Below are positions 1 through 64,000 of a DNA stretch of 64,000 nucleotides, piece by piece. Location: assembly GCA_016844945.1 (NCBI GenBank), contig JAERTJ010000151.1:1-64000 (forward strand), given 5' to 3'. Source of the stretch: Fidelibacterota bacterium (GTDB taxonomy: Bacteria > Fidelibacterota > UBA8477 > JABMPR01). How positions within the stretch are numbered: position 1 is the stretch's first letter; the number at the start of each line of letters is the position of its first letter. Made by a program: the position numbers and the translations under genes. A model generated the notes under the pieces. That model had not been told where the DNA came from and made no database searches. It saw nothing but the letters and a program-made list of their open reading frames with translations.

Positions 1-2203
1 CAGGATCGTAAGAAACTGAAATAACATCTGAGGCACCTGGTGCAATCGTTCCAGTATAGCTTGAACTGAATGGGGCTGCAACTGTTACACCTGTAATGAC
101 TAGGTCAGCACCACCGTTATTGGTCACTTCAATATCCATTAGACCGGTCATACCAACTGGCATTGCGCCAAAATCATATTCAATGGGATTCAAAGCTACG
201 ATGGGAATCGAAGGTGGTTCATCCACACCAAAATTGTCTACATATACATTAAAATCTGTATTAGAGACTGTAGATTCGGCATAAAAAGCGAATTGCACAA
301 CGCCAGTGTAAGCAGAAAGGTCAACCTTTACCAATTGACCAGCATTGGCGATAACGTCACTAGTTGCATTCCACTCGCGAACGATGTTTGACTCACCCCA
401 TTCGCCGTCATCAGACATGAGAAAAATAAAGCGATCATCTTCACCCATGACATCCACACCACTACCTGAGTAGTCTGTCTGACCCAGGTCAAAGAACACT
501 TCATATGCAGTGGACCCATCACCTAAATCGATGGGTGGAGTCATTAACCAATGATTACGGGATGTTCCATAAATATTAACACGGGCACTTCCACCTAATC
601 CAACGGTATTGAGATAATCATCCAGGATGAAACCTGATGTAGATGATGTTAAGGCAGTTGCATCAGCTTCAATATACCCTGCGTACTTTGTCCAGTTTAC
701 AGGAGGGACAACATCCATTGTTTCTACAAATGCAGGAATCAGTGTAGGATCATCCACGGTTGTAAATGACCAGACTTCTGATCCAGTTGCATCTCCAGAG
801 GCATTATAGGCGACAACTGACCAGTAGTAAGTTGTACCGTATTCCAGACCCATTGGGTCATAAGCTAGAGTCGCGAATTGATCGGTTCCGTTTTCAATAT
901 TGGTCGGAGGATTGTCAGTTCCAAAATACAGGTCGGATCCAGTTGCCCATTGGTCGACGCTCCATGCAAGGTATGCATCGAGTTCAACTCCCGTGGCTGC
1001 ATCTGCAGGCATTGGATTCGAGGCAATACCTGGCACGCCCGTAGCAACATGCAATTCAGGTCCTGCAACGTCATCAATATAGACACCATATCCATAATGA
1101 GTAGTTGCTGTGAACTTGATATAAGCGTTGTCTGTCTGAGCAATATCAGTTTCTAAATCAAAAGTTTGCAGTGTGAAGTCTGCAATACTTGTCCCGTAAT
1201 ACGCAAGAGTATCCCAAGTGGCTCCACCGTCAGTACTCAATTCAACCCACAACTCGTCCTGATCTGAACCCCAAGCTACGTCTCTTAAATAGAATGTTAA
1301 GGCATCAGTTCCAGAGAGTGTTAAATCTAGACGAGGTGTAGTCAACTCAGCTGTTCGTGTATCATATGAACTATTCTTAAATAAGGCGGAAAATGTGCCA
1401 GTATTAGAATATGCAGAGCTTTGAGACCAAGTGTAGGTTTCAACAGTGGCTACATTAGTCCATCCAGTTGGGGGAAACCCACCCTCAAAACCTTCACTAA
1501 GGGTAGTGGCAGCAGCTACATTATTGTCGAAAATAAGATTATCAATGGTAACTGTGTTGGCTCCTAAAGTGTTGCTTCCATAGAATAGGATATAGCCATC
1601 AGTTCCAGCGTCAGCCGTGCCAGTAATTGTATATGTAACAAAGTCTGCGGCAGTTGCATTAGAAATGAGGACAGTGTCAGCAACAGTGCTAAGACCTTCA
1701 ACTGTAACGAAAAGTTCATAAGGGTCAGCCCAGGCAGTTGTTTTTACATCAACGCTAAAACTATAAGCTAAGCCATCCCCCGCTGTGATGGGACGTTTGA
1801 TATAGAATCCATATCCACCATCACCAAAGATGAGAGCGCCTGAACCATCTACACCTGAGAAGGGTTCCCAGCCAACAGTTGTATAGCCGCTGGTACCACC
1901 GTGTACACCCCAGCTTCCGACATCCGAATCGTCTTCAAAGCCAAGTGTGAGCACACTACGTAGCCCAGAATTTGAGACCTGATTATCAGCGATCTCAGTC
2001 AGCCTGTTGTCTTGTGCAAGCTGGGCATCACGCAACTGCAATTCATCTGAAATGAGTTGCTTCTCAGCTGTTGTTATTCTCTGGCCAGCATCATATTTAG
2101 CAAGGGCCATTTCCATGGCTTTCATTTGATCCACATTGGCTGCAAAAACAGTCGTGAGACCAAAAGACAAGACTAAGCCTGTTAGTAACAGTTTACGCCA
2201 CAT
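1..2203 (-). CDS. Secreted multidomain adhesin-like protein (3' end cut by window edge)
   Basis: I translated the minus strand from the ATG at 2203, preceded by GGAGG four bases upstream. It stays open for 734 codons to the window edge, so the C-terminus is missing. Residues 1-21 are a signal peptide (MWRKLLL..TTVFA). Residues about 24-70 are charged and helical. About 75-225 is a beta-rich carbohydrate-binding-like segment. About 236-375 resembles a cleaved-adhesin/MAM module (GFEGGFPPTGW). About 390-480 is a fibronectin type III-like repeat (TTYYWSVVAYN). A second MAM-like module spans about 490-655, and an ASH/choice-of-anchor-type domain starts near 665 (DFGAMPVG). These modules occur in exported surface proteins of FCB bacteria, often with a C-terminal sorting domain, which would lie outside the window. 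Substrate or partner is unknown. Module names come from sequence pattern only. Confidence 0.85.
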   Translation of the reverse strand, partial: MWRKLLLTGLVLSFGLTTVFAANVDQMKAMEMALAKYDAGQRITTAEKQLISDELQLRDAQLAQDNRLTEIADNQVSNSGLRSVLTLGFEDDSDVGSWGVHGGTSGYTTVGWEPFSGVDGSGALIFGDGGYGFYIKRPITAGDGLAYSFSVDVKTTAWADPYELFVTVEGLSTVADTVLISNATAADFVTYTITGTADAGTDGYILFYGSNTLGANTVTIDNLIFDNNVAAATTLSEGFEGGFPPTGWTNVATVETYTWSQSSAYSNTGTFSALFKNSSYDTRTAELTTPRLDLTLSGTDALTFYLRDVAWGSDQDELWVELSTDGGATWDTLAYYGTSIADFTLQTFDLETDIAQTDNAYIKFTATTHYGYGVYIDDVAGPELHVATGVPGIASNPMPADAATGVELDAYLAWSVDQWATGSDLYFGTDNPPTNIENGTDQFATLAYDPMGLEYGTTYYWSVVAYNASGDATGSEVWSFTTVDDPTLIPAFVETMDVVPPVNWTKYAGYIEADATALTSSTSGFILDDYLNTVGLGGSARVNIYGTSRNHWLMTPPIDLGDGSTAYEVFFDLGQTDYSGSGVDVMGEDDRFIFLMSDDGEWGESNIVREWNATSDVIANAGQLVKVDLSAYTGVVQFAFYAESTVSNTDFNVYVDNFGVDEPPSIPIVALNPIEYDFGAMPVGMTGLMDIEVTNNGGADLVITGVTVAAPFSSSYTGTIAPGASDVISVSYDP

Positions 2204-2410
2204 ACTTCCTCCGTTTATTTGTTAGACGCTATAAATACAGAAATACCAGCAACTTGACTGCTGATGCACATCATTTTCAGTATTTTAACCATTGTATACA
2301 GTAATCCCAGCTCCTCCAAGAACTAAAAGTATCATAAATATAACATTTTTTCTGGATTTGATCTGACTCACAACTGAAGACATGTTTCCTGTGATTTATT
2401 TATTTAATTA

Positions 2411-2438
2411 TTTACACGCAATCGCTTAACATTATAAT
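2411..2438 (+). promoter_or_regulatory. Sigma-70-type promoter for the CHAD/uup pair
   Basis: TTTACA at 2411-2416 (5 of 6 to TTGACA), a 16-bp spacer and a perfect TATAAT at 2433-2438 lie about 100 bases before the CHAD start. The -10 sits in the palindrome CATTATAATG, so it could also be read leftward. The rest of the 333-bp divergent gap 2204-2536 is A+T-rich and shows no other gene or RNA that I can recognise. Confidence 0.5.
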
Positions 2439-2536
2439 GATAATTAACCATCTCGCTATATATATTTAATGCTGTCAGATGAGGAATTTTTGAAGCCCTG
2501 GATAGTTATCCACTCTGTCCTGATTATATTGAGTTC

Positions 2537-3340
2537 ATGAATTCATTTTCGCATTTTGTTAAAGATTTGATCAGCGAGGTACAATCCTACCACCACACCC
2601 TAAAATCCAAGCCTAAAACATCTATACACGAGATTCGGAAACGTACCAAGTTTCTCAGAGCACTTCTCAAATTTGACTCCATGGCGCCACCTGAAACAAA
2701 AACTTCTCTCAAAAACATCAGCGCTTCACTAGCGCCTTATAGAGATGCTCAGGTCCATGTTGAAACCTACAAGAACATCCTGGATCAAAACAGGAATCAT
2801 AAGAGTGAATCACTTGAGGATATACTTTTTCAAAACAGCTACTTCAAGACGCCAATCCCCGAATCGAAAGTGTTAATCACGTTAGATTCAGAGCTAGGAG
2901 GACTATCAACTTTCACCCCCAGTACCCCTACAGTTGAATTCATACGTTCTCAAGTGGAGGAATCATTCCAGCGTGGTGTTCAAGCGCTAGACTCCGCTCT
3001 CAAGAGCTCTGATAGGGAAACCTTGCACACCCTGAGAAAAAAGACCAAACGACTCTGGTATCAATTGCGATTCGTTTTTGGAGATGAGATAACATACAGC
3101 AGTCATCCAGTAGAGCTTTCTGATCATCTATGTAAATTGCTGGGAGAGATTCATGATCTGGATGTTTTCGCCGAGCTTATCCCGACTCCTAATGCCAGTG
3201 GAATTGCGAAATTTATAGATGATAAGCGAAAAATAATACTGCCCGTAGCCCTGGACGAGGCACATTATCTTTTTGTAGAGCAGGCAACCCTTTTCAACAC
3301 CCTCTTAACCCAAACTCAACCTGTCGAGACTGCATCCTAA
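2537..3340 (+). CDS. CHAD domain protein
   Basis: 267 residues, almost all alpha-helical in composition. It shows the two signature CHAD motifs: HEIRKRTKFLRALLKF near residues 31-46 and LHTLRKKTKRLWYQLRFVF near 163-181, followed by LGEIHDLDVFAEL near 201. The CHAD family (conserved histidine alpha-helical domain) has basic surfaces and binds polyphosphate; many members associate with polyphosphate granules or sit beside CYTH/triphosphate tunnel enzymes. No CYTH gene is visible here. The stop codon TAA (3338-3340) directly abuts the ATG of the downstream ABC-F gene, so the two are probably translationally coupled. No strong Shine-Dalgarno precedes this ATG. The cellular role is inferred from family only. 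Confidence 0.85.
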   Translation: MNSFSHFVKDLISEVQSYHHTLKSKPKTSIHEIRKRTKFLRALLKFDSMAPPETKTSLKNISASLAPYRDAQVHVETYKNILDQNRNHKSESLEDILFQNSYFKTPIPESKVLITLDSELGGLSTFTPSTPTVEFIRSQVEESFQRGVQALDSALKSSDRETLHTLRKKTKRLWYQLRFVFGDEITYSSHPVELSDHLCKLLGEIHDLDVFAELIPTPNASGIAKFIDDKRKIILPVALDEAHYLFVEQATLFNTLLTQTQPVETAS

Positions 3341-5149
3341 ATGGCACCAAATATTCTCATCTCAACTCAGAAAATCAGCAAATCTTTTAGTAATACCCTC
3401 CTGTTTAAAAACTTGTCAGTCAATATTCACGCTGAGGAACGCATTGGGCTTATCGGTCCCAATGGAGCCGGTAAATCAACCCTGTTAAAAATTCTGTCTG
3501 GAATTGAGCAGGTGGACGATGGAGACCTATCCTTCAAATCAGGGTTAAGGGTTTCCTATCTCTCACAAATTGATGAATTCGATGGGGAGCAAACGATTCA
3601 TGACACTATCATGGATCATTTTCCCGAGCACCTGGCAACCTGGGAAGTCAACAAACGCTTGAATGATATACAGACCAAAATGCAGTTTGCAGATATGGAT
3701 ATCACGGTATCGATGCTCTCTGGTGGCTGGAAAAAAAGAGTTGCCATTGCCTGTGTTATTGCCCAGGATTGTGACCTGGTATTATTAGACGAGCCAACCA
3801 ATCATCTTGACCTTCAAGGAATTCTCTGGCTGGAATCATTTCTTCAGCAAGCCACCTTTGCTTTCGTCCTGATCAGTCATGATCGTTTTATTCTTGAAAA
3901 TACCTGCAACCGTATCATGGATCTGGATAGACGCTATAAGCAGGGGTATCTAAAAGTACGAGGTAACTATTCACAATTTCTTCAGGACCAGGAGAGGTAT
4001 TTGAATGATCAACGCGCGGCTGAAGTTGCCCTGTCAAATAAAGTCCGTCGCGAAATTGATTGGCTCCGTACAGGACCCAAAGCACGTACAACCAAGGCTC
4101 AGTACAGAATCGACAAAGCCCACGATATGATTGATGAATTATCTGACCTGAAACAACGCAATAACCATCAAACAGAAGCTGGTTTAAAATTTGAAGCTGG
4201 TGAGAGAAAATCCAAGAAGCTGCTACACGCCCGAGGCTTGAGTAAAACTCGCGGTGGGAAAGAACTTTTTAACAATCTCGAACTCTTTCTTTCACCTCGC
4301 ATGAAGGTTGGCATTATGGGTACCAATGGGAGTGGCAAGAGCAGCCTCATTGATGTCCTGAGGGGTGAACTAGACCCAGATAAAGGCGAGGTTGAAATAA
4401 CCCAGGGGGTAAATCTGGTCACGCTGGATCAATCAAGAGTGCTCCCCAATGAAAAATTATCGCTGAAACGCGCCCTGGCTCCCGATGGCGACACAGTTAT
4501 ATATCATGGCAATCCACTGCACATCAGTGCCTGGGCAAATAAATTCCTATTTCCCAAAGAACAACTTGAATTACCTGTGGCTCAATTATCAGGTGGTGAA
4601 AGAGCCCGTGTTCTACTGGCGAAAATCATGCTGGAAACCGCTGAAATTCTCATACTGGATGAGCCAACCAACGATCTGGATATCCCCACATTGGAAGTTC
4701 TGGAAGAGAGCCTTTTGGAATACACGGGGGCACTCTTGCTCATCACCCACGACCGCTATCTAATGGATCGCATCTGTGACCAGATCATCTATCTGGATGG
4801 TCAGGGGAATGTGAAATTTTTTGCTGATACTTTTCAATTAACCGCCTATCAAAAATCGCTTGAGACACCCACTGAGGGTGTTGAAGAACGGCGACCCAGC
4901 AATAACAAATTACGCCATCAGCAACTCAAGATATTGCGCAAGACCTTCTCAAAGGCAGAACGTGATATTGATAAAGCTGAAGCCCAGAAGGCAGTGTTGG
5001 AAACTGACCTTCATAACCCTGCCAATGCCACAGACCCTGGGAAATTAGCTGAGATATCCACCACACTTGATGCATTGAATATCAGGATCGATGAGTTACT
5101 AGAGGAATGGGAATCGCTGAGTGATCAGATTGCTGAAATTGAGGGGTGA
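3341..5149 (+). CDS. uup: ABC-F family ATPase, Uup-like
   Basis: 602 residues with two ABC ATPase domains and no membrane segments. Domain 1 has Walker A GPNGAGKST (about 38-46), signature LSGGWKKR (about 126) and Walker B LVLLDEPTNHLD (about 146-157). Domain 2 has GTNGSGKSS (about 326), LSGGERARV (about 416) and ILILDEPTNDLD (about 437-448). Residues about 515-602 form a charged coiled-coil tail, the C-terminal domain typical of Uup, which binds DNA or ribosomes. ABC-F proteins act on the ribosome or on branched DNA rather than in transport. Start ATG immediately follows the CHAD stop. It could also be named EttA/YfmR-like; the C-terminal tail favours Uup. Confidence 0.88.
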   Translation: MAPNILISTQKISKSFSNTLLFKNLSVNIHAEERIGLIGPNGAGKSTLLKILSGIEQVDDGDLSFKSGLRVSYLSQIDEFDGEQTIHDTIMDHFPEHLATWEVNKRLNDIQTKMQFADMDITVSMLSGGWKKRVAIACVIAQDCDLVLLDEPTNHLDLQGILWLESFLQQATFAFVLISHDRFILENTCNRIMDLDRRYKQGYLKVRGNYSQFLQDQERYLNDQRAAEVALSNKVRREIDWLRTGPKARTTKAQYRIDKAHDMIDELSDLKQRNNHQTEAGLKFEAGERKSKKLLHARGLSKTRGGKELFNNLELFLSPRMKVGIMGTNGSGKSSLIDVLRGELDPDKGEVEITQGVNLVTLDQSRVLPNEKLSLKRALAPDGDTVIYHGNPLHISAWANKFLFPKEQLELPVAQLSGGERARVLLAKIMLETAEILILDEPTNDLDIPTLEVLEESLLEYTGALLLITHDRYLMDRICDQIIYLDGQGNVKFFADTFQLTAYQKSLETPTEGVEERRPSNNKLRHQQLKILRKTFSKAERDIDKAEAQKAVLETDLHNPANATDPGKLAEISTTLDALNIRIDELLEEWESLSDQIAEIEG

Positions 5150-5156
5150 TTCTACA

Positions 5157-5190
5157 TCTCCAGGCAAGGATTCAAATCCTCGCCTGGAGA
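5157..5190. terminator. Stem-loop between convergent uup and addAB genes
   Basis: Outer arms TCTCCAGGC (5157-5165) and GCCTGGAGA (5182-5190) pair perfectly over 9 bp. Inner arms AGGAT (5167-5171) and ATCCT (5176-5180) extend the stem around a four-base loop. It lies between two converging stop codons. Neither strand has a run of T after the stem, so it is a hairpin 3'-end element rather than a classical intrinsic terminator. Confidence 0.55.
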
Positions 5191-5194
5191 AACC

Positions 5195-8100
5195 TTACCG
5201 GGGTAGCGCAGTTTTACGACAGATACGCTCAAAGGGACAGTAAGCACAGGCCCTTTTTTCATCCCGAGTTGTCAGGGGAAATTCATTCTCTACTAATGGC
5301 TGGGCATAGGCTAAAGTTTCAGATTTTATCCGCTCTGATGACCAGGTTTCACAGGATCCAATACGAACCGTTGCCCTGGATTTTTTTGAGAGCGTATCCA
5401 ACACAGGATTGTCTGAATCCAAGTCACCAAGATAGCCTTTTATTCCCAGGGCATTGTCTCTGAAACCCTTGACCTGTTCATAGGTAAGAACCACATTTTT
5501 CTCAGGAAAACGTGATTTTAGAACGAGATAATAAAACAACATTTGACTGGTCCAGAATTCTCGACTGTCCCTAATATCAACACCCCCGGTTTTGTAATCG
5601 GTTGCCCAGACATGATCACCTCTGATCATGACACGGTCGATTTTGCCTCTTAAAGTGAGTTTTATTTCCTGCTCTTCTATTGTGAAGGCATCCCAGGAAT
5701 CCTTGTCACGTGTATCTCCGAAGGCTTGCTCATGAAGTCCCTCGACTTCAAATTTTGTCAATACACTCAATTCTTCTGATAGTAAAGCAGACAATAGATT
5801 TTTCTGAGGATCATGGAAGTTTCTGAAGTACAACTCACCCCATTTATTCTGGATCAGGTCTGCATCGAGTTCTATTTTCTTGGCTTTCAGCAACTCTCGG
5901 GCAACACTTTCCAGAAGTGAGTATGCTTTCTGGAGGTCATTAATTGCGATTAAAGAACCGCCCTTTTTACCAAAAATTTCTAGGGTTTTATGAACCAGGT
6001 TTCCAACTTCAATTTCCTGTTGATCAGCAATATTGGTTTCAGCAGGTTCCAATTTGAGTTTCCGGCTGTACCAATAGCGCTGCGGACATTTGATAAGTTC
6101 ATCAAACGCAGATGCAGAGACTTGATCAAAGGTCTTCATATCGTGTGGATTTAGTTTACCATACCACGATCCTCGTCCAGGATGAGCCAACAATTCATTG
6201 TGTCTCATCTGGCGGGACGACTGTGGATCTGCTAATCTTTTCCCAATTAATTGATCAAATTGCTGATCTTGAGATATTGCTTCGAGATGGGGATATTCAA
6301 CCTTGGTGAGATACTGGCAAAAAGTACTTTCCTGTAAAACTGCACCATCAACAGTGTGACGGGGAGAGGTAAATTCGATTTTCCCTGTAGGTCGGTTCAG
6401 CCATTGCCTAAACAAGTAAAGATTCAAAAACCAGGGGTTTAGTAACGCAGGTTTCAGATATGGATTACTGTCTGTAGTTAATGGAAATTGTCCTTCTGTC
6501 ATTCCCAGAACAAAAAGATTGCCGTCCTTCAGGTTTAGCGTATCCAGTAAGGAGATGACATCTACCCCAAATCCCTGCTGTGCTGAAGCAACCTCTACCC
6601 CCTTTAGCCGCTCTTTCAGCTCACGTTTCAGGTCACTAAAACTGCCTTTGCGAGTGAGATAACGCTCCCAGTCATTGCGAATACCGAGAATGGCATTTTT
6701 CAATGATGTGTAGGATTTGGATGCCACACTACCTGCATCCAGCCTGTTGGTAAAGTTGAATGATTTGAGAAGTTCCATTAACCAATCAGCACCATCGATC
6801 AGTGGGGATGGCTGCCCGACTTGCCACTGTTCGGTGGCGAATTTTACCAGATCAGCCGCTGTTTTTTGAAGCTTGGGATGGTCTATTTTGTCAGGTAGGG
6901 ATTCATCAAAAAGAGTCAGGCCAATTTTCCTCATCTCAATGTCCAACCTGAGCCGTAAATAGCCCTCAGATCCACTTGGGATAACCAGGGGGTGCAACCA
7001 TACAGTCATTGCCAGATCCCATGATAACTGGCGACTCAAACGCCCCTGAATCAGGGCAAATGCCAATTGGGTTACGGGTCTTTCCATCACAGGTTCACGT
7101 TTACTCAGACGGACCGAGATCCCCACCTGATCAAACACCCGTTTAATGGATGGGACATATCGTTCCATTGATGAAACTGCAATCTGTATATTTGATGGGT
7201 CAACACCCCTGTTGATAAGATTCTTCACCCTGGAAGCAGTGAGCAATACTTCTTCATAAATAGAGAAACAAGAAGTGTAGGTGTGTTTGGTATCATTTGC
7301 CGGCATCTCTTCCTGCGAGGACCACGCGGCAATGGACATTTGAAAGCCTGCTTGTGCTTTTCCTTCTTTGAGGGGATCAATAAAAACAAGATCATTCTGG
7401 AGAGCTAGATTCTGCAAAAAGATGTAATCTGAGGGAGAGGTCGAATGAATGGAATTAACGATGACCTTCATGGCTTTTGAAAGGACAGATAGTTCTGTGT
7501 TTCTTCCCGGCACCTGGATTCCATGGGTATCACACCATTCCAGAAAAGTCGCGAATAATTCCTGTTTTGAAGTCACGACTGCTTCACCCTGGGTCGCTTT
7601 ATAAAATGCTTCTGCCAGTCGGTTTACAACACCCCATTGTGGTCTTTTACCCATGAGTTGGGCTACTGCCAGTCGTGTCAGGTAGGGTGTCAACCTACGC
7701 CCACCCTGTTCTGTTAGTTTGCGAAATTCTCCCAAAGTCACGATCTGTAAGCGGGGATGATTCAGATTTACACTTGCCAGTGATTGCGCCAGTCTTTCCC
7801 CGCTGTTTTTTGTTGGCTCAATGACAACAACTTCCTCACTGCTATCAAGTCGTTTGAGAATGCTATGTAAGGCTTCGGTGGGAGGATGCTTAACCGGCAA
7901 AAATGGTTGTAGTCCCTTCCCGTGACTCACGCTGGAAAGACCCTGGAAGTAGGCTTCCTCATCGTAAGGAATATTGATAATTTTATCAAACCTATTGAAA
8001 TACAGTTCACCCCGGGCATGAATTCCATAAAGACTTTTGAGAATCCATAAATAGGTCTGGATCTGGTACCAGTATGCATGTTGCTTTAGTTTTGATTCAT

Positions 8101-11100
8101 CAGGCAGTTCTTTATCTGTTTTGTAATCCAGAACAATCCAGTCCTGACCTTCCTGGTAGAGGAGATCAATAATTCCTGAGACTTTATACACACGTGATGA
8201 ACTCTTCAAGTAGCCAAAAACTGGAAGCTCAGGTAACTTATTGGCAGATGGGAGTGTTGCAACCTTCTGGTCAAGTTCGCTCCTGCGATAAATGTCAAGA
8301 CAGTGTCTTAAATCATCTAGAAAAGGATTTTGACCTTCAGGATCTACAATGCCTTCATCTTCTAGGAAGAGCTTTATTTCCTTGGAATACTTTTCTATGT
8401 CGAACCATTCCATCTCCATAGCACGGTGGAGGAGTCGACCAAAGGTCAGAGCTGTTGTTTCCAGACCCAGATCATCTCCGAGTTGTCTCTCATCTGAGCC
8501 AGAATAACTCTTTTGATCCATCCAGGTCATAATGGTATGGGGCGAAATTTCTTCGTAAATCAGCTGATGAGAATTATCCACTGGAGGTGTCAACCCCTGT
8601 ACAACACTTGAGGTATTTTGATTGGTCGAGACGATGAGGTCAGACCCAGGTGTTATATCATAAACCAATTCTTCAGTTGAGCGTTCTTGCCACTCCTTTT
8701 GTAGTGTTTGGGGCTCATTCAGCGCCAGTTCCTTGTCCAGCTGAAGATCAAAAACGGGGTTTAAATAGCGCTTCCATCTTGTGCTCGAAGCAGGCTGACG
8801 TGCCCCATTTATTCTTGCGATAAAACTGATTCCAAATCTTGCGCGTGTCACCGCTACATAGAAAAGGCGTAGATCCTCGGCTTCTTCCTCCGCTTTTACC
8901 TGAGATTTAATCTCATCAAACAGACGGGTTGCATGACTTGAGGTATGTGAATCCAACGTAATTCCTGCTTGCCAGGCGTCACCCTGTCTCCCCAGAAATA
9001 ACCCACTCTTTTCAGCAGGGGATGAAGATTGCATTCCAGGAAGGAGAACGACGGGGAATTCCAGTCCCTTTGCTTTATGAATGGTAAGAATCTGAATTTT
9101 CGCGGATCCTGGTATTTCAGCCTGGGAGTCATCACCATGCTGAATCTGATATTTGAAATACTCCTGGATCTCTCTAATCCCAAGACCATCCAGAGAGCGT
9201 TGATGTATCATATGGATCAGTCGATCCAGGTTGGCAAGTCGTAAGTTCCCACCAGTTTCTGAAAGCCATGCTAAGCGACGTTCGTCCTCTGATAAAAGGC
9301 GAGTGATCAACCTGTCAACTGGCTCTCTCGCTGTCTCCTGCTGCCACCCTCTCAATGTTTCTATTATTTCTGGATGTGCCTGACTTAAACTATTCCATAC
9401 CCATCCCCCCCGTTCTCTATCGCCAGCGAGCTCTCTTAATCCTTGAATCTCAGAATCTGGGAGTACAAAAAAGGGACTTCTAAGAAGACCAACCAGTGCG
9501 AGATCATCCAGAGGGTTAACCAGAACACTGAGAAGATGATAGATGTCATAGCTCTCCTGCTGTTCAAAGAGTCCTTTGCTTGAGAGCACTTCAAATTCTA
9601 AACCCCTGGCGGTAAAGATACGGATATAATCCAGGATATGGGTAAATGACCTGAGAAGGATTCCAATTGCAGGTCCCTTACGAGTGTCAATCCCCTTCTT
9701 CTCTATCCAGGTGAGCCACTCCTCAGCCAATTCAGCTGTCTTCATAATATCTATAGGATATCCCTGAGACTGTTCATTATCCAGAACCACATTTAGCGTA
9801 CAACGGGATATTTCTTGCTCTTCAGGTGTTATTGGACTGCTTTTAGCTGCACTTGTCTCGCGAAATATTGTTTCATATAGTTCGATATTTTCCTGGTCGG
9901 AGGCTTCCGGGAAGCTGAAACTCATGATCGGGTTAATTACTGAGTCAACATAATGCCTCGAGGAACGGTAAGTCTCATCGGCGGACAGAATCCACCCTCG
10001 TTTGTCCGCTATGATGGATCTTACCCTGTTCATAACCTGGACATCTGCCTGATTAAAACGATAGATAGATTGCTTGGTATCCCCTACAATAAAAAGTCCC
10101 TGTTCGCGAATCTCTGTGGTACCAGCCTGGGCGATAAGTCTGACAATATCCCACCGCAGATCATTGGTATCCTGAAATTCATCAAAAAGGATATGTGGAA
10201 ATCGTCTTGAATAATGAGCTGCAACTTCAGGATCTTCGAGTACTTGACGAGCCTGCAGAATGACCTCATCAAAGCTCAAGACGCCTTCTCGCTTTAACCG
10301 TTGACTAAGAACATCCCAATAGGATTTGAAAAACCTGGCGAGGTGATGGTGGATGACACAGGCGTCTAAATCCCACGGTCCAGGGAGTGCCACCAGCTTT
10401 TCATAGGCAATACTATCTACCACCTCGCTTAAAAAGCGCTTCAACCGTGTACTTATCTCTGATTTCCATTCCGGCGTCCACACGCCGTTGGAAATTCTAA
10501 TCTGCGCTAAATATTTCTCCTGTTTTGAAGTAAGAGTAAACTTTTTGACATACTCCAGCAATTCAAGGGTTTTGGTATATTCATCACCAGTGCGTTCATT
10601 CAATTTCGTGGAAAGGTTTTTCAAGCTTTTATAGAAGACATTTTCAGGATTTACCATATCAGAAGGTTCTGGAAGTCCTTCAACCAATTTAGGAAGGAGT
10701 TGTACAATCGCTTTAATAGTATCTTGAATAGGATTCTCTGAGAGAAATTCCTGTTGGAGTTCCTGCGGTGTATGTGAGGCATGATATTCAAGCCAATGAG
10801 ACATCAGCTGAGAGTGGGATTGGAGCTTTTTGACATACTCATTTAGGTGATAAATTGAAAGATGATCAAGCAAGACCTTTAAATTTTCGTTCGCTTTTCT
10901 GCTTTGCTCCCGAAAAAATCCTTCCCAGGTTTCCAACTCCATGCGTTGCGTATCGGCCTCATCCTGTATCCTGAATTCCGGATCAATATTCAACCGTTCA
11001 GCCTGGTCTCTAAGAATTTGAGCACAGAAAGCATCAACTGTTGAAATTGCATTTTTTGAATACGTCGACCTGAAATGCATTTTGCTGGACTGAGAAGCCT

Positions 11101-11401
11101 GACGCAGATTTACACCAAAGGTATCGGGTACATGTTCCAGAGGTTTATCATTGAGTAATTGGTTCAGGTCGGAGTAGATACGGTCCGACATTTCTGCAGC
11201 CGCCTTACGCGTAAAAGTAATAACCAGGATGTTGGATGCATCGTATCGCGGAAGTTGGGGGTTCTCATGATGCATTCTGGCGAACTCATCCATGATGGCT
11301 GCATATCTTTTGGAAAGCAACCATGTTTTACCTGCACCGGCGCATGCCTCGATAAAGACATTGCGTTTTAGGTCAAAAACTTTCTTTAGATCGATACTCA
11401 T
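5195..11401 (-). CDS. Fused AddA-AddB-like helicase/nuclease
   Basis: A single 2068-residue reading frame carries both halves of an AddAB/RecBCD-type DNA end-processing enzyme. Residues about 1-1150 are AddA/RecB-like: Walker A ACAGAGKT (near 18), motif Ia TFTRKAA (near 65), Walker B LFDEFQDT (near 404), GDTKQSIYRF (near 440), TIHKAKGLEFP (near 779) and FYVAVTRAR (near 847). A PD-(D/E)XK nuclease follows, with His near 993 and LDYKTDKE near 1092. Residues about 1157-2068 are AddB-like. The position expected for a Walker A reads IEPTKNSGE and looks inactive. A second nuclease domain has DYKTGG near 1934. Cysteines at about 1772 (IKCPQRYW) and 2053-2062 (CAYCPFERIC) fit the AddB/Cas4-type four-Cys iron-sulphur cluster. 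AddA and AddB are normally separate, adjacent genes. The enzyme would resect double-strand breaks for RecA loading. Start ATG at 11401 has no clear Shine-Dalgarno. Confidence 0.85.
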   Translation of the reverse strand: MSIDLKKVFDLKRNVFIEACAGAGKTWLLSKRYAAIMDEFARMHHENPQLPRYDASNILVITFTRKAAAEMSDRIYSDLNQLLNDKPLEHVPDTFGVNLRQASQSSKMHFRSTYSKNAISTVDAFCAQILRDQAERLNIDPEFRIQDEADTQRMELETWEGFFREQSRKANENLKVLLDHLSIYHLNEYVKKLQSHSQLMSHWLEYHASHTPQELQQEFLSENPIQDTIKAIVQLLPKLVEGLPEPSDMVNPENVFYKSLKNLSTKLNERTGDEYTKTLELLEYVKKFTLTSKQEKYLAQIRISNGVWTPEWKSEISTRLKRFLSEVVDSIAYEKLVALPGPWDLDACVIHHHLARFFKSYWDVLSQRLKREGVLSFDEVILQARQVLEDPEVAAHYSRRFPHILFDEFQDTNDLRWDIVRLIAQAGTTEIREQGLFIVGDTKQSIYRFNQADVQVMNRVRSIIADKRGWILSADETYRSSRHYVDSVINPIMSFSFPEASDQENIELYETIFRETSAAKSSPITPEEQEISRCTLNVVLDNEQSQGYPIDIMKTAELAEEWLTWIEKKGIDTRKGPAIGILLRSFTHILDYIRIFTARGLEFEVLSSKGLFEQQESYDIYHLLSVLVNPLDDLALVGLLRSPFFVLPDSEIQGLRELAGDRERGGWVWNSLSQAHPEIIETLRGWQQETAREPVDRLITRLLSEDERRLAWLSETGGNLRLANLDRLIHMIHQRSLDGLGIREIQEYFKYQIQHGDDSQAEIPGSAKIQILTIHKAKGLEFPVVLLPGMQSSSPAEKSGLFLGRQGDAWQAGITLDSHTSSHATRLFDEIKSQVKAEEEAEDLRLFYVAVTRARFGISFIARINGARQPASSTRWKRYLNPVFDLQLDKELALNEPQTLQKEWQERSTEELVYDITPGSDLIVSTNQNTSSVVQGLTPPVDNSHQLIYEEISPHTIMTWMDQKSYSGSDERQLGDDLGLETTALTFGRLLHRAMEMEWFDIEKYSKEIKLFLEDEGIVDPEGQNPFLDDLRHCLDIYRRSELDQKVATLPSANKLPELPVFGYLKSSSRVYKVSGIIDLLYQEGQDWIVLDYKTDKELPDESKLKQHAYWYQIQTYLWILKSLYGIHARGELYFNRFDKIINIPYDEEAYFQGLSSVSHGKGLQPFLPVKHPPTEALHSILKRLDSSEEVVVIEPTKNSGERLAQSLASVNLNHPRLQIVTLGEFRKLTEQGGRRLTPYLTRLAVAQLMGKRPQWGVVNRLAEAFYKATQGEAVVTSKQELFATFLEWCDTHGIQVPGRNTELSVLSKAMKVIVNSIHSTSPSDYIFLQNLALQNDLVFIDPLKEGKAQAGFQMSIAAWSSQEEMPANDTKHTYTSCFSIYEEVLLTASRVKNLINRGVDPSNIQIAVSSMERYVPSIKRVFDQVGISVRLSKREPVMERPVTQLAFALIQGRLSRQLSWDLAMTVWLHPLVIPSGSEGYLRLRLDIEMRKIGLTLFDESLPDKIDHPKLQKTAADLVKFATEQWQVGQPSPLIDGADWLMELLKSFNFTNRLDAGSVASKSYTSLKNAILGIRNDWERYLTRKGSFSDLKRELKERLKGVEVASAQQGFGVDVISLLDTLNLKDGNLFVLGMTEGQFPLTTDSNPYLKPALLNPWFLNLYLFRQWLNRPTGKIEFTSPRHTVDGAVLQESTFCQYLTKVEYPHLEAISQDQQFDQLIGKRLADPQSSRQMRHNELLAHPGRGSWYGKLNPHDMKTFDQVSASAFDELIKCPQRYWYSRKLKLEPAETNIADQQEIEVGNLVHKTLEIFGKKGGSLIAINDLQKAYSLLESVARELLKAKKIELDADLIQNKWGELYFRNFHDPQKNLLSALLSEELSVLTKFEVEGLHEQAFGDTRDKDSWDAFTIEEQEIKLTLRGKIDRVMIRGDHVWATDYKTGGVDIRDSREFWTSQMLFYYLVLKSRFPEKNVVLTYEQVKGFRDNALGIKGYLGDLDSDNPVLDTLSKKSRATVRIGSCETWSSERIKSETLAYAQPLVENEFPLTTRDEKRACAYCPFERICRKTALPR

Positions 11402-11474
11402 TTTATGTTTTAACTAGACCTGTGGTTAGGGAGGACTTAATGGTGAATGTATTTGGTGGCTTCTTGATTAAATC

Positions 11475-11912
11475 TCAGGGTTTATTTATTTCACTTTCAT
11501 CAATAAACCGGAGCATGCAACTGGACATATCTGGTTGTATATCATCCCAGTACTTTTTGACACCAGGCATTGAATAAATCCGGACAACAGATTCCCTAAG
11601 AGCTTGGACCTCGGAATCATCCAGCTCTCCCAACTCATACTGTGAGCACTGTGCATTAAACCCCTGGAAGGCAGCCCCTACCATTAATGACATACTTGCA
11701 TCTTCCTCAGGAGACATGGGTGGTATCCCCTTTGCGAGCTTCACCCAGAGTTCTGGCTGATCTACGAAATCATGCATAAAGTCCTCGGTTGTCTCAACCT
11801 TTTTAGGTTTAGTTGTACCCAGCATTAGTTTTTTATTCTGCCAGATTTTATAACCCAGAACTACAAACAAGACAAGGGTGATACCCACAATAATTAAATC
11901 AGCATAACTCAA
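11475..11912 (-). CDS. Small membrane-anchored protein of unknown function
   Basis: 145 residues. The start is TTG at 11910-11912: the minus strand reads GGGAGAG, eight bases, then TTG, a good Shine-Dalgarno, and no ATG is better placed. Residues 5-22 form one membrane helix (DLIIVGITLVLFVVLGY). A charged linker follows, then a soluble domain with aromatic and acidic residues (MPGVKKYWDDIQPDMSSC near 113-130). I do not recognise the family. It lies 73 bp after the start of the addAB fusion on the same strand, so co-transcription is possible, but nothing in the protein ties it to recombination. Confidence 0.65.
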   Translation of the reverse strand: MSYADLIIVGITLVLFVVLGYKIWQNKKLMLGTTKPKKVETTEDFMHDFVDQPELWVKLAKGIPPMSPEEDASMSLMVGAAFQGFNAQCSQYELGELDDSEVQALRESVVRIYSMPGVKKYWDDIQPDMSSCMLRFIDESEINKP

Positions 11913-11994
11913 TGATCAAACTCTCCCTCAATAAAACTTTATTCAATCTATGTCGGTCTGTCTAAGTAATACTTTAACTCTGTTTTATCACTCG

Positions 11995-12204
11995 TTAATT
12001 CGTAAAGAAATCAAATACATTTCCAAGTGTTGAAGTTTCCGCTTTATATATTTCAGTAAACTTACATTGTGTACAGGTGACTGTGGTGAACTTCTTGTTC
12101 TGGACATCAAATATTTTCATCCATCCACCACCTGTGGCAGCGAATTGCCCCGTTTCATATTCAGTATTTTTGCATTTAGGACAATGCCAGTTAATATTCC
12201 GCAT
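11995..12204 (-). CDS. Zinc-ribbon nucleic-acid-binding-like protein (DUF2082/zinc_ribbon family)
   Basis: 69 residues from the ATG at 12204, which has GAGGAA six bases upstream; an in-frame TTG just before it is less likely. Two Cys pairs, CPKC (near 8-11) and CTQC (near 47-50), flank a Gly-rich strand (ATGGGWMKIFDVQNKKF). This matches the pattern of the small family annotated as nucleic-acid-binding Zn-ribbon proteins, in which FDxQNKKF and CxxCxxTExY are conserved (here CKFTEIYK). Biological role is not established for the family. It is free-standing, with about 80-bp gaps to its neighbours on the same strand. Confidence 0.7.
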   Translation of the reverse strand: MRNINWHCPKCKNTEYETGQFAATGGGWMKIFDVQNKKFTTVTCTQCKFTEIYKAETSTLGNVFDFFTN

Positions 12205-12248
12205 CAATATTTCCTCATGAGTATAGCATGTAGTTGATTAAAAGTTTT

Positions 12249-13196
12249 CTAATTTATCCTGTGGAGTACTTGTGTATAAACATCCTCAAATGACACGAGA
12301 GTACCTTGTGTCATACCTAAAAACTCCTCTACCTGCTGTAGGCATCCAGCCACATCAGATTCATCAGCGCACCCACCTCTAATTACCAGGGTTAACTCAT
12401 CCTCCACAATTGATGCCTCAGCAACTGTTATCTGCTGGTACCCCTCATCATTCTCTACAACCATTGTGAGTTCACTTCCATTGAGAGACCAAGTTCCAAG
12501 AGACGTATCTGGTTCTGCACCAGCCCACAAAGTGGAGATTGTTTCAAATGAGTTGTCAGCATGAAACGTAGTCACTCCCTCACTTAATTCTGCGAATTGA
12601 AAACCCTCAAACACATTGACTGTTGTTATTTCATTTGCCAGAAGAGAAAGCTGTTTTGGTTCAAGTTGTCCCCCAATACTCACAGTTGTGACTGAATCAT
12701 CAGCCACAAGTTGAGTCTCTAAGATATTGAGTTGAAGCGTGTTCTGGTTATAAAGAACGGCAATGCTATCAATTTGAAAATTGTGCTGAGAATAATCCTC
12801 TAATGTCACTTCCATGGAAAGTGAGGATGCCATCCCCTGGACCACATTTATACTCACCTGGTATGAGGGAAGGTTTTCAATTCCCAGCAAATTGTTCCCT
12901 ACAAAGACCATATAATTGCCGGCATCCCCCCAGGAATACAGATAGGTAAGACTGGCAGTTAAATCACCTGAAACTTCTATAGATCCTATCCCGGGACTAA
13001 ACATTAAAACCATATCCTGATCAATATTACTTTCAATTGTCTGGTAGTTTTCAAAGGAGACATTTTCCCAGGCACCGTGTAATTGAGATTCCTGAAGGCC
13101 GTCCATTCCCTCCTCATCTGCCTCATCGCAACCCAACATTACTATCATCAAGGGACACAGTGCCATTAGAATACCAACTGTTTTAAATTTTAACAT
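12249..13196 (-). CDS. Lipoprotein of unknown function
   Basis: 315 residues from the ATG at 13196. GAGGTGG lies six bases before it, so I prefer this to an in-frame start 15 codons upstream. The N-terminus is a lipoprotein signal: MLKFKTVGILMALCPLMIVMLGC, broken here as a basic end, a hydrophobic core and lipobox VMLGC. The mature part is acidic and beta-rich. It has a lipocalin-like 'AWENVSFE...' opening, repeated short strands, and a late segment (LGTWSLNGSELTMVVEN) like those in small FCB lipoproteins that score fit of a model threshold. Ends with two Cys spaced by seven residues (GGCADESDVAGC). No catalytic motif is visible, and I do not assign a function. Confidence 0.65.
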   Translation of the reverse strand: MLKFKTVGILMALCPLMIVMLGCDEADEEGMDGLQESQLHGAWENVSFENYQTIESNIDQDMVLMFSPGIGSIEVSGDLTASLTYLYSWGDAGNYMVFVGNNLLGIENLPSYQVSINVVQGMASSLSMEVTLEDYSQHNFQIDSIAVLYNQNTLQLNILETQLVADDSVTTVSIGGQLEPKQLSLLANEITTVNVFEGFQFAELSEGVTTFHADNSFETISTLWAGAEPDTSLGTWSLNGSELTMVVENDEGYQQITVAEASIVEDELTLVIRGGCADESDVAGCLQQVEEFLGMTQGTLVSFEDVYTQVLHRIN

Positions 13197-13410
13197 AGCA
13201 TTCCACCTCATTAATGGGTTGAACAATTCTGATAAGGGCAAAAGTGTGAGAATCTAACTTAAAGCGTTCTGATCTACAACGGCGGAGCACAGGTAAAAAC
13301 GAGTATCCGAATTTCATGATTTTGGAGTATTCTCAGCGATAGAATTCGTTATATTGACCACACATATTTACGTCTAAAGGTCTAGCTACACGAGCAAAAC
13401 CTAAGACAAC

Positions 13411-13500
13411 TCCGAGCCGAAAAACCTGATATCCCCAGGGGAAATGGTTTCAGGCCGATAGGGTACATTTGGAAACGAATGTGCCTCCCGTGTTTGGAAA
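13411..13500 (+). ncRNA. Moco (molybdenum cofactor) riboswitch
   Basis: The leader of moaA contains the landmarks of the Moco RNA motif. CTCCGAGCC lies at about 13410-13418. A CCTGA/TCAGG stem spans 13425-13453. A 7-bp hairpin ACATTTG-GAAA-CGAATGT (13465-13482) has a GNRA loop. The 3' block GCCTCCCGTGTTTGGAAAGG (13483-13502) closely resembles the 3' end of the Escherichia coli moaA leader. That block runs into the Shine-Dalgarno (AAGGAG, 13499-13504), which suggests control of translation start by ligand binding. The gene context (moaA, molybdate transport, moaC, moeA) supports this. The exact 5' boundary is uncertain. Confidence 0.82.
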
Positions 13501-13512
13501 GGAGTCAATTAC

Positions 13513-14532
13513 ATGGAAACTACCCGTCCTGACAAGACTGGTTCAAAATCATTCCCTACCCTGGTTGATCCATTTGGTCGCCCCCTGGACTACTTACGCC
13601 TGGCTGTTACGGACCGCTGCAACCTGAGATGTAAATATTGTATGCCTTCCGAAGGAATCTCCCTTAAACCGCATGAGAGCATCTTAACTTTCGAAGAGAT
13701 GGGTCATCTGGTCTTCATCTTATCCAAAATGGGCGTGAGCAAAGTAAGACTCACAGGTGGAGAACCCATGGTAAGGAGAGGTATTACAGAGTTTATTCGT
13801 CAGCTCAGGGACTCGTATGGTGTTCAGCATATTCATCTCACCAGCAATGGTTTTTGGACACCTGCTCAACTGGAGGAAATTGATTCACTTCATTTGAGCG
13901 GCATAAATATGAGTCTTGACTCACTGCAGCCAGCTCGTTTCAATGAAATTACCCGACGCGATGCTTTTAGTCAGGTATGGAACACCATTGAATTACTCAT
14001 TGAGAAAAACATACCTTTAAAACTCAATATGGTTGTTCAGGCTGGAGTTAATGACGATGAGATTTTGAATTTTGCTGAACTGGCTCGTCACCACAACATC
14101 GATGTAAGGTTTATTGAACAGATGCCTTTTAATGGGTCAACATCCCAGAGTCATACAATTACTGCAGATGAGATCCATACAAAGCTCACCCAGACCTATG
14201 GAGCCATGAAGGAGCATACCCCGCGCGGATCGACGGCAAGTTTGTTCCACGTTTCAGGAATGCAAGGCAGGCTGGGTATTATTGCAGGATACTCTCGGAC
14301 ATTTTGCGACAGTTGCAACCGCCTTCGCATCACGTCAGAGGGTCAACTTAAAACTTGTCTTTATGATGGAGGTGCATTGGATCTTCGAAAAATGTTAAGA
14401 CAGGGAGCCACTGATATTGCCATCGCAGAACAAATCTGGTGTGCCATACTAAACAGATCCATGGATGGATTTGAAGCCGAAATCAAAGCTGGATTGTCGG
14501 TTAAATCTTCAATGGCTAGCATTGGAGGATAA
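13513..14532 (+). CDS. moaA: GTP 3',8-cyclase MoaA
   Basis: 339 residues, normal length. It is the radical SAM enzyme that, with MoaC, converts GTP to cyclic pyranopterin monophosphate in the first step of molybdenum cofactor synthesis. The N-terminal [4Fe-4S] cluster motif C36-x3-C40-x2-C43 is present (CNLRCKYCMP). The C-terminal cluster is bound by C265, C268 and about C282 (CDSCNRLRIT...KTC). The conserved SAM-binding GGEP motif is near residue 80. The chain ends in Gly-Gly, as active MoaA proteins do. ATG at 13513 is preceded by AAGGAG eight bases upstream, embedded in the riboswitch 3' end. The TAA stop directly abuts the GTG of the next gene. Confidence 0.95.
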   Translation: METTRPDKTGSKSFPTLVDPFGRPLDYLRLAVTDRCNLRCKYCMPSEGISLKPHESILTFEEMGHLVFILSKMGVSKVRLTGGEPMVRRGITEFIRQLRDSYGVQHIHLTSNGFWTPAQLEEIDSLHLSGINMSLDSLQPARFNEITRRDAFSQVWNTIELLIEKNIPLKLNMVVQAGVNDDEILNFAELARHHNIDVRFIEQMPFNGSTSQSHTITADEIHTKLTQTYGAMKEHTPRGSTASLFHVSGMQGRLGIIAGYSRTFCDSCNRLRITSEGQLKTCLYDGGALDLRKMLRQGATDIAIAEQIWCAILNRSMDGFEAEIKAGLSVKSSMASIGG

Positions 14533-15732
14533 GTGAAAACATCGCCAAATTTCCCACCAAAGAATTACTTTACCCGCACTGAATGGTCGGGTTCCATCGG
14601 TGATCTAGGCACAATACTTCCGCTGGCTTTCGCACTCATCGTTGTAAATGGTTTCGCCCCAGAAAGATTATTTTTACTCTGGGGGATTGTTTATATCGCC
14701 ACTGGCTTCATTTTCAAAGTTCCCGTCTCAGTTCAACCTCTGAAAGCCATGTCAGTCATCGCCATCGCCCAGGGTCTAAGTCCTGAGTTTCTTTCAACCA
14801 CAGCATTTTTTTATGGTTTGCTATTCATACTTATATCGGTAAGTGGTGTACTTCGCTGGCTGGAAAAATGGTTCAGTCAGGCACTTGTCGGCGGTATACA
14901 AGCTGGCATTGGGCTCATTCTGGCTCACAAAGCCATCCTCCTGGTGCTGGATAATGGTCTTTTTCTCTCAACACTCCCTGAGAATCTTATCCTGAACTTT
15001 GCCCTTTTCTTTGGTGTGGTAAGCCTACTGGCATTCTTACAGTACAAACAACAAAACTTGATCAGCTTTTTAATTATTGTCACAAGTATATCTGTCATTT
15101 CTTTTATCCCTACCCAGACTATCACTATTCACCAGACTATGAATCCAGTCGGATTCTACCTTCCTCAAGTTCGCTTTCTATTGGATGCTACCATTTTGCT
15201 CATGATTCCCCAGCTACCTCTCACGCTTGGAAATGCTGTTTTCGCAGCTTCAGATTCCTGTCATCGTCTCTGGGGTCCACAAGCGGTGCGTGTTTCAGCA
15301 CCTCGGTTGGGTTTCTCAATTGGAATATTCAACACATTTATCGGATTGTTTGGAGGCTTCCCTATGTGCCATGGTTCCGGGGGAATGGCTGCCCATGCGC
15401 AATTTGGGGGTAAAACAGGCGGTACAACTATCATCATGGGTGGATTTTTTCTCGTACTCGCCTTCGTGCCTGCTTTATCCACACTCATTTTTTCGATTCC
15501 AGTTGCTCTTCTGGCTGCTATGCTGTTTCTGGGAGCATGGAGAATGGTGAGTGTTTCAAACCTATTCAAATTTTCAAATGAGATGATCACCATTGCTATA
15601 GTAGCGCTCATTTCATTGTTTACGAGAAACCTGACACTGGCTCTGGTAATCGGTTTTCTCAGTGAATTACTGATACAACATTATCTATCAAAAAAAAGAG
15701 AACTCAAACAAAATACAGGGGACCAATCATGA
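14533..15732 (+). CDS. MOT1-type molybdate/sulfate transporter
   Basis: 399 residues, about ten to eleven hydrophobic helices. It carries the features of the MOT1 (putative sulfate/molybdate transporter) family: GSIGDLGTILPL near the N-terminus, VPVSVQPLKAM near residues 62-72, and PMCHGSGGMAAHAQFG near 277-292. Family members take up molybdate with high affinity or occur in molybdenum cofactor operons. The position between moaA and moaC strongly favours molybdate as substrate. Start is GTG at 14533, immediately after the moaA stop. The stop TGA overlaps the next ATG by four bases (ATGA, 15729-15732). This transporter takes the place of a modABC importer, which is not present in the window. 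Confidence 0.88.
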   Translation: MKTSPNFPPKNYFTRTEWSGSIGDLGTILPLAFALIVVNGFAPERLFLLWGIVYIATGFIFKVPVSVQPLKAMSVIAIAQGLSPEFLSTTAFFYGLLFILISVSGVLRWLEKWFSQALVGGIQAGIGLILAHKAILLVLDNGLFLSTLPENLILNFALFFGVVSLLAFLQYKQQNLISFLIIVTSISVISFIPTQTITIHQTMNPVGFYLPQVRFLLDATILLMIPQLPLTLGNAVFAASDSCHRLWGPQAVRVSAPRLGFSIGIFNTFIGLFGGFPMCHGSGGMAAHAQFGGKTGGTTIIMGGFFLVLAFVPALSTLIFSIPVALLAAMLFLGAWRMVSVSNLFKFSNEMITIAIVALISLFTRNLTLALVIGFLSELLIQHYLSKKRELKQNTGDQS

Positions 15733-16679
15733 TTGATGTCAGTCCAAAATTCAACACACTCCGCTATGCCCGAGCTCAAGGCATTTTAACTGCCAAGGAA
15801 AGCACTATTGATCGTGTAAGAAATAATCAAGTTCCCAAGGGAGATGTTTTACAGGTTGCTCGTGCTGCTGGGATCACTGCCGCCAAACGTACTGCTGATT
15901 GGATCGTCTTCTGTCACACCCTCCCTATCGACTGGATTGGCGTCAGTTTTGAGTTTAAGAAGAATCAAATCATTGTCACTGCAGAAGTGAAAGCTATCTG
16001 GAAAACAGGTGTCGAGATGGAAGCCATGACCGCTGTGACTGCAGCATTACTCAACGCCTATGATATGTTAAAACCCATTGATGAGAATATCAGTTTCACA
16101 TCTGTCCGTCTGGTTGAGAAGAAGGGCGGAAAAAGTAATTTTAAAGACCAATTTGACCGACCTATTAAGGCCGCTGTGCTAGTCATTTCTGATTCAACAT
16201 ATGCTGGAACCCGTAAGGATAAATCAGGTGTGATCATCAAATCCTATCTCAAGGAAATGGATCTGGATGTTGTTGTTTACGCGGTCCTTCCTGACATTCA
16301 AGCTCAGATTTCCCAGCGCTTGATTGACCTGGTTGACACAGACCATATTGATCTGATCTTCACCACGGGGGGGACAGGATTTGGCCCCAAGGATATTACC
16401 CCTGAAGCAACCCGAGAAGTCCTGGACAAAGAGGCACCAGGCGTTGCCGAAGCCATCCGCCGCCATGGAAAAGAGCGGACACCTCACGCCATGCTTTCCC
16501 GTGAGCTCGCTGGTTTAAGAAAGCAATCCATGATTGTAAATCTCCCTGGGAGCTCGAACGGAGCAAGAGAGAGTCTCCAGGCACTTTTCCCCGGTTTACT
16601 ACATGGTTTTCCCATGATCTGGGGTGGTGGACACGAAAAAGGCAACATTGCCACTCACAATCCTAAGGATAAGTCATAA
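15729..16679 (+). CDS. moaCB: Bifunctional MoaC-MoaB/MogA fusion
   Basis: 316 residues in two domains. Residues 1-140 are MoaC (cyclic pyranopterin monophosphate synthase): KGDVLQVARAAGI, AAKRTADWIVFCHTLPI, TGVEMEAMTA, YDMLKPI and the lysine-rich loop VEKKGGKS are in register with MoaC active-site segments. Residues about 148-310 are a MoaB/MogA-type adenylyltransferase domain with TTGGTGFGPKDITPEA near 211-226 and NLPGSSNGARESL near 272. MogA-type domains adenylylate molybdopterin before metal insertion by MoeA. MoaC-MoaB fusions are known in several phyla. It overlaps the transporter gene by four bases and the moeA start by one (TAATG). A separate moaB or mogA is therefore not needed. Confidence 0.93.
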   Translation: MIDVSPKFNTLRYARAQGILTAKESTIDRVRNNQVPKGDVLQVARAAGITAAKRTADWIVFCHTLPIDWIGVSFEFKKNQIIVTAEVKAIWKTGVEMEAMTAVTAALLNAYDMLKPIDENISFTSVRLVEKKGGKSNFKDQFDRPIKAAVLVISDSTYAGTRKDKSGVIIKSYLKEMDLDVVVYAVLPDIQAQISQRLIDLVDTDHIDLIFTTGGTGFGPKDITPEATREVLDKEAPGVAEAIRRHGKERTPHAMLSRELAGLRKQSMIVNLPGSSNGARESLQALFPGLLHGFPMIWGGGHEKGNIATHNPKDKS

Positions 16680-17896
16680 TGATAGAAATCCATGAAGCTC
16701 TAGAATTACTCAAAGCCAAGACCCCTCCCCCAACAGTAGAGACAGTCCAGCTTTTAGAAGCCAGGGATAGAGTTCTGGCTGAAGGGATTATCGCTCCAAA
16801 AGACAGCCCCTCCTATTCCAACAGTGCCATGGATGGATTTGCAGTATGCTGGAAGGATGTTCAGGACACAACTGATGGAAGACCCTCAAAACTTGAGATT
16901 GCTGGTGAGAGTCAAGCAGGAATTCCCTATATAGGCTCGGTTCAGAGAGGGCAAGCTATTCGAATAAGCACAGGTGCCATGATTCCCGAAGGTACAGATT
17001 CTGTCATACCCATTGAGGTTTGCAAAACTGAGGGGCAACAACTTGCTGTCCTTAAGGTTTGGAAACCGGGTCAACACGTTCGATATCGGGGTGAAGAGTT
17101 TAAAGCCGGTACTGTTTTATTGAATGAGAAGACCTTGATTCATTCCGCACAACTGGCTTTGATGGCATCCATGGGAATCTCTGAGGTATCAGTATATCAA
17201 CGACCCCGTGTTGCAATAATCATCACCGGTAGTGAGTTGGTTGCCTATGACAAAGCGGCGGCGTCCCACCAGTTGCACGATTCAAACCGACCCATGTTGG
17301 AGGCTGCCATCTTGGAAGCTGGCGGAATTGTCACCTACCAGACTCAGGTGTTTGATGATCTTGCATTGACCATTGAAGCACTAAAAACAGCTGAAGCACA
17401 GGCTGATATCATTCTGCTCTCTGGCGGCGTTTCTGTCGGTCCCCACGATCATGTGAAGGCAGCATCTGCAGCGCAACATTTTGAGGAGGTCTTCTGGCGG
17501 GTCAAACAAAAGCCAGGGAAACCCCTTTATTTATCCAAGAAGCAAAACAAGATTCTGCTGGGATTGCCTGGCAACCCCGTATCAGCATTCATGTGCTTGA
17601 TGCACTACGGACAACCCCTGATTCGCTATCATTCAGGAGGCTCATTTAATCATTCCACAACGTTAGGCTTGTTGGGGGTAGCATTTTCATACCATGGCAA
17701 TCGGACCCAAATGACAAGGGTTAGAATAGAGAGCAGTGAAAATAAATGGCCTAGGATTTATCCACTAGAGAAGCAGGGCTCACATATGCTCAGCTCGATT
17801 TCAAAAGCACAGGGATATATCATCGTACCACCGGCTAGCGACTGGGCAAAAGATAAACGATTAACAGTATTTCAGTTTAACCAGGGAGGCGTATAA
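16679..17896 (+). CDS. moeA: Molybdopterin molybdenumtransferase MoeA
   Basis: 405 residues, usual length. Inserts molybdate into adenylylated molybdopterin. Visible family motifs: SNSAMDGFAV (near 46-55), RISTGAMIPEGTDSVI (near 97), ITGSEL (near 181), LSGGVSVGPHDHVK (near 246) and LGLPGNPVSAF (near 298). It has a one-base overlap with the moaC-moaB gene. Its TAA stop (17894-17896) is in the same frame as the downstream MOSC coding region, with no intervening canonical start codon, so the moeA 3' end carries the ribosome binding site of the next gene (GGAGG at 17885-17889). Confidence 0.94.
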   Translation: MIEIHEALELLKAKTPPPTVETVQLLEARDRVLAEGIIAPKDSPSYSNSAMDGFAVCWKDVQDTTDGRPSKLEIAGESQAGIPYIGSVQRGQAIRISTGAMIPEGTDSVIPIEVCKTEGQQLAVLKVWKPGQHVRYRGEEFKAGTVLLNEKTLIHSAQLALMASMGISEVSVYQRPRVAIIITGSELVAYDKAAASHQLHDSNRPMLEAAILEAGGIVTYQTQVFDDLALTIEALKTAEAQADIILLSGGVSVGPHDHVKAASAAQHFEEVFWRVKQKPGKPLYLSKKQNKILLGLPGNPVSAFMCLMHYGQPLIRYHSGGSFNHSTTLGLLGVAFSYHGNRTQMTRVRIESSENKWPRIYPLEKQGSHMLSSISKAQGYIIVPPASDWAKDKRLTVFQFNQGGV

Positions 17897-18334
17897 ATCA
17901 TAGCCTATATAGAATCGCTTTGTATCAGTAAAAAGAAAGGTACTGTTAAGACTGAACTGGATAATCCAGTTGAATTCTTAAAGGACTGGGGAATTGATGG
18001 TGATGCCCATGCGGGGATTTGGCACCGGCAAGTATCATTACTGGCAGGAGAAAGCATTGATCGAGTGAAAGAACAAATGCCTGATCTTTCCAGGGGTGCC
18101 TTTGCTGAAAATGTCATTACCAGAGGAATTGAACTGACAGACCTGGAGATTGGGTCCCGCTTGAAAATTGGTGAGAACATCATTCTCGAGATCACTCAAA
18201 TCGGGAAAGAGTGTCATAATGGATGTGCCATTAAAACCATCACAGGTGATTGTATCATGCCTCGAGAAGGTCTCTTTGCAAAGGTCATTTCAGGGGGATT
18301 GGTTCGATCTGGTGAGAAACTTAGCCTGATGTAA
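17897..18334 (+). CDS. MOSC domain protein with apparent ATC start
   Basis: The frame directly after the moeA stop encodes a complete MOSC protein of about 145 residues: GIDGDAHAGIWHRQVSLLA near 37-55, GAFAENVITRGIEL, GSRLKIGE, TQIGKECHNGCAIK with the MOSC Cys, and GDCIMPREGLFAKV. MOSC proteins bind molybdenum cofactor or sulphur carriers, which fits this operon. The frame has no ATG, GTG or TTG between the moeA stop and the GTG at 18065, and starting there would delete half the domain. GGAGG lies seven bases before ATC (17897), and the resulting N-terminus fits the family. I therefore place the start at ATC 17897 (or ATA 17900). A sequencing error in the start codon is the main alternative. 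Confidence 0.8.
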   Translation: MIAYIESLCISKKKGTVKTELDNPVEFLKDWGIDGDAHAGIWHRQVSLLAGESIDRVKEQMPDLSRGAFAENVITRGIELTDLEIGSRLKIGENIILEITQIGKECHNGCAIKTITGDCIMPREGLFAKVISGGLVRSGEKLSLM

Positions 18335-18346
18335 TCGAGCTGTCAA

Positions 18347-19243
18347 TCAAGAGGTTCTAGGTTTCAACTGTACCAACGTTGCCCCTAATGCGGCAATCAT
18401 CATCCCAACCCCCTCCTGTGTGGTAATTTTTTCATCTAGAAAAAACCACGCGAGAAAGCCAATCTGAATTAGCATGGTACCATTGATGATACTTGACTCC
18501 ATGGCACTGATACTCCGCAACGTGTGATTCCAGAGAGTGAATGCAAAAGCAGTATTTATGACTGCCAACCACAGCAGATAAATCCAGTTTTGTAGACTAA
18601 TCGCAGGCACTCCGCTATACAATAAACCTATAAGCAGGAGCAGGGTTGCACCCACCCCCATACTGATAAATGTAATAACTACAGGACTAATATCTCTGGT
18701 ACGATTTACGTCTCGCCCCAGGATACCGGAGCCTGAATTTGCCAAAACTCCAAACGTCATAACCAGCAAACCTAGACCCTGATTCCCTTCAAAGGAAACG
18801 GGGAAAAAGTAAAACACAATACCCAGGATGAAGATGACTGCGCCGCTCCACTGTAATCGAGTGGGAGATTCATTTAGGAACCAGATGCCCATTACCGCTA
18901 CAATGAGGGGCGTAAAGTTGAGCATGAGACTCACACTAACTGCTGGAAGGAGGGACAGTCCAAGAAATTGAGTTCCCTGAGTTAGTGTGTAGAATACGAC
19001 TCCCAGTAGCACAAGCTTTCGCCATTGCCTGGAAGTGAGACCTTTGATTTCCTCCACATATTTCCTTTTAAATATAAAGGGCAGAAAACACATGAAAGCC
19101 AGGAAGTAACGCAAGCCAGCATAGGTTATCGCAGGAATATCTGCCAGACCCCACTTAATAATGACAAAGGAAGTAGACCAGAGGAATGTGACAAGGAGTG
19201 CCTGAAGAACAGCAAACACATGATGCATTTGTTGAATTTTCAT
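18347..19243 (-). CDS. EamA/DMT-superfamily exporter
   Basis: 298 residues with ten predicted membrane helices arranged as two EamA repeats. The N-terminal repeat has LWSTSFVIIKWGL (near 20-32) and an early Pro-Ala-Ile-Thr-Tyr segment typical of the drug/metabolite transporter superfamily. The second repeat ends with a FLDEKIT motif (near 269) common in EamA proteins. Substrate cannot be told from sequence. The gene converges on the MOSC gene with only 12 bases between stops and no visible terminator. No clear Shine-Dalgarno precedes the ATG at 19243; a second ATG lies five codons inside. Confidence 0.85.
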   Translation of the reverse strand: MKIQQMHHVFAVLQALLVTFLWSTSFVIIKWGLADIPAITYAGLRYFLAFMCFLPFIFKRKYVEEIKGLTSRQWRKLVLLGVVFYTLTQGTQFLGLSLLPAVSVSLMLNFTPLIVAVMGIWFLNESPTRLQWSGAVIFILGIVFYFFPVSFEGNQGLGLLVMTFGVLANSGSGILGRDVNRTRDISPVVITFISMGVGATLLLLIGLLYSGVPAISLQNWIYLLWLAVINTAFAFTLWNHTLRSISAMESSIINGTMLIQIGFLAWFFLDEKITTQEGVGMMIAALGATLVQLKPRTS

Positions 19244-19278
19244 GCGGACAAGTTGACGCGTATTTACTTAAAGAAAAT

Positions 19279-19680
19279 CTATTTCTGGAGCTTTGCAGTC
19301 CAAAATTTCAGATAGACACTAAAGATTCTTACATCCACCAGGGCTGCCAGTAGAACACCTACGCCATAAGCAACAATATCAAATGGGTCAAAGGTTACAC
19401 CAAACAGGTAAATACCAAAGTACTGAGCCAGTTCAGAAACTGTCATAATCAAAAACACCGCTCCTGCTTTTACCTGCCAAGACCGTAGAAAGGGAATGGA
19501 TGTCTCATTGATAGAGAGTAAAAAGTAGGCGGCAAACGGTATCTGGATATCTCCAAAGTAACCAGAGTAAAGATTGTACCACTCCCCATTAAAGATTTGA
19601 CCTAATCTGAAAATACTGGCAGAGGCCAGCACTAACTCAAGAATGATAACAAAGATAGTTTTACGAACTAAATCTGACAT
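19279..19680 (-). CDS. Small four-helix membrane protein, unknown
   Basis: 133 residues, with about four hydrophobic segments: residues 8-24, 45-55, 70-92 and 98-120. An FDPFDIVAYGVGVLLAALVD stretch (near 95-114) resembles the polar D-x-x-x-Y-x-x-G helix of VanZ-like and related small membrane families, but the match is too short for a firm name. It is on the same strand as the EamA exporter, 35 bases upstream of it, so co-transcription is plausible. Confidence 0.6.
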   Translation of the reverse strand: MSDLVRKTIFVIILELVLASASIFRLGQIFNGEWYNLYSGYFGDIQIPFAAYFLLSINETSIPFLRSWQVKAGAVFLIMTVSELAQYFGIYLFGVTFDPFDIVAYGVGVLLAALVDVRIFSVYLKFWTAKLQK

Positions 19681-19774
19681 ATGCTTATTGTCTTAGCCAT
19701 ACCAGACTAAACTCTGTCTAGAGTGATCGTTAAAACTCCTGGTATCATAACGGATGAAGATTTTTCGAACAGTG

Positions 19775-20107
19775 TTAAGTTGGAGAAATTGTACTTGAGA
19801 CCATCCTTAATCCCACAATTCCTACAACAATAAGGAGGAGACACAATAGCCTGATGATATCTCTGGATTCGTCAAATAAAACCATTCCCATGATGGCAAC
19901 ACCTACAGCTCCAATACCTGTCCACATAGCGTAGGCAGTCCCCACTGGGATGGTTTTCATGGCGATGGAAAGCAACCATAGACTAACACCCATCGCTAAA
20001 ACAGTCAGGACTGAAGGAATCAATTTTGTAAAGCCCTCTGTATATTTAAGCCCTATCACCCATGCGCATTCAAATATTCCAGCGATCCCAAGATAAAGCC
20101 AGGCCAT
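19775..20107 (-). CDS. gdx: Guanidinium exporter Gdx/SugE-type SMR protein
   Basis: 110 residues, four membrane helices, the standard size for small multidrug resistance proteins. The essential membrane glutamate is E13 (GIFECAW). Residues of the Gdx/SugE subtype are present: [13 protein letters not shown] (near 20-32), [20 protein letters not shown] (near 50-69) and GIVGLRM near the end. The Gdx subtype exports guanidinium, whereas the EmrE subtype exports drugs; the GTAYAxWTGIG segment favours Gdx. GGAG lies eight bases before the ATG. I looked for a guanidine riboswitch in 20108-20295 and did not find one. Confidence 0.88.
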
Positions 20108-20295
20108 TGTGCTATCTCCAATTATTCTGATTAAATATTAAAACTACTTTTGAACAGATATAACCAACCCTACTTATTTTAACCCGTTCAAACGAGGACT
20201 GAACATTTCATGTCCATGAACCAACCCAATGAATGCTTTAATCAAAAGATTGTTATCATTTTATTCGCTGAATAAATTAAGACAGATACTCGATT

Positions 20296-21072
20296 CTAAT
20301 GATCCTTCAACCACTCAATACGTCTATCACGAAAACTTAAATATAGGGCATCTTCCATAAAACTCAAGCCAACCACCGTAGAATCTGAAAGCGTATCAAG
20401 AGTGGCAACATTAAGACTATGGTCAAGTGTGATAAGAATGTCCTGGGAGGAAGTATCAACTGCCAGAATGTAGAAAATTGAGTCATGATAAGTCATGGCA
20501 GAAACACCATGGTATGTCTCAGCAATAAAATCAATTTCAAATGTTTCATCACGACTAGGTTCACCGGTAAGATCTTTGGCGATTGATCGGATTCTAAATT
20601 CATTAAGGGATTGTAAATTTCTATACAAAGCAAGCAGGGAGTCACTAACCGGGTTGTAGGCTATACCGCCAGGGTGCCATTGCGTTGATGTCCCATCATA
20701 GCCCAGGTATGCTTTCTCCCCAACTGGTGAATATTTCATGATGAGATCCGTATCTCGTGATTGAAGAAATAGATTCGATCCATCATTCGTGATCGCCAGA
20801 TAACCTTGACCATTCAACGCGAGTTCATATCTATCGTCTAGAAAACTACTTGATCCCTGGATACTGTACTTCAGGAGATCAATTTGCGAGCCTGCATGCC
20901 CTGAACGATCATAATTGGTCGTATAGAAATATCCATTTAAAGCAGAAATGTCTGCGATATCATCGTTAAAGGTATGCTTCTGTGTATTGAGAGGTACCTC
21001 CTCTTCACATGAGCATAAAAGCGTGACGATGATTAGTAATATAATTGTTCTATAACTCATTTTGAAATCCAT
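20296..21072 (-). CDS. Lipoprotein with beta-propeller-like repeats
   Basis: 258 residues. The N-terminus is a lipoprotein signal with lipobox LLCSC near residue 20, followed by an acidic EEEVP linker. The mature protein alternates short beta strands and turns (YFYTTNYDRSGH, YLAITNDGSNLFLQSRDTD, GIAYNPVSDSLLALYRN) like TolB/SMP-30-type propellers. No catalytic residues can be assigned. A second possible start lies five codons in (MSYRT). It stands alone between the gdx gene and the histidine kinase; the 260-bp gap upstream (21073-21332) shows nothing clear. Confidence 0.65.
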   Translation of the reverse strand: MDFKMSYRTIILLIIVTLLCSCEEEVPLNTQKHTFNDDIADISALNGYFYTTNYDRSGHAGSQIDLLKYSIQGSSSFLDDRYELALNGQGYLAITNDGSNLFLQSRDTDLIMKYSPVGEKAYLGYDGTSTQWHPGGIAYNPVSDSLLALYRNLQSLNEFRIRSIAKDLTGEPSRDETFEIDFIAETYHGVSAMTYHDSIFYILAVDTSSQDILITLDHSLNVATLDTLSDSTVVGLSFMEDALYLSFRDRRIEWLKDH

Positions 21073-21332
21073 ACTCGTTAAAATTCAACCTGTCTATAGT
21101 CTCCTGGAAAACCTGAAGCAAGACTTTCAGGGCTCAAAATATCGGAATTTCGAGCATTAATGAGAATTGATTTTTCATCATATCTTCCGGTATAATATAA
21201 AAAGAAATACCCACAGGTCTTATGATTTGAATCCTTTTACATTGAGGGCTCTACAGGATTAGACAGCTAATTTTATTTCTTAACAACCAGTTTTGTGAAG
21301 AACACAAGCTGTTTGAATCGTATTTACTTCCT

Positions 21333-22454
21333 TCAAACAGGGAGTGAGAATGTAAAGACGGTTCCTTTTTCAGGTGTTGAAATAAAACTTACCTTACCAC
21401 CAAGGATTTTCTCTCCAAACATTTTCATGGAAAAGGTACCAATTCCTCTTCCCAAACTCCCCTTGGTGCTGAAGTTTCGCTGAAATATTCTACGACTGAT
21501 ATCTTCTGGAATTACCTGATTATTGTGGACACAAAAGCTAAACGATTCAGGATCAAGATTGAAAGTCACGCGTACGGTTTCACCATCGGTCGAGGCTTCA
21601 AGGGCATTGGTTATCATATTTGCCAGAACTCTCTGGAGTAGTGAGATATCAGTCACAAGCACAAAGTCCGCCAGTTCAGATGATATCTCCAGAGTTTTAT
21701 TTTGCTTTGCGTGATGTTTTTCAAACAGATTTATCAGATCTTCTCGAATCTGCCCCAGCGTCACTTCCTGAGAAACAAGATTGTATGTATCTGAATTGCT
21801 TTCCAGAAGAAACTTTTGAATTTCTACCGCTTTTTGTAACCGAAGTGAGGAGCGGCGGATAATTTTCACCATGGGGGAATCAACCAACTCTCCTGCAAGA
21901 ATCTCACTGGCACCTATAAGACCGGACAACATGTTGTTTATATCGTGAAAAAAGGTTCTCTCCAGTGCGGCTCTTTGCTGGTCCAGAGTAATGTCCTGGA
22001 GGAAAATAAGAAGATAGGTCGCCTCCTGGACAATAATGGGATGCGCTTTAATTTTTAATACCATATCAACGTCGCGACCCTCTTTATCCAACTTCAAGAC
22101 ACACACGTTTTCGGCAGGTTTGTTGGTTTTTAGGCTAGACACCATAGCGATTGCTGCTCCACATGTGGAACAAAATTCTGTGGTGCCACATCCGGCTGGT
22201 TCGCCACAAGAATGGACACATTTAAGTGCCTCTCCAGGTCTTAATCCAAGTGTTTCACCAGGATCATCGATACCCAGCACTTCTAAAAATGAATTATTTA
22301 ATGAGATGATCTGGCGATCTTTGTTTAGGACTGCCAGCAACCCTCCCACTGTTTCCAATAACCCATCGATGACAGCATCGCTACCCAATATTTCACTTTG
22401 ACTGATTAATTTGCTTCTTGGCGTGCGTTCAGCTGAAGCGAAAAATGTTTCCAT
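21333..22454 (-). CDS. Cytoplasmic PAS sensor histidine kinase with Cys cluster
   Basis: 373 residues, no membrane segment. Residues about 25-150 form a PAS domain. Inserted in it (about 78-102) is a cysteine-rich motif, CVHSCGEPAGCG followed by FCSTCG, that could bind a metal or iron-sulphur cluster. The dimerisation/phosphoacceptor helix carries FFHDINNML with H170. The ATPase domain has an N box (NMITNALEAS), a shortened G1 region and a clear GRGIGTFSMKMFGE G2 box. GGGGAGGG precedes the ATG at 22454. No response regulator is adjacent, so the output is unknown. Redox or metal sensing is inference from the cysteines only. Confidence 0.88.
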   Translation of the reverse strand: METFFASAERTPRSKLISQSEILGSDAVIDGLLETVGGLLAVLNKDRQIISLNNSFLEVLGIDDPGETLGLRPGEALKCVHSCGEPAGCGTTEFCSTCGAAIAMVSSLKTNKPAENVCVLKLDKEGRDVDMVLKIKAHPIIVQEATYLLIFLQDITLDQQRAALERTFFHDINNMLSGLIGASEILAGELVDSPMVKIIRRSSLRLQKAVEIQKFLLESNSDTYNLVSQEVTLGQIREDLINLFEKHHAKQNKTLEISSELADFVLVTDISLLQRVLANMITNALEASTDGETVRVTFNLDPESFSFCVHNNQVIPEDISRRIFQRNFSTKGSLGRGIGTFSMKMFGEKILGGKVSFISTPEKGTVFTFSLPV

Positions 22455-22553
22455 GTGCCTACCCTCCCCAAGGTTTTGCTAATATACTTATATCAGTCCT
22501 TATGGGTATTCAAAGTTCCTCTATCCTGAGATTATTAGCATCGCAAACTTAGA

Positions 22554-23399
22554 TTATTTATCGTTTTTAAGTGCCGCCAGAACTTCTTCTACGGATGGTT
22601 TTGGGTTTGCCCCCTTGAAGTCTGATATACGTTCATAAATATCCTGGGATGCTCTATGAAAGCCTGGTGGTAAACCAACCGAATTGAATGTTTCTGCAAT
22701 CTCTTCCATCTCGCCTGTAAATCTCCAGGCTTTTGCCGTGACGTTACGCATTCGGTCCTGTGCCTTTTGTGCGAAATCTGAACCATTACGAGACCATTGT
22801 AGCTCAAGTTCATCACGAACACCCAATTCATCGGCAGTAGCAAGAATGGCACAAAGCAGCGCTGTTGTCCCCTTGGTGTATGCTGCAAAACTCATTTTGA
22901 CTGCCGATGCTTTCCCGATCTCATCATCAATAACATGAGTCTCCAAGGGTCCCTTAATAAAACATTCAGCCACTTCGTTTGAGCATTTGCCTGATAAGTA
23001 GAGCCAGGTGGAGTCAGGATGCCAGGCGGGACCACCAACAATACCTCCATCTACAAAATCTATTTCCGTTGAAGCCATCAGCTCAGACATAGCTTTGGTT
23101 TTCTCAGGAGCAATGGCGTTTACATCGGCATAGATACCGCTGAATGAAGCATCAAGCACCTCTCGGGCAACATCCATTGCTGCATGAGGTGGACATACAC
23201 TGATAATGATAGAACACTTCTCACAAAGCGCATCTATGGATGTCGTGGGGACCAACCCATACTTCTCAGCGCGCTGTCTTGTCTCCTGGCTTCGGTTGGT
23301 GGATACCCAGTATGCAGCATGTCCTGTTGCCTGCGCTGAGGCTGCCAGCGAAATTCCCATTGTCCCGGGATGGATAAATCCAATATTTAGCTTTCTCAT
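22554..23399 (-). CDS. 6-phosphogluconate dehydrogenase-like NAD(P)-binding protein (DUF1932 C-terminus)
   Basis: 281 residues from the ATG at 23399; a GTG lies one codon upstream. The N-terminal Rossmann domain has GFIHPGTMG (near 7-15), equivalent to GxGxxG with His replacing a Gly, then SVCPPHAAMD near 68 and GGIVGGPAW near 118. A central lysine, KMSFAAYTKG (near 165-174), matches the catalytic-lysine helix of beta-hydroxyacid dehydrogenases. The C-terminal half resembles the DUF1932 domain found in a subset of this family. Substrate is unknown. It is the third gene of a same-strand run with the E2-like and NlpC/P60 genes, but 48 bases separate it from the former. Confidence 0.82.
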   Translation of the reverse strand: MRKLNIGFIHPGTMGISLAASAQATGHAAYWVSTNRSQETRQRAEKYGLVPTTSIDALCEKCSIIISVCPPHAAMDVAREVLDASFSGIYADVNAIAPEKTKAMSELMASTEIDFVDGGIVGGPAWHPDSTWLYLSGKCSNEVAECFIKGPLETHVIDDEIGKASAVKMSFAAYTKGTTALLCAILATADELGVRDELELQWSRNGSDFAQKAQDRMRNVTAKAWRFTGEMEEIAETFNSVGLPPGFHRASQDIYERISDFKGANPKPSVEEVLAALKNDK

Positions 23400-23447
23400 C
23401 ACATGACTACTTATTGACGTATCAGGGTTGAATGATTGTTGAGAAAT

Positions 23448-24320
23448 CTAGATCCCAAATGCTTCCTCCTGGGGGGCTTCCTCGGGGTCAGGCTCCACTG
23501 TCATTTCCGGATTTTCTACTAAATCCTTCAATAGTTCAAGTGCTTTAATGCTATAGAACCCATCATTGATTCGCTCGTCAAAACTGTACTTAATCGTCAT
23601 CATATCCTTGACTGCCGGCCTACCACGGTCATCAAGTGCCATTCGTGGTTCATTGGTTCCCAGAGCCATAAATATTGGGATATCTCCCCATTCATAAAGA
23701 TGATGGTACGCTGGCTGCAGACCGATGCTACCCAGATTGGCAATGAACAGACTACCATACAACTCATCAGCATGAATCAGGCTACGCGGTAACCAGCCGA
23801 AATGATTTACTGTACGTAGGAGCCAGGTAAAAAAACTGACCATAAAATATGGTAGCATAAACACCAGATCCATTTCCTTGTCTGAAGTTGATTTCGTGCC
23901 TTCACGGCCTTTCTGAATGCCCCCCTGTATATGACGAACCGTCTCCTCGAATGTCCAGTTTGGATTAATCTTCTTTTTAACGACAACCAGAGGTGCTTCG
24001 TCCTTCATTTCCTTTTTCATTGAGAAACTGATCCAGATACCATCACGTTGGAAAATTCGTCGTCCAGCCACAAACCGATTCAGGCCAGGGCGTTGATGAA
24101 GAACCTGTGCAGTCCTCCAGATGATCAGATGCAGAATGCTGGCTTTTAGTCCTGTCTCCTTACGAAAATCTTCCACATACTTCCAGGCTTTTTCAACCTC
24201 GACATGTTGCTCATAATAAACGGTGGATTCAGTTCTTCCGTGCATGAGGAAGGGCATAATTCTGCGTGTATTGGAAAGTTTCTTGATATAGGTTCCATCA
24301 GGTCTCCAGCGAAAAGGCAT
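23448..24320 (-). CDS. 2-oxoacid dehydrogenase E2-like acyltransferase domain protein, catalytic His absent
   Basis: 290 residues. It resembles the catalytic domain of dihydrolipoamide acyltransferases, without lipoyl or subunit-binding domains. The C-terminal signature that normally reads DHRxxDG is YSFDERINDGFY here (about 244-255), so the catalytic histidine is glutamate. The segment LFIANLGSIGLQPAYHH (about 193-209) matches the G-x-GS loop of the family. A membrane-prone stretch, PYFMVSFFTWLLRTVNHFG, lies at about 157-175. It may be a divergent acyltransferase or a non-catalytic relative. The ATG follows the NlpC/P60 stop by 16 bases, suggesting one transcript. Confidence 0.7.
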   Translation of the reverse strand: MPFRWRPDGTYIKKLSNTRRIMPFLMHGRTESTVYYEQHVEVEKAWKYVEDFRKETGLKASILHLIIWRTAQVLHQRPGLNRFVAGRRIFQRDGIWISFSMKKEMKDEAPLVVVKKKINPNWTFEETVRHIQGGIQKGREGTKSTSDKEMDLVFMLPYFMVSFFTWLLRTVNHFGWLPRSLIHADELYGSLFIANLGSIGLQPAYHHLYEWGDIPIFMALGTNEPRMALDDRGRPAVKDMMTIKYSFDERINDGFYSIKALELLKDLVENPEMTVEPDPEEAPQEEAFGI

Positions 24321-24336
24321 CTACTTCTCCCAACTA

Positions 24337-25575
24337 TTAGTATTCGAGTATGTAACTGAATTGCATGGCCCGTTCCAGTGACCGTTCCTTGGCTCCCACA
24401 TTACGCCAGGTATAGGCAATGCTGGATGAATTATTCAGGGCAAAGTTAAAACCCATATTCCAGGTGATCCCAACATCACTTAGCAGCATATGATCAAATT
24501 CCAGGGTTGCCATGAAGCGTCTCGTGATCTGCTGCTCCACACCGAGAAAGAGAAATGTGTCTGAAGCGCCATTATAGGCTGATGATGTATCATGATAGGC
24601 GTAAAGATCAGTCATCGCCAGCCCACCACTGAGACGACCGCGGCCCAGACGCAGCTTTTTTACTCTGTTATATTTATAACTGACAACGACATAGGCATTA
24701 CGTGGTGGACTCCATTTATTTTCCAATACTTCCGCCCCAGTGGAGTCTTCTTTGCTCAACGTCCATTTTCGACTATTACTTTCAGCTCCAATAGCCAGGG
24801 AGGGCATAATTTTGCCTTTTTGTTCCCAGATACGAAACTTGGTACTCACAAAAGGTAGCTCAAATCCAAAGGCATCGATATCGTGTCCCAGGAACTGATT
24901 CACCTGAAATTCAAGTCCCCACTCCCAGCGGTTCCATATACTCACGGCACTGGCGACTCTGAGATTGCCCTCAGCATCATTTTGAATATCCAGACCTATA
25001 AAGCGGTTATCAATAATATCTGCTGTGGGTATATCGATGAGGCGACGAACACGCATGGGATACGCTTTTGGCAGCAGGTGAAATTCACCACCAATCTCAC
25101 CGGAACGTAGATCTGAACCTGTAAGACGACGTGCACCAATATAACGCTTCATCCAGTAATCGGTATTCACGGGTACTTCTGTTACACCTTTGCTTGAGCT
25201 GGCATGAACCATTTTCTCGCCACCGGTGTATACACCTACATGACTTACTCCTTTGCCCAGGGTATCAAAAAACAGGAGATCTCCATATTGCAATTCATTC
25301 CGGGCAACTTCATCTCCTACGGTATACTGCATGCGGGAAGTACGGGGAATGATAATTCCCTGATCGCGATAAACACCAGAGGTGAAGCCTGAACAATCCA
25401 CCCCTTTACCAGGCTCTGTGCCCCCCCATTTGTAGGGCGTACCCATATATTTATCAAAAGATTTATCCATTTTCTTTTGATTCAAATCATCATAAACACC
25501 AACTTTCTGTGAACTACAGGCATTTAACAGAATGACTGTTACGATGATACAGATATAGATATATTTCCGTTGCAT
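24337..25575 (-). CDS. NlpC/P60 lipoprotein with beta-barrel-like C-terminal domain
   Basis: 412 residues. Lipobox LLNAC, with lipidated C20. Residues about 38-150 are an NlpC/P60 cysteine peptidase domain, with C61 (VDCSGFTSG), H112 (GVSHVGVY) and H124 (MVHASSSKGV) as the likely triad; these enzymes cut D-Glu-meso-DAP links in peptidoglycan stem peptides. Residues about 180-412 are unlike a hydrolase: alternating hydrophobic strands, many aromatic residues and a terminal FSYILEY, as in outer-membrane beta-barrel proteins. The combination suggests a hydrolase tethered at the outer membrane. GGGAGAG lies just upstream of the ATG. It is the first gene of a minus-strand run continuing to 22554. 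Confidence 0.83.
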   Translation of the reverse strand: MQRKYIYICIIVTVILLNACSSQKVGVYDDLNQKKMDKSFDKYMGTPYKWGGTEPGKGVDCSGFTSGVYRDQGIIIPRTSRMQYTVGDEVARNELQYGDLLFFDTLGKGVSHVGVYTGGEKMVHASSSKGVTEVPVNTDYWMKRYIGARRLTGSDLRSGEIGGEFHLLPKAYPMRVRRLIDIPTADIIDNRFIGLDIQNDAEGNLRVASAVSIWNRWEWGLEFQVNQFLGHDIDAFGFELPFVSTKFRIWEQKGKIMPSLAIGAESNSRKWTLSKEDSTGAEVLENKWSPPRNAYVVVSYKYNRVKKLRLGRGRLSGGLAMTDLYAYHDTSSAYNGASDTFLFLGVEQQITRRFMATLEFDHMLLSDVGITWNMGFNFALNNSSSIAYTWRNVGAKERSLERAMQFSYILEY

Positions 25576-25693
25576 AAAGCTCTCCCGAATTGTTATCCGA
25601 CTGTAAAAGGTGCCAAAAATATAGTTGTGAACAATTTAGGTGCAATCACCAGTTCTGAACTCTACCCTAAATAAAGTTTTCGTCAATAAAAAT

Positions 25694-26923
25694 TTAGTAA
25701 TCCCAATCTGGGCGTGGGTCTGGTAAACAAAGGACCTCGTCCAGTACTTCCAGCAACTCATCCGGTGCTGATATTTTTCCTGTAATCGCCAATCCTGATG
25801 CTGGACGAACACCCATCCAGAGCCGCGTGAATGTACCAATATCTGTATCCAGTATAGGTAAATCAGGCTTGAACCCTCCAGATATTTCAGAGTCGGGACC
25901 CAGGATAAGGGAGTACTCTCCCGCACACCCTTTCCATTCGAAATCTGAGTTCAGAAGTTTTTCAATGGGATCGCTTAGTCTTAGGTTAAAACTGACTGGT
26001 CGTGAGTTTAAAGTTGTGGCTTTGATACAAGCTTCCAGGTTGCATATCCTTGTCTGCCAATAGGCTGACGCCCTGTTAATGTGTTCATAATCAGATTTTG
26101 ATGTCACGATTCTTGAACGGAAAGGTAGCTTAATCAAATCCTGGATTTGCATACCTGCCGGCTCTCGCATTTTGACCAGACGAATGGCATCTCCCAGACT
26201 TTTTATAAGCGCCATGAGTTCAAGAAATTGTGCTGTCGTTTGAAAAGCCATGGCATGAATGGTCACAGGACCGTGTTCACCTTTGCTGCTGGCCCAAAAG
26301 TAGTGTGTGAGTTCACCCTCAGGACCATCAGTATATCCAAGCCCATATCCATTTTTTGACCACAACAATTCAGCCGAGAGGTAGTTGGGAGTATGGATAC
26401 TCACAGCACCATGCCTTCGGTGTCGATTGATTTGAGCGTGGTACATGATTTTTGAGTCCTCTATGGTAAGCCGCTTGGGAGGCCGTATTTTTTGATCAAT
26501 CGTAAGATCTGCAGGATCAAAGCTAATCCAATGTTCATAGCCACCAGCTCCATACCCGAGTTGCTCATAAAATCCCTGTTCAAAAATTCCCAGGGTACTG
26601 ACTAAAGCACCAGCTTGAGCATCTTCTGCAATGAGTTGGGCTGTCAACTTTTTGGCAAGTCCCTGCTTCCGTACAATGCGACTTGTGGTAACTGAGGTAA
26701 CGATTGAAAGGTCCAAATCCTGTTTTAAATACTTCAAGGTTCCCATCTTGGATGTAACCAGGCATTCGGCACTCTCCGCCAGTTCTGCCACAAGAGAACG
26801 GCCATCTTTAAGAAAAGCATCCAGGGCAGGCTCGTCCCCTTTTTCGATCCACTGAATCTCAAGCCAGATCCTCTGGACGGCTTCCCTGTCAGTTTCATGA
26901 TTGTAAGGTCTGAATTTGTACAT
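25694..26923 (-). CDS. Eis-like GNAT acetyltransferase
   Basis: 409 residues, the usual size of the Eis family (two GNAT folds plus a sterol-carrier-like C-terminal domain). The acetyl-CoA binding region reads RIVRKQGLAKKLTAQLI (near 83-99), followed by LGIFEQGFYEQLGYG (near 113-127), matching the Eis pattern of an (R/Q)xxGxG/A loop and a Y-x-x-F/L-G-Y-G segment. The C-terminal stretch from about 300 has the SCP2-like strand pattern and ends with aromatic residues (PDWDY). Eis proteins acetylate amines, including aminoglycosides in mycobacteria; the substrate here is unknown. It is monocistronic, with an A+T-rich gap of 249 bp before the next divergent gene. Confidence 0.82.
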   Translation of the reverse strand: MYKFRPYNHETDREAVQRIWLEIQWIEKGDEPALDAFLKDGRSLVAELAESAECLVTSKMGTLKYLKQDLDLSIVTSVTTSRIVRKQGLAKKLTAQLIAEDAQAGALVSTLGIFEQGFYEQLGYGAGGYEHWISFDPADLTIDQKIRPPKRLTIEDSKIMYHAQINRHRRHGAVSIHTPNYLSAELLWSKNGYGLGYTDGPEGELTHYFWASSKGEHGPVTIHAMAFQTTAQFLELMALIKSLGDAIRLVKMREPAGMQIQDLIKLPFRSRIVTSKSDYEHINRASAYWQTRICNLEACIKATTLNSRPVSFNLRLSDPIEKLLNSDFEWKGCAGEYSLILGPDSEISGGFKPDLPILDTDIGTFTRLWMGVRPASGLAITGKISAPDELLEVLDEVLCLPDPRPDWDY

Positions 26924-27172
26924 GTTTATATATTTCCCATCAAATTGAAATTGTGCTACTGAGAATTTTCTCAGTACTTGTTTTATCCGTTACCTTGAGT
27001 CTAAAAATATAGCTGGACATGATATTCCTGCAATATCCTCTTTTCGTTAACTCGCTCTCGTCCTTGTTTAGGTAAAACTCCTATTTCTGGTTACTAATTT
27101 GAGTATGAATTTTTATCAATAAGGGTAAAAACGTATGAACATGGGAGGTTGAAAAGTTTATAATTGTAAGAC

Positions 27173-29350
27173 ATGAGGAAACAATTCAAAGCCAGGAGCA
27201 GTCGTAAACAATTCAAGCAGCGGATTTATATTGCTGCGATCATATCTTTGACTGTTGTAATTGGTGTCATCAGCTGGTTGTTTATTCTCGCTCAAGATTT
27301 ACCCTCACTTGACGAACTAGAACGCTATGACCCGGACCTTATTACACGCATCGTCTCCGTTGATGATGAGGTTATTCAGGAACTATTTACCACCCAGCGG
27401 ACCCTGGTCAAATCAAATGAGATTCCCCCCCACGTTAAAAAAGCTCTCATTGTCACGGAGGATCAGCGTTTTTACAGTCATTGGGGAATGAATTTTTTCA
27501 GGACGGCATACAATATTACACTTAATGCCCTCACAGGTGAAATCCATGGTGGCGCATCCTCACTGACACAACAATTGGCGCGTAGCCTATATGCTCGCAT
27601 TGGGTTTAAGCAAACCTATACCCGGAAATTGCGTGAGTTAATCACTGCCATTCAGATTGAACATACTTTCACCAAAGAAGAAATCCTCACAATGTACTTG
27701 AATACGGTGTATTTCGGGCATGGTACCTATGGACTTCAGGCTGCAGCTAGCAAATATTTTAACAAACGAGTCGAAAACATCACCCTGGATGAAGGCGCAA
27801 TATTAGTCGGGATGCTCCGTTCACCTGCCTATTACTCTCCTATCACACATCCTGATCGATCCAAACATATCAGGAATGTTGTCATCAATAATATGTTTCG
27901 GGAGAAGGCTATTAATGCTGTTGAGCGTAATTACTTCAAATCCCTGCCCATTAAAACCTATGAACCTGATAGCATTGAAGCTGGTAATGTGGCACCCTAT
28001 TTTGGCGAATATGTCCGTCGTCAACTTGAGAAAGAGGATGAGGAGCTAGGTGTTGACCTATACCGCGATGGATTGACTATTTACACCAGCCTTGATACCC
28101 GGATGCAAACCATCGCCAATGAAGTGGTCAGCAAAGAGTTAGAACGTGTTCAGACATTATTTGATGTTCGGATGCTGGATGAGAACTCCAAAGCATTGTC
28201 TGAAATTATCGAAAAACATAATATTGAATTTACCGTAGATAGTGTACGTCTCATGATCATGGATTCTATTCCCATGCCCAACCAGCTTGAGCAGCTATTA
28301 ACGGTTCAAGCTCAACTCATATCACTGGATGTTGAAACGGGTCAAATTCGCGCTATGGTGGGTGGGAAAGATTTTAAAAAGTCTAAATGGAACCGTTCTA
28401 CGCAGATGATTCGCCAACCTGGATCGTCGTTCAAGGCCTTTCTGTATACTGCGGCGATTGACAACGGTTACCCTGTAACCACGACCCTGCTCAACCAACC
28501 TGTTGTGATCAAAATGGGAACCAACGATTCAACAGATTGGCGTCCTAAAAATTATGATCTGAGTATGGGTGGTGAAACCACCATTCGAGAGGGTATTCGT
28601 AGATCATTAAACTTGATTGCAGTTCGCACAATTCAAGAACTTATTGCACCTGCAGCAGTGGTTGAAAAAGCCAGAGCCATGGGTATCACTGCCAGGCTGT
28701 ATCCTGGAGATGCACTTGCCCTGGGTGCCTCTGCAGTAAGACCCCTTGAAATGGCTGCAGCCTATGCTGTTTACCCTCGATTGGGTATCTGGATAGAGCC
28801 TTTGGGCATCCTATCTCTACAGGATCGATTTGGTGGTGTGCTACGCAATTACACCCCTGATCGTAAGGAAGTTTTAGGTCGCGGGACATCCTATGTAATG
28901 CTCTCATTACTGGAAACAGTAGCCAATTTAGGTACAGGTGCCGGTGCCAGATGGCGCTTCGGATTTCAGGAGCCATCAGGAGGAAAAACCGGGACAACCA
29001 CTGGATTTACAGATGCCTGGTATGTTGGTTTTACCACCAGACTCTCCACTGCGGTTTGGGTGGGGCTTGATTCAGGTATCAGCCTTGGTCCTGGCATGGC
29101 TGGATCTGCTCTGGGCGTACCCATCTGGGCTCAATATATGAAGGCTGTTTATGATAGTCTGGAATGGGAACGGGAGGAGTTCGTTATTCCTGAGGAATCT
29201 GTAGTCTTCACCAATGTTTGCTCTGAAACTCAAAAACTGGCAACAGAGTACTGTACACCTCTCCGGGAAGTTTTTCTCCCTGGAACCGCTCCAACCCAAT
29301 CTTGTGATGTACACGGTATCCGTAAAAAACCTGCCATCATTGATTTTTGA
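27173..29350 (+). CDS. Class A penicillin-binding protein (PBP1A-type)
   Basis: 725 residues. Bifunctional peptidoglycan synthase of the inner membrane. A basic cytoplasmic tail is followed by a signal anchor (about 18-40). The GT51 glycosyltransferase domain contains VTEDQRFYSHWG (near 95-106, with the catalytic Glu) and GGASSLTQQLARSLY (near 125-139). The transpeptidase has SSFK with S418 and K421 (PGSSFKAF), and KTGT at K605-T608. The C-terminus ends in a Cys-containing tail (CSETQKLATEYC...SCDVHG) common in PBP1A proteins of this group. No good Shine-Dalgarno is visible before the ATG. The gene converges on AMP nucleosidase across a hairpin-repeat cluster. Confidence 0.93.
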   Translation: MRKQFKARSSRKQFKQRIYIAAIISLTVVIGVISWLFILAQDLPSLDELERYDPDLITRIVSVDDEVIQELFTTQRTLVKSNEIPPHVKKALIVTEDQRFYSHWGMNFFRTAYNITLNALTGEIHGGASSLTQQLARSLYARIGFKQTYTRKLRELITAIQIEHTFTKEEILTMYLNTVYFGHGTYGLQAAASKYFNKRVENITLDEGAILVGMLRSPAYYSPITHPDRSKHIRNVVINNMFREKAINAVERNYFKSLPIKTYEPDSIEAGNVAPYFGEYVRRQLEKEDEELGVDLYRDGLTIYTSLDTRMQTIANEVVSKELERVQTLFDVRMLDENSKALSEIIEKHNIEFTVDSVRLMIMDSIPMPNQLEQLLTVQAQLISLDVETGQIRAMVGGKDFKKSKWNRSTQMIRQPGSSFKAFLYTAAIDNGYPVTTTLLNQPVVIKMGTNDSTDWRPKNYDLSMGGETTIREGIRRSLNLIAVRTIQELIAPAAVVEKARAMGITARLYPGDALALGASAVRPLEMAAAYAVYPRLGIWIEPLGILSLQDRFGGVLRNYTPDRKEVLGRGTSYVMLSLLETVANLGTGAGARWRFGFQEPSGGKTGTTTGFTDAWYVGFTTRLSTAVWVGLDSGISLGPGMAGSALGVPIWAQYMKAVYDSLEWEREEFVIPEESVVFTNVCSETQKLATEYCTPLREVFLPGTAPTQSCDVHGIRKKPAIIDF

Positions 29351-29366
29351 TTCGTTTTTTTTAGTT

Positions 29367-29670
29367 ACCACAAAGACACGAAGGCACTAAGAAACACAAA
29401 AATAAAGTTTTTATGCTTTGTGTGTTGGTTATAAACAAACCATAAAACACAAAGATTCACAGTGACACAAAATTTTTTGTGTGAACTTTGTGTCTCGGTG
29501 ACTTGGTGGTAAAAGATGAAACTGAACCACAAAAGCACAAAGACCCGAAGCATCACAAACGAATTTCGTGCAATTTGTGTTTTAGTGACTTTGTGGTTGT
29601 ATGATTGAGAACGAACCACGAAGACACAAAGAAATTAGTGTCCTCAGTGCCTTCGAGACTTAGTGGTTAC
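29367..29670. repeat. Cluster of four imperfect hairpin repeats (ACCACAAAGACAC family)
   Basis: The 332-bp convergent gap 29351-29682 is almost filled by four self-complementary units: about 29367-29432, 29438-29512, 29525-29598 and 29614-29668. Each starts with a variant of ACCACAAAGACAC and ends with its inverted form, GTGTCTTTGTGGT-like. Examples: AACCACAAA (29525-29533) pairs with TTTGTGGTT (29590-29598), and ACACAAAA (29465-29472) with TTTTGTGT (29475-29482). Units differ in sequence and length, so this is not a CRISPR array. The same family recurs at 50986-51508 and 55777-55949. Confidence 0.85.
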
Positions 29671-29682
29671 GGAAAGCTTTTC

Positions 29683-30456
29683 CTAAAAGGAGAAGTGTTT
29701 GATTTGCTCGCCTTGCTCTGCGATGTGGGTCATAGCTTCGATACCAATATCCAGATGTAAATCTACGTACTTCTTCGTGACACTTTGATCCAGTGCTTCC
29801 GTTTTTACGCCTTCTGGAACCATAGGCATATCACTGACCAACAGCAAAGCTCCTCTGGGGATGTTATTCGCCAGACCCGTAATAAAAATTGTCGCAGTCT
29901 CCATATCGATACCGATTGCACGGATTTCATGGAGATAGTTTTTAAAGGCTTCATCGTGTTCCCAAACCCGACGATTGGTGGTATACACCACACCAGTACG
30001 ATAATCCAGATCATTGTCTACCAGGATTTGAGAGGTGTACTTGTGAATTTTGAAACTGGGCATAGCAGGGACTTCAGGACGCATATAATCATCACTGGTT
30101 CCTTCACCGCGAATGGCGGCAATAGGAAGGATAAAATGACCCAACTCTGTGGAGCGTTTAAGCCCACCACATTTCCCCAGAAAGAGTACCCCATAAGGAT
30201 TGATAGCCGATAGCAAATCCATGACGGTGGCAGCGTTGGCACTACCCATTCCAAAATTAATAATGCTTAAACCTTCGCGATTAGTCGCGACGGTCATGGT
30301 TCGATCTTCACCGTAAACAGGGACATCAAATCTCTTGGCAAATTTTTCGACATAATTTTTAAAATTAGTGAGTAATATTCGTTCACCAAATGCCTCGGGT
30401 TCCACTCCTGTATAGCGAAATATCCAGTTTTTTACGATTTCTTGTTTTGTTTCCAT
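29683..30456 (-). CDS. amn: AMP nucleosidase
   Basis: 257 residues. Cleaves AMP to adenine and ribose 5-phosphate. It is the short form found in Bacteroidota, lacking the N-terminal domain of the Escherichia coli enzyme. Visible family segments: KQEIVKNWIFRYTG at the N-terminus, NFGMGSANAATVMDLLSA (near 67-84), GKCGGLKRSTELGHFILP (near 94-111), RGEGTSDDY (near 115), YTTNRRVWEHDEAF (near 157-170), IDMETATIF (near 183-191, the nucleoside-phosphorylase-type Met-Glu) and LLLVSDMPMVPEGVKTE (near 204-220). The gene is monocistronic. Its 3' end lies 13 bases from the hairpin-repeat cluster. Confidence 0.9.
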   Translation of the reverse strand: METKQEIVKNWIFRYTGVEPEAFGERILLTNFKNYVEKFAKRFDVPVYGEDRTMTVATNREGLSIINFGMGSANAATVMDLLSAINPYGVLFLGKCGGLKRSTELGHFILPIAAIRGEGTSDDYMRPEVPAMPSFKIHKYTSQILVDNDLDYRTGVVYTTNRRVWEHDEAFKNYLHEIRAIGIDMETATIFITGLANNIPRGALLLVSDMPMVPEGVKTEALDQSVTKKYVDLHLDIGIEAMTHIAEQGEQIKHFSF

Positions 30457-30647
30457 GCTTCTAATCTAATCGATGGGAGGGCTGTCTAAAATAGTTTGCA
30501 TAGATCTTTGCATTTTCGCCATTCAAACCAGTCATAGCCAATTCACGCGAAGATCTATTTTATTCCAAAAAAAGCTCGGGGGTAACCCTCGGATATTAGA
30601 AAACAAAATCCTTGTCATTAACGCCCTGAAATCGGAGATTCAACGAC

Positions 30648-31298
30648 ATGCTAAAAAATGTCACTTACATTCTGGCCTTAATGCTATCAATTCTACTGGG
30701 GGTGTCATGTACCTCACATCCTGTCATTTCACCTGAGCCCTTAAAGCCAGATGAGACATACAAGGGCGTTATCCTATCTGCAGAAAACATGATTCCACAA
30801 TTTGTATATCGCAAAGGCATGGGTGAAAAAATGGATGCTGGAGTCAGGATAGGCATGCTTCCTATCCACGGCAGTGGCGTTGATGCCACAGTGACACTGC
30901 GAGACGAAGGTTCGCGTCTTCATACCATGAATCTGGCAGGTACATATGCAGAACAAAGCTCATTTGAAGCGACCTATTATAACGTCTCCAGAAAAGAACG
31001 CACCAAGACAGTAAGACGTGATGGCAAGGTCTTTAAACAGACCGAAGTTGACATTTTCAATTACGGTTATATTGGCCTTAGATACGCATACATTCCCCAT
31101 GGACTTTGGGGAGATGATATTCACCTGTTTGGTTTGCTCTACGGGATGAACTTTAGAAAGACCTGGGGCGCCGAATTGGGCTACTTCCATGATTTTACAG
31201 GTCGCACCCCTGTTTCTGAATATGGATTTAACCCCAAATACGCGCCCTTGACGGGAATTTCATTGCGCATTTGGTTCGGTCAATTGATCAAAAAATGA
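30648..31298 (+). CDS. Outer-membrane-type lipoprotein, unknown
   Basis: 216 residues. The N-terminus is a lipoprotein signal with lipobox LLGVSC, lipidated at C21. The mature part is basic and beta-rich, with a glycine- and aromatic-rich C-terminal half (YGYIGLRYAYIPHGLWGDD, FGLLYGMNFRKTWGAELGYFHDF) and a last strand ISLRIWFGQLIKK, suggesting a small beta-barrel or barrel-associated protein. I do not recognise the family. GGAG lies ten bases before the ATG. It stands alone between the nucleosidase and the giant secreted protein, which starts 214 bases downstream. Confidence 0.65.
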   Translation: MLKNVTYILALMLSILLGVSCTSHPVISPEPLKPDETYKGVILSAENMIPQFVYRKGMGEKMDAGVRIGMLPIHGSGVDATVTLRDEGSRLHTMNLAGTYAEQSSFEATYYNVSRKERTKTVRRDGKVFKQTEVDIFNYGYIGLRYAYIPHGLWGDDIHLFGLLYGMNFRKTWGAELGYFHDFTGRTPVSEYGFNPKYAPLTGISLRIWFGQLIKK

Positions 31299-31413
31299 AG
31301 CGTATTTATACTATATCTATAATATATATCATTTTCATGTCGCTGTAATTGAGCTGGCAATAGGCTTGATACCATTCTACAGCATTTCTATATTTGGCGT
31401 TTAACCAGAGAAA

Positions 31414-31443
31414 TTGGCTCTTTATTATAGATCGTCATATTAT
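31414..31443 (+). promoter_or_regulatory. Possible promoter of the 1830-residue secreted protein
   Basis: TTGGCT (31414-31419), an 18-bp spacer and TATTAT (31438-31443) lie about 70 bases before the start codon. The -10 matches five of six consensus bases; the -35 matches only the leading TTG clearly. It is offered as the best candidate in the 214-bp gap 31299-31512. Confidence 0.35.
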
Positions 31444-31512
31444 CTGGACAAACATGTAGTCGAATAAAATGCCAAAAGGGCCAATTATTAATTGAATACT
31501 AAGGAGTTCACC

Positions 31513-34500
31513 ATGAAACGATTGTTCTCAACCGGATGGGTTTTCGTGCTTGTCATTCTGATGGCAACTGGAGCCTTTGCTGACCGAAAGGCAGCTCCAA
31601 ATGCTGATTGCGATGACTGTTTAAAAACATCCCCCGATCGAAACCTCAATTGGAATGCAGAAACAGTCGAGTCTTCATCCCTTCGTGATGAGGAAGCAGT
31701 CTATCATGATGGCTCATTCGAAGGTGAAATTGGTTGCGGTGGTGGTTGCGGCTTCAGTGTTCGCTTTACTGCAGATACACCAATTTTTCTTACTGGTGTT
31801 AGAATTTATACCCAAAGTGGTAATGCCACAGCTGCAGTTGTAAGTATTTATACAGATCCTGCTGGTGCGATTGCAGGACCACCCACAGCCCCTGTAGGAC
31901 CAAATGATCCTTCTGCTATTTGGGAATCCGATCCAATGGATTTGACCTCTGGTGCTGACCCAACTCAATTTGATATTGCCATAGATAACCTAACGATCCC
32001 AGCTGGTGATTATTATGTCGTGGTCTGGGAGAACGAATCTGGAACCGCATTTATCTCAAATGATCTTCAACTCAACTATATCGATCGCAACTGGGGATAC
32101 TCAAGTGTGGGCTGGTCTACCATAAATGATGCCACAGGTGGTGCTCCTGACCTGACTGGAAACCTTGGGATTTCTACCTTCTTCCTGCCTCAGCAAATTG
32201 AAGGTTCCTACATGACCGTTGATCCGCGTAACATAAATTTTGGTGTTTTGCAAATTGATGATGGCATGGTTACTCAGGACATCACAATTGGAAATATTGG
32301 GCTGGAAAGCTTTGATGTTACAGCAATCGATATTGCAGGTGTTGGTTTCACAACAGATTTGATTACACCTGTGACAGTTCTTCCCGATACTTTTATCACC
32401 ATGGATATTACCTATACCCCCACTGTGGAAGGTCCTATCACAGGAACTTTCACCATTACCAGTGATGCGGACAATTCAACAGAAGCCATTATCAATGCTT
32501 CAGCTATGGTTTTTGATGGATTCCCAGAGTATTTGATCTGGAACCCATCACTCTCAGTAAGCGGAGCAGCCTTTGCAGAGGACTTTGCCACTTTGGGCTA
32601 TACGGCTGTTGAATCAAATGATTTATTTATTTTTGGGTCACCCCTCGATGCTGGATATTCAGGTGTATTCGTTACGCTAGGAATTTTCTCAGATAATTAT
32701 GTTCTCCAGGACAGCTCAGCAGAAGTCCTTGCCTTAATGGCATATGCCGATGCTGGTAATCCACTCTATATGGAAGGTGGCGACACCTGGGCTTATGACT
32801 CACAAACAACCCTTCACGGTTATTTTGGAATCGATGGTTTCGCTGATGGTGGTGCTGACCTGACCTCCGTTCTAGGTGTGAATTCTCTGGATGGATTTGG
32901 TTTTACTTATAACGGCGGTAATAGTTTTATTGACCACCTGGCTCCTATTGATCAGGATGGGATGGTCATTCACTTAAACCCTGCCGATAGTGTAGGCTGT
33001 GGTGTGCATTATCTGAGTCCAAGCTTAAATACAATTGGAAATTCATTTGAGTATGGTGGACTGGTTGATAGTGTTGGAACCAGGACTGAGTTGCTTGAGG
33101 ACTATCTAGAACTCCTTTCCACGCCTTACACAGATATCTGGCCCCCAAGTGTGGGTGGTGTCACTCAGTTTACTTTTACACTTGATACAGAAGGTCCATA
33201 CACTGTTGAGGCTGCAATCTCAGATAATGTGGAAATGGATTTCTCCATTCTTTATTACAATGTTAACGGTGGCGCTTTCTCCACTGCTTCAATGAGTGAA
33301 GAAGGTGATGGCATTTATTCTGGAAATATTCCAGGACAACCTGTTGGAAGCACAGTTGGTTATTATGTCATGGCCTTTGACTCTGAGGGGAATGAAGGCT
33401 TTTCTCCCGAAGGTGCACCTGAAGAACTTTACTTTTTCGATGTTGTTTCACATTTGCCACCGGTCTACCTGACTGCTCTTTCCGGTCTTGATGGAACGGT
33501 TGAACTTAACTGGGCAGTTCCGGGGACAGAAGCTCCACCACAAGCTGAATGTGCAGATTATACTATAACCAGTATGCCTTTTAACACAACGGGAACCAAT
33601 CTGGGGATGGTTGACAATTTTGACGTAACCTTCAGTGATGGAGAGGATGTAGCTTATCAGTTAAACGTTCTTCAGCCTACAACCTATACGATCTCTCTGT
33701 GTAATGGCACCGATTATGATTCCAAATTGGAAGTCTTTTTTGAAGACTGTTCAACTTCCACTGGCTACTACAATGATGATGCCTGTGGACTCCAGTCTGA
33801 ATTGACAGATGTTCAGCTAGAAACGGGGACTTATTATGTTGTCGTCGATGGATTCAGCGGTGCAACAGGAAATTATACCCTGGATATTTTTGAACAAACC
33901 GCTCGCCGTCAACCACAAGCTTTGGTTGCAAATGATCTACGCTATGAACTCAATAAATTGCGAGCAAGTGGCTTTGACGTTAACCCCCAACTCCTTAGTT
34001 CTAGCGCTTCACGATACGATACCAGAGAATTACGTGAACTCACAAACTATGGTATATATCGAAGTGAAACCTCACCAGTGCTCATTGAAGCTGGGAACCA
34101 GATTGACATGATTGTCACCGATACAACATTCTACTCTGACCATCCTGTCGTGAATGGTACAACCTATTACTATCGTGTTTCCGCTATTTACGATGATGGT
34201 GAAGCTGCCTCTACCCAGGTTGAGGCAATCGCTGAGAATCATGAACCCATGATGCCTCTCAACCTCTCGGGCACAGTGAATGATGAAACCAACACTGTTA
34301 CCCTGGATTGGGATGATAATTCAGATTATGATCTGGCAGGATATTATGTTTATCGTGATGGTGAAATTGCTGATGAAGTAACCGAGTCAACCTTCAATGA
34401 AGTAGTTGTCGATGGTGCCTATCGTTACCAGGTATCATCCTTCGATACTGGTGGCATGGAATCAGATGTTTCTAGCCATATTCAGGTCCTGGTGGGTGAA

Positions 34501-37005
34501 GTTCCACCGAGCAACCTTTCTGCAAATGGCGCATTTGATGACCATATCGAATTACGCTGGCGTACACCCGGTAACCCAGGTCCACCGCTGCAGGATTGTG
34601 CCGATGAATTAATTCCTGATTTACCATTTGTTTCTAACGGAACAAATGTCGGCATGGGTGATGACTTTGATGTATCGGGATCAGACAACGAAGATTACGC
34701 CTATCAGCTCTATATGCCTGAAGCTGGAACGATCGATATTGACCTATGTGGTCCCAATGTTGACTATGACTGTAAAGTAGAAATCTTCAATGGCGATTGT
34801 ATCACAACCACAGGATACTATGATGATGATGGTCCAGAGGACTGTCCTGACAATCCTGATTTAATAAACCCCTCCTTGATAGAAGGTGCCTTCCTGGAAG
34901 AGGGATTGTATTTCGTAGTTGTCGATGGTTTCAGTGCAAGCCAGGGTAACTTCGATATAACAATCACCCCATCTGAAACTGTGAATCGCTTTGTACCTGA
35001 ATCTCATCGTGAATCACTCAAAAAGCTGGTCGCTCTGGGAACGATGACACAGGAAGAAGCTCAAGCACTGTTGGATACAGAAGAGGAAGTAACTGAATTT
35101 ACGCCTCATTTTGTAGATACAGTTTATGAGCAGAACAATACACGTGAGATTGAAGAAGTTGCACACTATACAATCTATCGTGATGGAAGTGTCGTTGGTA
35201 CAACCACTGAGACCACCTATGATGATCCAGTTCCTGAAGACATCAATTACTTCTATCAGGTCACCGCAACCTATGATAACTCAGCAGAGTCCGCTCCTTC
35301 CAATACAGTTGAAGCTCGTGCGAATATGGCTCCAGGTCCTATTGCCAACTTCGGTTTCGAGATGAATGGTCTTTACAATGTCACATTTAACTGGATTGAT
35401 CCTCCTGTAAATATGGATTGGTCACCCTGTATTGACATCATGGGCATCATGGTCAAACGCAATGGCCAACAAATTGCCTTTGTTGATGAGATGGAACAGA
35501 CCTTCACTGATAATAATATTCCAGAGGGTGCAAACATTTATGAGTTTATTCCCTTTGATGAAGTACCAAACTATGGTGAAGCTGTTGAAGTTAGAGTGTA
35601 TGGCGGTCAGCCACCCGTTGCCTGGGATTTCGAAGATGGAATGATTCCCCTGCTCTGGACACAAAGCAACCCCATTGTCGAGTGGATGGTTGGAACTGCT
35701 GAAGAAATGTCAAGTGGCGCCTGGACTGTCCCAGATAATGGCAGCTTAATCTGCGCTATTAACGATGATGCTGCACCCACCACAGCTGATGGAAATAATG
35801 CCCTGATCACACAGGCTCTGGATTTCAGTTTCTCAGAAAATGTTGAGCTGCAATTCAATAGTTTCTTTAACCGTGATTATAGTACAACTGCTACCGTTGA
35901 ATATCGTATCGGTATGAACGGTGAATGGCAAGTTGCTGAAGCTATGACCATCAGTGAAGAATGGGTACCCATTGCTATTGACCTATCCTTCCTCCATGGA
36001 CAGAGTGAAGTCTACCTGGCTTTCCATCATGATGATGGTGGTGCCTGGGCATACGGCTGGGCAATTGATGATGTCATGCTTGAAGGTTTCCAGGTTATGA
36101 TGATGGGTGATATGGATGGTGATGGATTCCTGAACATCCTTGATATCACGCGTCTGATCGAGATTCTCATCGAAACTGGTGATTTACCATCAGCACAAGA
36201 GGTGGATGTCATGGATGTCAACGGTGACGGGTCTTACAACGTACTAGATGTCGTACTTCTGATTGAATACGTGATGGACCAGGGAACCCTGGCTAAAGAC
36301 AATCCCATCGTTGAAAATGTTGGAGTGACTATTCCGCCGGTCACTTTGAACAGCACACGGGAATGGCAGAGTATCCCGGTAACCGTTGACTACCTCGGTA
36401 TGATCTCTGGTTTCCAGGCAGATCTCGTTTTTGATCCTGCTGTCGTTGAACTTGGTGAACCTGTCCTTTCGTCTGAAAATGAATCCGTAGGTGTATTTTC
36501 CAGTCTTGATGGAAACACCATGCGTGTCCTGGGAATTGATCTGGCAGGTAGCCAAATTGATCTTTCCTCAGGTCTCCTCATGAGTGTTCCGGTACAGGTC
36601 ATTGATGAAAATGCTACAGGTCCCCTGGACTTCAGTGTAGAAGATCTGATTATTTCAGGTCCTGGCGGTGTGGAGATCATCTGTGAATGTCTGGTCAGTA
36701 TCATTGATATTGGTCTTCCAGCACCTACCGAGTTCAGTCTGGTTCAGAACTATCCCAACCCCTTCAACCCAACCACGAATATCCGTTACGATATCGCCGA
36801 GCGTACTGATGCCCGCCTAGTGATTTACAACATGCTGGGACAGGAAGTCAGAACCCTTGTGAATGAAACACAGGAAGTGGGTCGTTACGAAGTGATGTGG
36901 AATGGTCTGGACAATGCTGGACTACCCATCTCAACAGGTGTATACATCTATCACCTGCAGGCCGGGAAATATTCCAAGACCTATAAGATGGCTTACATCA
37001 AATAA
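31513..37005 (+). CDS. Giant secreted protein with ASH, FN3, PPC, dockerin-like, cohesin-like and sorting domains
   Basis: 1830 residues from the ATG at 31513, preceded by AAGGAG six bases upstream (an in-frame ATG seven codons earlier lacks this). Signal peptide 1-23. About 40-225 is beta-rich. About 233-335 is an ASH/choice-of-anchor domain (INFGVLQI). About 676-793 and 1026-1153 are two pre-peptidase C-terminal-like modules (YYVVVDGFSG, YFVVVDGFSAS) flanked by fibronectin III-like repeats and short helical linkers, a clear internal duplication. About 1531-1592 holds two dockerin-type calcium loops (DMDGDGFLNILD, DVNGDGSYNVLD). About 1600-1735 is cohesin-like. About 1738-1830 is a FlgD-like sorting domain (QNYPNPFNPTTNI). 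Likely exported to the cell surface by a type IX-like system; no enzymatic domain is evident. Confidence 0.88.
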   Translation: MKRLFSTGWVFVLVILMATGAFADRKAAPNADCDDCLKTSPDRNLNWNAETVESSSLRDEEAVYHDGSFEGEIGCGGGCGFSVRFTADTPIFLTGVRIYTQSGNATAAVVSIYTDPAGAIAGPPTAPVGPNDPSAIWESDPMDLTSGADPTQFDIAIDNLTIPAGDYYVVVWENESGTAFISNDLQLNYIDRNWGYSSVGWSTINDATGGAPDLTGNLGISTFFLPQQIEGSYMTVDPRNINFGVLQIDDGMVTQDITIGNIGLESFDVTAIDIAGVGFTTDLITPVTVLPDTFITMDITYTPTVEGPITGTFTITSDADNSTEAIINASAMVFDGFPEYLIWNPSLSVSGAAFAEDFATLGYTAVESNDLFIFGSPLDAGYSGVFVTLGIFSDNYVLQDSSAEVLALMAYADAGNPLYMEGGDTWAYDSQTTLHGYFGIDGFADGGADLTSVLGVNSLDGFGFTYNGGNSFIDHLAPIDQDGMVIHLNPADSVGCGVHYLSPSLNTIGNSFEYGGLVDSVGTRTELLEDYLELLSTPYTDIWPPSVGGVTQFTFTLDTEGPYTVEAAISDNVEMDFSILYYNVNGGAFSTASMSEEGDGIYSGNIPGQPVGSTVGYYVMAFDSEGNEGFSPEGAPEELYFFDVVSHLPPVYLTALSGLDGTVELNWAVPGTEAPPQAECADYTITSMPFNTTGTNLGMVDNFDVTFSDGEDVAYQLNVLQPTTYTISLCNGTDYDSKLEVFFEDCSTSTGYYNDDACGLQSELTDVQLETGTYYVVVDGFSGATGNYTLDIFEQTARRQPQALVANDLRYELNKLRASGFDVNPQLLSSSASRYDTRELRELTNYGIYRSETSPVLIEAGNQIDMIVTDTTFYSDHPVVNGTTYYYRVSAIYDDGEAASTQVEAIAENHEPMMPLNLSGTVNDETNTVTLDWDDNSDYDLAGYYVYRDGEIADEVTESTFNEVVVDGAYRYQVSSFDTGGMESDVSSHIQVLVGEVPPSNLSANGAFDDHIELRWRTPGNPGPPLQDCADELIPDLPFVSNGTNVGMGDDFDVSGSDNEDYAYQLYMPEAGTIDIDLCGPNVDYDCKVEIFNGDCITTTGYYDDDGPEDCPDNPDLINPSLIEGAFLEEGLYFVVVDGFSASQGNFDITITPSETVNRFVPESHRESLKKLVALGTMTQEEAQALLDTEEEVTEFTPHFVDTVYEQNNTREIEEVAHYTIYRDGSVVGTTTETTYDDPVPEDINYFYQVTATYDNSAESAPSNTVEARANMAPGPIANFGFEMNGLYNVTFNWIDPPVNMDWSPCIDIMGIMVKRNGQQIAFVDEMEQTFTDNNIPEGANIYEFIPFDEVPNYGEAVEVRVYGGQPPVAWDFEDGMIPLLWTQSNPIVEWMVGTAEEMSSGAWTVPDNGSLICAINDDAAPTTADGNNALITQALDFSFSENVELQFNSFFNRDYSTTATVEYRIGMNGEWQVAEAMTISEEWVPIAIDLSFLHGQSEVYLAFHHDDGGAWAYGWAIDDVMLEGFQVMMMGDMDGDGFLNILDITRLIEILIETGDLPSAQEVDVMDVNGDGSYNVLDVVLLIEYVMDQGTLAKDNPIVENVGVTIPPVTLNSTREWQSIPVTVDYLGMISGFQADLVFDPAVVELGEPVLSSENESVGVFSSLDGNTMRVLGIDLAGSQIDLSSGLLMSVPVQVIDENATGPLDFSVEDLIISGPGGVEIICECLVSIIDIGLPAPTEFSLVQNYPNPFNPTTNIRYDIAERTDARLVIYNMLGQEVRTLVNETQEVGRYEVMWNGLDNAGLPISTGVYIYHLQAGKYSKTYKMAYIK

Positions 37006-37034
37006 GTCTCTTTCATATTGCCGGGTAACCGGTT

Positions 37035-37068
37035 TAAAAAAGGCGAGGTTCTCCTCGCCTTTTTTTTG
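37035..37068 (+). terminator. Intrinsic terminator
   Basis: Perfect 9-bp stem AAGGCGAGG (37040-37048) / CCTCGCCTT (37053-37061), TTCT loop, followed by a run of T. It is preceded by a run of A, so it may also work leftward. It ends the 31513-37005 gene. Confidence 0.93.
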
Positions 37069-37373
37069 TACCTGCTCAGATAAATTAAGAGTATTAAAAT
37101 TTGACTGATTCGGTCGATATTAATCCTGAAGCAAAAGTTATGTTATAATCAGATGAATCGGACAAAAGGGTAAAAATGGAATGTCCTTGTTTATTATGAC
37201 GAAAATACCTACTCTTGGAACCTGATCAATTGCTGTACAACGAACGGATGAACATAACGATAAAAATAATGAAATGTGAGTTCAGATTGATTCTCACTAA
37301 TGATGGATGATCAATTCGCTGGTTGAACTATAAGTTAGCGGAATAGTCCTAAACTACTTGAATGGAGTTTTAA
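37069..37373. other. Non-coding gap before the TonB receptor gene
   Basis: 305 bases, A+T-rich. A TATAAT stands at 37144-37149 but has no convincing -35 partner. I see no cobalamin box (GCCACTG), no thiamine or FMN element and no open reading frame worth calling. GGAG precedes the receptor ATG by about nine bases. Confidence 0.5.
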
Positions 37374-39587
37374 ATGCCTGGGATATCCTGTCATCAGAAT
37401 ATTGTCACTCTTAAACACGTTCGATCTAGGTGCTTTCTCGCAGTTTTCGTTCTATATATCGGACTATTTGATCCTTTGTCAGCATTTTCACAATCCGATA
37501 ACCCAACTGATGTTGAGACACTTCATGATATGTCAATTGAAGAGTTAATGAATATCGAGATTGTGACTGCAGGAAAAACAGCACAAAAATTAGCAGATGT
37601 TCCTGCTAGTGTTATCATTGTAACCAGAGATGAAATTCAAAAACAAGGGTATCACACTCTGGAAGAAGTGATTACTAATATCCCCGGGTTCTATGGCATC
37701 AATGACTATGGTGAAGGAGGGATGATGTTTGGGATCAGAGGATTTTGGTCCGGAGTACCCAACGATAAAATCATCATCCTGATTAATAACGTTCCCCAAA
37801 CCAAAAATGTATTCACAAGTCACCCGCTTTCTGAAATTCCCGTCCCGGTAGAAGCCATCGAAAGAGTTGAAGTGGTAAGAGGACCCATGTCTATTATCTA
37901 TGGAAGTGGGGCATTTTACGGTGCTGTTAATATTATAACTGAGGCGATCGATCCAAAAGAGAATCCTCATTTGGTATCCTTTTCGTCTGGTTCCGCACAA
38001 ACCAATAAGGTCTTTCTCAGAATTTCGGAAACAGGTGAAAATTTTGAGCTTTCGGCAAATGTTTCGGTTTATCAAACCGACGGGATTGATCAACCTGCTT
38101 CTGCTTTGATGTCTGATCCATCTGAATTGACTAAATTCGATATCTCCCCATCATATACAACGGCTGGGAGTATGAAAAAGGATCACAAGTACTTTGATCT
38201 TTCTGCTAGACTTAATGATTTTGATATTCATCTCGTTCTAGTCGAAATTGATGAAGGCGGACAATTTAGTTTTCCTGCATATGGTGATGGACATGAAGAG
38301 ATGTATTCAGATTTCAATCTCTCAATTGGCTACAGGAAAATGATAAATGAATCGTTATCACTGAACAACAAATTGACTTATTACAAGGATAGGGTTTGGT
38401 TCAATTATCACTTCTTTAATGACGATTTCTACGGAATACAGCAGCTTGAGAGTAAAGCCGTGGAATTTACCACCGATGCTTTCTATTCACCTTCGTCCTC
38501 ATTAAAAGTCCAAACAGGATTCTTTCTTAAGTCTATTTATGATGTATACAATATGTACGATGTCCCCTCCTTTGGTGACCCATACTTTGATAATAACTAT
38601 ATAAAACTTGGTGATGATGCCATAAAATCTACTGCAGTATACACTCAATTTGACTATGTCGGATTCAAGAACATCCATCTTCTTGCAGGTTTTCGACTGG
38701 AAAAGTCCTTTAAGTATACTATTACGGGGGGGTACAGTTATGATACAGATCTTTTTGATAGGATTAATAGAGAAGTGGATCGTGCTAATATTGAGTTTTT
38801 ACCACGTCTATCTCTTATCTACAAGCTGAATGATCGAAATGTTTTAAAACTGCTCTATGGTAAAGCCAATAAGCAACCCTCCTTTTTTCAGGACCATATT
38901 CAGACCCAGGCCTCAAACAATCCGCTATTACCAGAGAATATTGAAACACTTGAATTTAACTATCAAGCCACTGCTAAATCAGCCTATTCATTCAATTTGA
39001 ACTTATTTCATAACACTCTCGATAATATGATCACCCGCGTTATAGTGCTTGATGAGGGTGGAAATTATGAGTCTTCGGAAAATAAAAATGCAGGAAGGCT
39101 CGTTACCAATGGCATGGAAATTACTTTCAATTATAGCCCCTCAAGCAAATTCTCTACTGAGTTAAGTACTACCATACAAGCGACCACTGACCAGTTAGAA
39201 AGCCACAAAAATATCGAGCTAGCATATTCACCCAAGCTGCTGGCATACCTGAAAGTCCACTATGATTTAACCAAACAAATCTCTCTTGCGCTGAATGCTA
39301 ATTATGTTGATGAAATGGAAACGTATTGGGACGATTCTCCTGATGAAGCCTCAGCTACCTATGTACCTCTTGGACGAATCGGAAAATCTGTCGATGGGTA
39401 TTTCCTCACTGGTCTTAATCTACGTATTCATGATTTGATCATTCCTGGTGGGTTTGGCCAATTGAGAATATCAAACTTACTGGATGGGGAAGTTAGATAT
39501 CCCGCATTCACCAACAATGCGTGGGCAGACAGGGGGACACTTGGGCATGGAAGAACACTCTATCTTACAGTTGGTAAGCACTTCTGA
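37374..39587 (+). CDS. TonB-dependent outer-membrane receptor
   Basis: 737 residues. Signal peptide about 15-39 (LAVFVLYIGLFDPLSAFS). A short linker with MSIEELMNIEIVTAGK (near 52-67) is followed by the plug domain: VPASVIIVTRDEIQKQGY, LEEVITNIPGFYG and the plug end VEAIERVEVVRGPMSIIYGSGAFYGAVNIIT (near 160-190, cited in parts). The remainder is a 22-strand-type barrel ending in an aromatic last strand, GRTLYLTVGKHF. It sits directly before a YfiR-family gene and a CHASE8 hybrid kinase; this neighbourhood suggests the receptor senses or admits a ligand reported to the kinase. Ligand unknown. Stop and the next gene are about 24 bases apart. Confidence 0.92.
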   Translation: MPGISCHQNIVTLKHVRSRCFLAVFVLYIGLFDPLSAFSQSDNPTDVETLHDMSIEELMNIEIVTAGKTAQKLADVPASVIIVTRDEIQKQGYHTLEEVITNIPGFYGINDYGEGGMMFGIRGFWSGVPNDKIIILINNVPQTKNVFTSHPLSEIPVPVEAIERVEVVRGPMSIIYGSGAFYGAVNIITEAIDPKENPHLVSFSSGSAQTNKVFLRISETGENFELSANVSVYQTDGIDQPASALMSDPSELTKFDISPSYTTAGSMKKDHKYFDLSARLNDFDIHLVLVEIDEGGQFSFPAYGDGHEEMYSDFNLSIGYRKMINESLSLNNKLTYYKDRVWFNYHFFNDDFYGIQQLESKAVEFTTDAFYSPSSSLKVQTGFFLKSIYDVYNMYDVPSFGDPYFDNNYIKLGDDAIKSTAVYTQFDYVGFKNIHLLAGFRLEKSFKYTITGGYSYDTDLFDRINREVDRANIEFLPRLSLIYKLNDRNVLKLLYGKANKQPSFFQDHIQTQASNNPLLPENIETLEFNYQATAKSAYSFNLNLFHNTLDNMITRVIVLDEGGNYESSENKNAGRLVTNGMEITFNYSPSSKFSTELSTTIQATTDQLESHKNIELAYSPKLLAYLKVHYDLTKQISLALNANYVDEMETYWDDSPDEASATYVPLGRIGKSVDGYFLTGLNLRIHDLIIPGGFGQLRISNLLDGEVRYPAFTNNAWADRGTLGHGRTLYLTVGKHF

Positions 39588-39610
39588 TTTATGAATAAGT
39601 GGATTTGACA

Positions 39611-40204
39611 ATGCTTGATGCATCTTTAAATAAAACAGGATTTAAACTTTCTGTCTCGATGAATCGCTTATCAATTCACCTGGCCTGGCTAATTCTTTTC
39701 ACCCCAATGTTGTCACAAGCGCAATTGACAGAATATGATGTTAAAGCAGCGCTGCTCGGCCGTATGATCCAATATGTTGAGTGGCCAGCACCTGATTCCG
39801 CGAATTTTGAACCTGAGACCCTGATAATTTCTGTTCTTGGCAAAAATCCATTCGAAAACTCTCTACATGCAATTTCCCCTACTAACAACAAACGTTTTAT
39901 AGCTTATGATTTTACTATACGGTACATAACTGAGTTGGATGAAATTCCTGGCAGTCATATCCTCTTTATAACTGGCACTGAAGCAGAACGTTTACCCGAG
40001 ATATTGAAATATGTAGAATACAAACCCATTCTCACTGTTGGTGATACAGAGAATTTCGCCTTACAGGGGGTTCACATTAATTTCTACCTCTCAGAAAATA
40101 AAACACGTTTTGAATTGAATGAAGCATCTGCTCATGCAACTGGGTTTGTTATTGACTTCCGTCTCCGAAGTGTAGCAAAAATAGTTAGTACATGGGGAAT
40201 GTAG
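39611..40204 (+). CDS. yfiR: YfiR-family periplasmic protein (DUF4154)
   Basis: 197 residues from the ATG at 39611; a GTG at 39599 and an ATG at 39659 are other possible starts, and all keep the signal peptide (LAWLILFTPMLSQA). The mature domain follows the YfiR pattern: YDVKAALLGRMIQYVEWP, LIISVLGKNPFENSL, GSHILFITGTEAERLPEIL, PILTVGDTENFALQGVHINF and RFELNEASAHATGFVID. In Pseudomonas, YfiR binds the periplasmic part of the CHASE8 diguanylate cyclase YfiN and represses it. Here the next gene also has a CHASE8-like sensor but is a hybrid histidine kinase. It overlaps that gene by 13 bases, implying translational coupling. Confidence 0.85.
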   Translation: MLDASLNKTGFKLSVSMNRLSIHLAWLILFTPMLSQAQLTEYDVKAALLGRMIQYVEWPAPDSANFEPETLIISVLGKNPFENSLHAISPTNNKRFIAYDFTIRYITELDEIPGSHILFITGTEAERLPEILKYVEYKPILTVGDTENFALQGVHINFYLSENKTRFELNEASAHATGFVIDFRLRSVAKIVSTWGM

Positions 40205-42780
40205 TTTTGATTCGCTTCAAAAATCTCTCACTCAAATTCAAACTCATATTGATCATTATGATCGTGACAGGGATCTCCCTGTTTGCTGGTTTTGCTCTAA
40301 ATGAGGTATTCGAAAACCAACGCTTTAAGGAAGGTCTAATTGACCAGGCTTTTATGAATGCACGCCTTGTAAGTGAATACTGTGTAACGCCCCTTGATTT
40401 TGGCTATCAAGAGGAGGCTCAGACAATCTTATCAAAATTGGCTAGCATCCCAGATGTACAAAATGGATTCCTGTTTAATAATAATGGAGGGGTCTTCGCA
40501 TCATATCACAGAGATATGCCTGTCCATGTCAGAACTTTTCCAACTGATACGACCCACCATTTTTTTGATGATGAAGGTCTACATATTTTTTCACCCATTA
40601 CCTTTAATGGAGCATTGAAAGGCAGCATCTACCTCAGAGTATCGACCTCAACACTATCAGAACGGCAGAAAAATCGTCTATTTTCTGTGTTCGTTATTGG
40701 AGTTGGAATGCTGATTATTTCCTATTTTTTGGGTCAACGAATGCAAAAAGTTGTCTCACATCCTATCTTAACATTAGCAGAGCTCACACGTAAAATTTCT
40801 GAAAGTGGTGATTATTCAATCCAGATCAATAAATCTGGAAAGGATGAGATTAGCGTTTTGTACGCAGGGTTCAGCAACATGCTAGAGCAAATTCACCTCC
40901 GTGAAAATGAACGAGATATAGCAGAGGAGGAAAAGACACGTCTAAATGCTATCCTGGAGAATACCAGTGATCTTGTTAGTATGGCTGATCCTGCTGGAAA
41001 TCTGACCTATATGAATCCTGCTGGCTTAAAAATTCTTGGATGGACTGAATTAGACAGTTTGTCAAATCTTAAAATTCCGGATGTACATCCAGGCTGGGCA
41101 AATGATGTCATTACTGAAGAGGGAATTCCAGCAGCTATCACCGAGGGTGTCTGGCAGGGGGAAACAGCATTACTTGATAAAGATGGGAACGAAGTTCCAT
41201 TGTTACAGGTCCTCATGTCACATAAATCAGGCGTTGGTGAATTGCTTTACATGTCAACCATTATGCGTGATATCACAGATCGTAAACTTGCTGAGGAACA
41301 GGCAGAAAAAAGTGCAGCACTTTTGAAGGCAATTTTCGATGCAATCCCAGATGGTATTATCGCAACCTCACGCGAACACGAAATTCTTTCCGTTAATGCA
41401 GGGTTTCTCAGAAAATTCAACTTTGATGAAGAACAAGTACTTGGGCAAAATACTGCAGATCTGGTTGAGGATCGAAAAGAGTATGCCCAGATTCAAGAAG
41501 AGCGAAATGACCTGCCAATAGAAGAACAGTTAAAACCGCATATCATTCATTATAAAACCTCGGATGGAAACGTTTTCCCAGGTGAGACTTTAAGCGTTCC
41601 TATATATACCCAGGCTCATGAGAACACTGGACATATCAAATTGATTCGTGATATCAGTGATCGTGTCCATTTTGAGGCCAGTCTACGTCAAAGTCAAAAA
41701 CTCGAATCCATTGGAACCATGGTAGGTGGCATCTCGCACGAGTTAAACAATATTTTGCAAAGTATGTTTTTATATGGTGGTCTACTCCAGGATGACTTAC
41801 CTGAAAATGAGGAAATGCAGGAACTATTACAACATATGCTCGATGATGGTGAAAGAGCCCGAGACATTGTCCAACAAATTCTCACCTTCAGTAGGGAGGG
41901 TGTATCCGCACTGGTTCCTCAGCATATCCATGGGATCATTGATGAAGCACTGTCATTTCTTGCGACTTCACTGCCACCAAACATTCGAATGATAAAACAG
42001 ATCGACAGTGACTGTGATAGAGTTCTCTGTGACAAAACCCAGATTCACCAAATTATTATTAACCTGTGTAACAATGCGCGTGACGCCATGCAGCAAAAAG
42101 GTGGAGTACTAGATGTTCGACTTCAGCAAAAACCTGATAGTGGCATCATTGAGCTCGTCGTTCGCGATTCTGGGCAGGGAATGAAACAAGAACTCCAAGA
42201 AAGAATTTTCGATCCCTTTTTCACAACCAAGGAAATTGGTGAAGGAACTGGACTAGGACTTTCTGTTATTCATGGTATTGTGGAGCTAATGGAGGGTGAG
42301 ATTTCGGTTGAAAGTGAACCCGGCAAAGGATCTACCTTTAATTTACGTTTTCCTGCCGCTCAGGAGCTACCCGAAGCCATGGGTAACCCAGATCCCAAGA
42401 TCACTTTTGATGCAAATAAGCACATACTTATAGTCGATGATGAAGAGAGTATCAGAATGGGTGCTCACACCAATTTTGAGAGACAGGGATTCAAGGTCAC
42501 CAGTGCTCAACATGGTGTTGACGCTTTAGGATTGTTCATGAGAGATCCTGATGCTTTTGATCTCGTGATGACTGATCTATCCATGCCTGAGATGTCAGGT
42601 GTAGACCTTGCTCGAGCTATCAGAGATACAGGGTCTATCATTCCCATAGTTCTATCAACAGGACAACTCGGCATTGACTCTGAGAACGAGTACCGTGATG
42701 TTGGAGTAACGGCATTCATTCAAAAGCCCTGGACAAACCAGGATCTGAATAACATCGTCAAAGGATTACTGTCTACTTGA
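40192..42780 (+). CDS. Hybrid sensor histidine kinase: CHASE8-HAMP-PAS-PAS-HisKA-HATPase-REC
   Basis: 862 residues. First membrane helix about 14-33. The periplasmic CHASE8-like domain spans about 36-155 (NARLVSEYCVTPLDFGYQ, ASIPDVQNGFLFN). The second helix is about 163-182, then HAMP to about 235. PAS 1 is about 255-370 and PAS 2 about 380-495. The phosphoacceptor is H516 in GGISHELNNILQS. The ATPase domain has NLCNNARDAM, DSGQGM and GTGLGLSVIHG. The receiver domain (about 745-862) has acidic pocket VDDEES, phosphoacceptor D795 (MTDLSMPE) and lysine in FIQKPW. It probably reads ligand state through YfiR and the TonB receptor encoded upstream. No further phosphotransfer partner is visible. 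Confidence 0.92.
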   Translation: MGNVVLIRFKNLSLKFKLILIIMIVTGISLFAGFALNEVFENQRFKEGLIDQAFMNARLVSEYCVTPLDFGYQEEAQTILSKLASIPDVQNGFLFNNNGGVFASYHRDMPVHVRTFPTDTTHHFFDDEGLHIFSPITFNGALKGSIYLRVSTSTLSERQKNRLFSVFVIGVGMLIISYFLGQRMQKVVSHPILTLAELTRKISESGDYSIQINKSGKDEISVLYAGFSNMLEQIHLRENERDIAEEEKTRLNAILENTSDLVSMADPAGNLTYMNPAGLKILGWTELDSLSNLKIPDVHPGWANDVITEEGIPAAITEGVWQGETALLDKDGNEVPLLQVLMSHKSGVGELLYMSTIMRDITDRKLAEEQAEKSAALLKAIFDAIPDGIIATSREHEILSVNAGFLRKFNFDEEQVLGQNTADLVEDRKEYAQIQEERNDLPIEEQLKPHIIHYKTSDGNVFPGETLSVPIYTQAHENTGHIKLIRDISDRVHFEASLRQSQKLESIGTMVGGISHELNNILQSMFLYGGLLQDDLPENEEMQELLQHMLDDGERARDIVQQILTFSREGVSALVPQHIHGIIDEALSFLATSLPPNIRMIKQIDSDCDRVLCDKTQIHQIIINLCNNARDAMQQKGGVLDVRLQQKPDSGIIELVVRDSGQGMKQELQERIFDPFFTTKEIGEGTGLGLSVIHGIVELMEGEISVESEPGKGSTFNLRFPAAQELPEAMGNPDPKITFDANKHILIVDDEESIRMGAHTNFERQGFKVTSAQHGVDALGLFMRDPDAFDLVMTDLSMPEMSGVDLARAIRDTGSIIPIVLSTGQLGIDSENEYRDVGVTAFIQKPWTNQDLNNIVKGLLST

Positions 42781-42994
42781 TCGAAGACTGAGTACTCTAG
42801 CCAAAGTCGATTAAAATACCTGTTGTCCTGGCTACTAACTCCCACACAAAGTACTAACTTTATCATGAATTTTGGGAATCGATGAAATCGGTTTTCTCAA
42901 TAGCACAACTACCACCTGAATTAGAAGATAATTACCAACAGTGGAAGCAGTGAGGGACCTACTTATGTACTATAACACGTATGCTTATACGTTC

Positions 42995-43462
42995 TTTGAA
43001 AAACCTAACCTATTGGACGATCCAGCTTTAGCCTGAATTGGTCATGAAGTATTCAGGATTAACTCGATTACAAGATCATTTTCAAAGATAGCCTTTCTGG
43101 TGATGATCGCTATACGACCATTCTTACGGACAAAACTTTGTTTAAAATTGTTATCCGAAATCTACCAGGAATGCAATTTAGTTTCCCCCGTGGGGAAAGA
43201 GATTTTGTCAGTATTTCAGAACACAAGTCACCGTGATCATTATCAAAGGGAGACAATGGTATCGGAATACTCGAAAAGTCTGGTCTCTCTTCAACGTTGA
43301 TAGTAAAATCAGCCAGTTAGGTACAGAGGAAGGGTCGTCTTCCGGGTTGGGCTTGCTCATAGTGAAGGAAAATACTGAACAGTTAAATGGTAAGATCTGT
43401 TAAGAATGTGTCGAGGAGGATGGCACAACATTCTATTTAGACTTTCCAAAGCAAACTTCTTA
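42995..43462 (+). pseudogene. Decayed histidine kinase remnant
   Basis: No intact frame exists, but translation in shifting frames recovers the kinase core in order: SLKNLTYWTIQL then a stop (like the LLxNLLxWS helix), TDKTLFKIVIRNL with a broken N box, GDNGIGILEK (G1 box), LFNVDSKISQLGTEEGSSSGLGLLIVKE (G2 box, near 43300-43380, quoted in pieces), and EDGTTFYLDFPK. A TAA interrupts the last part, and at least two frameshifts separate the boxes. The source gene was a PAS/two-component kinase of a different subfamily from the intact neighbour. The flanking part of the 884-bp gap (42781-42994 and 43463-43600) shows nothing I can name. Confidence 0.72.
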
Positions 43463-43604
43463 GGCACTTTCGCTCTGATCATTAGAGACTATTGCCGCGG
43501 TCTAATGTAATTATAATTTTGCACAACACTCTTTGAGTATCTTTCCAATCCAGATGTTTAATCTATAATGCACATAGACAATCATATAAAGCTTAAAAAA
43601 GTTC

Positions 43605-43648
43605 TTGCGTTTCATGTTGTACTGGTGTTATAGTAATGTAGAACACCA
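43605..43648 (+). promoter_or_regulatory. Promoter and palindromic operator of the gntR-ABC operon
   Basis: A weak -35 TTGCGT (43605-43610), an 18-bp spacer and TATAGT (43629-43634) form a plausible promoter. The -10 lies inside a 7-bp perfect inverted repeat, TGGTGTT (43623-43629) and AACACCA (43642-43648), separated by 12 bases. The position fits autorepression by the YtrA-type GntR protein encoded 17 bases downstream. Confidence 0.65.
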
Positions 43649-43664
43649 AAAGAGGTGAAAGAAA

Positions 43665-44033
43665 ATGAACTTTGATCAAAAAACACCGATCTATCAACAA
43701 CTGGCTGAATCTATTCGCCAGGATATTCTGACAGGATCGCTACCAGCAGAAGAAGCAATTCCATCTGTGAGGCAAATATCTGTAGAATATGGTCTGAATC
43801 CACAGACCGTTTTAAATGCCACCCAATTATTGATTCAGGAGGGTCTCTTGGAAAAAAGACGAGGTCTGGGCATGTTCGTCCAGAAAAGCGCACGTAAGCA
43901 ACTCAATGACAGTGCCAGCGAACGCTTTAAAAATGAAACCATACAGGCATTAGTGGAAGAAGCACAAATGCTTTCCATTTCCAGAAAAGACCTGATTGAT
44001 CTTATTCAACAGAACTATAAGGAGGGTGTCTAA
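43665..44033 (+). CDS. GntR-family repressor, YtrA subfamily
   Basis: 122 residues, the short form typical of the YtrA subfamily, which has a winged helix-turn-helix and only a small dimerisation tail. The DNA-binding domain spans about 8-75: YQQLAESIRQDILTG, then IPSVRQISVEYGLNPQTVLNATQLL and EKRRGLGMFV (quoted in part). The tail about 80-122 is helical with no ligand domain. YtrA-type regulators usually repress adjacent ABC exporter genes. Here the stop TAA overlaps the ATG of the ABC ATPase by one base (TAATG, 44031-44035). GAGGTG precedes the ATG. The palindrome overlapping the promoter is its likely operator. Confidence 0.9.
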   Translation: MNFDQKTPIYQQLAESIRQDILTGSLPAEEAIPSVRQISVEYGLNPQTVLNATQLLIQEGLLEKRRGLGMFVQKSARKQLNDSASERFKNETIQALVEEAQMLSISRKDLIDLIQQNYKEGV

Positions 44034-44890
44034 TGTCTACTCTCATTGATTTAAAAAATATCACCAAAAACTATGGTGATTTGAAAGCTCTTGATAATGT
44101 AAGCCTTGAAATATCACCCGGTCGTATTGTAGGTCTGGTCGGACCCAATGGCGCCGGTAAAACCACCTTGCTTCGGGCAATTACAGGTGAACTAGACTAT
44201 ACGGGCGAAGCAAAGGTATTGGATTTTGAACCACGTTCACAACGCGCTGATCTCATGACAAAAACAGGCGTCATCCATGATATAGCTGTCCTTCCATCCT
44301 GGATGAAAGTCGTTGAGCTTTTAAAATTTCTGGATGGCATCCACCCTGGATTTAACCGGTCGAAGGCAGAAACTTTTCTCAAAACCACGACCATCCCTAT
44401 GGACAAGAAGATCAAGACTTTGAGTAAGGGTATGAAAACTCAACTGCATCTGGCGGTCACCCTGGCTACAGATACTCAGCTCCTGATTCTAGATGAGCCT
44501 ACCCATGGTCTGGATATTCTCTTCAGAAAGCAACTCTATACCAGTGTACTCGAAGATTATTTCGATGAGGAGAAATCAATTCTTATCTCCACTCACCAGA
44601 TTGAAGAAGTAGAACACATCCTCAGTGATGTCATCTTTATCAATAAAGGCAAGATCTTGCTTCACGCCAGTATCGATGAACTCGGTGAGAGATTTACTCA
44701 ACTCACTGTACCTGCTGATCAGGCAGATGAACTGCGTGAACAACTCAAACCAATGAGTGAATACGGAATTCTGGGTCGACGTGTTTTCCTTTTGGAGAAT
44801 ACTGACAACAAAGCCCTGGTTGAATTGGGGGATATACAAACACCATCGGTCGCCGATATATTTGTTGCTCTCATGGGAGGTGAAGCATGA
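44033..44890 (+). CDS. ABC transporter ATPase (YtrB/CcmA-like)
   Basis: 285 residues. Walker A GPNGAGKTTLL near 39-49, Q-loop region about 75-90, signature LSKGMKTQL (near 128, LSKGM in place of LSGGQ, frequent in this subfamily), Walker B LLILDEPTHGLD (near 151-162) and switch histidine in ISTHQIEE (near 187). The C-terminal 60 residues form an extra regulatory-type domain. It would power the permease encoded next, with which it overlaps by four bases (ATGA, 44887-44890). Substrate unknown. Cell-envelope stress or antimicrobial export is the usual role of YtrA-regulated systems. Confidence 0.9.
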   Translation: MSTLIDLKNITKNYGDLKALDNVSLEISPGRIVGLVGPNGAGKTTLLRAITGELDYTGEAKVLDFEPRSQRADLMTKTGVIHDIAVLPSWMKVVELLKFLDGIHPGFNRSKAETFLKTTTIPMDKKIKTLSKGMKTQLHLAVTLATDTQLLILDEPTHGLDILFRKQLYTSVLEDYFDEEKSILISTHQIEEVEHILSDVIFINKGKILLHASIDELGERFTQLTVPADQADELREQLKPMSEYGILGRRVFLLENTDNKALVELGDIQTPSVADIFVALMGGEA

Positions 44891-45882
44891 AACCTTTAAT
44901 TGTTCTATTGAAACGTGAGTGGCTAGAGTGGAAACGCGTTGTCCTTGGCACCATCATCATTATAACATTCCTAAATCTGTTGATGCTGCTCTCAGTCTCA
45001 AGAGGTTCAGAATTTTTCCAGGATAAATTGGACCGGGATGGTGAAATCACACTCGATGATATCAAAATCAATGATGAGAAAATCGGCGATGTTAACATCC
45101 GCATGAATGGACACGATGTGGAAGTTACCATTGAGGGTGAAGCAAGCAAAAGTGTAGAGCAAGTTATGCAGGGTGTCGCAGCCCCTATGGCATTTGGGAT
45201 GCGTTTTGGAATGATGGGAACATTTGGTTTTGTATTGTTCCTCAGCTTATTCTACTTCTCCGATGCTGTCTACAAGGAACGCGCAGATAGCTCAACTTTG
45301 TTTTATCGATCTCTACCCTTGAATGATCATATGTTATTAGGATCTAAAATCGGCGCGGGTCTGATAGGAGTAATTGGGCTGACGTTATTCCTTTCGGTGG
45401 AATATTTGATTTTTATTCGAATTGCCATTTGGATTGTGGGTGAACCTTTTACTTCCCTGGCCGGTCTGGTGTTAAGTCATATTTCATATCTGGGCTTAGT
45501 ATGGGACTGGTTCTCATATCTACTTTTCGCAGCCATTCATATGGCCCCGTTAGCTCTCTTTCTCATGCTCGTGGGTGCCTATGTTAAAGGACGACCCCTC
45601 CTAATCGGTATAGGAGCTCCAATTCTCATATCCATCAGTTGGGCAATTATTTTCAAAAGTGCCGCTCTTTTCAATATCATTGGAAAATTCTTTTGGGGAT
45701 TCAACCAGGTTCTTATCGATCAGTGGGAAATGATGGAAAAGGGTTCTTTTAGTGACATCCAGGTGTATGGCAGTTTTTGGTCTTACATTTTCAACGTAGA
45801 TACCTTGATTTCTGTTTTGGTATCCGGCTTGCTTTATTACAGCTTGTGGTTGGTCTATCGTAAGAACATACCCACTGGATAA
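44887..45882 (+). CDS. ABC-2-type permease
   Basis: 331 residues with about six membrane helices: one near 18-38, then a charged extracytoplasmic insert (about 43-95, rich in Asp and Glu), then helices near 108-128, 150-178, 205-235, 238-262 and 300-322. The MKPLIVLLKREWLEWKR opening is typical of ABC-2 permeases with an N-terminal cytoplasmic lead. It is the membrane partner of the preceding ATPase, starting inside that gene's stop. It has no recognisable substrate signature. The acidic loop is unusual in length for this family and could contact a periplasmic partner such as the product of the next gene. Confidence 0.85.
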   Translation: MKPLIVLLKREWLEWKRVVLGTIIIITFLNLLMLLSVSRGSEFFQDKLDRDGEITLDDIKINDEKIGDVNIRMNGHDVEVTIEGEASKSVEQVMQGVAAPMAFGMRFGMMGTFGFVLFLSLFYFSDAVYKERADSSTLFYRSLPLNDHMLLGSKIGAGLIGVIGLTLFLSVEYLIFIRIAIWIVGEPFTSLAGLVLSHISYLGLVWDWFSYLLFAAIHMAPLALFLMLVGAYVKGRPLLIGIGAPILISISWAIIFKSAALFNIIGKFFWGFNQVLIDQWEMMEKGSFSDIQVYGSFWSYIFNVDTLISVLVSGLLYYSLWLVYRKNIPTG

Positions 45883-45913
45883 CTTCAAAGTGTTGAGAGA
45901 AAGAGAGAGTTAA

Positions 45914-46735
45914 ATGAAAACAAAAACCGCTTTAGCCATCGCTGTCTTGTTAGGATTCTTTGCTTACACACTGCCTCTATATGCTGATAGTAAGGAGTAT
46001 CATCTTGAGGAAAAGACTGTAATCGATATACCCGTTGTAGGTAAGATAACCACGAAAACAAGTACCTATCTTTCAGGCTGTAAACTCAAAGAGACGACCA
46101 ACCTTAAGCTGCACAATGCCCTGGTAAATATAGTAAGTGATTCTGACGGGAAGAGTAAAGAAATTCTCCTGTCCAATTTATGTGATGAGATTCAGTGGCG
46201 CTACGACAATGAAAGTGAGACTTTTAACTCACTTTCATTTGAAGAAGTTCGTGGAAATAGTGAGCTGGATGATGAAGATTCTGAGGTTCATATTGATATG
46301 GAGTCAGATCAATATGATATAGATAATCTACCCAAGATGATACGAGATATTCAGGGCTATAAAAAAAATATAAATGGCTTCAAGGCTCGCAAAGTTGTCA
46401 CCACTGTGTATCCTGAAGATTCAGACAACCGGATTATTGTTGAAGAGTATTATTCCAATAGTTCCAGGGCACTCTCAAAAATTACAAAAGCCCGAGAAGA
46501 CCTTAACATGAAATTGGGGTACAATGAAGACCATATCGAAGGCGTACCTACGCTGATAAACGTTGTTTACGAGTCTCTTAAAAAAGATCATGAATGGTCA
46601 CGTCCAGAGGGTGAAGTTGTCCGCTTTGTCATCCGTCTCCTGGATGAAGATGATGATGATATATTCACTATGAAATATGATGTTTTGGAGGCTGAAACAA
46701 GCAAGTACCAGGAGAAACATTTCGCATTAAAATAG
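45914..46735 (+). CDS. Secreted acidic protein, unknown
   Basis: 273 residues. Signal peptide 1-24 (ALAIAVLLGFFAYTLPLYA). The mature part is strongly acidic, with Asp/Glu runs at about 112-125 and 250-255, and alternates beta strands (HLEEKTVIDIPVVGKITTKTST, quoted in part) with a helical segment. A single cysteine pair (SGCKLKE, NLCDEI) could form a disulphide. I do not recognise the family; the strand pattern recalls periplasmic DUF4412-like proteins, but this is weak. It lies 31 bases after the permease gene, so it is probably part of the same operon and may be a periplasmic component. Confidence 0.65.
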   Translation: MKTKTALAIAVLLGFFAYTLPLYADSKEYHLEEKTVIDIPVVGKITTKTSTYLSGCKLKETTNLKLHNALVNIVSDSDGKSKEILLSNLCDEIQWRYDNESETFNSLSFEEVRGNSELDDEDSEVHIDMESDQYDIDNLPKMIRDIQGYKKNINGFKARKVVTTVYPEDSDNRIIVEEYYSNSSRALSKITKAREDLNMKLGYNEDHIEGVPTLINVVYESLKKDHEWSRPEGEVVRFVIRLLDEDDDDIFTMKYDVLEAETSKYQEKHFALK

Positions 46736-46900
46736 AATGCTTTACATTTATCAATAGATGATATAAAGTAATGTAATTTGGAATGACTAAATGGCATATT
46801 GATTGCCGATGTAATAACCAAGGTGGTGAGTGGGATCGGCTCACCATCTACCTATAAAAATGACACCTATACCGATCCTCAATTGCAAGGGGTTTATCTC

Positions 46901-47695
46901 ATGGAAAACATTTCATTTCTTCAAAGGATTGTAAATCTTTTTTTTACACCCAGCAGAGCTTTCGATGGAATAGCTGAAGGGGTTTCATACAAAGATTGGC
47001 TCTATCCCATGATTATCGTCATGCTTGGTATTGTCATTCTACCCCTCTTTTTTAGAGATGTCAGTTTCTATGAAGCTGATGAGCGCCTCGCACGCGTGGA
47101 ACGATCAATCGCGAATAACCCTGATATGCCTGAGGAAACAAAACTTCAAGTTCAAGAGAACATGGCTGAGGCAAGACAGAAAATCGATGATTCAAGAGAC
47201 AATCCCTTTGCCCTGAGAAATCTGTGGGGTTATCTACTCGTACCCGTCATGCTGTTTGTAATGTGTGCCTTCTTCGCTGCCATTTTATTGATGGTTGGAA
47301 ATTTTGGGATGGGTGGTAAAATTAAATTCTTCCAGATGTTTACCATGGTGATGCTTACCTATCTCATAAGTGGAAATGGAATGTTTATGAATCTGACACC
47401 TGGGGTAGGAACACTTGAACTAATTGTTAAAACGCCACTCATCATTGTCAAAGAATCCACAAACATGTTTTTAAGCCCAGGTCTGATATTCGATGAGTTA
47501 GATACTTTTCTAAAGCACTTTATCAACCAATTTGACATCTTCAAGATTTGGGGTGTCATTGTCATGGGCTTTGGCTTTGCAAAACTATATAACAAACCCA
47601 CCTCAACTGGGATCATTGCCGTCAGCCTTCCTTGGCTTATTCTGGTCGCTATTGGAGGCGCACTCATGAGAGCCAATTCTCTGGGTATGGGCTAA
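46901..47695 (+). CDS. Yip1-family membrane protein
   Basis: 264 residues from the ATG at 46901, which has AAGGGG eight bases upstream. An upstream TTG-initiated extension is less likely. The opening SFLQRIVNLFFTPSRAFDGIAEG is the typical Yip1 lead (phenylalanine-rich helix ending in P-x-x-x-F; quoted in part). Five membrane helices follow, with a charged cytoplasmic segment (about 60-110) between the first and second. Function in bacteria is unknown; Yip1 proteins often neighbour RND- or ABC-type export genes in Bacteroidota-like genomes, as here. The 165-bp gap before it shows no terminator. Confidence 0.8.
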   Translation: MENISFLQRIVNLFFTPSRAFDGIAEGVSYKDWLYPMIIVMLGIVILPLFFRDVSFYEADERLARVERSIANNPDMPEETKLQVQENMAEARQKIDDSRDNPFALRNLWGYLLVPVMLFVMCAFFAAILLMVGNFGMGGKIKFFQMFTMVMLTYLISGNGMFMNLTPGVGTLELIVKTPLIIVKESTNMFLSPGLIFDELDTFLKHFINQFDIFKIWGVIVMGFGFAKLYNKPTSTGIIAVSLPWLILVAIGGALMRANSLGMG

Positions 47696-47742
47696 ATTTT
47701 ACTAACTCTAACATCATTTAATACTTTAGAATAGGATTATTT

Positions 47743-49014
47743 ATGCGTTCAAAAATAATAGGATCACTTGCTCTCATTGTGTTCTGCTTGCCCATGATCA
47801 GCCTTGGACAGGCCAGTACCCCTCTTACTCTGGATGACTGTATTCAAATTGGATTAGAATACAACCAGTCATTAAGAATCAACCGCTTCGAAACGGATCG
47901 AAGTGTATCACAGGCAAAAAGCAATATTGGACTCGTGCTCCCAGTCGTGAATTTTTCCGTCACAGGCAGCAATTCTGATGTTGCAAGCACGGGCTGGAAT
48001 ACAGGCTATTCAAGCAGTTTATCCCTATCCCAAAACATCTGGGATGGTGGGGTTTGGCTGAATACGCTTAAATCTGCGAAAGTCGCCCAACATGCAGCCA
48101 GCATCCAATATGAGAGTTATGAAGTCAATACGATTTACCAGATTAAGGCTGCTTATTATAACTATCTCTCTACCCAACAATTACTGGATGTCTACAAAGA
48201 GAATATGACCACCAGTAATTATCAGCACCAGTTAACCCTGGAACGTTTCAAACTGGGAGCAGCCTCACAAAATGATACTCTGAGAACACGAGTAAATATT
48301 GAGCGGTCACGTCTTCAAATTGTCAATGGTGAAGTCGATCTGCAGTCGAAAGCCCGTAACTTAAATATCATTCTTGGTCGCGATTGGGATAGTCCTCTAA
48401 GTCTGGCAGAACCTGTCTGGGAGTCTGTAAATATCCCCGATAAGGAAAGCATTATCGCTGATGTAATCAATTCTAACCACGAGCTACAACTACTAGAACA
48501 AAACAAGACTATCTCTGAGTATAACGTGAAAATCGCCAGAGCGGGCTACATGCCTTCATTGGGAGTCTCCGCATCCTATGGAACCTCTGGTGCCTCATCT
48601 ATGGGTGATATGTATGGAGAATTAAATTCATCAAAGTCCACTGGGTTTACGTTGAGTTGGAATCTATTTAATGGAACACGCACCAGTAGAGGAGTTGAGC
48701 AGGGTAAAATCAATGCCAAGCTGGCAGTAGAAAACTATGATCTCTCAGAACGTAAACTACGCAAAGAGCTGGCTCAGACACTGCAGCAGATGGATGCCCT
48801 TCAAGAGTCTGTAGAGATTTCACAGCTAATCCTGACAGCCTCTGAACAAGACCTACTTCTGGCACAGGAACAGTACAAAATTGGATCACTCTCCATCCTG
48901 GATGTCCTGAGAATTACTGCAAGCTACGAGGACGCAAAATCCAATCTGATTCGCACGCAGCACAATTTGAAAATTGCCGAGGCTGGCTTACTCCAGCTCA
49001 TGGGTAAGCGCTAG
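47743..49014 (+). CDS. TolC-family outer-membrane efflux protein
   Basis: 423 residues. Signal peptide 1-22 (LALIVFCLPMISLG). Two tandem TolC-type repeats: LTLDDCIQIGLEYNQSLRI near 28-46, then long heptad-rich helices, strands with VLPVVNFSVTGS and SLSQNIWDGG, and the second repeat opening ISEYNVKIARAGYMPSLGVSASYG (near 257, quoted in part). Ends with AEAGLLQLMGKR. It forms the outer-membrane channel of a tripartite exporter together with the HlyD-type adaptor and MacB-type permeases encoded directly downstream. The next gene starts eight bases after its stop. Confidence 0.92.
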   Translation: MRSKIIGSLALIVFCLPMISLGQASTPLTLDDCIQIGLEYNQSLRINRFETDRSVSQAKSNIGLVLPVVNFSVTGSNSDVASTGWNTGYSSSLSLSQNIWDGGVWLNTLKSAKVAQHAASIQYESYEVNTIYQIKAAYYNYLSTQQLLDVYKENMTTSNYQHQLTLERFKLGAASQNDTLRTRVNIERSRLQIVNGEVDLQSKARNLNIILGRDWDSPLSLAEPVWESVNIPDKESIIADVINSNHELQLLEQNKTISEYNVKIARAGYMPSLGVSASYGTSGASSMGDMYGELNSSKSTGFTLSWNLFNGTRTSRGVEQGKINAKLAVENYDLSERKLRKELAQTLQQMDALQESVEISQLILTASEQDLLLAQEQYKIGSLSILDVLRITASYEDAKSNLIRTQHNLKIAEAGLLQLMGKR

Positions 49015-49022
49015 GGGTTATC

Positions 49023-50267
49023 ATGTCCAAAAAGAAAATTATTATCATCATACTTGCCGTGGTATTGGTCGGTGTCATTGGCTTCTTTGCTGTAAAAAAA
49101 GAGCAGGGAAGTACAAAAGATGTCCAATCTGATACCGTTGAACGTGGACAGGTCGTACATAAAGTTGCTGCTTCTGGGCGCATACAGCCTGTAGTTGAAG
49201 TAGATGTAAGTGCTGATGTAGCTGGACGTGTCATCAAAATGGCTGTCAAAGAAGGTGATTGGGTTGAAAAGGGTCAATTCCTGGCTCAACTGGATGCAAC
49301 GCGTTACAAAGCAGATGTGGACCGCGCAGAGCAGGTTTTAGCATCAGCAGAGGCTTCACTCTCCCTGGCTGAGTTGGAAATGAAGCAGCAAGCTGAACTT
49401 TTTCAGAAAAAATTGGTCAGCGAGCTCGTTTATCAAGGTGTACTGGTCCGCTACCAGCAGGCAATGTCTGCCAAAAAACAAGCCCTGGCAGCTCTGGCAC
49501 AATCAAAAGACAATTACAATAAAACAATCATGTTCGCCCCCATGTCTGGAACGGTCACCCTGGTTAATAAGGAAATTGGTGAAATGGCGCTTGGGTCCGC
49601 CTTTAGTCGCGATATCATCATGATTATTGCTGACCTGAATGAGATGGAAGTGTTGGTCGATGTCAATGAGAATGATGTGGTTGATGTTGCCCTGGGTGAT
49701 ACTTCAGAAATTGAAATTGATGCCCTCCAGGACACAATGTTCCAGGGAATTGTAACGGAAATTGCACACAGTGCTCAGAATACTGGTGGTGGAAGTCTTG
49801 ACCAGGTGACAAACTTTAAAGTCCAGATCAGACTCTTAAACCCACCAAAAGAAATACGTCCAGGTATGTCAGCCGCCGTGGATATCCGGGCTGATGTTCG
49901 TGATGATGTACTTTATGTTCCTATCCAGAGTGTAACCATGCGTAAGCCAAGGCAACTCGAAGAGAAACAGGACAAAGAGCTAAGTCGAGTAGATAGCTCC
50001 CTGAATGAGGAAGAAGAGGACTTGGAACCCGTTGAAGTCGTTTTTGTTCTGGTGGAAAGCGAAAAGGGCAAAGGGAAAGAGGTCGTTCAGCGTGAGGTAA
50101 TCACTGGCATCATTGGGGAACGTGACTTTGAGATTATCTCAGGTCTTGAACTTGATGATGAGGTCGTAACAGGTCCATATAAAGAAATTAGTCGTGGGTT
50201 GAATGATGGTGACAAAGTCAAAGTTACAAAGCGTAAGAAATTCAATGCGAATGAGAGTAAGAAGTAG
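49023..50267 (+). CDS. MacA/HlyD-type periplasmic adaptor
   Basis: 414 residues. One N-terminal membrane anchor at about 5-24. Then the barrel-sandwich half-motif PVVEVDVSADVAGRVIKM...VKEGDWVEKGQFLAQLD (about 55-95, in parts), a coiled-coil hairpin at about 100-165, the second half-motif TIMFAPMSGTVTLVNKEIGE (about 169-187, in part), and beta-barrel and membrane-proximal domains to the end. An extra acidic insert, KQDKELSRVDSSLNEEEEDLEP (about 316-338, in part), interrupts the last domain. It links the inner-membrane MacB-type permeases to the TolC channel. It starts eight bases after the TolC gene and is followed by the ATPase after nine. Confidence 0.92.
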   Translation: MSKKKIIIIILAVVLVGVIGFFAVKKEQGSTKDVQSDTVERGQVVHKVAASGRIQPVVEVDVSADVAGRVIKMAVKEGDWVEKGQFLAQLDATRYKADVDRAEQVLASAEASLSLAELEMKQQAELFQKKLVSELVYQGVLVRYQQAMSAKKQALAALAQSKDNYNKTIMFAPMSGTVTLVNKEIGEMALGSAFSRDIIMIIADLNEMEVLVDVNENDVVDVALGDTSEIEIDALQDTMFQGIVTEIAHSAQNTGGGSLDQVTNFKVQIRLLNPPKEIRPGMSAAVDIRADVRDDVLYVPIQSVTMRKPRQLEEKQDKELSRVDSSLNEEEEDLEPVEVVFVLVESEKGKGKEVVQREVITGIIGERDFEIISGLELDDEVVTGPYKEISRGLNDGDKVKVTKRKKFNANESKK

Positions 50268-50276
50268 GGTTAGCCC

Positions 50277-50975
50277 ATGCCATTAATTCAAGTCACAGAC
50301 CTCTATAAAATTTACCAAATGGGTAATTCGGAGGTTCGCGCGCTGGATGGTGTCACAGTCTCCATTGAGCAAAATGAATATCTTTCCATTATGGGTCCAT
50401 CCGGGTCAGGAAAATCAACTCTAATGAACCTTTTAGGCTGTCTGGATACACCAACAAGTGGTGACTTTTTAATGGATGGAATCAACGTTGCCAGTATGAG
50501 TGACGATGAGTTAGCCCATATCAGAAATAAAAAAATTGGGTTTGTGTTCCAGACCTTCAATTTGCTTCCAAAATCAACCAGCCTTCGTAATGTTGAGTTA
50601 CCCCTCATTTATAATGGCGAGATCAAAGCAAAAGAACGCAAGGGCATGGCGATTAAAGCGCTTGAAAGAGTAAATCTGGGGGATCGCGTTGACCATAAAC
50701 CCAATGAACTCTCAGGAGGTCAAAGACAACGAGTCGCTGTTGCAAGGGCATTGGTTAATAACCCTGCCATCATCCTTGCTGATGAGCCGACCGGAAACCT
50801 GGATTCTAAAACCGGTGAAGAGATCATGTCACTCTTTGATGAACTCCACCGCCAGGGCAATACCATTATTTTGGTCACCCACGAGGAGCACATCGCCGAA
50901 CACGCCAACCGTGTGGTGAGACTCCTGGATGGAAAAATCGCCTCCGATGAACCCACATCCAGAGTAGGTAAATAG
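50277..50975 (+). CDS. MacB/LolD-type ABC ATPase
   Basis: 232 residues, the size of a stand-alone MacB/LolD ATPase. Walker [13 protein letters not shown] (near 39-50), Q-loop [11 protein letters not shown] (near 91-101), signature [15 protein letters not shown] (near 145-159), Walker [14 protein letters not shown] (near 165-177), and H-loop [10 protein letters not shown] (near 201). It powers the two FtsX-type permeases that follow, but those genes are now separated from it by a 0.5-kb GxxExxY unit. Its TAG stop overlaps the GTG at 50975 of that inserted gene. Confidence 0.93.
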
Positions 50976-51412
50976 TGCTTCTGGAAAACCACCAAGACAC
51001 AAAAACACAAAGGGGCACAAAGAAATTTGAGGCACTTTCAGAACAGCAAGAATTGATAGCACAAAAAATTGTGGATGCAGCATACACTGTGCATAAAAAT
51101 CTTGGACCTGGTCTGTTAGAAAAAGTGTATGAAGTCTGTTTCTGCCACGAGCTCAAGAAACGTGGATTGAAATTTGAAAATCAAACATTTTTCCCGATCA
51201 ACTATGATGGAATTGTCTTTCAAGAAGGGCTTCGGCTAGATGTATTGGTTGAAGATTCCATAATTTGTGAATTGAAAGCGGTTAATGAAGTTAACCAAGT
51301 TTGGAAAGCCCAGATTCTCAGTTATCTCAAGTTATTAGATAAAAGATTAGGTTTCATTATCAATTTCAATGTTCCAACCATCAACCAAGGGATAAAACGG
51401 ATAATCCTGTAA
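50975..51412 (+). CDS. GxxExxY protein, inserted in an ABC exporter operon
   Basis: 145 residues in the frame starting GTG 50975 (overlapping the ATPase stop); the true start may lie further in, for example TTG near 51053. The family motif is G46-x2-E49-x2-Y52 (GPGLLEKVYE). Family-conserved RLDVLVEDSIICELKAV (near 89-105) resembles a PD-(D/E)XK-like beta-strand pair with E and K, so a nuclease-like fold is conceivable. The first 18 residues (ENHQDTKTQRGTKK) are encoded by the flanking repeat itself. The gene sits between repeat copies in opposite orientation and splits the ATPase from its permeases. Function of the family is unknown; some genomes carry many copies. Confidence 0.8.
   Translation: MLLENHQDTKTQRGTKKFEALSEQQELIAQKIVDAAYTVHKNLGPGLLEKVYEVCFCHELKKRGLKFENQTFFPINYDGIVFQEGLRLDVLVEDSIICELKAVNEVNQVWKAQILSYLKLLDKRLGFIINFNVPTINQGIKRIIL
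50986..51026 (+). repeat. Left inverted-repeat arm of the GxxExxY unit
   Basis: AACCACCAAGACAC (from 50987) followed by further A/C-rich repeats CAAAAACACAAAGGGGCACAAAG. It is a copy of the left arm of the family seen at 29367 and 55876. It lies inside the reading frame of the GxxExxY gene. Confidence 0.8.
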
Positions 51413-51465
51413 ATGAAAATTTTAGAACCTAAATCAATAAACACAAATCTAGTTTGCTTTCAATT

Positions 51466-51508
51466 CACTTCTTTTGTGAATTTTAGTGCCTTAGTGGTTT
51501 CGTGGTTA
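51466..51508 (-). repeat. Right inverted-repeat arm of the GxxExxY unit
   Basis: TTTTGTGAATTTTAGTGCC, then TTAGTGGTTTCGTGGTTA (to 51508), the opposite-orientation counterpart of the left arm: read on the minus strand it begins TAACCACGAAACCACTAAGGC. It ends 14 bases before the permease start. Confidence 0.8.
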
Positions 51509-51521
51509 AAAGTATCCTGAT

Positions 51522-52742
51522 ATGAAAAGCTTCTTCTGGGAAAACTTGCGGATTGCTCTGGCAGAGTTGTGGGGTCATAAAACCCGTTCAATTCTGACAG
51601 GTACAGGAATTGTCATTGGAATCATTGCTGTATCTCTTATGTCCACGCTCATAAATGGTGTTGATGGGCTTTTTGAAGAAAGCATGAAATTCCTGGGGCG
51701 CGGGAACATCTATATCGAAAAATGGCCGTGGTTTGGAGATGAGGACTGGTGGACTTTAAGAAATCGACCACGTATCGACCTGGATATGGCAGATGATATC
51801 AAGGAGCGATCTGAATATGCCCTGGTCGTTGCGGCTGAGCGAGGACGTTCAGCCAATCTCAACTATAAAGAACTCTCGGCGGAAAATATCTTTATTCATG
51901 GTGTCAGCGCAAATTTTCCTGAAGTTTCCACAGTAGATGTCGAATTTGGTCGCTTCTTTACTGAGTCTGAGGATCGAACAGGTGCGCAGGTCGTCCTCCT
52001 GGGGTCCGAAGTAGCTAAGACGCTATTCCCTCAAGGGAATCCCGTTGATAAAATGATTTATGCCGGGTCAAAACGTTTTCGAGTCATTGGTGTTTTGGCT
52101 GAAATGGGGAAATTTATGGGTGCCTTTTCTCAGGATACCCAGGTCCTCATCCCTCTCGAAACCTTCAATAAAATTTTCCACGGTCCCTGGGGCATGCGTC
52201 GGATTACCGTCAAAGTCCCCGAGCATCTAGTTGAGGATGCCAAGGAGGAACTCCGCGGGGTTGTCCGGGTTCTGCGAGGTTTAAAACCTGAGGAAAAGGA
52301 CAATTTTGCCATCAATCAACAAAATGCATTCCGGCAAACGTATCAGGGAATTAAAATGGCAATTGGAGGGACCGGTTTAATCATTACCGCCCTCTCTCTT
52401 CTTGTGGGTGGAATCGGAATTGCCAACATCATGTTTGTCTCTGTCAAGGAGCGCACCCGTGAAATTGGTGTTCGTAAAGCACTGGGGGCAACACGAAACC
52501 AGATTCAAGGACAGTTTCTCATAGAAGCAATGGTCATCACAGCCTCTGGTGGGTTAGTGGGTCTCATTATTTCAACGGTTATCAGTATGGCTATCAGCGA
52601 ATTTCTTTTCCCGGCTAGTATGTCATTTGGTGTTGCTTTTATGGCAATTGGCTTGAGCGCCGGAGTAGGATTATTCGCTGGGCTTGCTCCTGCGAGAAAA
52701 GGTGCTAAACTTGATCCAATCGAAGCCCTGAGATACGAGTAA
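51522..52742 (+). CDS. MacB-type (FtsX-like) ABC permease 1
   Basis: 406 residues. One N-terminal helix at about 22-42 (ILTGTGIVIGIIAVSLMST), a large periplasmic MacB-type domain at about 50-270, then three C-terminal helices at about 285-310, 333-360 and 365-390. The FtsX cytoplasmic loop reads VKERTREIGVRKALGATRNQI (near 308-328, in part), the coupling motif of the family. It ends LDPIEALRYE, the usual tail. It lacks a fused ATPase, so it depends on the stand-alone ATPase upstream. The next permease starts five bases after the stop, suggesting that the two assemble as a heterodimer. Confidence 0.92.
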   Translation: MKSFFWENLRIALAELWGHKTRSILTGTGIVIGIIAVSLMSTLINGVDGLFEESMKFLGRGNIYIEKWPWFGDEDWWTLRNRPRIDLDMADDIKERSEYALVVAAERGRSANLNYKELSAENIFIHGVSANFPEVSTVDVEFGRFFTESEDRTGAQVVLLGSEVAKTLFPQGNPVDKMIYAGSKRFRVIGVLAEMGKFMGAFSQDTQVLIPLETFNKIFHGPWGMRRITVKVPEHLVEDAKEELRGVVRVLRGLKPEEKDNFAINQQNAFRQTYQGIKMAIGGTGLIITALSLLVGGIGIANIMFVSVKERTREIGVRKALGATRNQIQGQFLIEAMVITASGGLVGLIISTVISMAISEFLFPASMSFGVAFMAIGLSAGVGLFAGLAPARKGAKLDPIEALRYE

Positions 52743-52747
52743 ATCCT

Positions 52748-54004
52748 ATGTATATCCGCACATCACTAAAAACTCTCAACGATGCTTTTTTTATGGCACT
52801 GGAAGCCATCCGTGACAATCTATTGCGTTCAATATTAACCCTACTAGGAATCGTGATTGGTGTCTTTGCCATCATCGCAGTTATGACAGCTATTCGAACC
52901 CTGGAATCATCAATCAATTCAGGTTTAAACGTTTTTGGCTCTGATGTCATTTTTGTTCAGAAATCTCCTGTGATTCAGATGGGCGACCATAATAGTCGAC
53001 GGAAATATTGGCGACGCCCAAACATCACCTATGATATGGCTCTTGAATTAAGAGAGCGCATGGCCGGTGCTGTATTTGTGAGTGCTCAGGACGGTACAGG
53101 CGGTAAAACGATTCGTTTTAAAAAAGAATCCACCAATCCGAATGTCGGCGTACAGGGTGTGGATGAATATGGCCTTGAAGCACTCAACCACAGCCTGGAT
53201 TATGGCAGAAACTTTATTCCAGAAGATGTGGAATACGGTCGCCGCGTGGTACTCCTTGCAACAGATGTCATAGAAAAACTCTTCCCTTTTCAAGATCCTG
53301 TGGATCAAACGATTTCCATCAATGGTATTGGATTTGATGTCATAGGGACACTAAAACGTAAAGGCGAAATGTTCGGACAAAGTCAGGACAATTTTGTCAT
53401 CATACCCATCACGACTTATCTTCAATATTTTAGTCGACGCTGGACGTCATTGGGAATCTCTATCAAAGCACCCGATAGTGAGAGTTTCAACCTGGTCAAG
53501 GATGAGGTTGTTGATCAGATGCGCATTGTTCGAGGCTTGGGACCCACTGAAGAAAATGATTTTGAAGTCACTTCAAATGATGCCCTCATTGAGACCTTTG
53601 GCTCATTCACGGCTGGTATCAAGCTATTTGCCGGTGCTGTAAGTGTCATCGCTTTGGTAGTCGCTGGTATTGGAATTATGAATATCATGCTGGTATCCGT
53701 TAGCGAACGCATCAAGGAAATTGGTGTCCGAAAGGCTATTGGAGCAACGCGCAATAATGTTTTATTCCAATTCCTGCTGGAAGCCGTTTTCCTTTCACTC
53801 ATTGGTGGTGTCATCGGAGTTATGCTCGGCATAGGGGTAGGGAATATGATCACTCTGGTCATGAAGAATGTCGCGCCAGTGGTACCCATTGACTGGGTCT
53901 TTATCGGCTTGGGTGTTTGCTCATTTATCGGAATTGTGTTTGGGATTTACCCCGCCTACAAAGCAGCGGGACTTGACCCTATCGAATCCCTCCGACACGA
54001 ATAG
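52748..54004 (+). CDS. MacB-type (FtsX-like) ABC permease 2
   Basis: 418 residues, with the same architecture as the previous permease: N-terminal helix at about 27-48 (ILTLLGIVIGVFAIIAVMT), periplasmic domain at about 55-285, three C-terminal helices and the loop SERIKEIGVRKAIGATRNNV (near 318-337). It ends LDPIESLRHE. The periplasmic domains of the two permeases are only distantly similar, which supports a heterodimer rather than a recent duplication. It is the last gene of the long operon; a terminator follows at 54078. Confidence 0.92.
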   Translation: MYIRTSLKTLNDAFFMALEAIRDNLLRSILTLLGIVIGVFAIIAVMTAIRTLESSINSGLNVFGSDVIFVQKSPVIQMGDHNSRRKYWRRPNITYDMALELRERMAGAVFVSAQDGTGGKTIRFKKESTNPNVGVQGVDEYGLEALNHSLDYGRNFIPEDVEYGRRVVLLATDVIEKLFPFQDPVDQTISINGIGFDVIGTLKRKGEMFGQSQDNFVIIPITTYLQYFSRRWTSLGISIKAPDSESFNLVKDEVVDQMRIVRGLGPTEENDFEVTSNDALIETFGSFTAGIKLFAGAVSVIALVVAGIGIMNIMLVSVSERIKEIGVRKAIGATRNNVLFQFLLEAVFLSLIGGVIGVMLGIGVGNMITLVMKNVAPVVPIDWVFIGLGVCSFIGIVFGIYPAYKAAGLDPIESLRHE

Positions 54005-54077
54005 TCCTTTATACGTAGCTCAAAGACATTTGATTCACCTGTGCAGGGGTTCCAATGCTTGAATTGAAACTCCATTT

Positions 54078-54113
54078 AAAAAAAGCCCCCACCAATTGGT
54101 GAGGGCTTTTTTA
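54078..54113. terminator. Bidirectional intrinsic terminator
   Basis: AAGCCC and GGGCTT arms with inner CACC/GGTG and an AATT loop (54083-54108), one C-A mismatch, a run of A before and a run of T after. It serves the exporter operon on the plus strand and can serve proS on the minus strand, whose stop is at 54227. Confidence 0.9.
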
Positions 54114-54226
54114 ATCATTGAACTTGCCTGTATGGGCGGAGTTCCTAAAGCGTAGTCTTATCGAAATGCCCAATACCTAACTATATAATATTGGAGGTTT
54201 CGACGGGCTCAACCTCCAGGGAAATT

Positions 54227-55666
54227 CTAATAGGCTTTCGCGAAAATGACCTGCTGTGAGCTCTCGTCGCCTGTATAGACACACTTGCCAGTACCCTCAG
54301 GCTGATCAAAAGGGATACAGCGGATGGTCGCTTTGGTTTCATTCTTGATCTTCTCTTCAACCTCAGCTGATCCATTCCAGTATGCTTTGAGAAAACCCCC
54401 TTTTGATTCCAGAACTTCTTTAAACTCGTCCCAATCACTCACTGTGTGGGTATTCTCTTCACGGAAATCCAATGCACGTTGGAACAGTTCATTCTGAACA
54501 ATATCCTGTTGACCTGCCAGGAATTGTACCAGCTCATTCAACTTGATAAAGTGCTTAACCCCAGAATGTCTGATCACAACAACAGCATGACCCTTTTCTA
54601 CATCCTTGGGACCAATCTCAACCCGCATGGGTACACCGCACATTTCCCATTCATTGAATTTGAAACCAGGGGAGCTTTTCTCATCATCATCCACGTGAAC
54701 ACGAACACCGACCTGCTTCAAGTCCGCAGTCAATGCATCCACTTTGACCATCACCAATTCTTTGGTGTCTTTCCTGAATATAGGGATAATTACAACTTGA
54801 TACGGTGCTACCTTGGGAGGTAAAATTAATCCTTTATCGTCACCGTGCGACATGATTAGTCCACCTACCAGACGGGTACTCACGCCCCAACTGGTCGCAT
54901 AGACAAACTCTTCCTTATTGTCCTTGTTCTGGAAGGTTACCTCAAATGCTTTAGCAAAATTCTGTCCCAGATTATGACTGGTACCAGCCTGTAAAGCTTT
55001 GGTATCACGCATCATGGCTTCAATGGAATACGTACTCACAGCTCCAGCAAATTTTTCAGCCTCGGTCTTTTGGCCAGTGATAACAGGCATAGCCATATAA
55101 TCCTCGGCGAATGACCGATAAACCTCCAACATTTTGAGCGTCTCATCCTGGGCTTCTTCAGCTGTGGCATGGGCAGTGTGACCTTCTTGCCACAAAAACT
55201 CTGTCGTTCTCAAGAATAGCCGTGTTCTCATTTCCCAACGGACCACATTAGCCCACTGATTAATCAATAGGGGCAGGTCACGATAAGATGAAATCCATTT
55301 CTTGTACATATTCCAGATAATGGTTTCTGACGTCGGACGAACAACCAGGGGTTCTTCTAAATCCTTGCCACCAGCATGAGTTACAACCGCAACCTCTGGC
55401 GCAAAACCTTCTACATGCTCAGCTTCTTTTTTGAGGAAATGTTCAGGTATAAACATTGGGAAATAGGCATTTACATGACCTGTATCCTTAAACATTTGAT
55501 TGAGGATGCTCTGGAAGTTTTCCCAGATAGCATATCCGTACGGTCGTATGACCATAGTTCCTTTAACAGGACCATAATCCGCCAATTTGGCTTGTCTGAC
55601 CACATCGGTATACCATTTTGAAAAATCTTCGCTCTGTTTTGTTACCCCTTTTGACACAACGGGCAT
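54227..55666 (-). CDS. proS: Prolyl-tRNA synthetase, short (archaeal/eukaryotic-like) form
   Basis: 479 residues. Class II aminoacyl-tRNA synthetase charging tRNA-Pro. Motif 1 region [17 protein letters not shown] (near 36-52). Motif 2 REM-type [29 protein letters not shown] (near 138-165, in part). Motif 3 [19 protein letters not shown] (near 266-284). There is no inserted editing domain of the long bacterial type, and the C-terminal half has the anticodon-binding domain plus the zinc-domain-like tail of ProS type 3, ending in Tyr (FAKAY) as family members do. AAAGG directly abuts the ATG at 55666. It is monocistronic and its 3' end faces the shared terminator. Confidence 0.94.
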
Positions 55667-55776
55667 CCTTTCTGTTTTAACCTGAACCGCTTATTCGGTA
55701 CAGAGCCTAAATCATAACATTTGTACCCCCCTGACACAATGAAGAATAAGGATGAATTCTGAGTATCTGATCTTTT

Positions 55777-55949
55777 CACCACCAAGACTTCAAGACACTA
55801 AATCCACCAACTTTCTTAGTGATTGTCGTGGTTTTGAGTCTTAGTGGTAAACAGGTTTCTATCTCTACTCTCACCACCACAAAGACACTAAAACACAATA
55901 GTACACAAACTCTTTTCGTGGATTTAGTGCCTTTGTGTCTTTGTGGTTC
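55777..55949. repeat. Two hairpin repeats of the ACCACAAAGACAC family
   Basis: Two imperfect self-complementary units, about 55777-55849 and 55872-55949, in the divergent gap between proS and the next gene. In the second, ACCACAAAGACAC (55876-55888) pairs perfectly over 13 bp with GTGTCTTTGTGGT (55935-55947). In the first, CACCACCAAGACTT pairs imperfectly with GAGTCTTAGTGGT. The rest of the 423-bp gap 55667-56089 shows no gene. Confidence 0.85.
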
Positions 55950-56089
55950 GATAGCTCTTGCCCGCACGTAAAACCCTTTGAAGTGACCGAGCGCAAAACA
56001 GCCTATCCGGGGAATTGTTACCTCCAATCAAAGCTTGTGTTGAACATTAGCAAATACTAGAATACGTGCTATTCAGGGGAGGCGTTTTT

Positions 56090-57502
56090 ATCGCTAGAAT
56101 TACAACATTAGTATTCATTTTTTGTCTTGTTTCCCTTGCCATTGGCATGCCTAAACAGGATACGACCCGGTTCGATCGCGAAGTTCATGGCAGACCATTT
56201 GATCTCGAGGAAATTCTGGGTCCCACCCCCGTTAATGAAATTTTTGAAACCAAAGGTGGTGTACCGCTCTGGGTGAAAAATGGCGAACTCAAATCCGATA
56301 CTGTTTACTACGGTATTGGGAAATCTATTATCTCCCAGGATGAAGCAGATGACGATGCCCGCTTGCGCTTTGCCCAGTATGTAGAAGTGAGTGTTCAGAG
56401 TATAGCCACACAGCAAATTGCTGAGAACAAGGATCGCCTGGAGGAGAACTATAACTACGAATCCCTGGTCTCAACCAATATGAATTTACGGGCAGTTAAA
56501 ATTACCGAAAGATATATGACGGAAGACTCAACATTTCATAGCCTTATTCGATATGGGAAATCCGAGTACCATAATCTGGTAACCGAAGAAATTAAGATTT
56601 CCCTGGAAACAGATATTCGAAAACAGGAAATGGCTCACCAGGCTCGTGAAGCTCTAAGAGCGGACTCTCTACGTCATAAATTGACAATGGATAGTCTCGC
56701 ATTGGGTCGCAAACAGGCTGTCATCGATTCCCTTGATCATATATTAAAAATGGAAGAAGCAAAACAGCGACAGGAACAAGATCGCATCGATCTGATAAAA
56801 AACCAATACGCTGCGTTCCTGGCTATCAAACCCCGCCATGTACTCATTGATGCTCCAACAGCTTCCATCCCGGATTCATGGTTTCATCTTGCTGGCAGAT
56901 GGAACCCTGACACCAAAGAATTCAGACAATTCAAAGCGGGTATCTCGCTCTGGTTATTCAGTGCTGAAGCGAATATCTGGGGCACTGAGTCATTAGTTGA
57001 TCAGAGTGACCTCACTGTCAAACTACAGTTGCTCCCGGAACGCGGCGAGATATATCCTGTCAGTTTAGCTTTGGGATGGATTAGCTATCTGGATGAGTAT
57101 ACACCAACACCCCCAGGTGCTGTGCTGGAGAGTGCTACCTTCGACAATGTTATCGAACGAGTGAGTGATGAATTGGAAGACCCCTATTCTCAGCAAACCA
57201 GTTTTTTTATATCAGGGACTGTCGGCTTGCCTCAATACAATAACCATATCTCCGTTTATGCTGACAAACGGAAATTCTCAGTCGCACATATCTGGTATCC
57301 GTTTCCCCGAAATATGGGTGATGCCATCAGTATTATTAATCAAGCCGATATGATCCAATCACCTGAATATCGCAACCGTTTTGATGATGAAATCCAATGG
57401 CAGTTCGGATTACGCTTCATCGCCATGCCCAATCGCTTTGCCACCATGATCAGTTACGAGGATCATGAGGTCTGGATGCTGAATTTCGAATTTCAGTATT
57501 AG
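56090..57502 (+). CDS. LPP20-like envelope protein with barrel-like C-terminus; apparent ATC start
   Basis: About 470 residues from ATC at 56090, or 478 from a GTG at 56066. GGAGG (56078-56082) lies exactly seven bases before the ATC and inside the GTG-started frame, so ATC is the better-supported start; no ATG lies before residue 27. Signal peptide ARITTLVFIFCLVSLAIG. About 60-130 is an LPP20-type domain (VPLWVKNGELKSDTVYYGIG, DEADDDARLRFAQ). About 175-240 is a charged coiled coil. The last 200 residues are beta-rich with aromatic strands (WFHLAGRW, ISLWLFSAEANIWG, final LNFEFQY) like an outer-membrane barrel. Role unknown. Followed after 46 bases by a second lipoprotein gene. Confidence 0.78.
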   Translation: MARITTLVFIFCLVSLAIGMPKQDTTRFDREVHGRPFDLEEILGPTPVNEIFETKGGVPLWVKNGELKSDTVYYGIGKSIISQDEADDDARLRFAQYVEVSVQSIATQQIAENKDRLEENYNYESLVSTNMNLRAVKITERYMTEDSTFHSLIRYGKSEYHNLVTEEIKISLETDIRKQEMAHQAREALRADSLRHKLTMDSLALGRKQAVIDSLDHILKMEEAKQRQEQDRIDLIKNQYAAFLAIKPRHVLIDAPTASIPDSWFHLAGRWNPDTKEFRQFKAGISLWLFSAEANIWGTESLVDQSDLTVKLQLLPERGEIYPVSLALGWISYLDEYTPTPPGAVLESATFDNVIERVSDELEDPYSQQTSFFISGTVGLPQYNNHISVYADKRKFSVAHIWYPFPRNMGDAISIINQADMIQSPEYRNRFDDEIQWQFGLRFIAMPNRFATMISYEDHEVWMLNFEFQY

Positions 57503-57548
57503 CATCTGAACCTGAACAACTCTATGTAAAACTGGGGGAACTATTATC

Positions 57549-58778
57549 GTGAAACATATTGAATTGACTCAAAAATTTACCTTTCTCCTATTCCTTGTAA
57601 TTGTGCTTGTTGGATTTATTTCGAATTGTGATGAAAGCACCACCGAGCCGGGAATTGAAGTGATTGAATCACCAGACTGGGTAGCCACACTATTTTTCAG
57701 TCCGGATATAGGGACCATCGAAACCTCCTTCAGACCACACATTCAAATCATTGATAGTACTGGATCTACCATGGTAGCGTCAGACTTTCTATACAGCATT
57801 GACTATAATAATGATGGAGTTTTAGAGTCAGAGGGGGTCGATTCACTCCCTAACACGCCAAGCAGTTATGAACCTGGGAAACACAAAATAATGGTTATTG
57901 TGCAGGACTCTTTAGGGCTAAAAGATACAGCCTCGAGCTACATTCATGTTCAATCGCTGATCCAAATCACCCCGACAAACACATCTGGGAGTCATCAGGG
58001 AAATATCGATTGGTCTAGAGATGGTAGCAATCGAATCGCCTTTGATGCCTATGGGGGTGAATCTGGTGCGAACCAGAGTATTTTTGTTATTCAATATCCC
58101 AGTGGAGAGCCTGAAAAAATTTCGTTTAACCCAGATTCAGGTAATTACTTCTTTGATCAATTTCCCGAATGGTCCCCCCTGGGAGATAAGATCGCCTGCG
58201 TGAGTAGTAATGGTCTGGATATTATTGATGTCGAAACTCATGAACGAACAAATCTGGATCCCTATGGTCAATACGAGATGCGCTCCTGGTCCCCCGATGG
58301 TCGCTGGTTGGCCTACTGGCTACATATTGAAGGTCAAAGCAGAACCGTCATCCATGATTTTACCATGGATACAACAAGGGTGCTATTTGATGACCTTTAT
58401 TTTATGACCTGGTCTCCAGATGGGAGTAAAATTGCCCGTTGTAATAATTTACGAACCCGCAGGGAATATCTTGAGATCGTTGACTTTGAATCAGGAACCA
58501 TTCTTGAAGAATTTGAAATACCAACACACGACTGGCATATTGATTGGTCGCCGACGCGAGATCTTATCTCATTGGGTTTTACCCAGAGTGGTTCAGGAGG
58601 GTACGTACTTAATATTGAAACAGGCACTGTTTACTCCTTCAATCCTGATGGATTAAAACAATCCTGGTATCCCTCCTGGTCTGAAGATGGAACCCTACTG
58701 GCTTTTGAGGCTAAACCTGATTCCACGAATGTTTGGACATCTATTTGGGCGATCGAATTCCCAGAAGATCTAGATTGA
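57549..58778 (+). CDS. Lipoprotein with PD40/TolB-type beta-propeller
   Basis: 409 residues from GTG at 57549, preceded by GGGGGA about nine bases upstream. Lipoprotein signal with lipobox FISNC, lipidated at about C27. About 35-140 is an immunoglobulin-like domain (DWVATLFFSPDIGTIETSF, in part). From about 150 to the end are PD40/WD40-like repeats: IDWSRDGSNRIAFD, PEWSPLGDKIACVS, RSWSPDGRWLAYW, MTWSPDGSKIARC, IDWSPTRDLISLG and PSWSEDGTLLAFE, i.e. six blades of a TolB-like propeller. Such proteins act as periplasmic scaffolds; partner unknown. Probably in one transcript with the preceding envelope gene. Confidence 0.85.
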   Translation: MKHIELTQKFTFLLFLVIVLVGFISNCDESTTEPGIEVIESPDWVATLFFSPDIGTIETSFRPHIQIIDSTGSTMVASDFLYSIDYNNDGVLESEGVDSLPNTPSSYEPGKHKIMVIVQDSLGLKDTASSYIHVQSLIQITPTNTSGSHQGNIDWSRDGSNRIAFDAYGGESGANQSIFVIQYPSGEPEKISFNPDSGNYFFDQFPEWSPLGDKIACVSSNGLDIIDVETHERTNLDPYGQYEMRSWSPDGRWLAYWLHIEGQSRTVIHDFTMDTTRVLFDDLYFMTWSPDGSKIARCNNLRTRREYLEIVDFESGTILEEFEIPTHDWHIDWSPTRDLISLGFTQSGSGGYVLNIETGTVYSFNPDGLKQSWYPSWSEDGTLLAFEAKPDSTNVWTSIWAIEFPEDLD

Positions 58779-58822
58779 GTTCATCCGGATTAATCTACAC
58801 CCAAAATAACCCCGACAAGCTT

Positions 58823-60892
58823 CTACCGTAAGTAGAGCATTTTAATGGATTCGCTCTGTCTCGCAGAACGTATCTGAAAGTAGTATACCCCGGTTGATAC
58901 TAATTCGCCATAATCATTGGTTGCATCCCAGACGATCTCATGCTTTCCCTGACTCTGTTGTGATAAGGCAATAGTTTTGATTCTTCGCCCCAGAACATCA
59001 TAGATACCGATACTCAAATCTGTGCATTCCCCAATTGAATATTGAATTCTGGTCACTGGATTAAAGGGATTGGGGAAATTTTGTTTTAAATAAAAATTAG
59101 ATTCACCAGGATTCACAACTGAACTGGTGGGATAAAATGAGAAGGCACCAAACCTTGTCATCGTATAAAACCTACTGCTTTTCAGCGGGCCCGATGGATT
59201 CAATCCAATGTCATCATTTTCACTCCCATCACTCACAGACTGAATATAGTAAAAATGGGAGCGTCCTGATTCAACCTGTGCATCTATAAAACTTGTCATG
59301 CCTCCACCAAGTTCGGCAATGAGCTGATAAGTCGTATCATAAGTACCTACAGCACGATATATCTGATATCCTGAGAAACTTGCTTCAGCCTCTGATGGAC
59401 TGGGCTCCCAGGACAATTGAATCATTGCCGTATCAGATTCGACACTGAAGAAAGGTGGTGGTTTGGGAGGAGACACAATATTGAAGTCAGCATCAAAGTT
59501 TCTCTTTGCCCGTCCAAAGGTTTTCAGAATCGAATCCTGCCCCGTATACACCCAGGTGTTTTTGAAGAAATCTTTATCCGTGGTTGTACTCCCATCTGGT
59601 AGATCGAAAGGCCCCGTGTCACCCGGTGTTTCGTAAGCTGTTTTCCAGCGTTCACCAATTTGTTGACAGAGTTCACGCCTGAGTCCATTAATCCCTTCCG
59701 CTTCCACAATAGTAATACTCTCTCCATGAGCGAGATCATATGGACCATAGGTCATCATGAGATTTGTACCACCCCCATCACCATGAATCGTGTAAGGGTC
59801 CAGTCTGTGGGTGATGGATTCAAGAGCATCATCCATCCGGTTAGAGCCACCATAGCTATCTCCAGGGAAGGGATTCCCCTCAAGAAAATGATAAATCGCT
59901 GCATGGTTATCCCTATCTGGATAGCGATCACCAGCGTGCCACCCAAGGAATACTGGTTGATTAATGTCATCACTTGCATCAGTTGCACTTATGTCCGCAT
60001 GCAATAGGACAGACCCTACAAATTTGGGTGAAGTAAGGCGTCCACTCCCTATTAGATCCGGAGCCCCAATATTGTCCCAGGTTATCGCTTCGGATTGACC
60101 TACCCATTCAAAACCTGAACGTAGCCAATTGGCAATCGGATTAGCAGGGGTAATGGGTTCAAGATAATGATCTGCATAATCCTCTCCACGCCGGGTTACC
60201 CAACTGTGTTTCCCCCATCGCTGATGCCCCTCGACCGCTGATGCCCCTTCTCTACCACCGGAATAACGCGTGCCCCAGCCAATACGAACACCTCGTAATG
60301 AGTCATTTAATTCTATTTCTGGATCCCAATCTATATTCCCAGTATTCTTGAAAGTAAATCTTTTGATAAAATAATTGTCATGATACTCCTGACTGAATAT
60401 GAATATCTCCCGAGTCTGAGTTAATCCCATGGATGTGTTTACAACATTGGTGATAATCCGATCAGCTATTTGTCCTGGTTCGATGGAATCAATTGTATCA
60501 AACAGGAGGTAACCACAAGGTGCACCATCCACCATGACTGTGGGTTTGGAGTGCTTCGCAGTTTGCGTGAGTTCGATGGGGAATAGCGTCGTGCCGACAT
60601 CACCCTCATAAAAATAAATGCTGGTATAGTCGTGTACGGTTCCTGCAGTATCTAAGAAGTCTTCAGCTGCCAGCCAGGCTCTTTTTATAACAGAATTATC
60701 CTGCATCGGATAGTCAGCTGGCCATCTCAAACCCTCGTAATAGCTACCATTCCAGGCCCGCTCACTGCCATAGGCTGAAAAATGGCTCTGTAAGGAACCA
60801 ATTCTCGCATAACGTTTCTCATTACCTGTGAGTTGACCAAAAAGGTTTGTCACGACCAATAGCAGAGAAAGTATCGTGTATTTTATCATCAT
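58823..60892 (-). CDS. Secreted protein with FN3 and FlgD-like sorting domain
   Basis: 689 residues. Signal peptide 1-20 (IKYTILSLLLVVTNLFG). The large N-terminal region (about 25-500) is aromatic- and acidic-rich without a recognised enzyme motif; YFYEGDVGTTLFP and the tryptophan-rich blocks are shared with other large exported proteins of FCB genomes. About 505-600 is a fibronectin type III-like repeat (IQLSWEPSPSEAEASFSGYQIYR, in part). About 610-689 is the sorting domain: LKQNFPNPFNPVTRIQYSI, then IYDVLGRRIKT, and a final strand SESIKMLYLR. The sorting domain fits export by a type IX-like system, as for the 31513 gene, but no secretion machinery is in the window. GGGGGCG precedes the ATG pair at 60892/60889. 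Confidence 0.85.
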   Translation of the reverse strand: MMIKYTILSLLLVVTNLFGQLTGNEKRYARIGSLQSHFSAYGSERAWNGSYYEGLRWPADYPMQDNSVIKRAWLAAEDFLDTAGTVHDYTSIYFYEGDVGTTLFPIELTQTAKHSKPTVMVDGAPCGYLLFDTIDSIEPGQIADRIITNVVNTSMGLTQTREIFIFSQEYHDNYFIKRFTFKNTGNIDWDPEIELNDSLRGVRIGWGTRYSGGREGASAVEGHQRWGKHSWVTRRGEDYADHYLEPITPANPIANWLRSGFEWVGQSEAITWDNIGAPDLIGSGRLTSPKFVGSVLLHADISATDASDDINQPVFLGWHAGDRYPDRDNHAAIYHFLEGNPFPGDSYGGSNRMDDALESITHRLDPYTIHGDGGGTNLMMTYGPYDLAHGESITIVEAEGINGLRRELCQQIGERWKTAYETPGDTGPFDLPDGSTTTDKDFFKNTWVYTGQDSILKTFGRAKRNFDADFNIVSPPKPPPFFSVESDTAMIQLSWEPSPSEAEASFSGYQIYRAVGTYDTTYQLIAELGGGMTSFIDAQVESGRSHFYYIQSVSDGSENDDIGLNPSGPLKSSRFYTMTRFGAFSFYPTSSVVNPGESNFYLKQNFPNPFNPVTRIQYSIGECTDLSIGIYDVLGRRIKTIALSQQSQGKHEIVWDATNDYGELVSTGVYYFQIRSARQSESIKMLYLR

Positions 60893-60937
60893 TCGCCCCC
60901 ATATGCATAACTGTGAATTCCTACATTCACGTGTTTC

Positions 60938-62110
60938 CTAAATCTTTACGAATATTCTCTTGTGATAGAGATACCAGAGGATCGCCAGCCAAACTGCAAT
61001 GTTTGTGAGAGCGTAGAGAAGAGATCCATTGAGGTTACCTGCAAGGGGAACAAAAATCCCCATGTATATGGCATGCTTGATTGATACGATTTCACCCTGG
61101 GCATTGGTTGTTTTAACCATATACATCAGCCGACCAATAATGCCAGATCCCACAAAGACTACCAGGGCATTGCTACCCAATACGATAGCCGGTTTAATCC
61201 AGAAATCCATCTTTTTGACATCAATGAGATAAGATGAAACTACGATCATCATAATCGCCAACCCGTCCATGGTGATCACGTAAGAGACTGTCCATAGCTG
61301 TTTATTGATAGGCTCGATGATGCTCATAATGGATCCCAGCATGAAAATCATAATACCGATAACACTCAGATTGCTAAGCTTTTCCTGATGGTCAATCGGT
61401 TTACGTAGATATTCACCCAACCAGAAACCACTCATAAGTGTTAAAACAGCAGGCAGAGAAGATAAGAATCCTTCAGGATCGAAGGGCACCCCCATCCCGC
61501 CATAAAGGTGAGCTTCTCCAAAGAGGAGTATGTCCATATAGCGGATAAAGTTGTCAGCCAACTCAAAGCTGCCTGCTCCCCATCCATTGACCAATGGGAC
61601 ACGCATAAAAAATTCATAAATGAAAATCAATGACCCCACTGCAAGTATCCGGTGCCTGGTTCGTGGGAAGTAGAGGATGATTAATCCGCCGACCAGATAG
61701 CTAAATCCGATCCGCTGGAGTACACCCCAGACACGAATATCCAGGAACCGTCTAAAGATGTCCAAAAACTCAAAATTTGCAGCCATTTGAGCATTGAGGG
61801 GGATATTGAAAGGGAAGCCATTCAGGAATAGACCCAAACCAATAATAATTGCACCACGGGACCAAACTTTCTTCTTCAGGTCTGAAACATCAGCTCCAGC
61901 ATCCATGCGTTTCCCAAAACTGAGAGCCATTGCCACACCAACGATAAACAGGAAGAAGGGAAAGACCAGGTCTGTAGGTGTCCATCCATGCCATTTTGCA
62001 TGACGTAAGGGGCCATAAATGTGGGACCAGCTTCCAGGATTGTTAACCAGGATCATCAATCCCACGGTTAATCCACGGAATACATCTAATGATATCATGC
62101 GATCTTTCAT
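60938..62110 (-). CDS. NagX/HGSNAT-like membrane acyltransferase (DUF5009)
   Basis: 390 residues, about ten to eleven membrane helices. N-terminal signature ISLDVFRGLTVGLMILVNNPG (near 7-27, in part), then KWHGWTPTDLVFPFFLFIVGVAM (near 40-62, in part): the catalytic-histidine region of the heparan-alpha-glucosaminide N-acetyltransferase/NagX family, where His in WHGW/DLVFPFFLF is conserved. Human HGSNAT acetylates glucosamine across the lysosomal membrane; bacterial NagX transfers acyl groups in amino-sugar use. Here no amino-sugar genes neighbour it, so the substrate is open. GGAG lies five bases before the ATG. It lies 45 bases upstream of the sorting-domain protein on the same strand and may share its transcript. 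Confidence 0.86.
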   Translation of the reverse strand: MKDRMISLDVFRGLTVGLMILVNNPGSWSHIYGPLRHAKWHGWTPTDLVFPFFLFIVGVAMALSFGKRMDAGADVSDLKKKVWSRGAIIIGLGLFLNGFPFNIPLNAQMAANFEFLDIFRRFLDIRVWGVLQRIGFSYLVGGLIILYFPRTRHRILAVGSLIFIYEFFMRVPLVNGWGAGSFELADNFIRYMDILLFGEAHLYGGMGVPFDPEGFLSSLPAVLTLMSGFWLGEYLRKPIDHQEKLSNLSVIGIMIFMLGSIMSIIEPINKQLWTVSYVITMDGLAIMMIVVSSYLIDVKKMDFWIKPAIVLGSNALVVFVGSGIIGRLMYMVKTTNAQGEIVSIKHAIYMGIFVPLAGNLNGSLLYALTNIAVWLAILWYLYHKRIFVKI

Positions 62111-62317
62111 GTAGACTCCTTTATGTCAGCAAAGTTGAGGAGCCAAAATATATGTTGAGGAGTTAATTTCCACGTTGGAATTAATCTGATCCAATAAAAA
62201 CTCGTCTCGTCAAAAACATTCCCAAAATGCATAAGTATGGTTTAATGTTTGCTCTAAGCAATCATGACTATTCAACATCAATTAGTTAAATGATGCATTG
62301 ATGAATTGAGATCACAC

Positions 62318-62347
62318 TTGAAATTTGATTCGGGAAGATGATATTTA
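62318..62347 (+). promoter_or_regulatory. Possible promoter of the fumarate reductase operon
   Basis: TTGAAA (62318-62323, five of six to consensus), an 18-bp spacer and TATTTA (62342-62347) lie about 70 bases before the frdC ATG. The rest of the 306-bp divergent gap 62111-62416 shows no gene or recognisable regulatory RNA. Confidence 0.4.
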
Positions 62348-62416
62348 CTACGTGCTTCACCAACAATCGAAATGGCAATTTAACTGAGCCTTTAACTATA
62401 GATCGGAGCTGGTATC

Positions 62417-63205
62417 ATGACAGGTATTGATACTGAATTATACCCGAAAGCAGAAACTCGCCACAGTAAAACGAGCAGTGCTTTCAAAAATGCCCAAAAA
62501 GCCCTTCGCGATGAACGCATCAGCGGTTTATCAGGTGCTTTCCTGGCATTCTTCATTTTGGGTCACTTGATTCTAGAGAGTAGTATTCTGGTAAGTGCTG
62601 AACTCTATGAAATCGTTGCTAATTTTATGGAACATACTGTTCCCATGGCCCAACCCCTCGTCTTTATCGTTTCAATTGTCTTTTTTATTCACTTTGTCTG
62701 GGCGGGTCGGAAAATTCCTGGCAAGCTGCGTGAGCGGAAGAGAATGCTGGAACTTGGAGAGAAGCTGAAAGAGTCTGGCAAGGGGTGGCAACAGGATCCT
62801 AAATCGGATATCAAGTTGCGGTCACACTTTGAGACATCGCTCTGGATCACCCAGGTTCGCACAGGTATGATTGTTCTGGCAACTGGTGCCTTCCATCTCA
62901 TTCTGGTAGGCTGGAATATTTTTACAGACATGGGTGTCGCCGGACAAAAAGTTGGTTTGACAGTTGAAGTCGCCACCTCCCGTGTTGAAAGTGGTCTCTG
63001 GATTTTATATGCCATTCTCATGGTCAGCGTGGTTGCTCATATGGCAATCGGTGTCTATCGACTCCTGGTGAAATGGTTTGCTGATACATTTTTCGTACGC
63101 AATTACGCCAAAGCTCTGTTCTACTTTTTATTCTGGTTCTATACCATTTTGGGTGCAGCAACAGTCATTGCCATGGCTGGTCCACTGGAAGGAATTCTAT
63201 CATGA
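62417..63205 (+). CDS. frdC: Fumarate reductase/succinate dehydrogenase cytochrome b subunit (FrdC type)
   Basis: 262 residues with five membrane helices, the single-subunit diheme cytochrome b of Wolinella-type (class B) fumarate reductases. Candidate heme-ligand histidines lie in FILGHLILES (near 50), IVFFIHFVWAGRKIP (near 94), IVLATGAFHLILVGWN (near 160) and VVAHMAIGVYRLLVKWF (near 214). The loop VRTG/TSLWITQVRTGM matches the W-I-Q-x-x-T-G segment of the family. It anchors FrdAB and exchanges electrons with quinone. GGAG lies nine bases before the ATG. The stop overlaps frdA by four bases (ATGA). Confidence 0.9.
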   Translation: MTGIDTELYPKAETRHSKTSSAFKNAQKALRDERISGLSGAFLAFFILGHLILESSILVSAELYEIVANFMEHTVPMAQPLVFIVSIVFFIHFVWAGRKIPGKLRERKRMLELGEKLKESGKGWQQDPKSDIKLRSHFETSLWITQVRTGMIVLATGAFHLILVGWNIFTDMGVAGQKVGLTVEVATSRVESGLWILYAILMVSVVAHMAIGVYRLLVKWFADTFFVRNYAKALFYFLFWFYTILGAATVIAMAGPLEGILS

Positions 63206-64000
63206 AGGTTATAACCACAGACGTACTGATTATCGGAGCAGGTCTTGCTGGAGAACGAGCTGCCATTGCAAGTGCTCAGGCTGGTCATGATGTGACCATG
63301 CTTTCGTTGGTTCCGCCAAGACGTAGTCATTCAGCTGCTGCCCAGGGTGGTATGCAAGCATCTCTGGGTAACTCAGTCAAAGGCAAGGGTGATAATCCAA
63401 CTGTTCATTGGCTGGATACCGTCAAGGGCTCCGATTGGGGTGCCGATCAGGAAGTCGCTCGCATATTTGCAGACAATGCACCTATCGCCATGCGTGAAAT
63501 GGCCCATTTCGGAGTTCCCTGGAATCGTGTTGAAGGCGGCCCACGGGATGTATATATCAAGGGCAAGAAAACAACTATAGTTGAAGATGATGCCAAAGAA
63601 GGGCTCATCACTGCCCGAGACTTTGGTGGTACCGCCAAATGGCGCACCTGTTATACAGCCGATGGTACGGGTCACACGGTTCTATATGCCATGGATAATC
63701 TGGCTGTTCAACTGGATATTACCATACATGATCGCATGGAAGCCTTAAGTCTCATTCATGAGGATGGTGTCTGTATCGGTGCCATTGTCAGATCATTGAG
63801 AGATGGCGAACTCATGGCTTACATGGCAAAAGCAACAGCCATCGCCACGGGTGGATATGGTCGTCTCTATGGTGAATCGACCAATGCCATAATTAATGAA
63901 GGCACTGGATCCTGGTTAGCACTCCAGACCGGTAAGGTTCCACTGGCAAACATGGAAGCAGTACAATTTCACCCCACAGGAATTGTGCCCACTGATATCC
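63202..64000 (+). CDS. frdA: Fumarate reductase/succinate dehydrogenase flavoprotein subunit (3' end outside window)
   Basis: 266 codons are visible from the ATG at 63202 and the frame remains open at the edge. Covalent-FAD histidine H43 is in RRSHSAAAQGGMQASLGNS (near 41-59). The N-terminal nucleotide-binding loop reads VLIIGAGLAGERAAI. Later segments EGLITARDFGGTAKWRTCYTADGTGH (near 133-158, in parts), AIATGGYGRLYGESTN and MEAVQFHPTGIVPTDI match the FrdA/SdhA family, including the substrate-site histidine of QFHPTG. It catalyses fumarate/succinate interconversion in the cytoplasm. It is translationally coupled to frdC; an frdB would be expected next. Confidence 0.95.
   Translation, partial: MKVITTDVLIIGAGLAGERAAIASAQAGHDVTMLSLVPPRRSHSAAAQGGMQASLGNSVKGKGDNPTVHWLDTVKGSDWGADQEVARIFADNAPIAMREMAHFGVPWNRVEGGPRDVYIKGKKTTIVEDDAKEGLITARDFGGTAKWRTCYTADGTGHTVLYAMDNLAVQLDITIHDRMEALSLIHEDGVCIGAIVRSLRDGELMAYMAKATAIATGGYGRLYGESTNAIINEGTGSWLALQTGKVPLANMEAVQFHPTGIVPTDI

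Follow-up and report, generated by a model that had tools for sequence, protein, structure and literature searches.

The window, as we call the whole 64,000-nucleotide stretch of DNA analysed here, contains an operon for a MacB-type ABC exporter, in which a gene of the GxxExxY family stands between the ATPase gene and the first permease gene (Table 1). The encoded protein exceeds the curated cut-off of TIGR04256 (35 bits) and the cut-off of PF13366 (22 bits), and only the PDDEXK_3 and GxxExxY profiles of Pfam and NCBIfam match it. The other genes of the operon are tightly packed: 8 nt separate the outer membrane factor from the fusion protein, 9 nt the fusion protein from the ATPase, and 5 nt the two permeases. 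The ATPase/permease 1 spacing, which holds the GxxExxY gene, is 546 nt, so the initial annotation was right to describe a gene that splits this operon. The GTG start codon of the gene overlaps the TAG stop codon of the ATPase gene (TAGTG), and the gene may thus be translationally coupled.

Table 1. Features of the GxxExxY unit, its host operon and the gene-free repeat copies in the window
Feature	Position	Strand	Basis
Row of four gene-free copies, window word	29367..29668		Palindrome scores singly 16-23
MacB-type ABC ATPase, upstream host gene	50277..50975	+	PF00005
GxxExxY gene, PDDEXK_3 nuclease family, 145 aa	50975..51412	+	TIGR04256 141.3 bits, PF13366 133.3 bits, AlphaFold2
Left arm, inward-reading CACNAAG-type units	50986..51011	+	Inverted alignment to right arm
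Right arm, opposite-facing	51473..51500	-	Inverted alignment to left arm
MacB/FtsX-type permease 1, downstream host gene	51522..52742	+	PF12704 + PF02687
MacB/FtsX-type permease 2	52748..54004	+	Profile match, operon comparison
Gene-free palindrome, window word (CACNAAG type)	55778..55848		Repeat search, palindrome alignment
Gene-free palindrome, window word (CACNAAG type)	55876..55947		Repeat search, palindrome alignment

The gene is bounded by opposite-facing repeats, as had been noticed from the sequence. These two arms form a gapped inverted repeat with a score of 30, which was reached in 6 of 5,000 shuffles; an exact-seed repeat finder did not list the pair. The proposal that the repeat also occurs without a gene elsewhere in the window was borne out by two palindromes and a row of four copies, the palindromic alignments of which are weak when each is taken alone (scores 16-27). 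Genome-wide, ACCACNNAGNCAC has 20 exact matches, 8 of which fall inside the window, versus 16 for a reversed-pattern control, and this loose pattern is not enriched; the stricter CACNAAGNCACNAAG has 11 matches versus 1 in the control. Second copies of the exporter operon are present in the window's own assembly (G000, contig C197) and in genome G007 (contig C37), and their permeases are about 91-96% identical to those of the window. The second copy in the window's assembly is partial, and a strain mixture is likely. The genomes of the genus are draft assemblies.

The association between gene and arms extends far beyond the window. In the genus, 51 of 68 GxxExxY matches were used and 17 partial ones were dropped. 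A scan of public genomes with an alignment of seven proteins yielded at least 564 confirmed places, the best 80 of which constitute the wide set from other genera (79 scored) and lie in Bacteroidota, Ignavibacteria, Planctomycetota, Acidobacteriota, Proteobacteria, Cyanobacteria, Chloroflexi, Leptospiraceae and others, including one archaeal MAG with no arms at its GxxExxY locus. Matching inverted arms above the shuffle 99th percentile were found at 65 of the 79 wide loci versus 3 of 280 shifted controls, and at 29 of the 51 genus loci versus 3 of 121, with 14 wide and 22 genus loci failing the test. GxxExxY genes are thus strongly associated with arms, an enrichment that the initial annotation had suggested looking for.

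The arm consists of an inward-reading row of a 7-nt unit, CRCNRAK, at both ends, and 70-75% of the spacings between successive units are 8-10 nt. Counts of this unit are partly circular because it was defined by eye on these very loci: per wide locus, there are 5.0 inward and 1.4 outward units, versus 0.5 in shuffled sequence, and at least two units in each arm are present at 55 of 79 wide and 39 of 51 genus loci. The inverted-repeat test is free of this circularity. Two other gene families of the same genomes served for comparison, namely small GIY-YIG genes (29 small loci among the 30 matches listed, one UvrC-sized frame having been dropped; 28 scored) and four-helix-bundle genes (30 loci of 75 matches taken; 29 scored), and none of the loci scored in either family has two or more CRCNRAK units in each arm. 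At loci L195, L204, L213, L221 and L225, all from other genera, a full palindrome is present at each end of the GxxExxY gene, and these double-palindrome loci resemble two gene-free units with a gene between them.

The initial annotation had assigned the gene to one repeat family. The gene does belong with a repeat, but each protein lineage has its own word; by eye, the protein clades of the genus carry CACAAAG, CACAGAT, CGCAGAG, ACGAA, CACGAAT and CGCGGAT, respectively. Across 131 loci, arm similarity correlates with protein identity (Mantel r 0.42, Spearman), a value reached in 0 of 500 permutations, and the right flank past the stop codon alone, available for 129 of these loci, gives r 0.33 versus a permutation maximum of 0.09. 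Among pairs with less than 50% protein identity, the correlation holds in the genus (reached in 1 of 500 permutations), and in the wide set it is weak (23 of 500). When genus loci were paired with loci of other genera, the arms were alignable in 71% of 80 pairs at 60-70% protein identity and in 2% of 1,695 pairs at 30-40%; the right flank alone was alignable in 40% of 80 pairs at 60-70% identity versus 1% of 1,778 pairs below 40%. Physical linkage alone would yield some of this correlation. The persistence of alignable non-coding arms at these protein distances argues for constraint or for transfer as a unit. The suggestion that the N-terminus is translated from the repeat stands as a possibility for the window gene, and only if the GTG start is used: 29 of the 131 loci could translate at least one left-arm unit, at 84 every unit precedes all possible starts, and 18 lack units altogether.

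G46, E49, D89, E99, K101 and Q113 are invariant in the 51 aligned GxxExxY sequences and Y52 is nearly so; this invariant pattern (G-x-G, E, D, ExK, Q) is the active-site pattern of PD-(D/E)XK enzymes. Rpn/YhgA-like proteins also have the PD-(D/E)XK fold. Judged from a median dN/dS of 0.059 over 11 pairs, many of them with high dS, the GxxExxY protein is under purifying selection. The AlphaFold2 model of the window protein (pLDDT 92, pTM 0.82) is confident outside residues 1-20, the stretch possibly translated from the arm. Its fold matches are tRNA splicing endonuclease, lambda exonuclease and SSO0001, which we take to be a Cas4; none reaches E 0.001 or better, and they point weakly to PD-(D/E)XK-type enzymes. 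PADLOC yielded a Cas4 profile match (E 5.5e-4) and nothing beyond weak Cas4/Cas4b matches. The single candidate for a solved relative by sequence (E 0.046) was not credible. The possibility of a phage or plasmid cargo gene was also rejected, with 0 of 50,697 phage records and 7 of 72,556 plasmids matching at E 1e-5.

A permease query matched all 18 other genomes of the genus that were searched (permease 1, 82-94% identical), and the operon was compared in 21 copies, including the second copies from G007 and the window's own genome. The ATPase/permease 1 junction, with the gap measured from the end of the ATPase alignment, is readable in 20 copies: 9 are short (17 nt or less), 3 contain a GxxExxY gene, 7 contain a small GIY-YIG gene, and the remaining one contains a 103-nt insert that lacks a small gene. 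One of the three GxxExxY proteins is 44% identical to that of the window, and its gene has another arm word. The permease 1/permease 2 junction, which is empty in the window and filled in some relatives, is also readable in 20 copies, comprising 10 short junctions (8 nt or less), 1 with GxxExxY, 4 with GIY-YIG, 2 with four-helix-bundle genes and 3 with gene-less inserts, one of which contains a run of N. Short empty junctions, which the initial annotation had proposed to seek in related operons, therefore exist within the genus. One junction contains a gene-bearing CACNAAG unit in G001 and a gene-free CACNAAG palindrome in G002, which suggests gene loss.

Inverted arms were also seen with the other two families that occupy these junctions. 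The small GIY-YIG genes in the same operon junctions lie mostly between TCATCCCGAGCGGAGTCGAGGGA-type inverted arms (L026, L027, L030, L031, L033, L035 and L038), and they frequently end in a stop codon that shares bases with the start codon of the following gene (ATGA). Across the genus, 7 of the 28 GIY-YIG loci scored exceed the arm-test threshold versus 1 of 96 controls. The arms of the four-helix-bundle genes (TIGR02436) are inverted rows of tandem 7-9 nt units, GTTTGGAAGTTTGG, AGTTAGAAGTTAG and AAAGTGAAAAGTG (L031, L131-L133, L114 and others in L112-L141), and 16 of 29 loci exceed the shuffle threshold versus 0 of 110 controls.

The GxxExxY genes of the genus are co-directional with both neighbours at all 49 callable loci (of 51), or 47 of 47 at a stricter ORF length, whereas 89 of 114 adjacent ORF pairs used as a control lie on one strand; in the wide set of 80, 44 of 62 or 46 of 64 callable loci are co-directional on both sides. 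The 49 callable genus loci represent 20 distinct sites, some of which, by eye, hold different lineages. A Pfam check of the neighbours at seven sites (ten proteins) identified unrelated housekeeping genes, namely icd/prpD, S49 peptidase/aconitase, citrate lyase, rpiB-deoC, SRP GTPase, adenine deaminase and recA. The icd/prpD junction, readable in 8 of 15 icd-bearing genomes, contains an insert in all 8 (6 full GxxExxY genes, 1 remnant and 1 gene-free insert), with at least three words and, by eye, some nested arms. The S49/aconitase junction, read in 14 genomes, contains GxxExxY in 6 (2 broken), a gene-free palindrome in 1 and the G001/G002-type MITE described below in 1; in five others the gap measures 57-97 nt and in some of these includes arm remnants, and G001 has a clean gap of 16 nt. 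At these two junctions (L317-L324 and L332-L345), units with different words are nested, and the GxxExxY genes are in some cases disrupted or partially deleted. The divergent proS intergenic gap contains gene-free palindromes in the window and in 5 of the 15 relatives read, of the CACNAAG type in the window, G011 and G016 and of the GIY-YIG type in G007, G008 and G014, and no gene-bearing unit was found there in the window or in these 15 relatives.

The gene-repeat unit is real and broad, and its behaviour is likely mobile. That the nuclease would have a part in the movement, as the initial annotation had guessed, is a strong inference. The reading that we prefer, to which we assign about an even chance, is that the GxxExxY gene and its two arms constitute a one-gene mobile unit whose nuclease would recognise its own arms. 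What speaks for it is the joint occurrence of gene and arms in many phyla, the match between arm word and protein lineage, the presence or absence of units at operon junctions of one genus, the re-occupation and nesting by different lineages, and a protein that is under purifying selection and retains its active-site pattern. In this reading, several copies of the protein would attach to the 7-nt units repeated at either end, the nuclease would cut at or near the arms, and the unit would thereby be copied into a new junction. Gene-bearing copies would be retained between co-directional genes, where host transcription runs through them, and copies that lose the gene would persist as gene-free palindromes, such as those in the window.

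It is rather unlikely, although this is the strongest of the alternatives, that the unit is passive cargo moved in trans by ordinary transposases in the manner of a MITE, with the nuclease having some other role, or none in movement. The evidence for this alternative comes from G001 and G002, where matches to the window-word pattern peak (158 and 193, respectively). In this expansion, CACNAAG arms are enclosed by outer terminal repeats (CCTGcATTATTCATG...) and by 4-bp duplications, and most of it is a MITE of approximately 174 nt: 21 of the 23 copies read (L262-L284) have the outer inverted repeat CCTGcATTATTCATGAATTATT with CACNAAG arms inside. Identical 4-bp flanks were seen by eye in 20 of 20 readable copies (19 YTAR and 1 TTAT), and a strict script recovered 12 of 14, the other two being mis-anchored; an ordinary transposase leaves duplications of this kind. 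This amplification therefore needs no GxxExxY. The argument from copy number that GxxExxY amplifies the gene-free copies was therefore dropped, because most copies in G001 and G002 are this MITE. Against the cargo explanation, the MITE outer repeats are absent from the window unit and from the 17 ACAACGAA palindromes read, and passive transport explains neither the purifying selection nor the fact that the arms follow protein lineage across phyla.

A consistent target-site duplication was looked for at 31 junctions, and none was general. At the window site, which was picked from these 31, the two flanks match each other as direct repeats at a level reached in 3 of 5,000 shuffles. Long target duplications, attractive by eye, were rejected as a general feature: of the 30 junctions for which flank scores are listed, only the window, G016 and G000b beat all 100 shuffles, and the matches in G016 and G000b lie in the insert's own repeat copies, so that only the window site remains. 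Strict co-occurrence of word and gene between the genomes of the genus was looked for and not found, which also speaks against the mobile unit that we prefer: CACRGAT has 14 matches in G016 and 8 in G008 without an intact gene of that lineage being seen, G002 has the word burst but no window-lineage gene was seen there, and a window-lineage gene is present in G003 with zero matches of the strict word. The MITE burst, the loci that fail the arm test, the weak correlation among wide pairs with less than 50% protein identity and the looser co-direction of the wide loci count against it too.

We regard as improbable a second alternative, in which a host-useful nuclease acting in repair or defence spreads by recombination into permissive operon junctions and the arms are binding or autoregulatory sites. 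Purifying selection and the weak Cas4 profile match are in line with it, as is the report, in the part of the source available to us, that Rpn nucleases, once studied as transposase-like, are anti-phage toxin-antitoxin systems (PMC10327210). However, PADLOC detected nothing further, single units are scattered in unrelated housekeeping operons, and the gene-free palindromes, nested units and repeated re-occupation of junctions look selfish. Least probable of the three is an RNA-level guest resembling the 23S rRNA intervening sequence (IVS), in which the arms pair into a stem within the operon messenger and bracket the ORF: the complete co-direction of the callable genus loci, that of 28 of 28 or 27 of 28 four-helix-bundle loci (by ORF length limit) and the Coxiella 23S IVS, described in the portion of the paper accessible to us as an RNase III-cleaved element with an S23/four-helix-bundle ORF between terminal inverted repeats (PMC4990558), are in its favour, but the wide loci include oppositely oriented neighbours, and selection on an RNA stem was not found in a wobble-asymmetry test (77 wobble-type versus 102 non-wobble transitions among arm mismatches at 67 wide loci and 28 versus 20 at 29 genus loci; no wobble excess overall).

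The one-gene mobile unit that we favour shares features with several known systems, which are compared here on the basis of the accessible parts of the papers cited. Similar to REP/RAYT (TnpA-REP), it is a chromosomal single gene with cognate palindromes that are also found gene-free (PMC8266576, PMC2817692, PMC3733652); the RAYT protein, however, is a Y1 HUH tyrosine transposase, whereas GxxExxY is a PD-(D/E)XK family nuclease, and the GxxExxY arms are arrays of 7-nt units that bracket the gene and change their word with protein lineage. The 23S rRNA IVS likewise lies within a host transcript and has a small ORF bracketed by terminal inverted repeats, and the four-helix-bundle family, which shares operon junctions with GxxExxY here, provides a link to it (PMC4990558). 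Unlike the IVS, GxxExxY is unrelated to the S23 protein, resides in protein-coding operons rather than 23S rRNA and has no sign of RNA-stem selection. Rpn/YhgA-like proteins are also a nuclease family discussed as recombination-promoting or transposase-like (PMC5350276, PMC10327210), but GxxExxY is a separate family. The short gene-free palindromes in many copies resemble MITEs moved in trans by IS transposases, and the G001/G002 subfamily is one; the gene-bearing units differ in that each has a nuclease gene of its own, and neither outer repeats nor clear 4-bp duplications were seen in them.

Among 5.39 million papers of the open literature, with subscription papers outside the search, two mention GxxExxY, both in passing, and next to nothing is said about it. 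With the same scope, the association of gene and repeat is undescribed among the titles and abstract starts listed for GIY-YIG, RAYT and PDDEXK with palindromes, and there was no match for PDDEXK_3 or for the four-helix bundle together with GIY-YIG. We tentatively raise the possibility, on which we lean towards doubt, of an unnamed general class of one-gene, repeat-bracketed operon guests, in which unrelated small proteins, namely GxxExxY, GIY-YIG and four-helix-bundle, would each recognise a separate arm code and would be competitors for the same stop/start junctions, the GxxExxY code being a tunable 7-nt array that diversified with the protein across phyla.

The GxxExxY units offer an origin for the short CACAAAG, CACAGAT and CGCAGAG intergenic palindromes and indicate that a small element can inhabit operons without breaking them. 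Because each lineage is paired with a specific DNA word, this orphan family is open to direct biochemical test.
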